A model generated the notes under the pieces. That model ran no database searches and had not been told where the DNA came from. It saw nothing but the letters and a program-made list of their open reading frames with translations. Source: a virus. Taken from it: a stretch of DNA of 41,087 nt. Shown one piece after another: positions 1 through 41,087 of this stretch (position 1 is the first letter of the stretch; each line of letters begins with the position of its first letter). The stretch lies in the IMG/VR virus record IMGVR_UViG_3300021406_000021, positions 1 through 41,087 of that record; one strand, 5' to 3'. The position numbers were made by a program, and so were the translations under genes.

Positions 1-452
1 CACCAGCGTCTGAATGAAAGACCCTCGCGCGCCGGGTCAGGTTTACCGCTCGGCAGGAGAGGGCCCCAGGATGCGAACTCCTCAACGTTCTCGAGCATGA
101 TTACACGAGGGCGCACTGCCGCAGCCCAGCGTGGAATCAGACCTGCCAGGCCCCGCCGACGTCGCGCCATATTGCGATCCCGAAACGGCTTGGCGCCCCG
201 GGCTTTGCTGTGGAATGTGCAATCAGGCGAGAACCAACCGAGTTCGACTGGTCGCCCGGCGCAGAGCTTTGCGGGATTCACATCCCACACCGATGAGATC
301 AGGTGCTGGGTGCGCGGGTGATTCGCGCGATGCATCGCGACCGCCTGCGGATCGTGATTGATGGCGAAATCGCATGGCCGGCCGAGTGCGCGCTCGATGC
401 CATGGCTTGCACCGCCGCCGCCAGCAAAATTATCAACAACTAACGTCTTCAA
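1..452 (-). CDS. DNA (cytosine-5)-methyltransferase, N-terminal part
   Basis: This is the N-terminal third of a C5 cytosine methyltransferase that transfers a methyl group from SAM to cytosine in DNA. It begins at a TTG (452-450, MKTLVVDNF), which is the first start after an in-frame stop and has GGTGA six bases upstream. Visible motifs are motif I DNFAGGGGAS (residues 7-16), motif IV SPDC with the catalytic Cys near residue 78 (PDC rather than the usual PPC), and motif VI ENVEEF (121-126). The frame runs off base 1 and continues exactly in frame at the right end of the window once the shared seven bases are counted once, so the gene is split only by the choice of contig ends. It lies 31 bases after the DpdA-like gene in the same leftward operon. 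Likely role: protecting phage DNA from host restriction. The target sequence cannot be read from the protein. Confidence 0.88.
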   Translation of the reverse strand, partial: MKTLVVDNFAGGGGASHGIERALGRPCDFAINHDPQAVAMHRANHPRTQHLISSVWDVNPAKLCAGRPVELGWFSPDCTFHSKARGAKPFRDRNMARRRRGLAGLIPRWAAAVRPRVIMLENVEEFASWGPLLPSGKPDPAREGLSFRRW

Positions 453-483
453 GAGTCGTCACCGTTTATGGAAGGATGCAGCA

Positions 484-1098
484 TCAGGCGATCAGCGCCT
501 GCTGAGGGTGCGTGCCACGTTTCTGAAAGAGCACGTCTTCGAGCATGTGATCAAAGCGACTGATGCCGCTGCCATCACCTGTGTCGGCCATCCCGAGCCA
601 CGCCCGGACGCGCGCCGCAGTATTGACCCGACCGAGGTGAACCAGTTTCCCGAGCGCCTTGGCCGTTTTGGCTGCGTTGAATGCGGCGGGGCTGATCTTG
701 AATTTATCGGTCCCTCCGATGAAGACAGCCTTGATGTCGTCCCACGGGATTTTGACGTGCTCGATTCCGTCCTGGAGCACGAGCGCGCGCGGCAGTTCGT
801 TCGTGCGTAGCTTGAAGTGCTCAAATAACTCGAGCGTGCGTTGCGCGTCTCCGACGATGTCGGGCATCGTTACGAACAAAGGTCGTCTCATGCGATTCTC
901 ATCGAACCGAGCTATGAATTTGAGCCACTTCTCAACGTCCTGATCCGTGTAGAAATAGTTGTCCGCGGCCCACTCGACCTTTGGATCATCGCTCAGCGCG
1001 TAATTGGTGCCCGGCGTCCGCAGTTGGCCGAAATCCTCGTTATACCGTTCCCGGTATTCCGCGATTTTGGCAGGCGAACAGTCGAGCATGATCTTCAC
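484..1098 (-). CDS. DpdA-like 7-deazaguanine DNA transglycosylase (TGT superfamily)
   Basis: This 204-residue protein resembles the short phage DpdA proteins, relatives of tRNA-guanine transglycosylase that exchange guanine in DNA for a 7-deazaguanine base. Recognisable segments are MPDIVGD (candidate catalytic Asp), LVLQDGIEH, IPWDDIKAVFIGGTDKFK, GKLVHLGRVN and the Asp-rich MADTGDGSGISRF. I chose GTG at 1098 (MKIMLDCSP) because it overlaps the upstream stop as GTGA; a longer reading would overlap the upstream gene by 76 bases and adds only low-complexity residues. It is coupled to the 78-residue gene upstream and followed by the C5 methyltransferase, which suggests a DNA-modification block. 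No preQ0 synthesis gene is recognised in the window, so the precursor would have to come from the host. Family assignment is from remembered motif patterns. Confidence 0.68.
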   Translation of the reverse strand: MKIMLDCSPAKIAEYRERYNEDFGQLRTPGTNYALSDDPKVEWAADNYFYTDQDVEKWLKFIARFDENRMRRPLFVTMPDIVGDAQRTLELFEHFKLRTNELPRALVLQDGIEHVKIPWDDIKAVFIGGTDKFKISPAAFNAAKTAKALGKLVHLGRVNTAARVRAWLGMADTGDGSGISRFDHMLEDVLFQKRGTHPQQALIA

Positions 1099-1331
1099 GG
1101 CCGCACCGTCTCCACGTCGGTCCCGTGATGGTGCGCGGTCAGTGTCTGCCGGCCGCCGAAGCGCTCCCACAACACGTCAGCGAAGTCCTCGTGATAGCCC
1201 TTGAGCTCGCTCACCGCGGCCTGGATGTCCTCGACCATGATCATGCGCGGCGATTCAACGGTGAGCATGTAGTCGACGGAGCGGCCGTTATTGGGACACG
1301 TCGCGCGGAAGCGTTGGGTGTAGATGTTCAT
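1095..1331 (-). CDS. conserved phage-type protein coupled to the DpdA-like gene
   Basis: This 78-residue protein has no function I can assign. It starts MNIYTQRFRATC and ends in a His-rich segment LTAHHHGTDVETVR after a predicted helix-rich middle (IQAAVSELKGYHEDFADVLWE). Its stop overlaps the GTG of the DpdA-like gene, and its ATG overlaps the upstream stop (ATGA), so it is translationally coupled on both sides. The position makes a role in the modification pathway possible. I compared it with QueD because of the His cluster, but the QueD zinc-binding pattern is absent. Confidence 0.75.
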   Translation of the reverse strand: MNIYTQRFRATCPNNGRSVDYMLTVESPRMIMVEDIQAAVSELKGYHEDFADVLWERFGGRQTLTAHHHGTDVETVRP

Positions 1332-1558
1332 GACTCACCCGCTATGGAATCTGCGACTCGATTTGACGTCACGATGATCAGGAGGAGCGCGATACCGTCG
1401 CAGGCCATCTCCGCGCCTGACTTCGGAATGAGGTTCCAGCCGAAGTAACTACTCTCAGCGAATCCGTACCCGAGAGCTAACCCGAGATTCCACCATCCGC
1501 TACCGCGAACGCGCGGCGGATTGCGGGGTCCATCGCGAAAGGTTTGCATGATGCTCAA
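1328..1558 (-). CDS. small hypothetical protein with a hydrophobic segment
   Basis: A 76-residue protein starting at TTG (1558), which overlaps the stop of the upstream gene as TTGA. It contains aromatic-rich and hydrophobic stretches (GWWNLGLALGYGF, and CDGIALLLIIVTSN near residues 53-66), so one or two membrane segments are possible. I recognise no family. The start rests on the four-base overlap; an internal ATG four codons later is the alternative. Confidence 0.6.
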   Translation of the reverse strand: MSIMQTFRDGPRNPPRVRGSGWWNLGLALGYGFAESSYFGWNLIPKSGAEMACDGIALLLIIVTSNRVADSIAGES

Positions 1559-1731
1559 GGCTTCTGCTCCGGTGAGTGCTGTTGAAGCTGTTCCTTCGCG
1601 ACCTTCACGCCCTCAGCAATTCCCTCGAGGTACAGTTCCTCGAGCCGATGCAGGAGTTCGAGCTCGCTCAGTGCGCAAATGCCGCACGCGGCCTGGATCA
1701 CTTTCAGCTTGACGGCCATGATGTCGATCAC
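1555..1731 (-). CDS. small hypothetical protein, 58 residues
   Basis: A short gene starting at GTG 1731, which overlaps the upstream stop (GTGA), or at an ATG four codons later (1719). It ends TTGA into the next gene. The protein is mainly predicted helix with a leucine-rich centre (LSELELLHRLEELYLEG) and a hydrophilic tail. Tight coupling on both sides and this helical composition support a real gene. No family recognised. Confidence 0.6.
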   Translation of the reverse strand: MIDIMAVKLKVIQAACGICALSELELLHRLEELYLEGIAEGVKVAKEQLQQHSPEQKP

Positions 1732-2144
1732 TTTGTAGGCTCCGTGTGCTGTTCAGCGCGTATTTTCTCGGCCACCCACTTGCGCACGCGCTCCCAACGA
1801 TATTCAGGCGTTTCGGACGCTATCCCACACTCGTCGTTGATGTAGACGATCTCCTGCGCCATGCAGGTGGCGATTCCAAACTTGGCCGCAACTTCGGTTG
1901 GCTCATTTGGATCGACGTCAGACATGTCAATCTGGCGAACCACACCGACACTACCGATTGCGCACACCTCGCCGTCGACTTCCTGCAGCTCGTGGACGAT
2001 AAGGCGCTTTTGAGGCATGGCGTCTAACGCTGCAAGCAGCTCACGAAGGAAAGCTTGGCCCCGTCGCCCAGTAAGCGCATTGTCCACCGCGCGCCGATAA
2101 AGCCAAAGGTTTTCGCAATCGTATGAATACCCAGATCGGCTCAT
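1728..2144 (-). CDS. conserved phage hypothetical protein, 138 residues
   Basis: The protein starts MSRSGYSYDCENLWLYRRAV at an ATG that overlaps the upstream stop (ATGA). A longer open frame exists upstream but lies inside the preceding gene. A recognisable core is LTGRRGQAFLRELLAALDAM followed by a compact mixed domain with VHELQEVDGEVCAIGSVGVV and an acidic stretch DMSDVDPNEPTEVA. This arrangement recurs in phage proteins I have seen, but I know no function. It is soluble in appearance, with no signal peptide. Confidence 0.75.
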   Translation of the reverse strand: MSRSGYSYDCENLWLYRRAVDNALTGRRGQAFLRELLAALDAMPQKRLIVHELQEVDGEVCAIGSVGVVRQIDMSDVDPNEPTEVAAKFGIATCMAQEIVYINDECGIASETPEYRWERVRKWVAEKIRAEQHTEPTK

Positions 2145-2368
2145 GGTTGACGCTCCGACTTGCCCAAGCCAGCTCGTTTGAGCGCAGCGGCGTTTATAGC
2201 CAACACTTCCTCGGCGTTGAAACCTAGATAACTCTGCCAGCGCGGGCGCTGGACCATGTCGAAACTGAAGTGCGGCCATAGACGCAGGAACCGCCGAAAG
2301 TTGCGCAGTTCACGACGGTCGGCTGCGCTTGGAATCTTTGCAATGTCTGCTTCGGATGCGATGATCAT
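2141..2368 (-). CDS. small hypothetical protein, 75 residues
   Basis: Starts MIIASEADIAKIPSAADRRE and is coupled to the next gene by ATGA. It is basic and aromatic in the middle (RNFRRFLRLWPHFSFDM) and predicted largely helical. No motif identifies a function. Its place in an unbroken leftward operon of tightly packed genes is the main support. Confidence 0.65.
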   Translation of the reverse strand: MIIASEADIAKIPSAADRRELRNFRRFLRLWPHFSFDMVQRPRWQSYLGFNAEEVLAINAAALKRAGLGKSERQP

Positions 2369-2384
2369 TTAGGCGGTTCCTCGC

Positions 2385-2618
2385 TCACCGGTGACGATGC
2401 GGAGTGCCGTCTTCACACTCGTAGCAGTCAACCCCTTGCGCCATGTTGGTCACAAGAGGTCGCTCGTCCATGCAGCACATCAGCGTGCGGTTCTCCCAAC
2501 CATTCATTTGTCGGAGATAATTCGCCGCTAACCGCCTTGGATCGGCAGCGGCTTCGCCAGCCTCGCGCTCCAAGGCGTTTACGATCTCGGTCACTGGAAT
2601 CGGTTGAGGTTTTCTCAT
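2385..2618 (-). CDS. small hypothetical protein with cysteine cluster
   Basis: A 77-residue protein starting MRKPQPIPVTEIVNALERE. The C-terminal half holds CCMDERP and GVDCYECEDGTPHRHR, a Cys/His set that could bind a metal. The N-terminal half is predicted helical. It is separated by 16 bases from the next gene. No family recognised. Confidence 0.6.
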   Translation of the reverse strand: MRKPQPIPVTEIVNALEREAGEAAADPRRLAANYLRQMNGWENRTLMCCMDERPLVTNMAQGVDCYECEDGTPHRHR

Positions 2619-2654
2619 TTCGTGTCTCCGTCAGTTTGATCTTCCGACCCGTTC

Positions 2655-3362
2655 TCAGCGTTCACTGTCGCGCATTGACTCTTCGGTCGCATCGTCCGCC
2701 TCGTCTCGCCCCATCGGAACACCACAGACACAAGGGCGCCGGCCATCATCGCAACGCGAGCAGGTTCCCAGAGGCGCGGAGGCTTTCTCCGGTATCGGGT
2801 CTATACTCGTTCCGAAGGCACGCACTTCTACTGTCGGTTCCACGGGTGAGCCTAGCGCCCTACGCGCCGCATCTCCTAGTGTTCGCTCCAAGCATCCCGG
2901 TTTGTAAGACTCGTCATAGTGAGATGCTACGCGGCGCGCGAAGTCCCGAAGATCGGACGTCTCGCGCGGTTCCACCGGTAACGCATCGCCTCTCTGCTCG
3001 GGCGTGAGTAGCGACAGCAAGCGTCCACGATCTTTGTGCGCTTCGTCTGCGTCCATTGGACCGAGGATCATTCCGGGCACCGATCCTGGACCCCAAAGGA
3101 GTTTCGAGACACGCTCATGCCGGGCGTGGATCTCGCGAGCGAGTGCACGATGCTTCTCGCTAGTCTCGCCAGCGCCTCCAACGAACTCCCGATGGAGGGC
3201 CGCCCAACCACAATCACAGCCGTCGTCTGGATCGTAATAGTGATGACCCTGATCGTTCATGTCGACGCCGCAGCAGTTGTATGTGTGGCCTTCCACGCCC
3301 AAATCGAGCGCATGGCTGACGAGCCGTTGTAACAGCGGATTTGAGGTCGGCAGATCGGTCAT
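2655..3362 (-). CDS. hypothetical protein with two cysteine clusters, 235 residues
   Basis: A hydrophilic protein with a Cys/His-rich N-terminal part (TYNCCGVDMNDQGHHYYD, then DDGCDCGWAALHRE near residues 28-60), a helical middle with ARHERVSKLLWGP and LLSLLTPEQRGD, and a C-terminal cluster CSRCDDGRRPCVCGVP (about residues 200-215) that looks like a zinc knuckle. I recognise no family. Its ATG overlaps the upstream stop as ATGA. Confidence 0.65.
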   Translation of the reverse strand: MTDLPTSNPLLQRLVSHALDLGVEGHTYNCCGVDMNDQGHHYYDPDDGCDCGWAALHREFVGGAGETSEKHRALAREIHARHERVSKLLWGPGSVPGMILGPMDADEAHKDRGRLLSLLTPEQRGDALPVEPRETSDLRDFARRVASHYDESYKPGCLERTLGDAARRALGSPVEPTVEVRAFGTSIDPIPEKASAPLGTCSRCDDGRRPCVCGVPMGRDEADDATEESMRDSER

Positions 3363-3574
3363 AGGAACGGCTCCTCAACTTCGTACACCACGATCTCTTT
3401 GAGACCGAGACGGGTCTCCACAGCAACCTTGTGTTTCGCGACGGCGATGGCATCGATCAGGCTATGTGCCTCGACGGTGATCTCTCCGTTGCTGGCGGGG
3501 CCGTCCTTCGTGCTCACTGTGCGCCATAGGCATTTGTAGCTCTGCTGGTCCTTGGTCCGCGTTTCTTTGTTCAT
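3359..3574 (-). CDS. small hypothetical protein, 71 residues
   Basis: Starts MNKETRTKDQQSYKCLWRTV and is coupled at both ends by ATGA overlaps. The pattern of short strands with a central helix (SLIDAIAVAKHKV) and a C-terminal strand (LKEIVVYEVEEP) suggests a small alpha/beta fold. No function assigned. Confidence 0.65.
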   Translation of the reverse strand: MNKETRTKDQQSYKCLWRTVSTKDGPASNGEITVEAHSLIDAIAVAKHKVAVETRLGLKEIVVYEVEEPFL

Positions 3575-4095
3575 GGGAAGTCCACCAGGGCGGTGTTGCG
3601 CGCGATGTAGAGAGGGTGTTTGGGCGATCCGTCCTTGTTGAGCGCCAAAGCACGACGGCTCTTAGGAAGTAGCGGTAGTACGGCTCGTACACGATCAGCC
3701 TTGGCGTTTTGGCCCCAGGCGCATACGGTCACCATCGCTGTCGAGACTGCGCGACGTATAAAGTCGTCATTGAGCGCGCCGGTGGGATCTTTCGACCTCC
3801 AAAGTTCGGTCGGGTCTGTCGCCCGGAGGCCATAAAGATTAACGACCTCCATATACTCCATTCCCCAACGGCGACTGAAATCCATGCACGTGTCGATGGT
3901 TCGATCATTGGTTGTGGCGTCTGCTGTGCTGGGATTGAGCATCACCCATACAATTCGAGGGCCGCGACCATCGGTCATGTACCGCATGCCCAACGCGCGC
4001 CAGAGATGATAGCGATAGAGACCGCAATCGCTGATAACAGCGCCGCCTGCCTCGGCAGGAACCGTGTCCGATGTCAGCGCGTCACGGGTTGTCAT
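3571..4095 (-). CDS. DUF1643 family protein
   Basis: A 174-residue protein matching the DUF1643 pattern, with YRYHLWR, then IVWVMLNPSTADATTNDRTI (about residues 52-71), ARRWG-like SRRWGMEYMEVVNLYGLRAT, and VCAWGQNAK. DUF1643 proteins are widespread in phages and bacteria; no biochemical role is known to me. I chose the ATG at 4095 (MTTRDALTSD) because the longer open frame upstream lies inside two other genes. This start overlaps the upstream stop by 14 bases. Confidence in the family is high; the role is unknown. Confidence 0.82.
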   Translation of the reverse strand: MTTRDALTSDTVPAEAGGAVISDCGLYRYHLWRALGMRYMTDGRGPRIVWVMLNPSTADATTNDRTIDTCMDFSRRWGMEYMEVVNLYGLRATDPTELWRSKDPTGALNDDFIRRAVSTAMVTVCAWGQNAKADRVRAVLPLLPKSRRALALNKDGSPKHPLYIARNTALVDFP

Positions 4096-4249
4096 GGCAT
4101 GCCCTCGTGTGATGGCACTCACCGCAGCGGCCGGTGTCATCATCCTGAAAGTCCTTGCAGGCATTGAACAACGGCATGTCGTTCTCATCTGCTGGGCACC
4201 AGCAAGGTTTGTCGTAGACGCCGTGCGTCTCTGCAGACGGGTTAGCCAT
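4082..4249 (-). CDS. small zinc-knuckle-like protein, 55 residues
   Basis: Starts MANPSAETHGVYDKPCWCPA and carries CWC near residue 17 and CGECHHTRACHD near the end, a Cys/His arrangement that could bind zinc. It overlaps the upstream stop by eight bases. No known family recognised. Confidence 0.6.
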   Translation of the reverse strand: MANPSAETHGVYDKPCWCPADENDMPLFNACKDFQDDDTGRCGECHHTRACHDNP

Positions 4250-4427
4250 GGTTGACTCGCAGCACAGCGCCACCAGACTGAATCCTGCGAGACTCGCGCT
4301 TCGCGGCGTTTATGGACTTGTGGTCCGTCGTTACAGCCGGCTGTTCCGCCGTTCCATTCTCCTCGTTGGCTGGGATCGCCAAGCGAGTGATGGTGCGGCC
4401 TTTTCGAATGTGCGTTGGTTCTTTCAT
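4242..4427 (-). CDS. small hypothetical protein, 61 residues
   Basis: A basic protein starting MKEPTHIRKGRTITRL, with GAGGG upstream of the ATG and a coupling overlap (ATGA) to the 19-codon frame before it. It has a short strand-like segment TRLAIPA and a basic helix INAAKRESRRIQSG. No function assigned. Confidence 0.5.
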   Translation of the reverse strand: MKEPTHIRKGRTITRLAIPANEENGTAEQPAVTTDHKSINAAKRESRRIQSGGAVLRVNHG

Positions 4428-4483
4428 ATGTCCCTCGTTTCTTCGGAACGGACCTCAACGGGCTTCGTAGGATCACCGTTCAT
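4424..4483 (-). CDS. possible 19-residue coupled micro-gene
   Basis: A frame encoding MNGDPTKPVEVRSEETRDI. Its ATG overlaps the stop of the 98-residue gene upstream (ATGA) and its stop overlaps the ATG of the next gene (ATGA). It may be a real micro-protein or simply a translational bridge. The double overlap is the only support. Confidence 0.35.
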   Translation of the reverse strand: MNGDPTKPVEVRSEETRDI

Positions 4484-4776
4484 TTGAGATTCCTTTGAAT
4501 CCACGCTTGCTCCTCAGCCAACGCACTGGCGTACTCGCCGCCGCGGAAACACTCGCCATCCGGTTCCGGTGGCTCATCGTCCTCTTCGTCCTCGTCCGAC
4601 TCCTTGTAGCTGAAGCTGGCGAGCTTCTTGCCGCAGTAACAGCAGAACTTCATGCCGTGAGCCTCGGGTGGTTCATTTGGATCGAGGCAATGCTGATTGC
4701 CGCAAGCGGTCGCCCAGTTGCCGTCGCTATCCTCTACCCAGTTGCAACGCTCATCAGTGGTGAGCGGGTCAGACAC
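4480..4776 (-). CDS. phage zinc-ribbon protein, 98 residues
   Basis: Starts at GTG 4776 (MSDPLTTDERCNWVEDSDG). It shows a pattern common in small phage proteins: C-x-W, DGNWATACGN, and MKFCCYCGKKL (about residues 42-52). Together these make a likely zinc ribbon with a CxxC pair and earlier cysteines. The C-terminal half is strongly acidic (KESDEDEEDDEPPEPDG) and ends in a helix. Function unknown; nucleic-acid or protein binding is possible. Confidence 0.75.
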   Translation of the reverse strand: MSDPLTTDERCNWVEDSDGNWATACGNQHCLDPNEPPEAHGMKFCCYCGKKLASFSYKESDEDEEDDEPPEPDGECFRGGEYASALAEEQAWIQRNLK

Positions 4777-5008
4777 GGCTAGGCGCTCGGTGGTATGCCT
4801 CGACCCAGTCCTTGTAACCGCGAGACTTCGCGGCTCTGTCGATCCATTCCATCATCAGCTCGTGGCTTTCGTCGCCGCTGACTGGCCACGGATCGGAACA
4901 CATGAACCAATCGAGAAGCGCGCGAAACTCGCGTGCATCCATGGTCAATAGAGACGGGAGTGGGTTTGCGCTCGTCACAGAATCGGGCGCGACAGATGAA
5001 CTTTCCAT
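4769..5008 (-). CDS. hypothetical protein, 79 residues
   Basis: Starts at ATG 5008 with AAAGGT upstream (a GTG one codon earlier is possible). After a Ser/Pro-rich N-terminus it has a helical core rich in Trp: REFRALLDWFMCSDPWPV and LMMEWIDRAAKSRGYKDWVE. It overlaps the next gene by eight bases. No family recognised. Confidence 0.6.
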   Translation of the reverse strand: MESSSVAPDSVTSANPLPSLLTMDAREFRALLDWFMCSDPWPVSGDESHELMMEWIDRAAKSRGYKDWVEAYHRAPSRV

Positions 5009-5056
5009 CACAAGGTACCTTTGTTATTCAAGTGGTTACGTTCGGCCAACATGACC

Positions 5057-5302
5057 TCACTCCCACGTCCAGCGTCGCCGCTGTTTGCGCGGCACGGCTT
5101 TCTGTGGCAAGCCGGCGCGGAGTGCGTGCGTCAGGCCGGTCTGGTCCCGAGGCGCGATGTCGGGCGGAGTGGGGTGGTCGCGATGAGTCTCGCCGCGGCG
5201 AGCCATGCGAACGGTCAGGCGTCCGACGCGCAGCTTGTCCGCCCACCAGCGATCGGTGAGACCGGTAGTGCGAATCTGGTGGACTTGGGCGGGGGTCAAC
5301 AC
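5057..5302 (-). CDS. small HTH-like protein, 81 residues
   Basis: Starts at GTG 5302 (MLTPAQVHQIRTTGLTDRWW). The N-terminal 45 residues fit a helix-turn-helix pattern seen in small phage proteins (LTPAQV..IR...WA.K..V...TV...RRG.TH). The tail is basic (LPQKAVPRKQRRRW). A DNA-binding role is likely; the target is unknown. A second frame is open on the same strand but encodes only low-complexity Arg/Ser-rich sequence. Confidence 0.6.
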   Translation of the reverse strand: MLTPAQVHQIRTTGLTDRWWADKLRVGRLTVRMARRGETHRDHPTPPDIAPRDQTGLTHALRAGLPQKAVPRKQRRRWTWE

Positions 5303-5360
5303 GAGTGTGACACTCGAGCCCGAATTAATTTCGCGTCATCTTTTGAAGCGACGTCGCAGG

Positions 5361-5744
5361 TCAGCCGTTGATGATCTGGACGTCCCAATCGTCGGGCTGC
5401 GGCTGCTCCTCGAGATTGTTCACTTCGGCCTTCGCCAGCGCGTACTTCAGTCGCTTGTTCTCGGTCTGGTACGCCGCAAGCTGGTGGCGCAGGAGCGGCA
5501 CAGCCAGGACGTCGTTCAAGTAGATCTGCCAGTTCTCCGGGGAGCATAGGCAGCCTCCTCGGATGCCCCAGCCGGTCCAGGCGGGGTCCAGATGACCCAG
5601 GTCCCCGGTGAGCACCCAGAGGGCCGATTGGGGCGGGCATATTGCCCCCCGTTTCCACCGGCGGGCCGTCGTGATGTCCACGGCACAGCGTTCCGCTATG
5701 TGCTTGACGGATAAGCCAAAAAGCACTTCTTTGGGGTCGAGCAT
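5361..5744 (-). CDS. DUF3653 phage regulator-like protein
   Basis: This 127-residue protein matches the DUF3653 pattern: an N-terminal HTH-like region (LFGLSVKHIAERCAVDITTA, then RRWKRGAICPP), a Trp-rich central part LGHLDPAWTGWGIRGG, and a C-terminal helix ending in an acidic tail. Members are small phage proteins thought to bind DNA. I chose ATG 5744 (MLDPKEV); GTG 5753 adds three residues. The dif-like site lies in the intergenic segment just upstream. Confidence 0.72.
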   Translation of the reverse strand: MLDPKEVLFGLSVKHIAERCAVDITTARRWKRGAICPPQSALWVLTGDLGHLDPAWTGWGIRGGCLCSPENWQIYLNDVLAVPLLRHQLAAYQTENKRLKYALAKAEVNNLEEQPQPDDWDVQIING

Positions 5745-5767
5745 GACCGGCACAATAAGCTCGATTT

Positions 5768-5795
5768 AGTGCGCATAATGTATAGAATGGAGCCA
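5768..5795 (+). other. dif-like site, candidate XerCD attachment site (attP)
   Basis: Bases 5768-5778 read AGTGCGCATAA and 5779-5784 read TGTATA. Against E. coli dif (XerC arm GGTGCGCATAA, centre TGTATA) this is 16 of 17 identical. The following eleven bases (5785-5795), where the XerD arm should be, match only about 3 of 11. A good XerC arm beside a degenerate XerD arm is known for attP sites of elements that integrate with host XerC/XerD. The site sits in the 83-base gap between two leftward genes (5745-5827), and no integrase gene is seen. The minus strand of the same bases also contains a TATACATTAT box that could act as a -10 element, so a promoter is the main alternative. Confidence 0.6.
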
Positions 5796-5827
5796 TCATA
5801 TTGCGACTTCTCAAGAAACGCTACTTG

Positions 5828-6073
5828 TTAGTTTTGTGAGTGTTGGAATTCGCGATGTGTCAGGTAGGAGCGGGCGCGGCGCTCGTTGGGTAGCTTCTCA
5901 GGGCCCAACTTCTTCCGCAGCTCCGCCAGCGCGCGCATGGCCGTGGCCACGGAAACATTTTTGTAGGCCGCGGCGTCTTTGACGGAGACGCCTGCCTCCC
6001 GTAACTGGCGCAGCTCGAACTTATCTCGAGTCGTCAGGAGGGGAGCGGGGCCATGACGGATCACCTCGCTCAT
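5828..6073 (-). CDS. HTH-type DNA-binding protein, 81 residues
   Basis: Starts MSEVIRHGPAPLLTTRDKFE at an ATG overlapping the upstream stop (TAATG). The core LRQLREAGVSVKDAAAYKNV followed by SVATAMRALAELRKKLG is a typical helix-turn-helix with a recognition helix around residues 45-60. The C-terminus is basic. Probably a small regulator within the early operon; the dif-like site lies about 35 bases downstream of its stop. Confidence 0.68.
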   Translation of the reverse strand: MSEVIRHGPAPLLTTRDKFELRQLREAGVSVKDAAAYKNVSVATAMRALAELRKKLGPEKLPNERRARSYLTHREFQHSQN

Positions 6074-6327
6074 TACGCCTCCCTCTGCGGCCGCGCTTTG
6101 TGGCGGTTCGTAGGACGGATCGTCATCCGGCGCTCGCCGATAAAATCGGCCAAGTCTCGTAACCCCACGGCGAAACCGCGTAGGGATGTCGCTACGCCGA
6201 TTTCGGAAAGATCGCACTCAGCCCTCTCGGCGTAACGCGCGAGCCGCCTGGCAGCGGCCTCCATGCTCGCAATGAGCTGTGCGCGGCTACCTTTTCGCCG
6301 GGGCTTGAGGTGCTTGGACTGTCTCAC
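6073..6327 (-). CDS. small hypothetical protein, 84 residues
   Basis: A basic protein (MRQSKHLKPRRKGSRAQL...) made mostly of predicted helices with alternating Ala/Arg (ASMEAAARRLARYAERAECD, then FAVGLRDLADFIGERR). Its ATG overlaps the stop of the Ref-like gene (ATGA). No family recognised. Confidence 0.65.
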   Translation of the reverse strand: MRQSKHLKPRRKGSRAQLIASMEAAARRLARYAERAECDLSEIGVATSLRGFAVGLRDLADFIGERRMTIRPTNRHKARPQREA

Positions 6328-6439
6328 GACGTGCGTCCTTCACGATCGCAAAGGCCAGGTGCCACAGTTGAGGGGGTAGCCGGCGACTCAGGCGCAGGGC
6401 GCGAAGCATGACCCGGGTCTCGTGAATCCATTTCAACAT
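6287..6439 (-). CDS. possible overlapping 50-residue protein
   Basis: A frame beginning MLKWIHETRVMLRALRLSRR and ending in QAPQAPAKR. It has one of the best ribosome-binding sites in the region (AGGAGG four bases before the ATG), yet overlaps the Ref-like gene by 116 bases and the next gene by 41. The sequence looks like an amphipathic helix and is more protein-like than the Ref tail in the same DNA. Either the Ref tail is run-through or both frames are used. Confidence 0.38.
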   Translation of the reverse strand: MLKWIHETRVMLRALRLSRRLPPQLWHLAFAIVKDARRETVQAPQAPAKR

Positions 6440-6812
6440 GGGGCCTCCTGGGCACGATTTTCGATTCGGGCTTCGTATCGTCAAGTCGAAGAACAAACTG
6501 CGTTCGTTCCCACAATTGCCACTCAGTCGGATAAATCTTCGTGAACGCTTTGCGGCCATCGGAGATAGCAACTCGTTGATGTGCCTCAATCCATGTCAAT
6601 TGGCCCTCAGTCCAGACACCTCTATGGTGGCCGCTACAAAGACCGATTGAAAACCAATGCCCTAACCTGACGTTACCATCGAGCATGTGATGTACTTCGG
6701 TGTTGACCAGATTCGGTACACCCAGGAAAGCACAGGCGGCGCAACCCATCTGTAGCATTTTATCGATGCGATCCTGTTCGATCTTGTTCGCCGCTGGCGC
6801 GTTGGATTTCAT
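6324..6812 (-). CDS. Ref-family HNH-type nuclease (recombination enhancement)
   Basis: A 162-residue protein with the zinc and HNH-like signature of Ref nucleases: CAAC at residues 24-27, VHHML at 40-44, GHWFSIGLCSGHHRG at 51-65, then ISDGRKAF and YPTEWQLWERTQ. P1 Ref is a RecA-dependent, single-strand-directed endonuclease; related phage proteins usually sit with SSB and other recombination genes, as here. The last 45 residues are Pro/Ser-rich and unlike the family, overlapping an alternative frame with a strong ribosome-binding site. Confidence 0.78.
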   Translation of the reverse strand: MKSNAPAANKIEQDRIDKMLQMGCAACAFLGVPNLVNTEVHHMLDGNVRLGHWFSIGLCSGHHRGVWTEGQLTWIEAHQRVAISDGRKAFTKIYPTEWQLWERTQFVLRLDDTKPESKIVPRRPHVEMDSRDPGHASRPAPESPATPSTVAPGLCDREGRTS

Positions 6813-6814
6813 GA

Positions 6815-7297
6815 TCAGGCCGCAAACTGTAGGATCTGGTCAGCCACTGAGCGCAATTCCGATTCGCTCCACTGCTTGCAGACCTTCCCGTTGAATACCC
6901 GCTGCAGCATTACCTGAATGGTAGCGTCGTACAGTTTGGCAAATCGTTCTTCCGTCATCTTCGCCCACTGCAGTGACTCGGGTTCGATACGAACTTCGCC
7001 CTTGAGATTGACGACCGGGTGATAGAAACCGGCCATGATCGTCACATCCTTACGGAAGCGGTCGAACTCGGGCAACACCGGCTGACCTTTGAACTTGACG
7101 GTTACGGCGGCCTCGCTCCAGTAGTCATACCCGAGTTTGACCAAGGCCCACCACTTCCGAAAGAACGCGCCATTGCGCATTTCACGCGGCTCGACAAGGA
7201 TCGTCGCACCGATCTTCTTCTTGCGCAGCCACTCAATGGATTCCTCGCAGGCTGGAATAAGAACGGTGGCGCCTTTCTGGAATAACAGTTCGGTCAC
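6815..7297 (-). CDS. DUF1367 phage protein
   Basis: A 160-residue protein with the DUF1367 pattern: an N-terminal strand region (KGATVLIPACEESIEWLRKK), then PREMRNGAFFRKWWALVKLG and YDYWSE, and a C-terminal helical domain. The family is common in early regions of lambdoid and P22-like phages beside ninB/SSB-type genes; its function is not known to me. It starts at an ATG overlapped by the stop of the 47-residue gene (ATGA). Confidence 0.78.
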   Translation of the reverse strand: MTELLFQKGATVLIPACEESIEWLRKKKIGATILVEPREMRNGAFFRKWWALVKLGYDYWSEAAVTVKFKGQPVLPEFDRFRKDVTIMAGFYHPVVNLKGEVRIEPESLQWAKMTEERFAKLYDATIQVMLQRVFNGKVCKQWSESELRSVADQILQFAA

Positions 7298-7437
7298 GTC
7301 AGTTTCCTTGCCATTTTCAACACTGCGCGCAGACTCACGCCTTCCAACTCCGCGATCACCCGCCAGGGGATGAGCTTCAACCGCAGCACCTTTTGCTGGC
7401 GGATGATCGCGCGACCTCTTGTGGATATCCGGCGCAT
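7294..7437 (-). CDS. small HTH-like protein, 47 residues
   Basis: Starts MRRISTRGRAIIRQQKVLRL one base after the stop of the SSB-like gene. The sequence PWRVIAELEGVSLRAVLKMA is a clear helix-turn-helix in a very basic small protein. It is coupled to DUF1367 by ATGA. The same frame is open further upstream but inside the SSB-like gene. Confidence 0.62.
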   Translation of the reverse strand: MRRISTRGRAIIRQQKVLRLKLIPWRVIAELEGVSLRAVLKMARKLT

Positions 7438-7438
7438 T

Positions 7439-8053
7439 TCAGAACGGGATATCGTCGTCAAAGTCATCCACCGGCTTGCCTGTCGACGGACCGGGCTCAG
7501 TGGGTGCTTCCAGTCGGTTCTCGATCTTGTCCTTGAGCCAGTTGGGGAGCGCGGTAAAAACCTTTTGGTCGTGCTCATCCAAACTGTAGGAGAGCAACGG
7601 ATTCTCCGCCGTCGCGGTACGCGAGCGTTCGCGCTGATCCTTAGAGATTCCCATCACTCCCGTGACGTTGGCATACTTCCCGTCTTCGCTATGCGTCACC
7701 ATGATCTGGCAGCACTTGCCGAGCACTGTCGTGATATCGAAGCCTTGCAACTCCTGCGGAGTGAAAGGCTTGCCACGCCAGTTCTCCAGTACTTTGCGAA
7801 GATTGGCCTTCTCGGACAACGACAGCGTGTAGAGACTGCCGATGGAGCAGGGACCTTCGATCTGGTGGCCGTCTTTTTCGTAGCTCACGCGTTCGTCGGG
7901 GACTTCCCAACGCAGATAGACCTTGTGTTGGGGTTTGCCGCTGAAACCTTCCTGCAGGCCGCAATCCACCACCATGTTGCAGATTGCGAAGTGTGCCCCC
8001 GGGGGAACCTTCTTGAAGTCCTTACCGCCGTTCTCTTTCGCCATGATCGCCAT
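7439..8053 (-). CDS. phage single-stranded DNA-binding protein
   Basis: A 204-residue protein with a predicted OB-fold region (HKVYLRWEVPDERVSYE, SIGSLYTLSLSEKANLRKVL, FDITTVLGKCCQIMVTH) and the acidic C-terminal tip DDFDDDIPF. That tip is typical of SSB proteins and recruits host replication and repair partners. The start at ATG 8053 has GGAGA seven bases upstream. It probably protects single-stranded DNA during replication and recombination. It is the only direct replication-type protein I can recognise in the window. Confidence 0.8.
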   Translation of the reverse strand: MAIMAKENGGKDFKKVPPGAHFAICNMVVDCGLQEGFSGKPQHKVYLRWEVPDERVSYEKDGHQIEGPCSIGSLYTLSLSEKANLRKVLENWRGKPFTPQELQGFDITTVLGKCCQIMVTHSEDGKYANVTGVMGISKDQRERSRTATAENPLLSYSLDEHDQKVFTALPNWLKDKIENRLEAPTEPGPSTGKPVDDFDDDIPF

Positions 8054-8222
8054 GTTCGATTCTCCGTTGCCGTTCGTTGAAGTCGTTCTGCCATTCGTCG
8101 ATTTGTCGTTGGAATTCGAGTTTCGATTCCTGAGCCCAGTGAGCCCACTCGTCCTGTCGCCACCGACGCTCTTCCTGGTCGCGCTGCGCGCACTGTGCGT
8201 CGTATGTATCCTCGTCGCTCAT
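8022..8222 (-). CDS. small charged protein, 66 residues
   Basis: Starts MSDEDTYDAQCAQRDQEERR and is almost entirely charged helix rich in Arg, Glu, Gln and Trp (WRQDEWAHWAQES), so it may form a coiled coil. It overlaps the SSB-like gene by 32 bases and is coupled to the upstream gene by ATGA. No family recognised. Confidence 0.55.
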   Translation of the reverse strand: MSDEDTYDAQCAQRDQEERRWRQDEWAHWAQESKLEFQRQIDEWQNDFNERQRRIEHGDHGERERR

Positions 8223-8401
8223 CGCCAGATGTCCGCTTCCTGTTTCAGGTACAGTTCGTCGTACGGCTGCCGCTTCTTTTCAGGTCTCGGCACGCAATCG
8301 ACGCACTGACAGTCCGTTGGATGCGGATCGTCGGTCCACACGAGATCGACGAAGTTGCCGTAGAGCCAGACGTTGTGAGCTTTCCTGACTTCATACGTCA
8401 C
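8219..8401 (-). CDS. small hypothetical protein with CxC-xx-C, 60 residues
   Basis: Begins at GTG 8401 (MTYEVRKAHNVWLYGNFVD). It contains DCQCVDCVPRPEKK near residue 33, a possible metal-binding knuckle. The longer frame upstream is inside the preceding gene. It overlaps that gene by 11 bases and is coupled downstream by ATGA. Confidence 0.55.
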   Translation of the reverse strand: MTYEVRKAHNVWLYGNFVDLVWTDDPHPTDCQCVDCVPRPEKKRQPYDELYLKQEADIWR

Positions 8402-8579
8402 GGCCCCACTCCAATGCCGGCTCACGCTTCGCGCATTCCTTCGCCCGTCGATCCCGGAACAGCGCACGCACCATCGGTGCCAGTCCTGCGACAGGTTTGG
8501 GCTCGTGAGCGGGCGCTACCACGGGGACGAATGTGGCGACCCGCAATTTCACGTCACGCTTCGAAAGAGACCAACTCAC
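8391..8579 (-). CDS. small hypothetical protein, 62 residues
   Basis: Starts at GTG 8579 (MSWSLSKRDVKLRVATFVPV), which overlaps the upstream stop as GTGA. A strand-like N-terminus and a basic helix (MVRALFRDRRAKECAKREPA) are visible. No function assigned. Confidence 0.5.
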   Translation of the reverse strand: MSWSLSKRDVKLRVATFVPVVAPAHEPKPVAGLAPMVRALFRDRRAKECAKREPALEWGRDV

Positions 8580-8890
8580 GGCGCATCGCTCCTGCGGGCC
8601 AGTCCCAACATCCACCGAGTGAAAGTGGCGGGGTCTTCCGAGAAACTGCCCGCAGGCACCGAGGGGGTCGGCACCTGCGGGACAGCATCCTCCACTGTTG
8701 CCTCAGCGTCGGATTCGAGGCGCTTGCGCACGGCGAACGGCAGGTTCACCCCAGCCGTGACGGTGTATCCCTTGGGTAGGCAGAACTTCATGAACTGCAG
8801 GGCGAGCGTGCCGGAGGCAAACTCAGCGATCACAGTACCGGGCGCTACCTCAAGTCGGCTGTCTCGGCGGAACTGGCGGCGGTCGTTCAT
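8576..8890 (-). CDS. hypothetical protein, 104 residues
   Basis: Starts MNDRRQFRRDSRLEVAPGTV (ATG overlapping the upstream stop, ATGA). It has a compact N-terminal domain (TVIAEFASGTLALQFMKFC, GYTVTAGVNLPFAVRKRLE), an acidic Pro-rich linker and a short C-terminal helix. Similar short proteins occur near PL in other phages, but I cannot name a function. Confidence 0.6.
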   Translation of the reverse strand: MNDRRQFRRDSRLEVAPGTVIAEFASGTLALQFMKFCLPKGYTVTAGVNLPFAVRKRLESDAEATVEDAVPQVPTPSVPAGSFSEDPATFTRWMLGLARRSDAP

Positions 8891-9051
8891 GAGCGCACCG
8901 TGCCGAGGAGCTGGGTCGACCAGTCCGCAAAAGCCTGCTGCACCCAGTGCACGCGGCAGTCCGGGAACCATCGATTGCGGATCACACCAGCGATTGAGGC
9001 GCCAACCTTGGAATACGCCAGCTTCTCTCGGATTCGGTAGGTGACTTGCAT
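8887..9051 (-). CDS. first gene of the PL operon, hypothetical, 54 residues
   Basis: I place the start at ATG 9051 (MQVTYRIREKLAYSKVGASI), which has GGGAGA just upstream. A GTG at 9093 is in frame, but it lies in the proposed -10 element of PL, so it would not be on the transcript. The protein is basic with two Trp residues near the end. Its position, first behind the regulated promoter, is that of an antiterminator, but no arginine-rich N-like motif is visible. Confidence 0.55.
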   Translation of the reverse strand: MQVTYRIREKLAYSKVGASIAGVIRNRWFPDCRVHWVQQAFADWSTQLLGTVRS

Positions 9052-9089
9052 CTTCTCTCCCGGGCGCAAGGGGTGCGCGATGGGGAGAG

Positions 9090-9118
9090 ACACTAAAGCA
9101 TGCTTAATATGCTGTCAA
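9090..9118 (-). promoter_or_regulatory. PL promoter of the leftward early operon
   Basis: On the minus strand, TTGACA (9118-9113), a 17-base spacer and TAGTGT (9095-9090) form a promoter with a perfect -35, predicting a start near 9083. One operator overlaps the -35 and the other lies in the spacer, so repressor binding would block polymerase directly. Confidence 0.72.
9096..9105. promoter_or_regulatory. repressor operator OL2, AAGCATGCTT
   Basis: Perfect ten-base palindrome within the spacer of PL. Its centre is 21 bases, two helical turns, from the neighbouring copy, suited to cooperative dimer binding. Confidence 0.75.
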
Positions 9119-9126
9119 GCATGCTT
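9117..9126. promoter_or_regulatory. repressor operator OL1, AAGCATGCTT
   Basis: Second identical palindrome at PL, overlapping the first two bases of the -35 TTGACA. The same ten-base sequence appears twice more at the repressor/cro boundary. Confidence 0.75.
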
Positions 9127-9195
9127 TAGACCGAAGTTCGGGTAATCGATTGTTTCGGGTATATTAAGAAATATTCAGAAAGGTGAGATAAAGTG

Positions 9196-9211
9196 CACTG
9201 TCGGAACAGTG
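9196..9211. repeat. perfect hairpin, CACTGT stem
   Basis: CACTGT (9196-9201), a four-base loop and ACAGTG (9206-9211). It lies downstream of the repressor gene and upstream of PL. It could be a backup terminator for leftward repressor transcripts or an unidentified binding site. It does not fit the E. coli LexA box spacing. Confidence 0.4.
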
Positions 9212-9228
9212 TCTAAGGGATGGCACGG

Positions 9229-9254
9229 AAGCCCCGACAAAATGAGGGGGGCTT
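9229..9254. repeat. inverted repeat, AAGCCCC / GGGGCTT
   Basis: AAGCCCC at 9229-9235 pairs with GGGGCTT at 9248-9254 across a twelve-base loop. It is the middle of three hairpins in the 200-base segment between the repressor gene and PL. No T-run follows on either strand. Confidence 0.4.
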
Positions 9255-9257
9255 AAA

Positions 9258-9291
9258 TGGAAAATAAGATGAACGGAGTGAGAACACTCCG
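9258..9291 (-). terminator. terminator of the repressor gene
   Basis: On the minus strand a perfect seven-base stem (CGGAGTG at 9274-9280 with CACTCCG at 9285-9291, four-base loop) is followed by the U-rich tract TTCATCTTATTTTCC. It lies 39 bases after the repressor stop, as expected for a factor-independent terminator. Confidence 0.6.
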
Positions 9292-9329
9292 CTTCGAATC
9301 AGTGATATGGGTCGATTTTCGCTCGACGA

Positions 9330-9644
9330 TCAGCTCTTGGGGATACCGCCGGGAGCGCGCGATAGTCCTAGCTTTTCCTTCCACTCATCCCCGAACGCCA
9401 ACCAGTAAGGTTCCACTCCAAAGAAGGCGCAGAATTTGAGGAAGTTCTCTAGCTTAAGGTTAGCCGTGCTGCCACTTTCCCACTGGTGAACGGCCTGGCC
9501 TGAGACGCCCACGATCTTACCTAAGGCATCCAAGGTGAGGTCGCGAGAATTGCGTAAGAACTTGATTCGAGAGCCCATTTCTTCCATGGGCTCAAAAGCA
9601 TATGCAGAAGTGCCTCCAGCATAATTGACTTCGGTCTTAAGCAT
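9330..9644 (-). CDS. XRE-family repressor (cI-like), lacking a cleavage domain
   Basis: A 104-residue regulator with a helix-turn-helix at about residues 37-58 (TLDALGKIVGVSGQAVHQWE). It lies divergent from a Cro-like gene with operators between them, as in lambdoid immunity regions. It should bind AAGCATGCTT and hold PL and PR off in the lysogen. At this length there is no LexA/S24 self-cleavage domain, so RecA-stimulated cleavage is unlikely to induce it. The ATG at 9644 lies inside an operator, giving MLK; a later ATG at 9587 (MEEMGSRIKF) is possible. If 9644 is used, the mRNA would be nearly leaderless, as lambda cI is from PRM. Confidence 0.8.
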   Translation of the reverse strand: MLKTEVNYAGGTSAYAFEPMEEMGSRIKFLRNSRDLTLDALGKIVGVSGQAVHQWESGSTANLKLENFLKFCAFFGVEPYWLAFGDEWKEKLGLSRAPGGIPKS

Positions 9645-9653
9645 GCTTTAAAT
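9625..9653 (+). promoter_or_regulatory. PR promoter for the Cro-like gene, apparently leaderless
   Basis: TTGACT (9625-9630), a 17-base spacer and TTAAAT (9648-9653). The predicted transcript start, about seven bases on, falls at 9660-9661, which is the A of the cro ATG. The spacer contains operator 9639-9648, and the start point lies in operator 9657-9666. Confidence 0.6.
9639..9648. promoter_or_regulatory. operator OR (repressor side), AAGCATGCTT
   Basis: Perfect palindrome containing the ATG of the repressor gene on the minus strand. Its centre is 18 bases from the next copy. It lies between the -35 and -10 of PR. Confidence 0.75.
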
Positions 9654-9656
9654 TCC

Positions 9657-9666
9657 AAGCATGCTT
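9657..9666. promoter_or_regulatory. operator OR (cro side), AAGCATGCTT
   Basis: Perfect palindrome containing the ATG of the Cro-like gene and the predicted start point of PR. Because operator and start codon coincide in both genes, both proteins begin Met-Leu-Lys. Confidence 0.75.
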
Positions 9667-9873
9667 AAAGCCGATGTCCTCGCCCGATTCAAAACCCAGA
9701 CTGCAATTGCCGAACTTCTCGGCATTACGGTCCAGGCGGTTTCCCAATGGGGAGAAGTCGTTCCCGCTTCCTCTGCCGTTCGACTCGAGGCCCTTACGCA
9801 TCGTCAGCTTCGTGTCGACGCTGGGCTTTACGGACCTACCGTCAAACACGATTCGTCAGTTCATTCGTCTTAG
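9661..9873 (+). CDS. Cro-like regulator, 70 residues
   Basis: A small basic DNA-binding protein with a helix-turn-helix at about residues 12-30 (TQTAIAELLGITVQAVSQWG), followed by a short dimer-type tail. It is divergent from the repressor, separated by 16 bases that are mostly operator. The length and the motif fit YdaS/Cro-type proteins. It should compete with the repressor for AAGCATGCTT and favour lytic growth. The ATG lies in the operator and no ribosome-binding site can be present if transcription starts there, so leaderless translation is expected. No cII- or O/P-like gene follows. Confidence 0.8.
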   Translation: MLKADVLARFKTQTAIAELLGITVQAVSQWGEVVPASSAVRLEALTHRQLRVDAGLYGPTVKHDSSVHSS

Positions 9874-9907
9874 TTGTTGCGCGACAGCATGCCTGACAAA
9901 GCAACAA
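9874..9907 (+). terminator. inverted repeat after cro, possible terminator
   Basis: TTGTTGC (9874-9880) and GCAACAA (9901-9907) form a perfect seven-base stem with a twenty-base loop directly after the cro stop. No T-run follows, so it would be a weak or factor-dependent terminator, or it may protect the mRNA end. Confidence 0.35.
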
Positions 9908-9955
9908 TCCGGGGGCTGATACGACTTAAGCAGCGCATTCGCTACATAACGCATG

Positions 9956-10189
9956 TCATGGTTGTTTCAGAAGAAATAACGCCATGACTTTTCGGTCTCT
10001 ATCATCGATTTCTTTGAGCTCGGCCTGCATTGCCATTTCGCGCTGCAGGACGTCTTCGAGGACGACACCGGTCGCGCGGAATCCATCCGTACAGGATAGT
10101 TCGCGGCTCGGTTCTGCGAAAAGGGAAGCTGCGGTTGCCACAGCGCCACCAGTTAGCATCCAAAATATAGCCAGAATCGCGGGTTTCAT
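9956..10189 (-). CDS. small exported or membrane-anchored protein in opposite-strand cassette
   Basis: A 77-residue protein starting MKPAILAIFWMLTGGAVATA, a Lys plus a hydrophobic segment of about 20 residues that could be a signal peptide (Ala-x-Ala near residue 21) or an N-terminal anchor. The rest is a charged helix (LQREMAMQAELKEIDDRDRK). GGGAG precedes the ATG. It runs against the rightward direction of PR and follows a second leftward gene by 70 bases. A lysogenic cargo gene, for example for surface exclusion, is possible. No family recognised. Confidence 0.6.
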   Translation of the reverse strand: MKPAILAIFWMLTGGAVATAASLFAEPSRELSCTDGFRATGVVLEDVLQREMAMQAELKEIDDRDRKVMALFLLKQP

Positions 10190-10259
10190 TGATTTCTCCC
10201 TCTGTTCTTCGAGTTATCGGCTGACTGTAGCAGGGCTTGAGGAGAGGGCGGCGTGAAGG

Positions 10260-10610
10260 CTACTTCTTCCCGCGCTCCTTCGTCACGATCTCGAGCTTCT
10301 GCTCGATTCCACTGCGGAAGTCCTCGAGGAGTTCCTTCCAAGTCTGCTCAACAAGGCGGCACATTTGACCACTTAATCGAGTGGCTGTTGGAGATTGAAA
10401 GAGACTTTCCGTCGAGCGCTGGTGTTGCCGCAAAAGGGAAGTCGCGTCGGAGCGCAAAGTCGCGCCCACGTAAAGCCACTGCACGGCCTCGCGCAAAAGG
10501 GAAAGCTCGAGGTGTATCCGCATGAAGTTGCGCTTGATCGCTTGGATGCGACGTCGTTCGGCGCGCTCGGCCTCTTTGAATGAGTCCAGGCGCTTCTTGG
10601 CTGAGGCCAT
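10260..10610 (-). CDS. hypothetical helical protein in opposite-strand cassette, 116 residues
   Basis: Starts MASAKKRLDSFKEAERAERR with GGAGA upstream. The whole protein is predicted helical and basic: an N-terminal charged coil, then RIHLELSLLREAVQWLYVG, and a C-terminal helix WKELLEDFRSGIEQKLEI. The opposite strand has a long frame too, but that one is low-complexity Ser/Arg/Lys, so I prefer the minus strand. With the next gene it forms a leftward pair between cro and the rightward genes. Confidence 0.58.
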   Translation of the reverse strand: MASAKKRLDSFKEAERAERRRIQAIKRNFMRIHLELSLLREAVQWLYVGATLRSDATSLLRQHQRSTESLFQSPTATRLSGQMCRLVEQTWKELLEDFRSGIEQKLEIVTKERGKK

Positions 10611-10768
10611 CCGGTTTCTCCGTGGTTTGGCCGGGCCCCTACTTTCGACGGGAAGGGCTCGGCTGAACCTTAAGCATCGACCTTTTTTTGCCCGACTGCC
10701 ATGTCGGTGGCAAATCCAACCACCCAGCAACTGCCGTACCGCAGCAAAGGCTGCGCCGGAGGTCCGTT

Positions 10769-10927
10769 ATGCCTAACCACTACGCTTTCGTCGAGATTGA
10801 CGGACGCATGATCGCCCTTCCTGTTCGCCAGGGCTGGGCTGGATGGGTGGTAGAGGCGCTGGCCTGGGCCATCGTTGCGGCTGTTGGGATTGGTGCGTAC
10901 AGGCTTTGGCGGCTTGTATTTGGGTGA
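10769..10927 (+). CDS. single-pass membrane protein, 52 residues
   Basis: Starts MPNHYAFVEIDGRMIALPVR with GGAGG eight bases upstream of the ATG, which fixes the start over a longer frame. Residues about 24-46 (WAGWVVEALAWAIVAAVGIG) form one membrane helix. The rest is short and basic at the end (YRLWRLVFG). Function unknown. It is followed by a strong hairpin. Confidence 0.6.
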   Translation: MPNHYAFVEIDGRMIALPVRQGWAGWVVEALAWAIVAAVGIGAYRLWRLVFG

Positions 10928-10938
10928 CGGAAACGAAA

Positions 10939-10970
10939 AACGCCCCGTGGAGGAAGTCCATCGGGGCGTT
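10939..10970 (-). terminator. strong hairpin with T-run on the minus strand
   Basis: AACGCCCCG (10939-10947) pairs with CGGGGCGTT (10962-10970), and the loop can pair further (TGGA/TCCA). On the minus strand it is followed by TTTTTCGTTT, a good intrinsic terminator against leftward transcription. On the plus strand no T-run follows, though the stem lies just after a rightward gene and may act both ways. Confidence 0.65.
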
Positions 10971-11197
10971 CTGATACGCACTATCAAAGCCTGACCGGCG
11001 ATAGATAGTGTCTATCAGTTTCGATCGGACTTCAAGGTGGCGACCGGAATACGCGAAGACTCATGGCCAACGCGCTTTGCGGAGCGGCGCGACCTAACCC
11101 ACCCGCCAGTGGGCAGTAGGTGAAAACGGACGAGCACTGGACCTAAGGGCCTTGCAACAGCCTCCAGGATGGAGAAGTTGGACCGAGAATATTGGGC
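10971..11197. other. non-coding segment with nested inverted repeats
   Basis: I find no convincing gene in these 227 bases. CACTATC (10979-10985) can pair with GATAGTG (11004-11010), and GATAG (11004-11008) can alternatively pair with CTATC (11012-11016), so two exclusive hairpins share one arm. No tRNA-like T-loop sequence is present. It could be a leader region for the rightward genes. Confidence 0.4.
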
Positions 11198-11500
11198 ATG
11201 AGTATCAGGCGGAATGAAGAGCTATCGGAGTGCAGGACCCTAGGCGTCCATGCGCGCTCCAGGATGAGGTTTGGTCCGATGATTTGTGCTTGTGGTGGCG
11301 AAGTCCGGATACACACGAACCGACAAAACAACGGTGCATGGCAGGAGGTCTGCAAATGTCAGGCTTGTGGGCGTCGAGAGATTGGACGCAGCGGCATTAC
11401 GCCGCCAGCGAGCGTCGATCCTCCAATGCCTGGAGCCAGTGCGCCCGCAGACAACACGGGACCTGCGTCTCCGCGAACGCCTCTGGGAATTGAAGGATGA
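11198..11500 (+). CDS. zinc-ribbon-like small protein
   Basis: The frame begins MSIRRNEELSE and reaches RFGPMICACGGEVRIHTNRQ, then WQEVCKCQACGRREIG. The CxC and CxCxxC groups make a zinc ribbon likely (about residues 30-60). The tail is Pro/Ala-rich. Starts at 11264 (MRFGP) or 11279 (MICACGG, with GAGG upstream) are possible. All three plus-strand frames are open across its second half, so its true end is uncertain. A DNA-binding role is plausible. Confidence 0.5.
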   Translation: MSIRRNEELSECRTLGVHARSRMRFGPMICACGGEVRIHTNRQNNGAWQEVCKCQACGRREIGRSGITPPASVDPPMPGASAPADNTGPASPRTPLGIEG

Positions 11501-11577
11501 GTTGTAAGAGCGCCACCATGGGCGAATTACCAGCAAGAATCATACGCATAGCTTACTACGGTACCTTTTAGTAACCA

Positions 11578-11985
11578 ATGGGAAACGCATACTCATATCA
11601 GCCGATGACTCCTCAGCGTGTGGCTTCTGAGGAAGAAGTACAGGCCATGCACGCCAAACTCGCCAGCAAGGTGCGTGGCAAGGTTTCAGACGGGTCCGGG
11701 TCAGTCCCCAAGGGTATTGACGCCGCATCGCCTCCCGCCAATGGCGGAAGTGTCGAGCGGCCCCGACTGGAATGGGAGAAGCCGACCAGCAAGGACGCCA
11801 CTGGCCTGAAGACCAAATGCGGTCGCTATTCGTGCGCGAAAGTCACGCTGAACGGCAGGGTGACCTACGAATTGTGGAAGCTCGCACCTGGCGGGGGTTG
11901 GTTCCGACAGTTCCATAAGGGCCTCGATGACTTCGCGCAGGTTCGGAAGCTTGCGCAACTCGACGCTGACAAGGGGGTTGCGTGA
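11578..11985 (+). CDS. hypothetical protein, 135 residues
   Basis: Starts MGNAYSYQPMTPQRVASEEE. The first half is hydrophilic and probably disordered. The second (GLKTKCGRYSCAKVTLNGRV, then YELWKLAPGGGWFRQFHKGL) is a compact beta-rich domain. It is coupled by GTGA to the nuclease-like gene. No family recognised. The ribosome-binding site is weak. Confidence 0.62.
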   Translation: MGNAYSYQPMTPQRVASEEEVQAMHAKLASKVRGKVSDGSGSVPKGIDAASPPANGGSVERPRLEWEKPTSKDATGLKTKCGRYSCAKVTLNGRVTYELWKLAPGGGWFRQFHKGLDDFAQVRKLAQLDADKGVA

Positions 11986-12281
11986 GCATCAAACGCTGGG
12001 CCACGAAGCGTGATGCCGCCGAGCCTCCCATCATCGATGCCCTGGAACGCGCAGGCTTCGAGGTTTGGCCCGTCGATGAACCTTGTGACTTGCTGTGCCG
12101 CAAACGCGATTGGGCGCCCGGCCTGTTCCAGGCGCTCGAGGTAAAGACCGGCCGCGGAAAAAAGCAGATAGTCGCCAAGGACAAGCGCCAACAGGCGCAG
12201 CAGACTTTCATTCAGACCACGGGGACGCCGATCGTTCGGACGCCCTTGGAGGCACTCAAGGCGATTGGCGCGACGTTATGA
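11982..12281 (+). CDS. PD-(D/E)XK / VRR-NUC-like nuclease
   Basis: A 99-residue protein with the layout of a small restriction-endonuclease-fold nuclease: Glu14 in a first helix (DAAEPPIIDALERAGFEVWP), Asp36 in CDLLCRKRD, and ALEVKTGRGK supplying Glu53-x-Lys55. Then come QQAQQTFIQTTGTPIVRT and EALKAIG, as in VRR-NUC proteins. It may act on branched DNA during recombination or before packaging. GTG start overlapping the upstream stop. Confidence 0.7.
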   Translation: MSIKRWATKRDAAEPPIIDALERAGFEVWPVDEPCDLLCRKRDWAPGLFQALEVKTGRGKKQIVAKDKRQQAQQTFIQTTGTPIVRTPLEALKAIGATL

Positions 12282-12448
12282 CCGATGCACGCATAGGCCG
12301 ACCGAGCAAACTCACCCTAGAGGTGAAGATGGCGATCCGCCGGCGCGTACAGGACTGGAAGGGACGACGAAAAGTGATCTATCTGCAACTGGCGAAAGAA
12401 CACGCAGTGGCGCCCGTGACAATCCAACGGGTGTACCTGGGTTATTAG
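12278..12448 (+). CDS. small HTH protein, 56 residues
   Basis: Starts MTDARIGRPSKLTLEVKMAI (ATGA overlap with the nuclease-like gene). RPSKL at the start and KVIYLQLAKEHAVAPVTIQR form a homeodomain/HTH-like pattern with the recognition helix near residues 40-52. Probably a DNA-binding regulator of the late region; no target is visible. Confidence 0.65.
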   Translation: MTDARIGRPSKLTLEVKMAIRRRVQDWKGRRKVIYLQLAKEHAVAPVTIQRVYLGY

Positions 12449-12518
12449 TTATGATGCGGCCCCATCGAAACCTGCATACCTTTGCGATATAGTCAAGATT
12501 CATTTTCAGGAGAATCCC

Positions 12519-12791
12519 ATGGCAGTCGATCCCCATCCGTCCCGACGTCCGAGTCCGCCGCGCAAGCCGCCGAGCACCTCCACGACCGCGGGCACCATGA
12601 ATAAAATGCCGGCCTCCGCCAGTGGGCAGGAGGGTGTTGAATACGGCGCGCGTCATGAGCTGCGGGTAGGCAGCGGCAAGTCCGAGATGTCGCATCACTT
12701 CACGAGTTCGGAAGGCCGTGCGAAGTCCCCCGGCCGTGAGCAGCCGAACGAGGGCTCTGTTTCACGCGCATCGAAGCCCGGCGACGAATGA
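12519..12791 (+). CDS. low-complexity hydrophilic protein, 90 residues
   Basis: Starts MAVDPHPSRRPSPPRKPPST with AGGAGA upstream. It is rich in Ser, Pro, Gly and charged residues with no hydrophobic core, so it is probably disordered. The next gene is coupled by ATGA. No family recognised. Confidence 0.58.
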   Translation: MAVDPHPSRRPSPPRKPPSTSTTAGTMNKMPASASGQEGVEYGARHELRVGSGKSEMSHHFTSSEGRAKSPGREQPNEGSVSRASKPGDE

Positions 12792-12940
12792 ACGCCAAGC
12801 GCACCGTGCTGCAGGTTCCCAAACCCGCTCCTGTACGTGGAGTGAGTGGAAAGTTCGAGCAGGGTAAGGGCGACCGGCTGTTGGAAGCGCATCGTCAGGA
12901 GAAGGCTCGTGCCGAATCCGAGTCGCGGCGAAAACCTTAG
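12788..12940 (+). CDS. small basic protein, 50 residues
   Basis: Starts MNAKRTVLQVPKPAPVRGVS and ends in a charged helix (LLEAHRQEKARAESESRRKP). The ATG overlaps the upstream stop. The downstream gene begins inside its last third. No function assigned. Confidence 0.52.
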   Translation: MNAKRTVLQVPKPAPVRGVSGKFEQGKGDRLLEAHRQEKARAESESRRKP

Positions 12941-13058
12941 CCAGTTCGTCTCGCGCTTCATGGGCTCGAAGGAGGCGCAGTCGAGCTTTCCCGATCCCAA
13001 GCAGCGCGCCGCAGTCGCCTACAGCAAGATGCGTCGCAAGAAGAAACGCAAAGCATGA
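12909..13058 (+). CDS. small basic phage protein, 49 residues
   Basis: Starts at GTG 12909 (MPNPSRGENLSQFVSRFMGS) with AGGAG about seven bases upstream, although this lies inside the previous gene. The pattern ENLSQFVSRFM, then FPDPKQRAAVAYSKMRRKK recurs in short phage proteins I have seen just before terminase genes. Function unknown. Confidence 0.6.
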   Translation: MPNPSRGENLSQFVSRFMGSKEAQSSFPDPKQRAAVAYSKMRRKKKRKA

Positions 13059-13309
13059 TCAAACTCGCCTTCCAGGCCGCAATCCCCGGCCCGCTGTTCG
13101 ACGATCCCACCGACTGCCTGCATCGAGTGGTCAAACCGATGTTGACCGCTCTACGCGAGCAATTGCGCGAGAAGGGTATTCCCGCGAATGTCCGTATCAG
13201 CATCATGGTGGATGAGGTTCCACCTGAATTGCTGCCCGAGGAGCGCATCAGCATCAAGGATGCCGTAAAGAAAGCCCTCGCCGAGGGCACAATCGTGGAT
13301 GTGCACTGA
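13055..13309 (+). CDS. hypothetical protein, 84 residues
   Basis: Starts MIKLAFQAAIPGPLFDDPTD (ATGA overlap) and has a helix LTALREQLREKGIPANVRIS followed by a strand and an acidic amphipathic helix. It precedes the GroES-like gene with a one-base overlap. No family recognised. Confidence 0.6.
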   Translation: MIKLAFQAAIPGPLFDDPTDCLHRVVKPMLTALREQLREKGIPANVRISIMVDEVPPELLPEERISIKDAVKKALAEGTIVDVH

Positions 13310-13695
13310 TGCTCGAACAATCCGGCGTCAGTCTCGCCCGCAAACGCATCGACCGCATTCCCGCCGATGCTTCCATCCGCCCGTTGCGTGACCAGATCGT
13401 GATCAAGCCCCTCGCCTGGCAGCCCAGCAAGATCCTGGAGGTGGTATATCGCGGCCGTACCCTGCGCGGCGAGGTCCTGGCCGTAGGCCCGGGCCACTAT
13501 CCGAAGAAATACAACCGCGACCGTAGCAAGTCGTGGGACAGCAAACAGTTCGTGCCCACTCAAGTCAAGGTCGGCGATGTCGTGGAGCTCGGTGGCTTGG
13601 AACTCCGCGGCTACGCCTTCGATGAACTGCTGTGGGGTGATCAGACTGTCGTGATGTGCAGGGAAGCGGATGTGACGGGGATCGTGCATGGCTAG
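13309..13695 (+). CDS. GroES-like co-chaperonin domain protein
   Basis: A 128-residue protein with the Cpn10 fold signature: IRPLRDQIVIKPLAWQPSKI (about residues 23-42), LRGEVLAVGPGHYPKK, VKVGDVVEL, and the C-terminal DELLWGDQTVVMCREADVTG. The mobile-loop position (after IVIKP) is present, but there is no clear hydrophobic IVL tripeptide. Phage co-chaperonins such as T4 gp31 replace GroES to fold coat protein; lying shortly before the virion operon fits that role. Whether it works with host GroEL is not known. Confidence 0.75.
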   Translation: MLEQSGVSLARKRIDRIPADASIRPLRDQIVIKPLAWQPSKILEVVYRGRTLRGEVLAVGPGHYPKKYNRDRSKSWDSKQFVPTQVKVGDVVELGGLELRGYAFDELLWGDQTVVMCREADVTGIVHG

Positions 13696-14191
13696 CGGCT
13701 ACTGGTATGTCTACTTCGTCAAGATCGGATACGAGTTCGCGTATGTCGGCAAGGGCTGCGGAGCGCGCTATTTGATCAGTGCCAAGGAGAAAGGCGGCAT
13801 TGCCGGTATCGTCGAATTTTTCGAGAAGGAGAGCTCAGCTCTCAGACGCGAGAAACAGTTGATCGCGGCCTATCGTCCCCGATTGAATAAGACCCCAGGA
13901 GGTGAGGGGAAGAGCTATAGATTCAAACCGAGACGTGATGATCGCCTTGAAGCAAGATGGGTTCGTGAGGCATACCAAGCTGCTGATTCATATGGCAACT
14001 GGTATCGCCAGCTTATTGCCGCAGCGTTTGCGCGCTGCATTCTCAATGAAAAAGGTATCAGAGATATTCAATGGCCCGCGGTGGTTCCCGTCCAGGCGCA
14101 GGGAGACCCCGAGGTAGTCGAAGCGATAAGACGCTTAAACGTCTGGAAGCAATCGACACCTCCGGCCTCACTCCGCTTGAGTACATGTTGA
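13688..14191 (+). CDS. GIY-YIG-like nuclease, 3' end overlapping terS
   Basis: The N-terminal ~75 residues fit a GIY-YIG nuclease: YWYVYFV (residues 5-11), FAYVGKGCGARY (17-28), a helix with Glu, REKQLIAAYRPRLNKTPGG. The remaining ~90 residues match nothing I recognise, and the last 120 bases overlap the terminase small subunit gene in another frame. Free-standing GIY-YIG enzymes are often homing endonucleases. The overlap suggests it was inserted at, or has read into, the terS gene. It may be degenerate. Confidence 0.65.
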   Translation: MASGYWYVYFVKIGYEFAYVGKGCGARYLISAKEKGGIAGIVEFFEKESSALRREKQLIAAYRPRLNKTPGGEGKSYRFKPRRDDRLEARWVREAYQAADSYGNWYRQLIAAAFARCILNEKGIRDIQWPAVVPVQAQGDPEVVEAIRRLNVWKQSTPPASLRLSTC

Positions 14192-14349
14192 GCGTTTTGC
14201 AGGACGAAGAGCAGTCAATGGCTATCCGGATGGATGCGGCCAAGGCTGCTGCGCCCTTCATCCATCCGCGATTGGCCACTATCGACAACACGCACACGGG
14301 CAAGGATGGCGGGCCGATTGTGATCAGCAGCACGGATGCAGAGCTGTGA
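14071..14349 (+). CDS. terminase small subunit
   Basis: A 92-residue protein starting MARGGSRPGAGRPRGSRSDK, a basic Gly/Arg-Pro motif common at the start of small terminase subunits, followed by LTPLEYMLSVLQDEEQSMA and RMDAAKAAAPFIHPRL, which also recurs in that group. It would recognise the packaging start on phage DNA and present it to the large subunit. It lies two genes before terL. It is short compared with P22 gp3 (162 residues). Confidence 0.72.
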   Translation: MARGGSRPGAGRPRGSRSDKTLKRLEAIDTSGLTPLEYMLSVLQDEEQSMAIRMDAAKAAAPFIHPRLATIDNTHTGKDGGPIVISSTDAEL

Positions 14350-14549
14350 GTGACGACCTGTGCATTGTGACGCGGCCGTATCCATACACGATCGACAATC
14401 GCGCTGATCCGCGCGAATGCTTCAACTGCCATAAGACACCGCTGCAATATTTGATCAATAGTGATGAGTGGTTTTGCCCTCATTGCAAGCGCTCGTACCA
14501 GTGCGGCGTGAATGGCTTTCCAGCTTACCCCCAAGCAGCAGGAGGCTAA
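14346..14549 (+). CDS. zinc-ribbon protein between terminase genes, 67 residues
   Basis: Starts at GTG 14346 (overlapping the terS stop) and carries ECFNCHKTP (CxxC) and WFCPHCKRSY (CxxC), a clear four-cysteine zinc ribbon at residues ~24-50. The last 38 bases overlap the start of the large terminase gene. A role in packaging is suggested only by position. Confidence 0.6.
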   Translation: MSDDLCIVTRPYPYTIDNRADPRECFNCHKTPLQYLINSDEWFCPHCKRSYQCGVNGFPAYPQAAGG

Positions 14550-15855
14550 TCGCCTTCTCGCCTCAGCCGCCCAGCACATCATGCTGTTCGGCGGCTCCCG
14601 CAGTGGCAAGACCTTCTTGATCGTGCGCGCCATCGTGGTTCGTGCGTTGAAGGCGCCCAACTCCCGTCACGTCTCGCTGCGCTTCAGGCTGGGCCACATC
14701 AAGTCCAGTATCGTCATGGATACCTTCCCCAAGGTGATGCAGTTGTGCTTTCCCGGGGTGAAGTACGAGCTCAACAAGAGCGATCTGTACGCTCGCTTCG
14801 AGAACGGCGCTGAGTACTGGTTCGGTGGGCTCGATGACAAGGAGCGCACCGAGAAGATCCTAGGCAACGAATACGCTACGATCCACCTGAATGAGTGCAG
14901 TCAGATTCCCTGGAACTCGCGCAATATCGCGCTCACTCGCTTGGCGCAGCTCGTCAACCAATGTATCAACGGCGTCGAATCGGTTCTCTCGCTGAAGATG
15001 TACTACGACGAGAATCCACCGGATAAGGGTCACTGGACGTACAAGCTGTTCCGCAGCAAGCAAGACCCGGAGACCAAGGGGCCGCTGCCAGATCCAGAGC
15101 GTTACGCTTCGATGCAGCTCAATCCGAAGGACAACGAGGCCAACCTGGGCGCGGACTACGTGCGGACACTCCAGGGCCTTTCAGCGCGTCTTCAGAAGCG
15201 ATTTCTGTTCGGCGAGTTCCGCGAGTCTGCACCCAACGCACTGTTCATCGATGAGACTCTGGATCGCTGGCGTGTGGTCGATGATGACCTGCCCGACATG
15301 ATTCGCACGCTGGTGGCGGTCGATCCCAGCGGGTCCGACGATGAGGACAATCAGGACAATGACGAGATCGGGATCGTTGTGGGTGGCCTGGGCACCAATG
15401 GCATCGGCTACATCTGGGAAGACCTGACCTGCAAGGTCGGCCCTGCCACTTGGGGGAAGATCGCCACCCAGGCTTACGAGCGCCATTCCGCCAATGCAGT
15501 GGTGGCCGAGGTGAACTTCGGCGGCGCGATGGTCAAGCACGTCATCCACACCGCTCGAGCGCGCACACCGTTCCAAGCTGTCACTGCCAGTCGTGGCAAG
15601 GTCGTCCGGGCTGATCCGGTCTCGAGCCTCATGGAAACCGGTCAAGTGCGTCTGGTGGGCTTCATGCGCGAGCTCGAGGATGAGTTGTGTGGATTCACCA
15701 CTCATGGCTACACCGGCGAGCGTTCTCCCAACCGGGCGGACGCCATGATCTGGTTGGTCAGTGCGCTCTTCCCGGATCTTCTGAGTACGAAGGACCGCAA
15801 GAAGACACAGCAGGTTGTCCCTCCTCCCTTGCGTCCCCAAGGTTGGATGGGCTGA
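14512..15855 (+). CDS. terminase large subunit
   Basis: A 447-residue packaging motor. The ATPase part has Walker A GGSRSGKT (residues 27-34) and Walker B with catalytic Glu in TIHLNECSQ (about 123-131). The C-terminal RNase-H-like nuclease part begins LVAVDPSGSDD (first metal Asp, near residue 265) and ends with SPNRADAMIWLVSALF. It cuts concatemers and pumps DNA into the procapsid. Given the P22-like portal, headful (pac) packaging is likely but not proven. Confidence 0.93.
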   Translation: MAFQLTPKQQEANRLLASAAQHIMLFGGSRSGKTFLIVRAIVVRALKAPNSRHVSLRFRLGHIKSSIVMDTFPKVMQLCFPGVKYELNKSDLYARFENGAEYWFGGLDDKERTEKILGNEYATIHLNECSQIPWNSRNIALTRLAQLVNQCINGVESVLSLKMYYDENPPDKGHWTYKLFRSKQDPETKGPLPDPERYASMQLNPKDNEANLGADYVRTLQGLSARLQKRFLFGEFRESAPNALFIDETLDRWRVVDDDLPDMIRTLVAVDPSGSDDEDNQDNDEIGIVVGGLGTNGIGYIWEDLTCKVGPATWGKIATQAYERHSANAVVAEVNFGGAMVKHVIHTARARTPFQAVTASRGKVVRADPVSSLMETGQVRLVGFMRELEDELCGFTTHGYTGERSPNRADAMIWLVSALFPDLLSTKDRKKTQQVVPPPLRPQGWMG

Positions 15856-15920
15856 GTTTTGATATAGAAATATCATAATTGTCTTAAACCGCTGGCGCCG
15901 CATCAGTACGTTCCGGCGGC

Positions 15921-18074
15921 ATGGCTCAAACTGCCGCCGCTCAATCCGATAACGACATTCTCGTCGAGGCCCGCAAACGCCTCGCCCTTGCATCGGATTC
16001 TGAGTCTTCCAACCGCACAGAAGCGCTGACCGATCTGCGGTTTGGTAACGGCGATCAGTGGCCGGTCGACATTCAGCGAGACCGGGAGACAGATGGTCGG
16101 CCCTGTCTCACCATCAACATCACCGATGCGATGGTCCGCCGGGTCTGCAATGCTCTGCGCGAGAATCGGCCCCGTATCAAGCCGCATGCGGTCGGCAACA
16201 ACACCAATGTCGAGGATGCCCAGGCCGCCGATGGTGTGATCCGTCACATCGAGGTCGCCTCTGGAGCGGATTACGCCTATGACTGCGGGGTTGAATCCGC
16301 CGTTCGGTGTGGATGGGGCTATTGGCGGGTCGGTTCGAAGTACATCGACGACAAGAGCTTCGATCAGGATCTCACGATCGAGGCCATCACCAACCCGTTC
16401 ACCGTCTACAAAGATCCCGCCTCGCGTGCTCCCGACGCCTCTGACATGAACTGGTGCCTGGTGTCCGAATGGATACCACGCGAGGAGTATTTGGAACGCT
16501 ACGGCGATGAGGGCATGCCCTACAGCCGCTTCAGGAGCGCGCTGAGCACCATCGGCAGTGCCTTCAACTTCATGGGCGCGGGCGATGAGATCGCCGATTG
16601 GAGCAAGAAGGAAGAGCTCCGGGTGGCCGAATACTGGCGTGTCACTACGAAGATGGACACGCTCTACCTCTATTCGAACGGCAGCACGACCTTCAAGGAA
16701 GACAAGCGCGCTTTCGACAACACTGGCATGCAGATTGTCCGCGAGCGCAAGGTATTACGGCGCGCGGTCGAGTGGTATCTGCTCTCCGGAGATCGTGTGT
16801 TGGATCGTCGCGACTGGCCGGGGAAATGGATTCCGATCATCGCCTGTTACGGTCGCCAAACTGATCTGAACGGCAGGATCGTCCGCAAGGGAATGATCCG
16901 CGATCTGCGCGATCCGGCGCGGATGTTCAATTACAGCGAGACCTCGAAAACCGAGACCTATGCGTTGCAGCCCAAAGCACCCTGGTTGGGTGCCGAAGGG
17001 TTCATGGAAGGTCACGAGGCGGCGTGGCGGGATGCCAATCGCAAGCCGATCGTCGCGCTCGAGTACAAACCCATCATCGGGCCGGACGGCCAACTCGCGC
17101 CACCGCCGTTGCGACAGATGCCGCCTGAGCCCGCTTCCGGATTTGCGGAGTGGTCCCAGAGCAACCAATCGAACTTTCTATTCGTCGCGGGCATGCCGCA
17201 TGAGCCGGATGCCGACAAGAAAGGCGAAGTCGTCTCCGGTATCGCGATCAAGAAGCGCGAAGGATTGGCGGACGTCAGTCATTTCGACTTCTATGACAAC
17301 CAAGTGCGTTCTTTACGCCATACCGGTCACGTGTTGGTCGATCTGTTTCAATACTTCTACGACACCCAACGTGTCCAGACCATCATCAAGCCCGATGGCA
17401 AGCCCGACCAGATCACACTCAACGATCCGGCCGAGAACCTAGTCAAGAACAACCTGAAGACCGCCACTTTCGGGATCGTGATTGATACCGGCCCGAGTTA
17501 CGCCACGCAACGAGAAGAGAGCGCGGAAGCGAAGCTCGAACTCATGGCCACACCGTTGGGTGAGATGGTGGGCAAGCTGGCCGGTGACCTGGTTATCCGC
17601 GGCATGAACTTCGAGAACGCGGATGAGATCGCCGACCGTATCCAAGCGCAGATTCCTGGCGCTCAGATTGACAAAGACTCGGACCTGCCGCCCAAGGCGC
17701 AAATCATCATCGCGGGTCTGCAGGCGCAGTTGAAACAGGATCGGCAGCAACTTCTGGCCGCACACCTGGAGATCGAGGCCAAGCATGGCCTGCAGAAGAT
17801 CAAGGAGGATGGGGAAAACCAACGCCTGCAGTTCAAGGAGCGGGCCGAGACCGAGCGCACCCAGATGGAGTTGGGTATCAAGCGCGAGGATACCCAGACC
17901 AACGCGCACGTGAAGATTCACGACACGCATGTGAAGGCCGTCACAGCCCATGACGTGGCTGAAATCAAGGCTGCCGCGACATTGCTCAATACCAACACCG
18001 AAGCCGAGCACAACAAGGCCGCCGCCAAAGAGGCGTTGAAGGCCGGTGAAGCGGCTGAGAAGAAAGAGGTTTAG
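15921..18074 (+). CDS. portal protein, P22 gp1-like
   Basis: A 717-residue portal, close to the 725 of P22 gp1. The N-terminal part carries SSNRTEALTDLRFGNGDQWP, CLTINITDAMVRRVCNALRE and NRPRIKPHAV, followed by GVESAVRCGWGYWRV; this is the P22-type portal pattern. The C-terminal ~110 residues form a charged helix rich in Lys/Glu (from about residue 600), comparable to the P22 barrel. Twelve copies would form the DNA entry ring. It lies 65 bases after terL, across an AT-rich segment with the inverted repeat GATAT/ATATC. Confidence 0.9.
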   Translation: MAQTAAAQSDNDILVEARKRLALASDSESSNRTEALTDLRFGNGDQWPVDIQRDRETDGRPCLTINITDAMVRRVCNALRENRPRIKPHAVGNNTNVEDAQAADGVIRHIEVASGADYAYDCGVESAVRCGWGYWRVGSKYIDDKSFDQDLTIEAITNPFTVYKDPASRAPDASDMNWCLVSEWIPREEYLERYGDEGMPYSRFRSALSTIGSAFNFMGAGDEIADWSKKEELRVAEYWRVTTKMDTLYLYSNGSTTFKEDKRAFDNTGMQIVRERKVLRRAVEWYLLSGDRVLDRRDWPGKWIPIIACYGRQTDLNGRIVRKGMIRDLRDPARMFNYSETSKTETYALQPKAPWLGAEGFMEGHEAAWRDANRKPIVALEYKPIIGPDGQLAPPPLRQMPPEPASGFAEWSQSNQSNFLFVAGMPHEPDADKKGEVVSGIAIKKREGLADVSHFDFYDNQVRSLRHTGHVLVDLFQYFYDTQRVQTIIKPDGKPDQITLNDPAENLVKNNLKTATFGIVIDTGPSYATQREESAEAKLELMATPLGEMVGKLAGDLVIRGMNFENADEIADRIQAQIPGAQIDKDSDLPPKAQIIIAGLQAQLKQDRQQLLAAHLEIEAKHGLQKIKEDGENQRLQFKERAETERTQMELGIKREDTQTNAHVKIHDTHVKAVTAHDVAEIKAAATLLNTNTEAEHNKAAAKEALKAGEAAEKKEV

Positions 18075-18080
18075 CGCACC

Positions 18081-18176
18081 GTGAAACTGACACATCCCGG
18101 TGTGGAGTCGATTGTCCCGTCTCCAGCGGAACTGGTGGTTCTTATCGTGGGTAACCCATGGCGATTCAAACCGTAA
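18081..18176 (+). CDS. possible 31-residue protein between portal and scaffold
   Basis: A GTG-started frame (MKLTHPGVESIVPSPAELVV...) in the 83-base gap after the portal gene, overlapping the scaffold start by 19 bases. It has a short hydrophobic stretch ELVVLIVG. No strong ribosome-binding site. It may only be an open leader. Confidence 0.3.
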   Translation: MKLTHPGVESIVPSPAELVVLIVGNPWRFKP

Positions 18177-19135
18177 CCAACGCCAACCTGGCGGACTTTG
18201 TCGCTGAGCGACAGACCAAAGGATCACAGATCGCGACCGGTGAGCAACTGGTCGAGGCTGCCTCCAAGGCCGGCGCCGTATATACCGAAGGGGTAGCAAC
18301 CCCGGGTAATCCGGTCATCAAGCCTGGAGTCGCGGAGACCACCAACACCGCGCCCGATCCTGGCAATCCCGAGCCCACCGCAAAGTCCAAACCTGTTCAG
18401 CCCCGTATCGATGAGCTGACCCGTCTTCGCAAGGAAGCTGAAGAGCTTTTCGAAGACGAGTACGTCCAACGTCTGGCGGCTGAAGCGCGGGTGGTCGAGT
18501 TACAAAAAAAGTTAGACGAGCAAAAACCCAAGGCCGAAACGCCAAAACCGGTTGAGTTGAAACGCCCGAGTCCGAAGGACTTCACCGATCAGGATGCGTA
18601 CGACAAAGCCATGGAGGCCTATGACACGGCGCGCGATGAGCGCACGCGTCAAGCCGCCCTGGAGCAAGGTCGTCAGGAAGCCCGCCAACAGGCCCAGAAC
18701 GCGCTCATGGCGCAGCGGGTCGAGGTGGCGAAGCAGGATCTGCCTGATTTCGTCGAAGTCATCGAAGCCGCTGGCAAACGCACGACCAACGTGCCGGAGC
18801 ACATAAAGACAGCGTTCTTCGAGTTGGATTACGGCCCGCAGGTCGCTTACGAGCTGGCGAAAGATCCGGCTTTGGAGAAGCGCATCTTCGCACTCTCACC
18901 GTCCAAGGCGCTGTCGGAACTGGGCAAGCTCGAATTGAAGTACGCCAACAAGCCGTCGCTCGTGAACAACGAGGCGACCAAGCCCACACCCGAAACCACA
19001 CGCGCCCCGGCGCCCCTGCAATCTGTCCGAAGCACCGGCGAAGGAGAGGTCCGTCAGGACTTGTCCAACGAGCGGGATTTCCAGAAGTACAAACAAGCGC
19101 GACTCGATCAGTTGCGCCAACGCAGACGGCACTGA
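18158..19135 (+). CDS. scaffolding protein
   Basis: A 325-residue protein located between portal and coat, as in P22 (gp8, 303 residues). It is highly helical and charged, with coiled-coil segments (LTRLRKEAEELFEDEYVQRL; RQAALEQGRQEARQQAQNAL), a disordered Pro/Thr region and a basic C-terminal helix (KYKQARLDQLRQRRRH) like the coat-binding tail of P22 scaffold. It would guide coat assembly and leave before DNA packaging. Assignment is by position and composition. Confidence 0.8.
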   Translation: MAIQTVTNANLADFVAERQTKGSQIATGEQLVEAASKAGAVYTEGVATPGNPVIKPGVAETTNTAPDPGNPEPTAKSKPVQPRIDELTRLRKEAEELFEDEYVQRLAAEARVVELQKKLDEQKPKAETPKPVELKRPSPKDFTDQDAYDKAMEAYDTARDERTRQAALEQGRQEARQQAQNALMAQRVEVAKQDLPDFVEVIEAAGKRTTNVPEHIKTAFFELDYGPQVAYELAKDPALEKRIFALSPSKALSELGKLELKYANKPSLVNNEATKPTPETTRAPAPLQSVRSTGEGEVRQDLSNERDFQKYKQARLDQLRQRRRH

Positions 19136-19152
19136 GGGTTTAGGAGACTCTC

Positions 19153-20475
19153 TTGGCTAACAATCTGCTCACGATCTCACAGATCACCAACGAGGGCCTC
19201 ATGGTCCTCGAGAACGATCTGTGTTTCGCCGATCACGTCAACCGGCAGTACGCGGATCAATTCGCGCTGTCGGGCGCGAAAATCGGCTACACCGTCAACG
19301 TCCGCAAACCGCCGCGGTATATCGGAGTCACCGGGCCCGCGCTGAGTGTCGAGGACACCAACGAGACCTATATCCCCGTCACGCTGACCACGCAGTTCCA
19401 CGTGGACGTGCAATTCACGACGGCGGATCTGGCGACCTCCATCGACCTGTTCAAAGAACGCATCATCAATCCGGCCGTGGCCACTGTGGCCAACAAGATC
19501 GATCGTGACGGCGCGGTGTTCGCCTACCAGAACATCGCCAACGCGGTCGGTACCCCGGGTACGCCGCCGGCCTCTTTCCTGTCCTTCACCCTGGCGGGCG
19601 CGGTACTGGATGGTGAGGCGGCTCCGCGTGACGGCTATCGCGTTGTGATCCTCGATCCCTTCAGCATGGCCTATGCGCAGGATGGGGTGAAAGGTCTGTT
19701 CAACCCCCAGGCGCAGATCAGTGAGCAGATCCGCAAGGGCATGATCGCGAAGAACTTCGCCGGCTTCGACTGGTACATGGATCAGAACGTGGTCTCGTAC
19801 ACCACCGGGGCCGCGAGCAGCCAGACCACCGCGCCCACGTTGTCCAACAACACCTCCAGTGCGTGGCTGGCTTCCGGATGGTCGCAGTCGGGGTACATGG
19901 AGACCACCAACTGGACCGCCTCCACGGGCGTTCTGACGGTCGGTGACATCATCACCGTCACAGGCGTGTTCTCGGCGAACCCGCAGAATCGCGGTGCGTA
20001 TGGAGGCGCCCGCCAGCGTCAGTTCACGGTAATTCCGCCGGTGGGAACCCAGACCTCAGGCACTTACAACAGTGCGACAGGGGTCTATACGTCCGGTTCC
20101 GGTGCCGGCGCTCTCTCGGTCTATGTGGCGAACACCGGGATCTACGCCGGCCAGTTCCAGAACATCACCGCACAGCCCTCAAGCTCCGCGACCCTGCAGG
20201 TGTGGGGCTCGACGGGAAACACCTTCCCGAACAAGAGCGTGGTCACCCCGCAGAACATCGCGATGCATCGCGATTGTCTTGCCTTGGCATTCGCGGATCT
20301 GGATCTGCCCGGCGGTGTCGACATGGCCGCTCGAGCGGTGGACGAAGAGGCGGGGATCAACTTCCGCGTCGTGCGCCAGTACACCATCAACAACGACGCT
20401 CTCCCGTGCCGCTTCGACGTGCTGTATGGCTGGGCAAAACTCTACCCGGAACTCGGCGTCCGGATCTCAGGGTAA
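19153..20475 (+). CDS. major coat protein, P22 gp5-like
   Basis: A 440-residue coat protein (P22 gp5 has 430). The N-terminus ANNLLTISQITNEGLMVLEN and KIGYTVNVRKPPRYIGVTGP, and then FKERIINPAVATVANKIDRD, fit the P22 coat family with an HK97 fold. Residues ~215-340 (Ser/Thr/Gly-rich, starting TTGAASSQTTAPTLS) occupy the place of the inserted I-domain. It starts at TTG, with GGAG eight bases upstream, which is unusual for the most abundant virion protein; no ATG or GTG is nearby in frame. Confidence 0.9.
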   Translation: MANNLLTISQITNEGLMVLENDLCFADHVNRQYADQFALSGAKIGYTVNVRKPPRYIGVTGPALSVEDTNETYIPVTLTTQFHVDVQFTTADLATSIDLFKERIINPAVATVANKIDRDGAVFAYQNIANAVGTPGTPPASFLSFTLAGAVLDGEAAPRDGYRVVILDPFSMAYAQDGVKGLFNPQAQISEQIRKGMIAKNFAGFDWYMDQNVVSYTTGAASSQTTAPTLSNNTSSAWLASGWSQSGYMETTNWTASTGVLTVGDIITVTGVFSANPQNRGAYGGARQRQFTVIPPVGTQTSGTYNSATGVYTSGSGAGALSVYVANTGIYAGQFQNITAQPSSSATLQVWGSTGNTFPNKSVVTPQNIAMHRDCLALAFADLDLPGGVDMAARAVDEEAGINFRVVRQYTINNDALPCRFDVLYGWAKLYPELGVRISG

Positions 20476-20487
20476 GGAGAAACGAAC

Positions 20488-20880
20488 ATGGCAGCCCCCG
20501 CATCAGGCTCGACCAATCCCGGCCCGGCGACCGAAGTCACGCCGAGCCCCCAATCATCCATCGGCAACATCCAAAAGGTGGGCATCTTCAGCATTACGCT
20601 GTCTCCCGCCTCTGTGGCCAACGCGACGTCCGCGGAACAGACCTTTTCCTCTACCGGAATCGGCCTACTCACCACGGATGTCGTGTTGGTGCAGAAACCG
20701 ACCGCCCAGGCGGGTATCGGCATTGTCGGCTCGCGTGTCAGTGCCGCTGACACCTTGGCGATCACATTCATGAACGCCACCGCGGCGACCGTCACTCCGA
20801 CAGCGAGTGAGGTCTACAAAGTGACGGTCCTGCGTGTGCAGCCGAACTTCAATCCTGACGCGACGCAGATGGACTGGTAA
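20488..20880 (+). CDS. small virion-type protein A, paralogue of 21508-21843
   Basis: A 130-residue protein with a strong ribosome-binding site (AAGGAG). From residue ~35 it shares the order ITLSPASVANATSAEQTF, then KPTAQAGIGIVGSRVSAADT, then FMNATAATVTPTASEVYKV with the gene at 21508. The all-beta, Ser/Thr/Ala-rich make-up and position after coat suggest a head decoration or accessory protein. The N-terminal Pro/Ser extension is absent from the paralogue. The glycosyltransferase gene follows with a one-base overlap. Confidence 0.65.
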   Translation: MAAPASGSTNPGPATEVTPSPQSSIGNIQKVGIFSITLSPASVANATSAEQTFSSTGIGLLTTDVVLVQKPTAQAGIGIVGSRVSAADTLAITFMNATAATVTPTASEVYKVTVLRVQPNFNPDATQMDW

Positions 20881-21506
20881 TGACCACGGAGGTTTTCTTC
20901 GGCACGCCTTCGTACTCGAAGGCGTTGTCCGTGGATTACAACCGCTCGATGGTGCAGAGCGCGATCCTCTTGACGAAGCTGGGTATCGAGATGCATCACC
21001 AGGTGCTGGCGGGGAATTGCTTTCTCGGAATGGCCCGCAATGCCATCGTGAAAGATTTCCTCGCCAGTACGGCCACCGATCTGATCTTTGTCGATGCGGA
21101 TGTGGGGTTCGATCCGAAAGTCCTGCCTCGCATTTTGTCGTATGAGGAAGAGATCGTCGGAGGATTGGTTCCGAAGCGCTCCACCGACAGTGAGTCTTGT
21201 TATCACCAGAACGCGTTAACCGGCGTCATTCAACACGGACTGTTCCAGTCGCTTGAGCTTCCAACCGCGTTCATGCGCATCAAGCGATGCGCGTTTGAGC
21301 GGCTTAAAACGCCGTATTTTCGCGCCGAATCGAGCGAAGACGAGTTTGGTGAGGACATCTATTTCTGCCGGCGTTGGTGTGAGACCGGCCAGTTTCTCTG
21401 GGTCGATTCCGACATCAGCTTTAGCCACCGCGGCGACCGCGCCTGGCGCGGCAATTTCTATGACCATGCCGTGAAAAGCGGCCTCATTTTTTCCCAGGAG
21501 CATTGA
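20880..21506 (+). CDS. GT-A glycosyltransferase-like protein in the virion operon
   Basis: A 208-residue protein with a GT-A nucleotide-sugar fold: SMVQSAILLTKLGIEMHHQV, AGNCFLGMARNAIVKDFLAS, and ATDLIFVDADVGFDPKVLPR with the DxD metal motif at residues 72-74. Later IVGGLVPKRS and a second acidic patch GEDIYFCRRWCETG resemble the acceptor/catalytic side of family 2-like enzymes. It sits between two paralogous small virion-type genes, so a plausible role is glycosylating those or the coat. No membrane helix, so it acts in the cytoplasm. Donor and acceptor unknown. Confidence 0.75.
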   Translation: MTTEVFFGTPSYSKALSVDYNRSMVQSAILLTKLGIEMHHQVLAGNCFLGMARNAIVKDFLASTATDLIFVDADVGFDPKVLPRILSYEEEIVGGLVPKRSTDSESCYHQNALTGVIQHGLFQSLELPTAFMRIKRCAFERLKTPYFRAESSEDEFGEDIYFCRRWCETGQFLWVDSDISFSHRGDRAWRGNFYDHAVKSGLIFSQEH

Positions 21507-21507
21507 C

Positions 21508-21843
21508 ATGCCAGGCCCTTCGGATATTGCTCGCGGCAACATCGCTCTCGCGATGCTTCTGCAGACCACGATCAGTCCCGCTTCCGTGGCTAATGCCACG
21601 ACCGCCGAACAGACCTTTACCGTGAATGGTCTGCAGCTTGGTGACATTGTTTCGGTGACCAAACCGACTACTCAGGCAGGGCTGGGAATCGTCAATTCCC
21701 GGGTGAGCGCAGCCAATACCCTGGCGGTCACGTTTGCCAATACGACGGCGGCCACTATTACGCCTACGGCGGCAGAGACCTACATCATTGAGCTGAACAG
21801 GCCATCGAACCCGACATTGCCGCTGCCTTCCGCCGTGATGTGA
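21508..21843 (+). CDS. small virion-type protein B, paralogue of 20488-20880
   Basis: A 111-residue protein that repeats the core of the gene at 20488: TISPASVANATTAEQTFTVN, KPTTQAGLGIVNSRVSAANT, FANTTAATITPTAAETYIIE. It lacks the N-terminal extension and ends in LNRPSNPTLPLPSAVM. Likely a beta-sandwich decoration or accessory protein. The pair probably arose by duplication around, or before, the glycosyltransferase insertion. Confidence 0.65.
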   Translation: MPGPSDIARGNIALAMLLQTTISPASVANATTAEQTFTVNGLQLGDIVSVTKPTTQAGLGIVNSRVSAANTLAVTFANTTAATITPTAAETYIIELNRPSNPTLPLPSAVM

Positions 21844-21844
21844 C

Positions 21845-22816
21845 ATGAGCACGGTCTCTACGACGGCCATGGATCTGGTCGTCAGTGCACTGCGCAACAT
21901 CAACGCACTGGAAGCGGGGGAAGTCCCGAACCAGAACGACGCTGCCGATGCGCTTCAGACGCTGAACGACATGATGGAGAGCTGGTCGACGGACAAGCTC
22001 TTCGTCTACGCGGGCGTGGAGAATCTGCTCAGTTGGACACCAGGGCAGTATCAGTACACGGTCGGTAACCCGGTCGGTGGAACTTTCTCAGGCACACTGG
22101 TCGGTAGTTCTCCCACGATCAGCAACGTCACTATCCCGGCCAATCTGATCCTGGGCGGCACGGTGACGGACTTCAATGCACAGGTCCCCCCGGGCACCAC
22201 CATCACGGCAATCGGCACCAATACGGTGACGATGAGCGCCAATGCGCTCTCGACCGTCAGCACGCCTGAAACTTTCACCTACACGACTCCGGGAAACTTC
22301 GGCATTGCGCGTCCCTTGAGAGTGACTCGCGCCTTTACGCGCATCACCTCGGCCGGAACAACAGGGTTGGATTATCCGATCGATGTCGATGAGACCGGCG
22401 ACAAATACGCCGCCATAGGGCTCAAGGGCATTCCCGGGCCGTGGCCAATCCTGCTGTATTACAACCCGACATTCCCGTTCGGCAATCTCTATTGCTACCC
22501 GAACCCGCAGCAGGCCGGCGTCCTGCATCTGTGGACGGACACCATCTTCACGGACTTTGTGAACCCGACGCAGTTGATCAATCTCCCGCAAGGTTATGCG
22601 CGGGCGATCAAGAAGTCTCTCGCGCTCGAGCTCGTGCCGGAATACGGCAAGATCGGCAGCACCCGACTGGCATTGCTCCAGGGTCAGGCCCGCGATGCGG
22701 TGGAGAAGATCAAGAAACTGAACTCCACTCCTGCCGTTCAAGCTTTCTTCGACCGCGACATCGTCCGCACCCGTCGGACGGATGCGGGTTGGATCTTCCA
22801 CGGAGGGTTCAACTAG
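21845..22816 (+). CDS. tail accessory / head completion protein, P22 gp4-like
   Basis: A 323-residue protein. The N-terminal helices (SALRNINALEAGEVPNQNDA, ALQTLNDMMESWSTDKLFVY) and the C-terminal part (FVNPTQLINLPQGYARAIKK, LALELVPEYGKI) fit P22 gp4, which seals the portal and starts the tail. P22 gp4 has 166 residues; here an extra beta-rich Gly/Thr segment of about 90 residues (about 60-145, NPVGGTFSGTLVGSSPTISN...) is inserted after GQYQYTV. Close relatives in other P22-like phages carry such inserts, possibly Ig-like. Confidence 0.8.
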   Translation: MSTVSTTAMDLVVSALRNINALEAGEVPNQNDAADALQTLNDMMESWSTDKLFVYAGVENLLSWTPGQYQYTVGNPVGGTFSGTLVGSSPTISNVTIPANLILGGTVTDFNAQVPPGTTITAIGTNTVTMSANALSTVSTPETFTYTTPGNFGIARPLRVTRAFTRITSAGTTGLDYPIDVDETGDKYAAIGLKGIPGPWPILLYYNPTFPFGNLYCYPNPQQAGVLHLWTDTIFTDFVNPTQLINLPQGYARAIKKSLALELVPEYGKIGSTRLALLQGQARDAVEKIKKLNSTPAVQAFFDRDIVRTRRTDAGWIFHGGFN

Positions 22817-24582
22817 TGGCCGACAAGGGCGCGGACTTCGGTTTCGTGGGGGGATCGTACGAGGCAGCCATGGTGCTGCAGGATACGCAACGCCTGATCA
22901 ACTGGATGGTAGAGGTCGACCCCAGCATCGAGGCCAAAGAACCTATCGCGCTCTTAGGCACGCCAGGACTCAACCCCGTCATCAGCACCATTACCGGTCC
23001 CGTGCGAGGTGCCTGGGTGCTCCCCGGTGATCTGACGTGCTTGTTTGTGGTGAGTTCGAGTGTATATCTGGCGACGGTCACCACTGCGGCGACCCAGACA
23101 AACATCGCCCAATTCTCGGTCATTCAAGTGGGGACATTGCTCACGAATGCAGGTCGGGTCGTGATCCGGGATAACGGCGTGCTCTTTAACGGCTTGGGAG
23201 GGTATGCCGTACTGGTCGATGGTATCTACGGTTATTTCTATCGTATGGGTGGCGCGGGCTCCGTGACGTTCACGGGCAACCTGACTTCGGGACAGCCGAC
23301 GATCAGCTTCACTACGGGTGATATCGTTCCGAATTATCTGATTGTTTCGAGTGGGGCGATTACCGACAGTTTGGGCGCCATCCCGTCCACCACGATCCAA
23401 TCGATCAGTTTTACCGCTAACACGATCACGTTGAACGCGAATGCCTCATCCAATGAAACGGATGACGTTTTCACATTGCAGATCCCGCAGTTCGGTCAGA
23501 TTCTCGATCCTGCCTTCCTAGGAGCCAGCCGGATCGCTTTCATTGAAGGTTGGCTGATCTTCAATCAGCCCGGGACACGCACGTTCTATACCAACGCCCC
23601 GACTCCTTATACGCTCACCTTTGCCGGTGCGTTCTACGCGTTGAAGGACAGTTCCACTGACAATCTTGTCACGCTGTTCGAAAATAATCGCGAAGCTTTT
23701 CTGATCGGCGAGAGAACAACTGAAGTCTGGTACAACGCCGGAGGCTCCAGTTTCGCATTCCAACGCCTGCCCGGTATTGGTCCCCAAGTGGGGGGTGCGG
23801 CGGTTCACTCCATAGCGAGAGTGGGAAACGATCTCGTCTGGCTTGGGCGAATCGGCGAAGCCGGCGAGAATATGGTGCTGCGCACGCAACAATACAACTG
23901 GGAGCGCGTCTCGACCCATGCGATAGAGCAGATCATCTCAAGCTATCCCGTCATTTCCGATGCTATCGGTGACTGTTACGAGGAAGCCGGTCACGTCATC
24001 TACCAGTTGACCTTCCCGACCGCCGACGCGACATGGTGTCTGGACATGACCGTCTTTGACCTTACCCAGGGGAAGCTGGGCTGGTTCCAACGACTATCAT
24101 GGAATTCAGCGACGGGCACCTATCACCGGCATGCGGCTAACTGCATGGTGAATTTCGCTGATCTTCTCCTGGCGGGAGATTACCAGACAGGTCAAATACA
24201 TCAGCAGAGCCGTTCCATCTATACCGATGCGGGCAACCCATTGCGATGCCAGCGGCGCACTCCGCATGTCTGGAGCAAGGAGAACCGCCAGAGAGTATTC
24301 GCCTCCTCCTTGCAGATCGAATTCACTCCCGGGGTGGGATTACAGATCGGGCAGGGCTCCAACCCGCAGATCATGCTGCGCTGGAGCAATGACGGCGGGT
24401 TCACCTGGAGCAATGAGCACTGGGTACCCATCGGTAAAGCCGGCGAGACGCGCAATCGAGCGCTGATCCGTCGCTTAGGAAAATTCCGTGATCGTGTCTG
24501 GGAAGCGAGTTTTAGCGATCCTGTCGCACGCGACATCATTGGTGCAACGCTGTTTGCTGAAGCCGAAGAGGAAGCTGCCTAA
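22816..24582 (+). CDS. packaged DNA stabilisation protein, P22 gp10-like
   Basis: Starts at GTG 22816 (MADKGADFGFVGGSYEAAMV), overlapping the gp4-like stop by one base (TAGTG); a much longer open frame upstream lies inside the gp4-like gene. The 588-residue beta-propeller-type protein has QDTQRLINWMVEVDPSIEAK, GTPGLNP, IAFIEGWLIFNQPGTRTFYT, FLIGERTTEVWYNAGGSSFA and FQRLPGIGPQVG, the P22 gp10 pattern (472 residues in P22). A beta insert near residues 145-240 explains the greater length. It forms the tail hub that holds packaged DNA. Confidence 0.85.
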   Translation: MADKGADFGFVGGSYEAAMVLQDTQRLINWMVEVDPSIEAKEPIALLGTPGLNPVISTITGPVRGAWVLPGDLTCLFVVSSSVYLATVTTAATQTNIAQFSVIQVGTLLTNAGRVVIRDNGVLFNGLGGYAVLVDGIYGYFYRMGGAGSVTFTGNLTSGQPTISFTTGDIVPNYLIVSSGAITDSLGAIPSTTIQSISFTANTITLNANASSNETDDVFTLQIPQFGQILDPAFLGASRIAFIEGWLIFNQPGTRTFYTNAPTPYTLTFAGAFYALKDSSTDNLVTLFENNREAFLIGERTTEVWYNAGGSSFAFQRLPGIGPQVGGAAVHSIARVGNDLVWLGRIGEAGENMVLRTQQYNWERVSTHAIEQIISSYPVISDAIGDCYEEAGHVIYQLTFPTADATWCLDMTVFDLTQGKLGWFQRLSWNSATGTYHRHAANCMVNFADLLLAGDYQTGQIHQQSRSIYTDAGNPLRCQRRTPHVWSKENRQRVFASSLQIEFTPGVGLQIGQGSNPQIMLRWSNDGGFTWSNEHWVPIGKAGETRNRALIRRLGKFRDRVWEASFSDPVARDIIGATLFAEAEEEAA

Positions 24583-24924
24583 ATGGCTCAACAGTTCAAC
24601 AGAGCGCCGACCTATAACGAGCCGTTGTCGACCAAAGGAAACACGACTCGGGACTGGTATTCCTTCTGGGTAGGGTTGTTGAGCGGCCAACCAACGGGGT
24701 TACCGTCCCCTGTTACGGCCGGACAATCCCCCTACACCTACAAAGCGACGCAAGGTGGAACGCTGATTATTCAGGGCGGCGCGGTCTCAATGGTGAGCTT
24801 CAGTCGAGACGGAGTGACCAATTTCAACGCTGGCCAGACTCAGGGCCTGTTTCCGCTCTCGCAGGGCGACCTATTGATCATCACGTATTCGGGCGCGCCG
24901 AATCTGACTTTCGTGCCGAGGTAA
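24583..24924 (+). CDS. small tail protein candidate, 113 residues
   Basis: Starts MAQQFNRAPTYNEPLSTKGN immediately after the gp10-like stop. A beta-rich C-terminal half (AVSMVSFSRDGVTNFNAGQT, LFPLSQGDLLIITYSGAP) suggests a small capping or fibre-type fold. It occupies the place of the P22 gp26 tail needle but has no long coiled coil, so it is not an obvious needle. Confidence 0.6.
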   Translation: MAQQFNRAPTYNEPLSTKGNTTRDWYSFWVGLLSGQPTGLPSPVTAGQSPYTYKATQGGTLIIQGGAVSMVSFSRDGVTNFNAGQTQGLFPLSQGDLLIITYSGAPNLTFVPR

Positions 24925-24926
24925 CC

Positions 24927-25292
24927 ATGTCATCTGTTCCCTACAAGTTCACGACGGCAGCGACCACGAATTTGCAGCAGGTCAGGTCTGGACAGACCGC
25001 TAACCTGAAAGGGTACTCAGCGGTCAATTCCGCCGTCTATCCGATTTTCATCAAGCTCTACTGGTTCCCCAATACTGCCATTGCCAGCGCGCCGACCGTA
25101 GGAACGACAGTGCCTAACATGACGATCTGCGTCAACGCCAATGCCACGTTGGTACAGGGCCAGACGGAAGGCTGGCCGGATGGCGTCACGGGCAATGGGG
25201 ATCTATGGGTCGCGGTCACCAAGGTTGCTGCTGATTCGGATACGACTGTCGTGGCCTCCGGTGACGGCATTATCACGTTGCTCGTGGAATGA
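24927..25292 (+). CDS. small virion-type protein, 121 residues
   Basis: Starts MSSVPYKFTTAATTNLQQVR. It is beta-rich, with PIFIKLYWFPNTAIASAPTV, ICVNANATLVQGQTEGWPDG and a C-terminal ASGDGIITLLVE. This is similar in style to phage baseplate or decoration proteins. No specific family named. It overlaps the cupin gene by four bases (ATGA). Confidence 0.58.
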   Translation: MSSVPYKFTTAATTNLQQVRSGQTANLKGYSAVNSAVYPIFIKLYWFPNTAIASAPTVGTTVPNMTICVNANATLVQGQTEGWPDGVTGNGDLWVAVTKVAADSDTTVVASGDGIITLLVE

Positions 25293-25717
25293 GCGATCTC
25301 GCCCACATCCCGACGCGTGAGGACATCGAGCGCCTGCAAGCCTCGATGTGCGCGTTACCGCAGGTAATGCTGCAGACCCGACATTACTTCGCGGATGGCC
25401 TGTATTGCCGTGAACTCTCCCGGCCGGCGGGCACCACGATTGTCGGCAAGGTGCACAAGAAAGAGCATCTCTACATCGTGCTCACCGGAGAAGTGACGGT
25501 GGTAGGGGAGGGAATGAGCGAGCGCATCAAGGCACCGCGGATTCTAGTGAGTCCTCCGGGGACAAAGCGCGCGGTCTATGCCCACGAGGATTCGATCTGT
25601 GTCACGGTTCATCGGACGGATTCCACGGATCTGGATGCAATTGAGTTAGAACTGATCGAACCGGATGAGACCGCGCTCTTTGACGCCCACAACCAACTCA
25701 AGGGGCTGCTCAAATGA
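25289..25717 (+). CDS. cupin-domain protein in the tail module
   Basis: A 142-residue protein with a single cupin barrel: FADGLYCRELSRPAGTTIVG, KVHKKEHLYIVLTGEVTVVG (motif 1 with H57 and E60, and the conserved Gly), and IKAPRILVSPPGTKRAVYAH (motif 2 with Pro, Gly and a His). A metal site is possible. It lies where P22 carries gp14. It could be a structural cupin or an enzyme acting on virion or cell-surface sugars. Confidence 0.7.
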   Translation: MSDLAHIPTREDIERLQASMCALPQVMLQTRHYFADGLYCRELSRPAGTTIVGKVHKKEHLYIVLTGEVTVVGEGMSERIKAPRILVSPPGTKRAVYAHEDSICVTVHRTDSTDLDAIELELIEPDETALFDAHNQLKGLLK

Positions 25718-26508
25718 GCTGGATCGCGGCGGCAGTCGGCGGAGCATCGCTGCTGAGTGGCATTATCGGCGCCGGCGCATCGGAGTCGGCTGCCAGCCAA
25801 CAAGCTGCTGCAGCCCAGAATGCACAGAACATCAGCGAGCGCGAGTTCAATACCATCACGGGGCAGGAATCCCCGTACATGCAGTCCGGCTATGGGGCGC
25901 AAGGTCAGCTCAATTACCTGTTGGGAATCGGGACTCCGGGAACTGCCGCGACCACTGGAAACGGCACAATCCAAGGAACAGCGCCGACCGCGTCCTCGAG
26001 TCCGGGTGGCGGCTATGGCTCGCTGCTGCAGAACTTCAACACCAGCGACTGGCAGCAACTCTCGCCGGCCTATAACTTTCAGAAGCAGCAAGGAACTCAA
26101 GGTGTCCTGAATGCGGACGCGTCCGGGTCTGGAGCCCTCTCTGGATCAGCCTATAAGGATCTGATCAATTACAACCAGAATCTGGCGAACACGAGTTTCA
26201 ACAACGCGTTCAACCAGTACCAGACGCAGCAGGGGAATATCTACCAGCGTTTGGCTGGCGTCTCCCAGTTGGGCCAGAACGCCGCAGCGAATACGGGTCA
26301 GCAAGGCACTGCCCTAGCAGGTCAGGCGGCGCAGTCCGCGACTAATATCGGTACAGCCAATGCGGCTGGAACGGTGGGTGCGGCTAATGCCCTGACAGGC
26401 GGCATCAATTCAGCGGCCCCCTGGCTAGCTTATGGCGGTGGCGGCGGAACATCGACCGCCGGAGGTGCGGGTGGCGATGTCGTGAGCTCTTCCTATACAG
26501 GATACTGA
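25714..26508 (+). CDS. DNA ejection protein candidate (P22 gp7 position)
   Basis: A 264-residue protein starting MSWIAAAVGGASLLSGIIGA, a hydrophobic Gly/Ala segment typical of P22 gp7-type ejection proteins. It continues with AASQQAAAAQNAQNISEREF and an Ala/Gln/Asn-rich body (NQNLANTSFNNAFNQYQTQQ), ending in a glycine-rich tail. It is probably carried in the head and sent into the cell to help DNA cross the envelope. Assignment is by order and composition. Confidence 0.72.
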   Translation: MSWIAAAVGGASLLSGIIGAGASESAASQQAAAAQNAQNISEREFNTITGQESPYMQSGYGAQGQLNYLLGIGTPGTAATTGNGTIQGTAPTASSSPGGGYGSLLQNFNTSDWQQLSPAYNFQKQQGTQGVLNADASGSGALSGSAYKDLINYNQNLANTSFNNAFNQYQTQQGNIYQRLAGVSQLGQNAAANTGQQGTALAGQAAQSATNIGTANAAGTVGAANALTGGINSAAPWLAYGGGGGTSTAGGAGGDVVSSSYTGY

Positions 26509-26510
26509 GC

Positions 26511-27935
26511 ATGCCCGATCTCACCCCTGTTGCCACGCAGATCAAGCCCCCGGACCCGATGCAGGGGATCAATACCTATTCAGGCATCCTGGGACTGCAA
26601 CAACAGCAGCAAAATCTCCAGACCGGTCAGTACACGCAGCAGAGTGCGCAGGCGACCGCCGGTGTCGATCAACTGAAGAACAAAGAACTGCAGGCCGTTT
26701 CTGGCCTGATGAAGAACGTGCACGACGGCGGTTACCGCAAGTCTGATGGCACATTAGATCAGCAGCGGTTTGCTGATGACGTGCAGACTGTCGCGCCCGT
26801 AAATGGGCAGCAGATTGCCTCCAGCGCGCGTACTCAGGCTAATGAGATCGTTCAGAACCAGAAGGCCAAGCAGGATCTGACGGATTCGGCTCGGACTTCT
26901 CTGGGCACCGGCCTTACCGCGCTCGCCAAGGACCCTAACACCAAGCGTGGGGACGTTGTCGATTACTACACCAATTGGCTCCAGGATCATAAGGACGATC
27001 CGGCCGCCTTTCGGGTAGGCGTGGCGCAAGCGGCAATGTTGCCGCAGAATGATGCGGACCCGAAATATCGCGAGACGCTCGGAAAATATGCCGCGACGCT
27101 GACCGGTCAACCCACGACGGCGCCGACTACAGTGGACACCGGTGGAGGCATCCAACCGGGTCAGGCGTCGAATATCACCGGCGCGATCACTCCCGCCGGG
27201 CCGCCGATTCAGAAAACGATGGCGCCTCATCAGGTCAAGAACGAGGCAGGTCAGATCGTCAACGTCTCGCCCGCTGGAAGTGTGCAGGTAGCCCCAGGAG
27301 CCAATCCGACCACGGCCCAGGCGTCGACTGTGAATACTGCGGCTGCGGGCGTTTCCAATCGCGTCCAACAGGCGCAGGCCGCAGCGAACAACACCACGCA
27401 AGCCCAAGATGCGCTCACGCGCACACGGGAGATTCTCGACAAGCCGGATGCCATCGGGACCGGTGCAGGGTTTGCCTGGAAGAAGGCCGTCCGTAACGTC
27501 CTGGCGAGCGCTGGAATCGACACGGCGGGTGCCGACGATGCCAATACCCTTGTCAAGAATCTGGCTCGCTACGAGGCTGCTCGAGCCACTCAGGCCGGAC
27601 TCGGGGGCACCGATGCGGCTCGCGAGCTCGCCCACAACGGTAGTCCAAACGCCTCGCTGAGCACAGAGGCTCTCAAGGGCGTAGTCACGCAGTCGCTCGC
27701 GACGGAAAAGGCGCTCGCCGCATATGCCAGCGTTCAGGGTAAAACCAAGGACCCGGACAAGCTTGCTAGGAACGAAGCGGATTTCCGCGGTATCCCGAAT
27801 CTCGTGCAGGGTTACGAATATGGCCTCGCGCGCAATCCGCAGGAAGCCGAAGAGTTCCTGAAGAAGCATGGACTGACTCGTGCCGATATGGCTAAAACCC
27901 GCGCTGCGATCAAAGAGTTTGAGGGTCGGCAATGA
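26511..27935 (+). CDS. DNA ejection protein candidate (P22 gp20 position)
   Basis: A 474-residue protein, equal in length class to P22 gp20 (471). Gln-rich helical N-terminus (GILGLQQQQQNLQTGQYTQQ), a central region with tandem Thr/Ala/Pro, and a helical C-terminus (LARNPQEAEEFLKKHGLTRA). It is followed with a four-base overlap by the gp16-position gene. Probably an internal virion protein. A long frame on the opposite strand is a shadow of this gene. Confidence 0.72.
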   Translation: MPDLTPVATQIKPPDPMQGINTYSGILGLQQQQQNLQTGQYTQQSAQATAGVDQLKNKELQAVSGLMKNVHDGGYRKSDGTLDQQRFADDVQTVAPVNGQQIASSARTQANEIVQNQKAKQDLTDSARTSLGTGLTALAKDPNTKRGDVVDYYTNWLQDHKDDPAAFRVGVAQAAMLPQNDADPKYRETLGKYAATLTGQPTTAPTTVDTGGGIQPGQASNITGAITPAGPPIQKTMAPHQVKNEAGQIVNVSPAGSVQVAPGANPTTAQASTVNTAAAGVSNRVQQAQAAANNTTQAQDALTRTREILDKPDAIGTGAGFAWKKAVRNVLASAGIDTAGADDANTLVKNLARYEAARATQAGLGGTDAARELAHNGSPNASLSTEALKGVVTQSLATEKALAAYASVQGKTKDPDKLARNEADFRGIPNLVQGYEYGLARNPQEAEEFLKKHGLTRADMAKTRAAIKEFEGRQ

Positions 27936-29944
27936 CCGACTTCGATCCAGACGCCTATCTGACGCAAGGATCTGACGCGCATGCGGCATTCGATCCTGAT
28001 GCCTACTTGCATCAACCGGCACAGAAGTTTCCCGAATCGACTGCCCCAGGCACGACCTATGACGCGAAGGAGTTCAAGCGTCGCGTGGGTCGAGATCCTG
28101 ACGCGGCTGAACTGGCCAACTTCAAGGCCTTCAAAGGCGAAGGGTTCGCGGGTGATCCGAATCAGGGGAAGTTCACTGCCGGGCAGGCCGCGGTCGGAGG
28201 AGTCGAGGCAGGGCTTTCGCTCGCTAGTTCCGTCCCAGCAAGCATTGCCGCGGCGCCGGCCTATATGGTGGGCTTGACTGGAATAGGGGGCACTGATTCA
28301 GCTTCGGCCGCGCGCGCTACCCGCAACGCACTCACTTATCAACCCCGCACCGAGGCGGGGCAGGCTGCCGTGGATGTGATCGGTCAAGTGAGGCCCGGAG
28401 AAATTGTTCCGCGCCTCCTTGACGTCTCAGGACATCCACAGGCAGCCGATACGGTACGGGATGTGACCGAGAGAGTAGGGGACGTCGCGCCATTGTTTGG
28501 TGAGGCTGCGGCAGGATTCCCGGCCACACGAGCCATCGGCCGAAGCGCCGCCCGAGTGGTTCCTTCGATGGTTGACCCGGAAGCGGCGCCATTAAGCGCG
28601 CAGGACGTGCTGACTCGAGCGGCTCAGAATTCTCCTCAATCGATGGGTGCCGCCTCCGCCGCGCCGCGCATGACACAAGTCAGTCCCGAACTGCAGCAGG
28701 CCGTGGTGAACTCCGCTCGCCAGAACGGTGGCGCGGTGAATCCGGAGACTCTGAACCGTCATATCGAAGCGGATTCATTGCCGGTGAAAATACAACTGAC
28801 TCCAGGTCAGGCTGCGCAAGACCCGGAAATCATCTCTCATGAGATGAACAATCGCGGGAAAATCCCTGGTCTGCCTCAACTGTTGAATGATCAGAACACA
28901 AAGCTTGGACAGAATATTCAAGCGATTCGCGATCAAGTTGGACCGGATGTGTTCTCCGCGAATCATGTCGAGCATGGTGACACCCTGATTCAGGCATACA
29001 AAGATAAGGCTGCTCCGGTAGAGGCTGATATCAGCCAGAAGTATCAGGCATTGCGGGATGCCAATGGAGGGCAGTTTCCCGTCAGCGCGCCGGCATTATT
29101 GAAGAATGCCACAGCTGCATTGAATCAAGAGTTGCTATTGGATCACGCGCCGAAGGCTGTCATGTCGACTCTCGGCAGATTAGCTGATGATGACAACATG
29201 ACCTTTCAGAATTTCGAATCTTTGCGTACCAACTTGGCTCGCATTCAAAGAAGCTCAACAGACGGCAATGAACGTCACGCCGCAGGCGTGATTCGCAATA
29301 CGATGGAAGAGCTTCCTTTAAAGCCCGGTAGCGCTGAATTGAAGCCATTGGCCGATGCCGCCCGCGGCGCCGCACGAACACAATTTCAGGCCGTGGAAGC
29401 CGATCCGGCTTACAAAGCAGCCCTCAGCGGAACGGTTCCGCCTGATAACTTTGTGCAGAATTTCGTCATTGGAGCGCCTCGGGATCAGGTAGCGCTCATG
29501 CGGCAAAACCTGGAAGGCAATGATACAGCCACGCAGACGATGGGCGTGGCTACATTGGACCACTTGGGGAAGGCAGCCGGAGTCGACAAAGGTACTTTCA
29601 GCCAAGCCAATTACAACAAACATCTTCAAGCGCTATCTCCGAAACTGGGATCACTGGTAGATCCCGCCACCATCGAAAAACTGGAGACGCTGGGAAATGT
29701 GGCGCGCTACACCCAAGCGCAGCCGAAAGGCTCATTCGTCAACAATTCAAACACGCTGGTAGGCGCATTAGCCAGTCATGCCGCAGGCGCGGTTGAGGGT
29801 ATCGCGAACGTGAAGGCCGGAGGGATTCCGGTTGGAACTATCGTAAGGAAGGCAGTCGAGAATCGAGGCGCTAACAAAATCGCCAAGGAGACGATGACTC
29901 CTTACGGGGGACTCACGAAGCTTTCGGATGTGGGGAAGCCGTGA
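27932..29944 (+). CDS. DNA ejection protein candidate (P22 gp16 position)
   Basis: A 670-residue protein (P22 gp16 has 609). It begins with two copies of a short DPDAYL motif (FDPDAYLTQGSDAHAAFDPD), then FKRRVGRDPDAAELANFKAF, a hydrophobic Ala/Gly region near residues 88-110 (VEAGLSLASSVPASIAAAPA), and long helices (VSPELQQAVVNSARQNGGAV; LINQ-type stretches). The hydrophobic region could insert into the membrane during ejection. Codon use becomes more AT-rich in its second half. Confidence 0.7.
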   Translation: MTDFDPDAYLTQGSDAHAAFDPDAYLHQPAQKFPESTAPGTTYDAKEFKRRVGRDPDAAELANFKAFKGEGFAGDPNQGKFTAGQAAVGGVEAGLSLASSVPASIAAAPAYMVGLTGIGGTDSASAARATRNALTYQPRTEAGQAAVDVIGQVRPGEIVPRLLDVSGHPQAADTVRDVTERVGDVAPLFGEAAAGFPATRAIGRSAARVVPSMVDPEAAPLSAQDVLTRAAQNSPQSMGAASAAPRMTQVSPELQQAVVNSARQNGGAVNPETLNRHIEADSLPVKIQLTPGQAAQDPEIISHEMNNRGKIPGLPQLLNDQNTKLGQNIQAIRDQVGPDVFSANHVEHGDTLIQAYKDKAAPVEADISQKYQALRDANGGQFPVSAPALLKNATAALNQELLLDHAPKAVMSTLGRLADDDNMTFQNFESLRTNLARIQRSSTDGNERHAAGVIRNTMEELPLKPGSAELKPLADAARGAARTQFQAVEADPAYKAALSGTVPPDNFVQNFVIGAPRDQVALMRQNLEGNDTATQTMGVATLDHLGKAAGVDKGTFSQANYNKHLQALSPKLGSLVDPATIEKLETLGNVARYTQAQPKGSFVNNSNTLVGALASHAAGAVEGIANVKAGGIPVGTIVRKAVENRGANKIAKETMTPYGGLTKLSDVGKP

Positions 29945-29945
29945 A

Positions 29946-30104
29946 TCAGTACTTGAATTCACCGGCGCGCCATCCACGGAATATGTTGATTATCTCCGCG
30001 GCGATGATCACGAGAATTACAACGCCGAGCACCGTACTGACAGGGGCCGGCGTTACTGCCCAAGCGATTATCAGCAGTAGATATATGACAGCGGCGATGG
30101 CCAT
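29946..30104 (-). CDS. two-helix membrane protein on the opposite strand of the virion operon
   Basis: The minus strand encodes 52 residues starting MAIAAVIYLLLIIAWAV. There are two clear membrane helices (residues ~3-17 and ~26-43, VLGVVILVIIAAEIINIF) and a basic end RGWRAGEFKY. The ribosome-binding site AAGGAG lies seven bases before the ATG. A plus-strand frame (29941-30177) overlaps the neighbouring genes on both sides (GTGA) and competes for the same DNA, but its protein is less natural. A leftward gene inside the rightward virion operon would suggest a small cargo gene or holin-like protein. Confidence 0.5.
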   Translation of the reverse strand: MAIAAVIYLLLIIAWAVTPAPVSTVLGVVILVIIAAEIINIFRGWRAGEFKY

Positions 30105-30173
30105 GGCTCAACTCCTTTTGGCTGAGTCTGCGCCTGTATGGATACTGGATGGCAAGGGCCATGAGGTGGTTTC

Positions 30174-32072
30174 GTGACCGCTGCCTATCTTGCCCCGTAT
30201 CTCGTCCAACGGTGGTTTGACAATAATAATCTCCCGTTGGTCAACGGCACGATTCAGACCTATGCCGGGGGCACCACGACTCCCATCGCGACCTACGTCG
30301 ATTCGACCGGAGTCACCCAGAACACGAATCCGATCATCCTCAACTTTCGAGGAGAGTGTTCGATCTGGCTGTTACCGAACGTCAGTTACAAGTTCGTCGT
30401 CTCGGACAGCCAGAGCAATCTGATCACCACCGTCGACAACGTGGTGAATGCCGCGCTGATCAGTCTCTATGGTGGCGTGGATACGGGTGTGGCGAACGCC
30501 TACATCCTGAATTTCAGCTCGCCGGTTCCTCCGGGAACAGACGGTCAGGTCATCTACTGGCGCCCGTCGAACTCCAACACCGGTCCCAGCACCATCAATG
30601 TCAATGGGGGAGGGGTTCAACCCATCGTCAATCCCAATGGGACGCCACTGGGAGCCAATCAGCTGCTGGCCAACCAGTACACCTCAATCATCTCGATCAA
30701 CGGCACCTGGCAGCTTTACGGCGGTTCTGGCACGGGGGTGAATGTGGGAACCTTCGGGACGGAGACGCCCATCACGGCGGCGACCACCACGGACTTGGGT
30801 TCAGTTGCGGGTCACAACGTGCAGATTGTGGGAACTACCGCAATCACCTCGTTCGGTAATTCGGCTCAGTTGGTCGCGCCCATCTACATCGGGCGTTTTT
30901 CAAACTCTCTCACGCTGACCAATTCGGCCAATCTAATTCTGCCCAGCGGTAACAACATCACGACGAGCAATGGGGATGCGTTCATTGCTGAGTACATGGG
31001 GATGGGTCAGTGGCGGGTCCTGTTTTACGAATACATCTCGGCCACCGCCGGAACCTCGGCGGTCAAAGCGGGCGATACCGCACGACAATCCACCATCACT
31101 CTGACGGCCGATCCTGATCTGTCTGTGACGCTCCTGAGCGGCCAGTACAGTTACGAACTCTTCATGTTGTTCGATTCTGTGGCAGCTGGTGCTGGCTTTA
31201 AATTCTCATCCACCGGTACCGCAGTCGATAGCCGTGCAACCTCTCCTGCGGTCGCGGATGGGCTTGTGAATGCGGGGGCCTATGGTCCCAAAGTCGAATC
31301 GTTTGTCGGTGCCACGGTTGCCTATGCCAGCGTAGGGACTGGAACTGACAGCAATGGGGTGCTCTACAAAGGATCGCTGCTGATCACCACGCCGGGCACC
31401 TTCGGTATCCAATGGGCGCAGAACTCGAGCACGGCCAGCAATACTACTTTGCGGGCCGGGTCCTATTTGACCGCCAATCTTCTGGCGCAGAAGACCGCCA
31501 CGAGTCCGACCCAGCATCTATTCACAACTGCTGGTGGATTTACCGAAAACATCCCCAGCGGATTCAGCATCGCGACAATTGAAGCATGGGGTGCTACGGC
31601 CAGAGGCGGCGCGGGATTTACGGCCGGCGGCGGCAGTTTCTCAGGCGGAGGTGGGTCTGGATCCGGCGGTTACTGTCGTACGGTAATCTCTGTTTCTGGC
31701 GCGGGTGGCCAAACAATGAACATCACTGTGGGGGCCGCGGGCGGGATCACCGCAGGCGCGACCATCGTGAGCTCGGGCACCTTCACCGTGGCAACCATGA
31801 CCGCGGGAGGCAGTTCCCCGGGTGGCGATGCTCCCAGTGGTGGGGCTGGTGGCACCGGCGGCGCGGGAGGGACTGCATCAGGCGGTGCGACGCTCAATAT
31901 ACCGGGAAACGCAGGCCAGCCAGGGCAAAACGTCGCCGGCGGTGGGACCGGCGGGGCGGGCGGTACTGGAATTCCTGGTGTTAATTACGGCGGTCCTAGT
32001 GGGACAAAGGGCAACGGTATTCCTTCCAACATTCCGGGGACGGCGGGCGTCGTATCCATCGTGTACTCATGA
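30174..32072 (+). CDS. receptor-binding tail fibre with glycine-rich tip
   Basis: A 632-residue protein. Residues ~5-90 form an adaptor domain (VQRWFDNNNLPLVNGTIQTY, NTNPIILNFRGECSIWLLPN, YKFVVSDSQSN) shared with the following gene, so both should attach to the same tail site. The middle is beta-rich with repeats of a Ser/Thr/Gly type. The C-terminal ~150 residues are glycine-rich (GGGSFSGGGGSGSGGY, then GGAGGTGGAGGTASGG), like polyglycine sandwich tips of adhesins. It starts at GTG with GAGGTG upstream. Host cell-surface recognition is likely. Confidence 0.78.
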   Translation: MTAAYLAPYLVQRWFDNNNLPLVNGTIQTYAGGTTTPIATYVDSTGVTQNTNPIILNFRGECSIWLLPNVSYKFVVSDSQSNLITTVDNVVNAALISLYGGVDTGVANAYILNFSSPVPPGTDGQVIYWRPSNSNTGPSTINVNGGGVQPIVNPNGTPLGANQLLANQYTSIISINGTWQLYGGSGTGVNVGTFGTETPITAATTTDLGSVAGHNVQIVGTTAITSFGNSAQLVAPIYIGRFSNSLTLTNSANLILPSGNNITTSNGDAFIAEYMGMGQWRVLFYEYISATAGTSAVKAGDTARQSTITLTADPDLSVTLLSGQYSYELFMLFDSVAAGAGFKFSSTGTAVDSRATSPAVADGLVNAGAYGPKVESFVGATVAYASVGTGTDSNGVLYKGSLLITTPGTFGIQWAQNSSTASNTTLRAGSYLTANLLAQKTATSPTQHLFTTAGGFTENIPSGFSIATIEAWGATARGGAGFTAGGGSFSGGGGSGSGGYCRTVISVSGAGGQTMNITVGAAGGITAGATIVSSGTFTVATMTAGGSSPGGDAPSGGAGGTGGAGGTASGGATLNIPGNAGQPGQNVAGGGTGGAGGTGIPGVNYGGPSGTKGNGIPSNIPGTAGVVSIVYS

Positions 32073-33913
32073 GCGCTCAACTCGCACCGGCACCAGTCTT
32101 TCGTTCCTGGGACAACCTCGGGCTTCCGCTCGTGGGCGGAAAACTCAATACCTATGCGGCGGGCACTACGACTCGTCAAGCAACCTATACGGATTCGACC
32201 CAGACGACGCCCAATACGAATCCCGTGATTTTGAATTTTCGTGGTGAAGCCTTCGTCTGGCTCGACCCAACACTGACCTATAAATTCGTCCTGACAGATG
32301 CTTTTGGAAACCTCATCTGGACTGAGGACAACATCCCAGGCGGCGTCGACCCGTTTCCAGCGAACGATGTCCGCTCATTTGGTGCAAAATTCGATGGCGT
32401 AACGGATGACTGGAGTGCGTGGACTGCCGCATTAAATAGCGGGTTTTCCGTAATCATCGCACCCGCAGGAAATAGTTTCTTATCACAAGGGATCATCGTT
32501 CCACCCAATGTCATGATTGTGGGTGCCGGTTGTCTTCCTGGTAATCCTGTAGGAGGAGGCACCGTTCTTATTTTTGCTGCCTCCATATCGGCATTAGTCA
32601 CTTTGGGAAACAGTTCAGCAAACAGCCCTCTAGGGCTGCAGAAGCTTAGCATCTTACGTGAGGGTGGTGAACCACCTGCTAATAGCATTGGCGTTTACGT
32701 AAACGGTGGATACAACATCATCCTTAGCGAGGTAGCAGTATATAACTGCGCACAGAACTGGTATTTCAAAGCCTATAACACCGGCGTGGGGCTAGGTGCA
32801 CACTGCGATAAAATCTTCAGCGGCCAAGCATCAGACGCCCATCTCGTCATGGATACATGGCCTGAGTTGACTCTCGTAAACTGCCGATTTGGGATGGATG
32901 GTTCTGGAGATTATGCAGGCAACTGCCATATCCGTATCACAGGTGGTGCTCCCGGGACGGCATCCGGCCCTAATACGCTTAAGTGCATCGCGTGTCAGTT
33001 CAATCAGGGCAGCAGTGCCCTTGTGCATGCGCTCGAATTCGTCAATCTAGTGGGCACAGTGCCCACTACTGATGCGTCTAATTTTACATTCGATAGTTGT
33101 CATTTCGAGAATGTAAGTTCCGCCTTTGTCTATTCCGATGCGACGTGGAACATCATTGATCGATTGATGATCACCAACTGCGTGTTCAATAACAGTATTC
33201 CGATGTTTGCCTTAAATTCAGGATCAGCTCCGTCAGAATGGCAATTCATTGGCAACGATATTTTCGCCTCCGATATCACACTGGCACCCACCGGCCAGAT
33301 TTCCGCGGTGGAGTTTTCCTCCAACCGCATCAAAGGCACGATGAGCTTAACTGGGGTGGCTGGATCAACACTGACCATGGCAGATAATTCCCATGGCGGT
33401 AATGTCACGGTCGCAGGTACATGGGGATATCTGAAGCTCTCGGGCTCCTTTACGGCGGGCAGTCTGATTTGGAGTAGCGCTGTCGCGAGCCTCGTCTGGC
33501 TGGAAGGTGGTTTTTCATTCGGGACATACACTCCGCAATTAAACTTTGGGGGAGCTCATGTTGGGCTGACGTTTACATTGCAGCAAGGGCGATTCCAGGT
33601 ATTGGGAAATCGTATTCGTGGCGATTTTGCGATGACGATATCAAACATCGGAAGCTCTACAGGCCCGGCGACGATAACAGGATTACCCTATCCGGTCGTT
33701 AACGCCGCTGTTGCAATTGGTGGCGGTGGTGTCTGTACCTACGCTACGCCGATGGTTGGAATTTCTGGAGTGCTACTGTTGAACGCCGTGCAGAACGCTG
33801 CAACGTTGAATATTTACCAGATGACAAGTACCGGTGTCTCAGTGATCAATCAAGGGAGCTTCGGAACTCCTCCCGTCACAATCGCTGGCACCTTCGATTA
33901 TGAATGGCAATGA
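32069..33913 (+). CDS. tailspike with pectate-lyase-like beta-helix
   Basis: A 614-residue protein. The N-terminal adaptor (residues ~5-90) is paralogous to the preceding gene (WDNLGLPLVGGKLNTYAAGT, NTNPVILNFRGEAFVWLDPT). From residue 100, DVRSFGAKFDGVTDDWSAW marks the start of a pectate-lyase-3 type beta-helix. The body has many short parallel-strand repeats (LTLVNC, FDSCHFENVSSAFVYSD, IDRLMITNCVFNNS). Such spikes bind and often cleave O-antigen or capsule. The DNA of the body is visibly richer in A+T than the N-terminal part, which suggests domain exchange. Confidence 0.82.
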   Translation: MSAQLAPAPVFRSWDNLGLPLVGGKLNTYAAGTTTRQATYTDSTQTTPNTNPVILNFRGEAFVWLDPTLTYKFVLTDAFGNLIWTEDNIPGGVDPFPANDVRSFGAKFDGVTDDWSAWTAALNSGFSVIIAPAGNSFLSQGIIVPPNVMIVGAGCLPGNPVGGGTVLIFAASISALVTLGNSSANSPLGLQKLSILREGGEPPANSIGVYVNGGYNIILSEVAVYNCAQNWYFKAYNTGVGLGAHCDKIFSGQASDAHLVMDTWPELTLVNCRFGMDGSGDYAGNCHIRITGGAPGTASGPNTLKCIACQFNQGSSALVHALEFVNLVGTVPTTDASNFTFDSCHFENVSSAFVYSDATWNIIDRLMITNCVFNNSIPMFALNSGSAPSEWQFIGNDIFASDITLAPTGQISAVEFSSNRIKGTMSLTGVAGSTLTMADNSHGGNVTVAGTWGYLKLSGSFTAGSLIWSSAVASLVWLEGGFSFGTYTPQLNFGGAHVGLTFTLQQGRFQVLGNRIRGDFAMTISNIGSSTGPATITGLPYPVVNAAVAIGGGGVCTYATPMVGISGVLLLNAVQNAATLNIYQMTSTGVSVINQGSFGTPPVTIAGTFDYEWQ

Positions 33914-34251
33914 ATGACCCCTCTGACACCCTCACTGGAATCGAGCGTCTGGAAGATGAGTTCCCGGAAGGTCAGGTCCTCACCCCCACCCGTGTGCGCC
34001 GAGCGTTCATGCGCACCTGGCGAGAGGAGCGGGCACTGGAGCGCCGGATACAGCTCTTGGAGGATGCACTACGGCTGGTGGTGGACAGGGATCTACCGAG
34101 TTATGCGAAGTCCCAGGCGCTCGCGACGCTGCGGCACCTGGTGGAAGAGGAGATCAAGCGTCGCAAGTTGATCCAGCGATGGGTGTGGGGAGCATTGGGA
34201 GCCATCGCGCTCAAAGTGTTGGAAACGGCTATCGAGAAACTAGTGAAGTAG
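33910..34251 (+). CDS. membrane-anchored protein after the tailspike, 113 residues
   Basis: Starts at ATG 33910 (ATGA overlap with the tailspike stop) or two codons earlier at 33904. It is mainly charged helix (MRTWREERALERRIQLLEDA) with a short hydrophobic segment near the end (RWVWGALGAIALKVLETAIE) that may insert in the membrane. Position at the head of the lysis genes makes a lysis or membrane role possible. No family recognised. Confidence 0.58.
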   Translation: MNDPSDTLTGIERLEDEFPEGQVLTPTRVRRAFMRTWREERALERRIQLLEDALRLVVDRDLPSYAKSQALATLRHLVEEEIKRRKLIQRWVWGALGAIALKVLETAIEKLVK

Positions 34252-34254
34252 GCA

Positions 34255-34458
34255 ATGGATGAAGGCATCTGGATCAGAATCAAGTCACTGCGGATCGCGC
34301 GGATCGTTATCGATCTCCTCAAGGAGTATTCCATCGGCGCTCACGCGGCGGCTCGTCGTGCGCGCGGTCCGGGTCGTGCTAGAGAATTGCGAGAAGAGGC
34401 TGACGAAGCCGATGCCCAGGCTGAGGACATCCGAGAGCAACTCAAGGGGGGCAAGTGA
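34255..34458 (+). CDS. small helical protein before the endolysin, 67 residues
   Basis: Starts MDEGIWIRIKSLRIARIVID and becomes an Arg/Glu/Ala-rich helix (ELREEADEADAQAEDIREQL). It is coupled to the endolysin by GTGA. No family recognised; it could be a lysis accessory protein. Confidence 0.52.
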   Translation: MDEGIWIRIKSLRIARIVIDLLKEYSIGAHAAARRARGPGRARELREEADEADAQAEDIREQLKGGK

Positions 34459-34931
34459 GCTTCGCGCGCGCGGTCGCCTACGTCCTGCAGGCTGAGGGTG
34501 GGTTGGTCGACAACCCGAAAGATCCCGGCGGTCTCACGGCCTACGGGATCAGCCAGCGCGCCTACCCGAATGAGGACATCGCTAACATGACGCCTGAGCG
34601 GGCTGCGCAACTGTACTCCGCCGACTACTGGGACCCGATCCGCGGCGATCAGCTCCCCGATCCGCTGGGTGTTGCGCTCCTGGACTTCGCCGTGAACAGC
34701 GGAGTCCCTACCGCGATACGGGCCTTCCAGAGAGCCTTGCGGGTGACCCCCGATGGAATCATGGGACCCGCCACGATCGCCGCAGCGCTGCGCTCCATTC
34801 CGCGCGTGGCCATCACTTCCCTGAGCGCCGAACGCATGGCGCTCCTTACCGCATTGCCCACCTGGCCAGACTTCGGCCGCGGGTGGACACAACGTGTCGT
34901 TAACACTGCAATCGAGGCACTTCTATCATGA
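34455..34931 (+). CDS. endolysin, glycoside hydrolase 108 family
   Basis: A 158-residue muramidase of the GH108 type. QAEGGLVDNPKDPGGLTAYG (from residue 12) contains the catalytic Glu14 in the EGG motif and the conserved DPGG-T-YG. AAQLYSADYWDPIRGDQLPD and ALLDFAVNSG complete the family core. The C-terminal part (VTPDGIMGPATIAAAL) is the peptidoglycan-binding segment usual in GH108 proteins. It cleaves N-acetylmuramic acid linkages in the cell wall. No signal peptide, so a holin is needed. GTG start. Confidence 0.85.
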   Translation: MSFARAVAYVLQAEGGLVDNPKDPGGLTAYGISQRAYPNEDIANMTPERAAQLYSADYWDPIRGDQLPDPLGVALLDFAVNSGVPTAIRAFQRALRVTPDGIMGPATIAAALRSIPRVAITSLSAERMALLTALPTWPDFGRGWTQRVVNTAIEALLS

Positions 34932-35470
34932 AATGGTTAGGTACACACATCCTCTGGCTGCTGGGTCTGATCCAGCTTTTACTCGCCTGTTTCTCAGGCG
35001 CCACCGATCTGTTCTCGCCGCGGGTTCTACAGTTCATCGTATTCTTCGGTGGACTGATAACGGCTCTTATCGGGTACGTCAAAACCAATCCACCGGATAC
35101 GCTGCCACCGCCGAGCGTGAAAGCGCATTGGTGCGTGACCGTCCTGGCGCTCCTTATCGCGCTGCCTATGCTGGGCTGCCAGTCCCTGGGGCTGACAACG
35201 CCGCAGACATTCGACCAGAAACTGGCCTACGGCTATGCTGGTGTCACGACCGCCCTGAACACGGTCACCACAGCATTGTCCGCAGGTCAGCTTTCGAGCG
35301 CTCAGGCGACACAGGCGAACTCCCTGGTGCTGCAGGCTAAGGTCATTCTCGACACGGCGCGCTCGGAAGAGGGTACGAACCTGAGTTCCGCTCAGAACGA
35401 TCTGACGCTGGCGCTGACCGCGATGAACGCCGTCGAAACCTATCTGACCCAAGCTGGAGTAAAGCAATGA
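34928..35470 (+). CDS. holin-like membrane protein with embedded lipoprotein frame
   Basis: A 180-residue frame. Residues 1-51 have two hydrophobic helices (ILWLLGLIQLLLACFSG and VLQFIVFFGGLITALIGY), a layout like small holins. After a Pro-rich linker, a second unit starts at an in-frame GTG (35117, Val64): KAHWCVTVLALLIALPMLGC is a good lipoprotein signal peptide with the lipidated Cys at 84, followed by a helical Ala/Thr-rich domain. The gene may yield a full three-helix protein plus a separate outer-membrane lipoprotein. An unusual arrangement; no Rz coiled coil is seen. Confidence 0.6.
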   Translation: MKWLGTHILWLLGLIQLLLACFSGATDLFSPRVLQFIVFFGGLITALIGYVKTNPPDTLPPPSVKAHWCVTVLALLIALPMLGCQSLGLTTPQTFDQKLAYGYAGVTTALNTVTTALSAGQLSSAQATQANSLVLQAKVILDTARSEEGTNLSSAQNDLTLALTAMNAVETYLTQAGVKQ

Positions 35471-35676
35471 GCACTGTCGCAATCGTCGGAGGGGTTCTGG
35501 AAGGGCTGCAGTTACTCGACAGCCTGTTGCAGTCGGCGGCCACCGTATCGGCCGCTGTGCAGGCTGCTCAGGCCTCGGGGCAAGCAGTGGACTGGACCAC
35601 GATTCTCGCTCAGGAGTCGCAGGCTGAGCAGAATCTGCTTACCGCGATCGAGGCAGCAAAGGCTGCGGGAAAGTAG
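35467..35676 (+). CDS. small hydrophobic/amphipathic protein, 69 residues
   Basis: Starts MSTVAIVGGVLEGLQLLDSL (ATGA overlap). Long Ala/Leu/Val-rich amphipathic helices (LLQSAATVSAAVQAAQASG) end in EAAKAAGK. It is the last gene of the lysis block and possibly of the rightward late operon. A holin or antiholin role is possible but unproven. Confidence 0.55.
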   Translation: MSTVAIVGGVLEGLQLLDSLLQSAATVSAAVQAAQASGQAVDWTTILAQESQAEQNLLTAIEAAKAAGK

Positions 35677-35683
35677 GGCCGAG

Positions 35684-35711
35684 TTGCAGCTATCGTTACC
35701 GTAGCTATACT
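35684..35711 (+). promoter_or_regulatory. separate promoter for the cargo gene
   Basis: TTGCAG (35684-35689), 16 bases, and TATACT (35706-35711, five of six consensus). It lies in the only notable gap of the late region and directly before the cargo gene at 35742, so the gene could be expressed in the lysogen. Confidence 0.5.
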
Positions 35712-35741
35712 CACCTCCAGATAAGGAAATGGGGGTGATCC

Positions 35742-36635
35742 ATGGAGCTCATCAATAAACAGAAGATAGAGCAATTGGTCCAGAGCTTGTATCTCATCGT
35801 CATGAATCGCGCTCCCGACCCAGGAGGAGCGCGATATTACGAAGATTTGATCGAGCGCATCGGAGTAGACCGCGCAATACCCGAGATGCTGCGGGCCTTC
35901 TTGAGTTCGCCGGAATATTCTGGGCGCCTAGACTACCGAGGATTGCATGTTTCGCCTACTCTGGCGAGTTATGGAACGCGCCTCATCAACGGCCTTCCTG
36001 TAAACCACGTTGTTTCTTTGGGAACCCATTGTCAGGCGAGTTCCGTGCTCAAAAACGGAGGGCTCAAAAAATACTCGCTTCCTTTTGATTGGCTCCTTTC
36101 AACACCGGAGATCGTGCTTGATTGTCTAGCGGATGACTTCGCGAACTTATTGAATCAACGATATTATCAATCCATTGCCTTCCCCAATGAATCACGAGCC
36201 GATCACACGCTCTACAGGGATCGATACGGGCTAGAGGCGATATTCACACATAGAGATCCCAGCAAAGAAGAACACTACGCCTATCTCAATCGCTGCGTGG
36301 AGCGCTTCCGTCGCTTACTGCAAAGCCCAGACCCGAAACTGTTCCTGATGACCAGTCGCAGCAATGTTGATCTACCTGGAGCCTTCCCGAAACTGGTAGA
36401 CGCACTCCTGCGGGTTTGTTCGAACTTCTCGCTCATGGGAATACACGTGCTGACGCCCACCGGGAAACCGGGCATTATTTCGATGACACCTATCATAGAA
36501 GGTGATCATAATCTCTATGCCATGCATCCTTCTTCCAGAGAAGATGCGTTCGCGCAATTCGAAGATAAACTGGATGAATGGACCATCCTGAGACTCATTC
36601 ACTGCTACAAGATCGCGCTCAAGGATTTTGCGTAG
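35742..36635 (+). CDS. cargo gene: DUF4214-like plus DUF1796-like protein
   Basis: A 297-residue protein in two parts. Residues ~8-60 fit DUF4214 (QLVQSLYLIVMNRAPDPGGA, then AFLSSPEYSG). Residues ~88-290 fit DUF1796, described as a putative papain-like cysteine peptidase: VVSLGTHCQASSVLK (92-104, with Cys97) and LPFDWLLS (113-120, PFDW motif). DUF1796 proteins are often encoded near surface-polysaccharide genes. It has its own promoter candidate, follows the lysis block, and converges with a leftward operon, the classic place for a lysogenic conversion gene. The DNA is more A+T-rich than neighbours. Confidence 0.68.
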   Translation: MELINKQKIEQLVQSLYLIVMNRAPDPGGARYYEDLIERIGVDRAIPEMLRAFLSSPEYSGRLDYRGLHVSPTLASYGTRLINGLPVNHVVSLGTHCQASSVLKNGGLKKYSLPFDWLLSTPEIVLDCLADDFANLLNQRYYQSIAFPNESRADHTLYRDRYGLEAIFTHRDPSKEEHYAYLNRCVERFRRLLQSPDPKLFLMTSRSNVDLPGAFPKLVDALLRVCSNFSLMGIHVLTPTGKPGIISMTPIIEGDHNLYAMHPSSREDAFAQFEDKLDEWTILRLIHCYKIALKDFA

Positions 36636-36774
36636 GGACAATTGTGTCGTTTTGTTTGTCTATAGTAAGCTGGTCTGCTCTCACATACTCTGTCTGCAAT
36701 TGGTCATTAGTTGCCGCTGAAATAAGTTCAGCTAGCTCTTCCCATGTTGCCCGCAAAGGAGGGAAATCATTCAT
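36619..36774 (-). CDS. small hypothetical protein, last gene of second leftward operon
   Basis: Encodes 51 residues starting MNDFPPLRATWEELAELISA, predicted helical, then TNDQLQTEYVRADQLTIDKQ. It overlaps the upstream stop by eight bases and runs 17 bases into the end of the convergent cargo gene. No family recognised. Confidence 0.55.
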   Translation of the reverse strand: MNDFPPLRATWEELAELISAATNDQLQTEYVRADQLTIDKQNDTIVPTQNP

Positions 36775-36952
36775 TCATCACCTGAGCAGTAATGTGTTCC
36801 ATCTTCGTGGAATGTTGACATGAACAGACCCATTCGATTATTCCATCGGGAATCGGCATCTCGTTAATAGAACAGTTTCGGAATGTGCAATTTTCCATTA
36901 CGAAAACAGGTGGTGACGTGATAGTTGCTGAATTGATTGAGATGTCTTTCAT
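36767..36952 (-). CDS. small cysteine-containing protein, 61 residues
   Basis: Starts MKDISINSATITSPPVFVME with GGTGAAGAT immediately upstream. Contains ENCTFRNCSI and EWVCSCQHSTKMEH, so a metal or disulfide site is possible. The short-strand pattern fits a small beta domain. No family recognised. Confidence 0.55.
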   Translation of the reverse strand: MKDISINSATITSPPVFVMENCTFRNCSINEMPIPDGIIEWVCSCQHSTKMEHITAQVMNE

Positions 36953-37010
36953 ATCTTCACCCTGCCAGCGAGGAAGTTGCAACGTAGGAATGGAGATAGC
37001 CGGTCATGAG

Positions 37011-37145
37011 TTAACAGCGTTGCATTTCTGGCCAATGCGGATACGCATCTCTATAGAGAACCCGTGCAAACGCCATCTTGCGGATGTCGCCGCTGTTCCA
37101 GAAACTCAAAAATACTTCGCGATCAATGCGCTCGGCTATGCTCAT
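37011..37145 (-). CDS. small hypothetical protein, 44 residues
   Basis: Encodes MSIAERIDREVFLSFWNSGD and IRKMAFARVLYRDAYPHWPE. Its ATG overlaps the upstream stop (ATGA). The sequence is helical with a balanced composition. A 16-codon frame (36957-37007) lies between it and the next gene but is too short to call. Confidence 0.52.
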   Translation of the reverse strand: MSIAERIDREVFLSFWNSGDIRKMAFARVLYRDAYPHWPEMQRC

Positions 37146-37408
37146 AGTTCATCCGGGTATTCTATGCCCCACGTCACAAGATCATCCCAGACCTCTTCGT
37201 CTGTTCTAGGAAGAAACAGCCAACTAGCGGCCCAATCCTCACTTCTTGAACGCCAGATTGCCTCGCAAACCTTAAGGGAAAAATTGTGCCCATGCGCCTT
37301 GGCAATTTTCTGGATGCGCTTGCAGTCTTCAATATCTTCAATGGGTTCGCTCATGGTTGATTCCGCTTCTCGTTTAGCTTTCACCAAGTCTTCGTATGCG
37401 TTTGTCAT
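37142..37408 (-). CDS. hypothetical protein, 88 residues
   Basis: Starts MTNAYEDLVKAKREAESTMS (ATGA overlap). Helical and acidic, with VCEAIWRSRSEDWAASWLFL and an acidic end (TDEEVWDDLVTWGIEYPDEL). The composition recalls DNA-mimic-like phage proteins, but I see no specific family match. Confidence 0.6.
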   Translation of the reverse strand: MTNAYEDLVKAKREAESTMSEPIEDIEDCKRIQKIAKAHGHNFSLKVCEAIWRSRSEDWAASWLFLPRTDEEVWDDLVTWGIEYPDEL

Positions 37409-37620
37409 GGTTGAAACGCGCCTCTCTTGAACGCCTCCCAGGCTTCCGCCGGCACCGCAGTATCGGCTCGGCGCAGCCACTCGGCGCGCTCACGCTCGGT
37501 CAATCGATTCCACCAGGTCATGCCGAGCTCGGCGTCGTTCTCCGCCACCATTTCTCGAATAAGGCGCTTGGCTAACTGCTCTCGCGTCTCGCCAGTCACG
37601 GTAAGATCATGGGTACCCAT
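37405..37620 (-). CDS. hypothetical protein, 71 residues
   Basis: Starts MGTHDLTVTGETREQLAKRL with AGGTGA upstream. It has a helical run LIREMVAENDAELGMTWWNR, then ERERAEWLRRADTAVPAEAW. It is separated by 26 bases from the upstream gene. No function assigned. Confidence 0.58.
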   Translation of the reverse strand: MGTHDLTVTGETREQLAKRLIREMVAENDAELGMTWWNRLTERERAEWLRRADTAVPAEAWEAFKRGAFQP

Positions 37621-37646
37621 CAGTCATCACCTGTTAGTTGGTCCGG

Positions 37647-37952
37647 TTAGTACGCCACGCGCTCGGCTGCGATCTTTTCAAAGCCGTAATCCTCGAATTC
37701 CGCAAAGAGGCAGTCACGCGAACCGGGATACTGAAGCATTTCATCCTCGCGCTCAGCCTCGCGCCGCACGATATCGACCACGCGGCAACCGGCCTTGGCG
37801 ACGGCTCGCATGCGTCGCTCTCCGAGCCACCGGCCTTCACCTTGTTGCTTCAGAGCTGCTCGCACTAGCGCTTGCTCGGTCGCCTTGAGCGCTTTGGCCC
37901 GCGATGCTTTCCCACGAATGGTGCCTTTTCGATATGGCGCGTACATGGTCAC
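37647..37952 (-). CDS. hypothetical protein, 101 residues
   Basis: Starts MTMYAPYRKGTIRGKASRAK. A basic N-terminal half with RAKALKATEQALVRAALKQQ is followed by an acidic C-terminal half (REAEREDEMLQYPGSRDCLF). The start overlaps the upstream stop (ATGA). No family recognised. Confidence 0.58.
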   Translation of the reverse strand: MTMYAPYRKGTIRGKASRAKALKATEQALVRAALKQQGEGRWLGERRMRAVAKAGCRVVDIVRREAEREDEMLQYPGSRDCLFAEFEDYGFEKIAAERVAY

Positions 37953-38089
37953 TTAGCTCCTGTTTGGTTGTCCGGTGACAGGCTCATCCATAAAAGGGCG
38001 ATTCGGTATTCGGGCCATCCGGAAGCTAAAAGGATTTTTGCTATGGCCCTAAAGACGCGATCCTCCTGAAATTCCTCGAACGCGCTCAT
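37949..38089 (-). CDS. small hypothetical protein, 46 residues
   Basis: Starts MSAFEEFQEDRVFRAIAKIL with GGAGAAG upstream, right after the stop of the XRE gene. Mostly helix with Trp (ASGWPEYRIALLWMSLSP). A longer open frame upstream lies inside the XRE gene. No family recognised. Confidence 0.52.
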   Translation of the reverse strand: MSAFEEFQEDRVFRAIAKILLASGWPEYRIALLWMSLSPDNQTGAK

Positions 38090-38090
38090 T

Positions 38091-38279
38091 TTACTTCTCC
38101 TGACGGAAGAGTGAGTGATCCGCCAAACAGCGCACGGCGAGTTCCACCACACGCGGGACAGGAAGCTCACCAGACACATACCGGCGCATATTCCTGTCGC
38201 TGATCCCGATCCGCTTTGCCATACCCACCTGAGTCTCTCCCATCTTGTCGAGGAGCCGCTGGAGCTGAGCCGCCGTCAC
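38091..38279 (-). CDS. XRE-type HTH regulator of the second leftward operon, 62 residues
   Basis: Starts at GTG 38279 (MTAAQLQRLLDKMGETQVGM), overlapping the upstream stop. The helix-turn-helix is GETQVGMAKRIGISDRNMRR (about residues 14-33), with the recognition helix in ISDRNMRRYVSGE. It is a minimal DNA-binding domain that could bind the 12-base palindrome found at the promoter of its own operon, giving autoregulation. Confidence 0.72.
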   Translation of the reverse strand: MTAAQLQRLLDKMGETQVGMAKRIGISDRNMRRYVSGELPVPRVVELAVRCLADHSLFRQEK

Positions 38280-38488
38280 GCGGCCACCGGGACCGGGAAG
38301 GACTGGATCACCTCACCCGTGAGGGCGTCGGTCCAGACATCGTAGGCCACGCCACGAACGAACAGCACCCAGAAGTTCATCGGCGTGTCGCCATCCGTCA
38401 GGACAGAGGCGAAACCGGTGGACTCGTCGGCCACAATTTCCGCCTCAGTGGCGGCGAAGTGGGTGGTGAAGCTGTTCATTACGTTCAT
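38276..38488 (-). CDS. first gene of the second leftward operon, 70 residues
   Basis: Starts MNVMNSFTTHFAATEAEIVA with AGGAGA seven bases upstream. It has beta-rich segments (FASVLTDGDTPMNFWVLFVR, GVAYDVWTDALTGEVIQSFP). No family recognised. The promoter and operator lie at 38514-38550. Confidence 0.6.
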   Translation of the reverse strand: MNVMNSFTTHFAATEAEIVADESTGFASVLTDGDTPMNFWVLFVRGVAYDVWTDALTGEVIQSFPVPVAA

Positions 38489-38513
38489 TGCTGTATCTCC
38501 TGACCTCGGAGCT

Positions 38514-38543
38514 ATTAGGCCACATCGTCCTATAGGACGTCAA
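38514..38543 (-). promoter_or_regulatory. promoter of the second leftward operon
   Basis: On the minus strand, TTGACG (38543-38538), 18 bases and CCTAAT (38519-38514). The transcript would start near 38507 and lead directly to the gene at 38488. The operator palindrome lies immediately after the -35 box. Confidence 0.55.
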
Positions 38544-38550
38544 GTCCTAT
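38527..38550. promoter_or_regulatory. operator: 12-base palindrome plus half-site
   Basis: GTCCTATAGGAC (38527-38538) is a perfect palindrome in the promoter spacer, and GTCCTAT repeats at 38544-38550, seventeen bases further. The sequence differs from the main-switch operators, so a different protein, most likely the XRE regulator at 38091-38279, should bind it. Confidence 0.58.
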
Positions 38551-38768
38551 TTGGTACTTTTCCTCTTTTCTGATATCTCGTTGAATCTCCGCATGTAATC
38601 GCATAGATCCGGGTTCGCCCAAAGGAGTGCGTTTGCCACCTCGACAGCGTAGCTGCGCGCGTCCTCCCAATCCTTCATCTTTGCGCCATTCTGGTGCCGA
38701 TCGATGGAGTGATCGGCATACTTTTGGAGTCTTGCCAACGTCTCGGCATCAAGAGTTACTGTCGTCAT
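38547..38768 (-). CDS. hypothetical protein, last gene of the PL operon, 73 residues
   Basis: Starts MTTVTLDAETLARLQKYADH (ATGA overlap with the upstream frame). Helical and charged, with KDWEDARSYAVEVANALLWA and a basic tail SEKRKSTK. The frame is open further upstream, but that extension is Arg/Ser-rich and out of frame with a better candidate. Confidence 0.58.
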   Translation of the reverse strand: MTTVTLDAETLARLQKYADHSIDRHQNGAKMKDWEDARSYAVEVANALLWANPDLCDYMRRFNEISEKRKSTK

Positions 38769-38988
38769 GTATGCTTTTCCGACTGTGGTACGGAAGGCAT
38801 CAGATACAGATCGTGTTCGCCGGGCGGCAGACCTGGAGCGTAGAGGGAAGCCGTTACTAAGGGGTATTTCCAGCCAGTCTCCTGCACGGTCACCTTGGCG
38901 ATCGGCGCCTGAGTGAGGAGAGCCTTCAGATCGGCATTCTCCTGCGCGTAGTTCGCCAGCCCTACGCTTCGTTCTGCTCACGGGACAC
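38765..38988 (-). CDS. small protein, apparently frameshifted near its start
   Basis: From about 38960 down to 38765 the frame encodes a convincing protein (LANYAQENADLKALLTQAPI, then VTVQETGWKYPLVTASLYAP and PPGEHDLYLMPSV), but it has no start codon after the upstream stop at 38980-38978 except an internal GTG. In the neighbouring frame, GTG 38988 reads MSREQNEA and stops at TAG 38964-38962. A -1 shift near 38965 would join them as one 75-residue protein. A sequencing error, natural inactivation or a real frameshift are all possible. Confidence 0.42.
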
Positions 38989-38990
38989 GG

Positions 38991-39080
38991 TTACTTGTTG
39001 CGATGCCGGTCTTTGCGACCGAAGAGATAGCCCAGGGAGAAGCCGAGTGCCAACAGAATGAAGTAGTCGAACGTGGTCAT
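38991..39080 (-). CDS. 29-residue membrane micro-protein
   Basis: Encodes MTTFDYFILLALGFSLGYLF followed by the basic end GRKDRHRNK. One membrane helix with positive residues inside. Its ATG overlaps the upstream stop (ATGA). Too short for family recognition, but the helix-plus-basic-tail layout and coupling make it credible. Confidence 0.55.
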   Translation of the reverse strand: MTTFDYFILLALGFSLGYLFGRKDRHRNK

Positions 39081-39283
39081 TTCTGCTCCGCTTCTGCGCT
39101 GACGGGTTGCAGATAGGGATCATCGGCCCGCAACCTGATCCTGGCGCCGCAATAAGGACAGTGTCTCCAGTCGAAGATGACTGTCTGCGGCGAAACCGAG
39201 TCCAAACCCTCCTCGCAGGAGGGAAACAACCATTTGCGCGAGCGATCGGCTTCGCGAATCCAAATACAGACGCGCTCATCCAT
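39077..39283 (-). CDS. zinc-ribbon protein, 68 residues
   Basis: Starts MDERVCIWIREADRSRKWLF. FPSCEEG, then DWRHCPYCGARIRLR (CxxC near residues 42-45) indicate a small zinc ribbon. It overlaps the upstream stop by eight bases. Function unknown. Confidence 0.65.
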   Translation of the reverse strand: MDERVCIWIREADRSRKWLFPSCEEGLDSVSPQTVIFDWRHCPYCGARIRLRADDPYLQPVSAEAEQK

Positions 39284-39500
39284 CGTGAGCGCGCCTTTTG
39301 GGCAATTCCCAGTCTGCGAGTTTGCACAGCCACTCCAGTTGCTTTGGGCTGAGGTAGGTGGTTAGGCCGCGCTCCTTCGCCTTGATGACCATCTCGGCGG
39401 CGAAGTCCTGCGAGGATTCACCTCGCGCTTGGGACTGAGCATCGCCGCAGAGCTGGCGGGACTCGCGCTCGTCCTCGAACCAGTCTGCGGCGGTGGTCAT
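39276..39500 (-). CDS. hypothetical protein, 74 residues
   Basis: Starts MTTAADWFEDERESRQLCGD (TAATG overlap). It has a helical middle and the segment RGLTTYLSPKQLEWLCKLAD, reminiscent of short phage proteins ending in a SPKQ-x-x-W-L motif. No function assigned. Confidence 0.6.
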   Translation of the reverse strand: MTTAADWFEDERESRQLCGDAQSQARGESSQDFAAEMVIKAKERGLTTYLSPKQLEWLCKLADWELPKRRAHDG

Positions 39501-39688
39501 TACGCTGCCTTCTCGGTGACAGGCATCACGTTGTCGCGACCGCCTGCCGTGAACGTCGCAGATTCAACGGACTGACCGATTCCAATCAGCTCGTAGACGA
39601 ACTCCTTTGCCTTCTCGTTGGCGTCGCTGGCAGGATTGCTGTTGTGGTGGGCTCCAGTGCCCTCAATGTGAATTACCCAATTACCCAT
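39500..39688 (-). CDS. conserved phage hypothetical protein, 62 residues
   Basis: I start it at ATG 39688 (MGNWVIHIEGTGAHHNSNPA) because AAGGAG lies six bases upstream, whereas an ATG two codons earlier touches that site. The pattern WVIHIEGTGAHHN, DANEKAKEFVYEL recurs in phage proteins I have seen. Function unknown. Confidence 0.68.
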   Translation of the reverse strand: MGNWVIHIEGTGAHHNSNPASDANEKAKEFVYELIGIGQSVESATFTAGGRDNVMPVTEKAA

Positions 39689-39731
39689 CGTCATCTCCTT
39701 CGTTGATAAAACTAAAAACTAACCGGACGCA

Positions 39732-40088
39732 CTAGACGGTATGCCTGCCTTCGACGCCTCTTGTCATCCGCTCTCGAGTCCTATCCTTCAATGACTCTTG
39801 GGCGCCGACCATGTGTTCCAGTGCCCGCTGGTTGTAGGAATTGGCGAAATTTCCCTTCTGGAAGCACTCCAGCCGGTCGATCAAGATCGCTAGCAGCGCT
39901 TCGTGCGTGAGGCCATTCACTCCCGCCTCGGCGATGGGGCCATTCTGGAAATCGATATGGTAGCGCTGTTGATCAGGCAGCGTGATCGAATACTGGTGAT
40001 GCGCACCGCCTGAGCCGGGTTCATCATGCACGAGAACGGTGAGCTTATCGTTGGCGGGATTTACCTTGTGACTGTTGAGTTCTCTCAT
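39732..40088 (-). CDS. conserved phage hypothetical protein, 118 residues
   Basis: Starts MRELNSHKVNPANDKLTVLV at 40088 with GAGG eight bases upstream; a frame-extending ATG at 40112 is less likely. The signature DEPGSGGAHHQYSITLPDQQ, then FQNGPIAEAGVNGLTHEALL and the end MTRGVEG is one I recognise from many phages, without a known role. It follows the methyltransferase by 43 bases. Confidence 0.75.
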   Translation of the reverse strand: MRELNSHKVNPANDKLTVLVHDEPGSGGAHHQYSITLPDQQRYHIDFQNGPIAEAGVNGLTHEALLAILIDRLECFQKGNFANSYNQRALEHMVGAQESLKDRTRERMTRGVEGRHTV

Positions 40089-40131
40089 TTCGTTTCCTCG
40101 GTTGTACGACATCCGGATGTAGCCTGTTGCA

Positions 40132-41087
40132 TTACGCGGCTTTCTCTTGTGCCGCCTGCTCGAGCACGTTGGCGCGCACGAGCGCTTCGGCTACCGGAGG
40201 CGATACAGAATTCCCGCACATGTGTACGCTGGCGGCGTTCGAGAAGCGGATGGCGTTGCCATCGTCGTCGATTCCATGGTCGATGATGTACTCGGGCTGA
40301 AAGCCCTGTGCGTTGAACAACTCGCGCCGGTTGAGCATCCGGGTAGCTACGTCCGCTAACTGGTATTCGTCGCCCTTTACGGTCACGAGCGCGAACCGAT
40401 CTTTCGTCGTAATCGTATCGAGCGACCGGCGCAGACCGGGATCTTGACTCGTCCCGTAATACTTCATCAGGAAGGCATAAACCAGGTGATGGTGATCCTG
40501 CGTCGTGATCGTTGACATCGGCCTGTGGAGCGCACCTTGGCTGCCCTGTGCTGTGACAGTAGGGTAGGGAGTCCGAATGTCGTACACCCGCGGCGCCTGC
40601 TCTCCTTGGACGCCATGCCGCTCGCCGTTGCGAGTGTTGATCAGGGTTGGGGCGACCAGCGCATGATGTGTGCCTCCCGCGCTGATCGTGCGCAGGGGCT
40701 CGTGGATCGAGCTTGCTGACCGATCTATGTGAGTTGAATCGGTTCCGCGTAGGGTAACGATGAACGGATTCGGGTCGGTCACGACATAGCGCACGATTCC
40801 GCGTGCGATTCTTCGGAGCGTCGCGTCCACCAGAGGCTTGAGGCCGAATTTCTCGCGCTCAAAAATTGAAATGCACGGAGCTGACCAGTCAATACACTCA
40901 GCCGCCGTACGGTAGGGCCTCTGATAGCTGAACGGCCCGTGTGTTGCGTCTGGGAAGACGATCTCCCCGCCATCGCACCGAGCGATGATGAATAGCCGCT
41001 TGCGGGTCGTTGGCGCGCCGTAGTCACAGGCCCGCAGTTCACGCATGTCGATCGCGTATCCGAGGTTCTGGAGCTGTTTGCACCAGC
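40132..41087 (-). CDS. DNA (cytosine-5)-methyltransferase, C-terminal part
   Basis: This carries the remainder of the enzyme that starts at 452. It enters from the right end as WCKQLQNLGYAIDMRELRAC and contains motif VIII-like APTTRKRLFIIARC, a long target-recognition region, and motifs IX/X (MLNRRELFNAQGFQPEYI; MCGNSVSPPVAEALVRAN). In-frame joining across the window ends gives 466 residues in all. Annotated from the first internal Met alone it would seem a 304-residue fragment without a catalytic Cys. Confidence 0.88.
   Translation of the reverse strand, partial: WCKQLQNLGYAIDMRELRACDYGAPTTRKRLFIIARCDGGEIVFPDATHGPFSYQRPYRTAAECIDWSAPCISIFEREKFGLKPLVDATLRRIARGIVRYVVTDPNPFIVTLRGTDSTHIDRSASSIHEPLRTISAGGTHHALVAPTLINTRNGERHGVQGEQAPRVYDIRTPYPTVTAQGSQGALHRPMSTITTQDHHHLVYAFLMKYYGTSQDPGLRRSLDTITTKDRFALVTVKGDEYQLADVATRMLNRRELFNAQGFQPEYIIDHGIDDDGNAIRFSNAASVHMCGNSVSPPVAEALVRANVLEQAAQEKAA

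Follow-up and report, generated by a model that had tools for sequence, protein, structure and literature searches.

The DNA analysed here (the window) is the whole IMG/VR virus record IMGVR_UViG_3300021406_000021, 41,087 nucleotides in length. A dif-like site is situated between two minus-strand genes, one for a small HTH protein and one for an XafT-like protein, and a pair of short dyads lies close by (Table 1). The ends of the record (1-7 and 41081-41087) have CACCAGC in common, a 7-base overlap. Since a C5-methyltransferase gene (PF00145) becomes continuous across the junction once the ends are overlapped, the record is probably a complete, circularly permuted genome. Its portal, head, head-closure and ejection proteins, together with the Cro/repressor pair, are those of a P22-like podovirus. 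P22 itself encodes a tyrosine integrase, which inserts the phage at a tRNA gene. In the window, neither a tyrosine integrase (PF00589) nor a large serine recombinase (PF07508) was detected, and no transposase, partition or plasmid replication genes were found among the 30 window ORFs scanned with Pfam. Hence both elements of the original prediction concerning gene content, a lambda-like switch (here a P22-type Cro with a short CI-like HTH repressor) and the lack of integrase, transposase and partition genes, were borne out. No direct DNA relatives of the window were found in INPHARED or among E. coli genomes.

Table 1. Features of the putative attachment region and of the temperate podovirus genome that carries it (positions in the window).
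Feature	Position	Strand	Remarks
Partner dyad AGCGACGTCGCA	5347..5358	.	at the xafT end, just past the stop codon
xafT-like gene, HTH protein, 127 aa	5361..5744	-	NF040522, E 1.5e-8; start codon 23 bp from attP
Putative attP, dif-like	5768..5795	+	XerC arm 5768-5778 AGTGCGCATAA; central region 5779-5784 TGTATA; degenerate XerD arm 5785-5795 GAATGGAGCCA
Dyad TTGCGACTTCTCAA	5801..5814	.	just outside the XerD arm (6 bp beyond); varies by clade with partner dyad
Small HTH protein, 81 aa	5828..6073	-	beside attP in 14/14 phages; weak HTH_23 match of longer ORF 5828-6217
CI-like repressor (HTH_3), 104 aa	9330..9644	-	no peptidase domain found
P22-type Cro	9661..9873	+	PF14549, 3.8e-15
Terminase large subunit	14512..15855	+	phrog_979, 2.2e-66
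Portal protein	15921..18074	+	phrog_156
Major head protein	19153..20475	+	phrog_283
Head closure Hc3 protein	22441..24582	+	phrog_578
DNA ejection protein, podovirus type	25714..26508	+	phrog_598

The plus-strand sequence AGTGCGCATAATGTATA (5768-5784) matches the XerC arm and central region of E. coli dif (GGTGCGCATAATGTATA) at 16 of 17 positions. The sole mismatch falls on base 1 of the XerC arm, a column occupied by A or G among the phage relatives. This is the only match to the XerC arm and centre in the window at up to three mismatches, compared with 0.03 expected from shuffles, which excludes a chance match. The XerD arm (GAATGGAGCCA against TTATGTTAAAT) agrees at merely 3 of 11 positions and a full 28-bp dif was not found in the window at up to three mismatches. 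The site is intergenic: the minus-strand HTH gene on its right ends at 5828 and the minus-strand gene on its left starts with ATG at 5744. The near-identity of the XerC arm and centre to dif, combined with a divergent XerD arm, is the configuration of a TLCphi-type attP. Moreover, a dif-like attachment site inside an element that lacks PF00589 and PF07508 recombinases of its own is characteristic of integrative mobile elements exploiting Xer (IMEX). The match, its rarity, the poor XerD arm and the position between genes had all been described in the original prediction, and our analysis gave the same picture.

The strongest evidence, overlooked in that prediction, is a homologue of an Xer activation factor beside the site. 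The 127-aa product of the left-hand gene matched the NCBIfam family NF040522 (“VC1465 family Xer recombination activation factor”) with 34.7 bits; the curated cut-off of this family is 70 bits, and we therefore call the protein XafT-like, a divergent homologue. NF040522 was the only NCBIfam family matched by the aligned homologues from all 14 phages described below, the best E-value being 3.4e-12. VC1465 is presumably the XafT of TLCphi, as the family name also indicates. XafT is a XerD-activating factor (PMC9765430). The AF2 model of the window protein (pLDDT 82) comprises an N-terminal HTH, a beta hairpin and a long C-terminal helix; a fold search with it returned generic HTH matches only, none of them significant, and the protein has no sequence relative in the PDB. 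It also had no match in 50,697 phage records or in plasmids. Among phage isolates, a divergent XafT-like homologue matched only the Vibrio filamentous phages VCY, VFJ and VP24-2.

Relatives of the window terminase were drawn from IMG/VR and 37 larger ones were compared. An xafT-like gene was present in two of them (G003 and G017), and exactly these two carried a dif-like site at up to two mismatches, in the same place and orientation. Six of the 37 encode an integrase, none of which has xafT. Searches with the XafT-like protein or its alignment alone yielded 13 further tailed-phage loci, making 14 phages with the window. The order small HTH gene, dif-like site, xafT is kept in 14/14, and in each phage the xafT start is preceded, at a distance of a few tens of bases, by the dif-like XerC arm and centre, always in the same orientation; the weakest site, with 3-4 mismatches, is that of G039. 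When the 14 contigs (~0.46 Mb) were scanned end to end with TKCGCATAATGTATA, nine perfect and four two-mismatch sites were found, one per contig. There was no further match at up to two mismatches, and G039 gave 3-mismatch matches only. The exact extended site was found nowhere in IMG/VR. In the column profile of the 14 phages (with the G039 row shifted by one base) conservation is high through the central region and falls at the first base of the XerD arm. A conservation border at precisely this point is expected of an Xer site but not of a promoter. Were the motif instead a promoter or operator of the adjacent HTH gene with a fortuitous likeness to dif, this would suit the AT-rich core and the location just upstream of a gene start, but it would not account for letter-for-letter conservation of dif as far as the XerD arm and none past it, nor for a neighbour family that is linked to dif in 20/20 bacterial genomes (see below), and we regard this explanation as extremely improbable.

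The 14 phages span at least three head lineages (portal phrog_156, portal phrog_1216 and the phrog_332 head-tail adaptor; also head phrog_334), thus the module has been transferred between phages. It is not strictly a replacement for an integrase, since one xafT phage contig (G041; L099/L107) also encodes a tyrosine integrase (39394-39831, open frame of 306 aa). This phage has either two integration systems or one that replaced the other.

Furthermore, the same XafT profile identified xafT-like genes in 20 bacterial genomes, and in all 20 a dif or dif-like site was located within 3 kb of the gene; the gene thus accompanies such a site in 14/14 phages and 20/20 genomes. In genome G648 (L166-L167), one end of a ~11.5-kb provirus carries xafT and a full dif side by side; at the other end is a site with an intact XerC arm and a degenerate XerD arm. 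These ends are the structure required of recombination between an attP of the window type and dif. The provirus encodes a packaging ATPase and genes which by eye resemble those of a tailless double-jelly-roll virus. Tandem element copies in G176 have the same type of junction, and an element in G684 has the look of a filamentous prophage (Zot-like protein, by eye). Tailless double-jelly-roll-like proviruses with xafT-like genes were observed at or beside dif in both G648 and G387 (L145). The use of XafT seems to reach beyond filamentous satellites.

In the search for related prophages at chromosomal dif that had been suggested along with the original prediction, xafT-bearing tailless, filamentous and satellite elements were seen integrated at dif, but no tailed prophage was found in GTDB, where scanning with the XafT alignment turned up no relative. 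None of the 20 genomic xafT loci, some of which were examined in detail, was seen to be a tailed prophage; the elements examined from searches by class, order and family were all tailless, filamentous or small, and a head-protein search of genomes returned three MAG contigs, all without xafT or the site. Uncultured soil hosts may explain why no integrated tailed example came up in GTDB. A site with a single degenerate arm is able to resolve multimers, and the genome looks circular, so that the dif-like site might serve dimer resolution of a phage-plasmid (in the manner of cer or psi) and not integration. We consider this very unlikely: plasmid replication and partition genes are missing among the scanned proteins, and the genomic relatives of XafT reside at chromosomal dif in elements with dif-like ends, which indicates integration.

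Attachment through host Xer at dif is strongly supported in this podovirus by comparative sequence evidence, because 14 phages have the site in the same position, always adjoining a homologue of the Xer activation factor. Lysogeny by means of host XerC/XerD, as originally suggested, is thus favoured; integration of this phage at dif, its activation by XafT and the XerD-first order are our inferences. With high confidence we interpret 5768-5795 as the attP of an integrase-less temperate P22-like podovirus that uses host XerC/XerD at dif in the XafT-activated manner of TLCphi. Host XerC and XerD would recombine attP with chromosomal dif. By analogy with TLCphi, the phage-supplied XafT-like protein would activate XerD on the attP-dif synapse independently of FtsK; XerD would then swap the first strands and XerC would resolve the junction. 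Recombination is predicted to restore a complete dif next to xafT, whereas the dif next to the HTH gene would have a degenerate XerD arm.

On the order of strand exchange the original prediction, which had deduced XerC-first from the degenerate XerD arm, is probably wrong. In the attP of TLCphi the XerC site and centre are near-identical to dif and the XerD site is divergent, yet recombination is XerD-first (PMC4246890, PMC5357621); the argument from the arm therefore fails, and here, too, an activation-factor gene adjoins the site. Use of the site in the way of VGJphi, with XerC exchanging the first strands and the XafT-like protein acting merely as a transcription regulator, would be compatible with the good XerC and degenerate XerD arms, with the HTH in the XafT-like proteins and with the annotation of relatives in the Vibrio filamentous phage VFJ as transcription regulators. 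Nevertheless, we judge it unlikely. The entire central region is conserved, its XerD-proximal end included, whereas homology on the XerD side of the centre is absent from VGJphi and kept in the XerD-first TLCphi (PMC5357621, PMC4246890). Moreover, the neighbouring gene is a member of the Xer activation factor family.

In addition to the TLCphi-type site and its putative activator, the locus contains two dyads that bracket xafT and occupy the same places in the window and in G017, G038, G040, G044 and G047. Within one phage the two are alike; between clades they are of either the TGCGACnTCGCA type or the TATCAtAA/TATCAAAA type. The dyad sequence covaries by clade with the putative recognition helix of the small HTH protein. 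This joint change suggests, at the sequence level, that the dyads share a binder, and the 81-aa protein may be a regulator or a directionality factor. XafT was also considered as the dyad binder. This candidate was down-weighted because its putative recognition helix, the TTARRW stretch, is the same throughout, unlike the clade-specific dyads, and it is the small HTH protein, not XafT, that varies with them.

The attP splits a leftward gene block (5361-6073), an arrangement that might form a self-limiting switch. With attP placed in this minus-strand block between xafT and the HTH gene, the anatomy implies that integration would part xafT from any upstream phage promoter and could shut it off. 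A more far-reaching proposal, which we put forward as speculative and rather less probable than its failure, is that the small HTH gene, the dif-like attP, xafT and the two clade-matched dyads make up a swappable cassette that takes the place of the integrase module in soil tailed phages of several unrelated lineages. In this scheme the product of the small HTH gene would bind the dyads as a new Xer directionality factor, and integration would cut xafT from the leftward operon and lock the prophage until induction.

The closest known system is TLCphi of Vibrio cholerae, whose attP likewise joins a degenerate XerD arm to an intact XerC arm and centre, and which carries the Xer activation factor gene and no integrase. 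TLCphi is, in contrast, a satellite of filamentous phages and has no virion genes, whereas the element described here is a tailed dsDNA podovirus whose 41-kb genome, probably complete, includes repressor/Cro and lysis genes. Its site is flanked by an additional conserved HTH gene and by paired dyads. VGJphi and CTXphi, which represent other IMEX classes, share the dif-like attP and the recourse to host XerC/XerD that is predicted here; they differ in being XerC-first, in the folded single-stranded DNA used by CTXphi and in that the sources covering them contain no XafT. The gonococcal genomic island (GGI) has in difGGI a good XerC arm and centre with a divergent XerD arm and is XerD-first, but it is not a phage and relies on FtsK for the activation of XerD. 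Tailless dif-integrating phages (NO16, Jorvik-like, G648) have dif-like att sites, several lack their own integrase and G648 has an xafT-like gene; their virions are tailless and their genomes are ~10 kb. With P22/lambda-type podoviruses the phage shares the phrog_156 portal, head proteins and Cro.

Tailless and filamentous dif prophages are already known (PMC9966536, PMC10589892, PMC11630473), and so are IMEX of the TLCphi type. A literature search covering the open-access part found no report of a tailed phage using dif; as far as we found, what is new is the presence of such an attP with an xafT module in tailed phages. Hijacking of Xer has so far concerned mainly filamentous phages, along with some tailless phages and a few islands. 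Should tailed phages of ~40 kb use Xer as well, the absence of an integrase from such a genome would no longer imply a lytic or plasmid-like life. The XerC arm would then offer a clue to the host, and the terminus would have to accommodate a large insertion alongside FtsK-driven dimer resolution. For XafT, experimentally known from one satellite phage, the present set provides natural variants together with candidate binding sites and a partner gene that is conserved, so that FtsK-independent control of XerD can be put to the test.

As regards induction of the lysogen, the CI-like repressor has 104 aa and no detected peptidase domain, hence induction through its RecA-stimulated self-cleavage probably does not occur. 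Two other genes of the window may be mentioned. Between the replication and packaging genes, 13309-13695 encodes a Cpn10-like protein scoring just under the Pfam cut-off. A late-end gene (35742-36635) combines DUF4214 with a putative papain-like cysteine peptidase domain (DUF1796), an unusual cargo for a phage.
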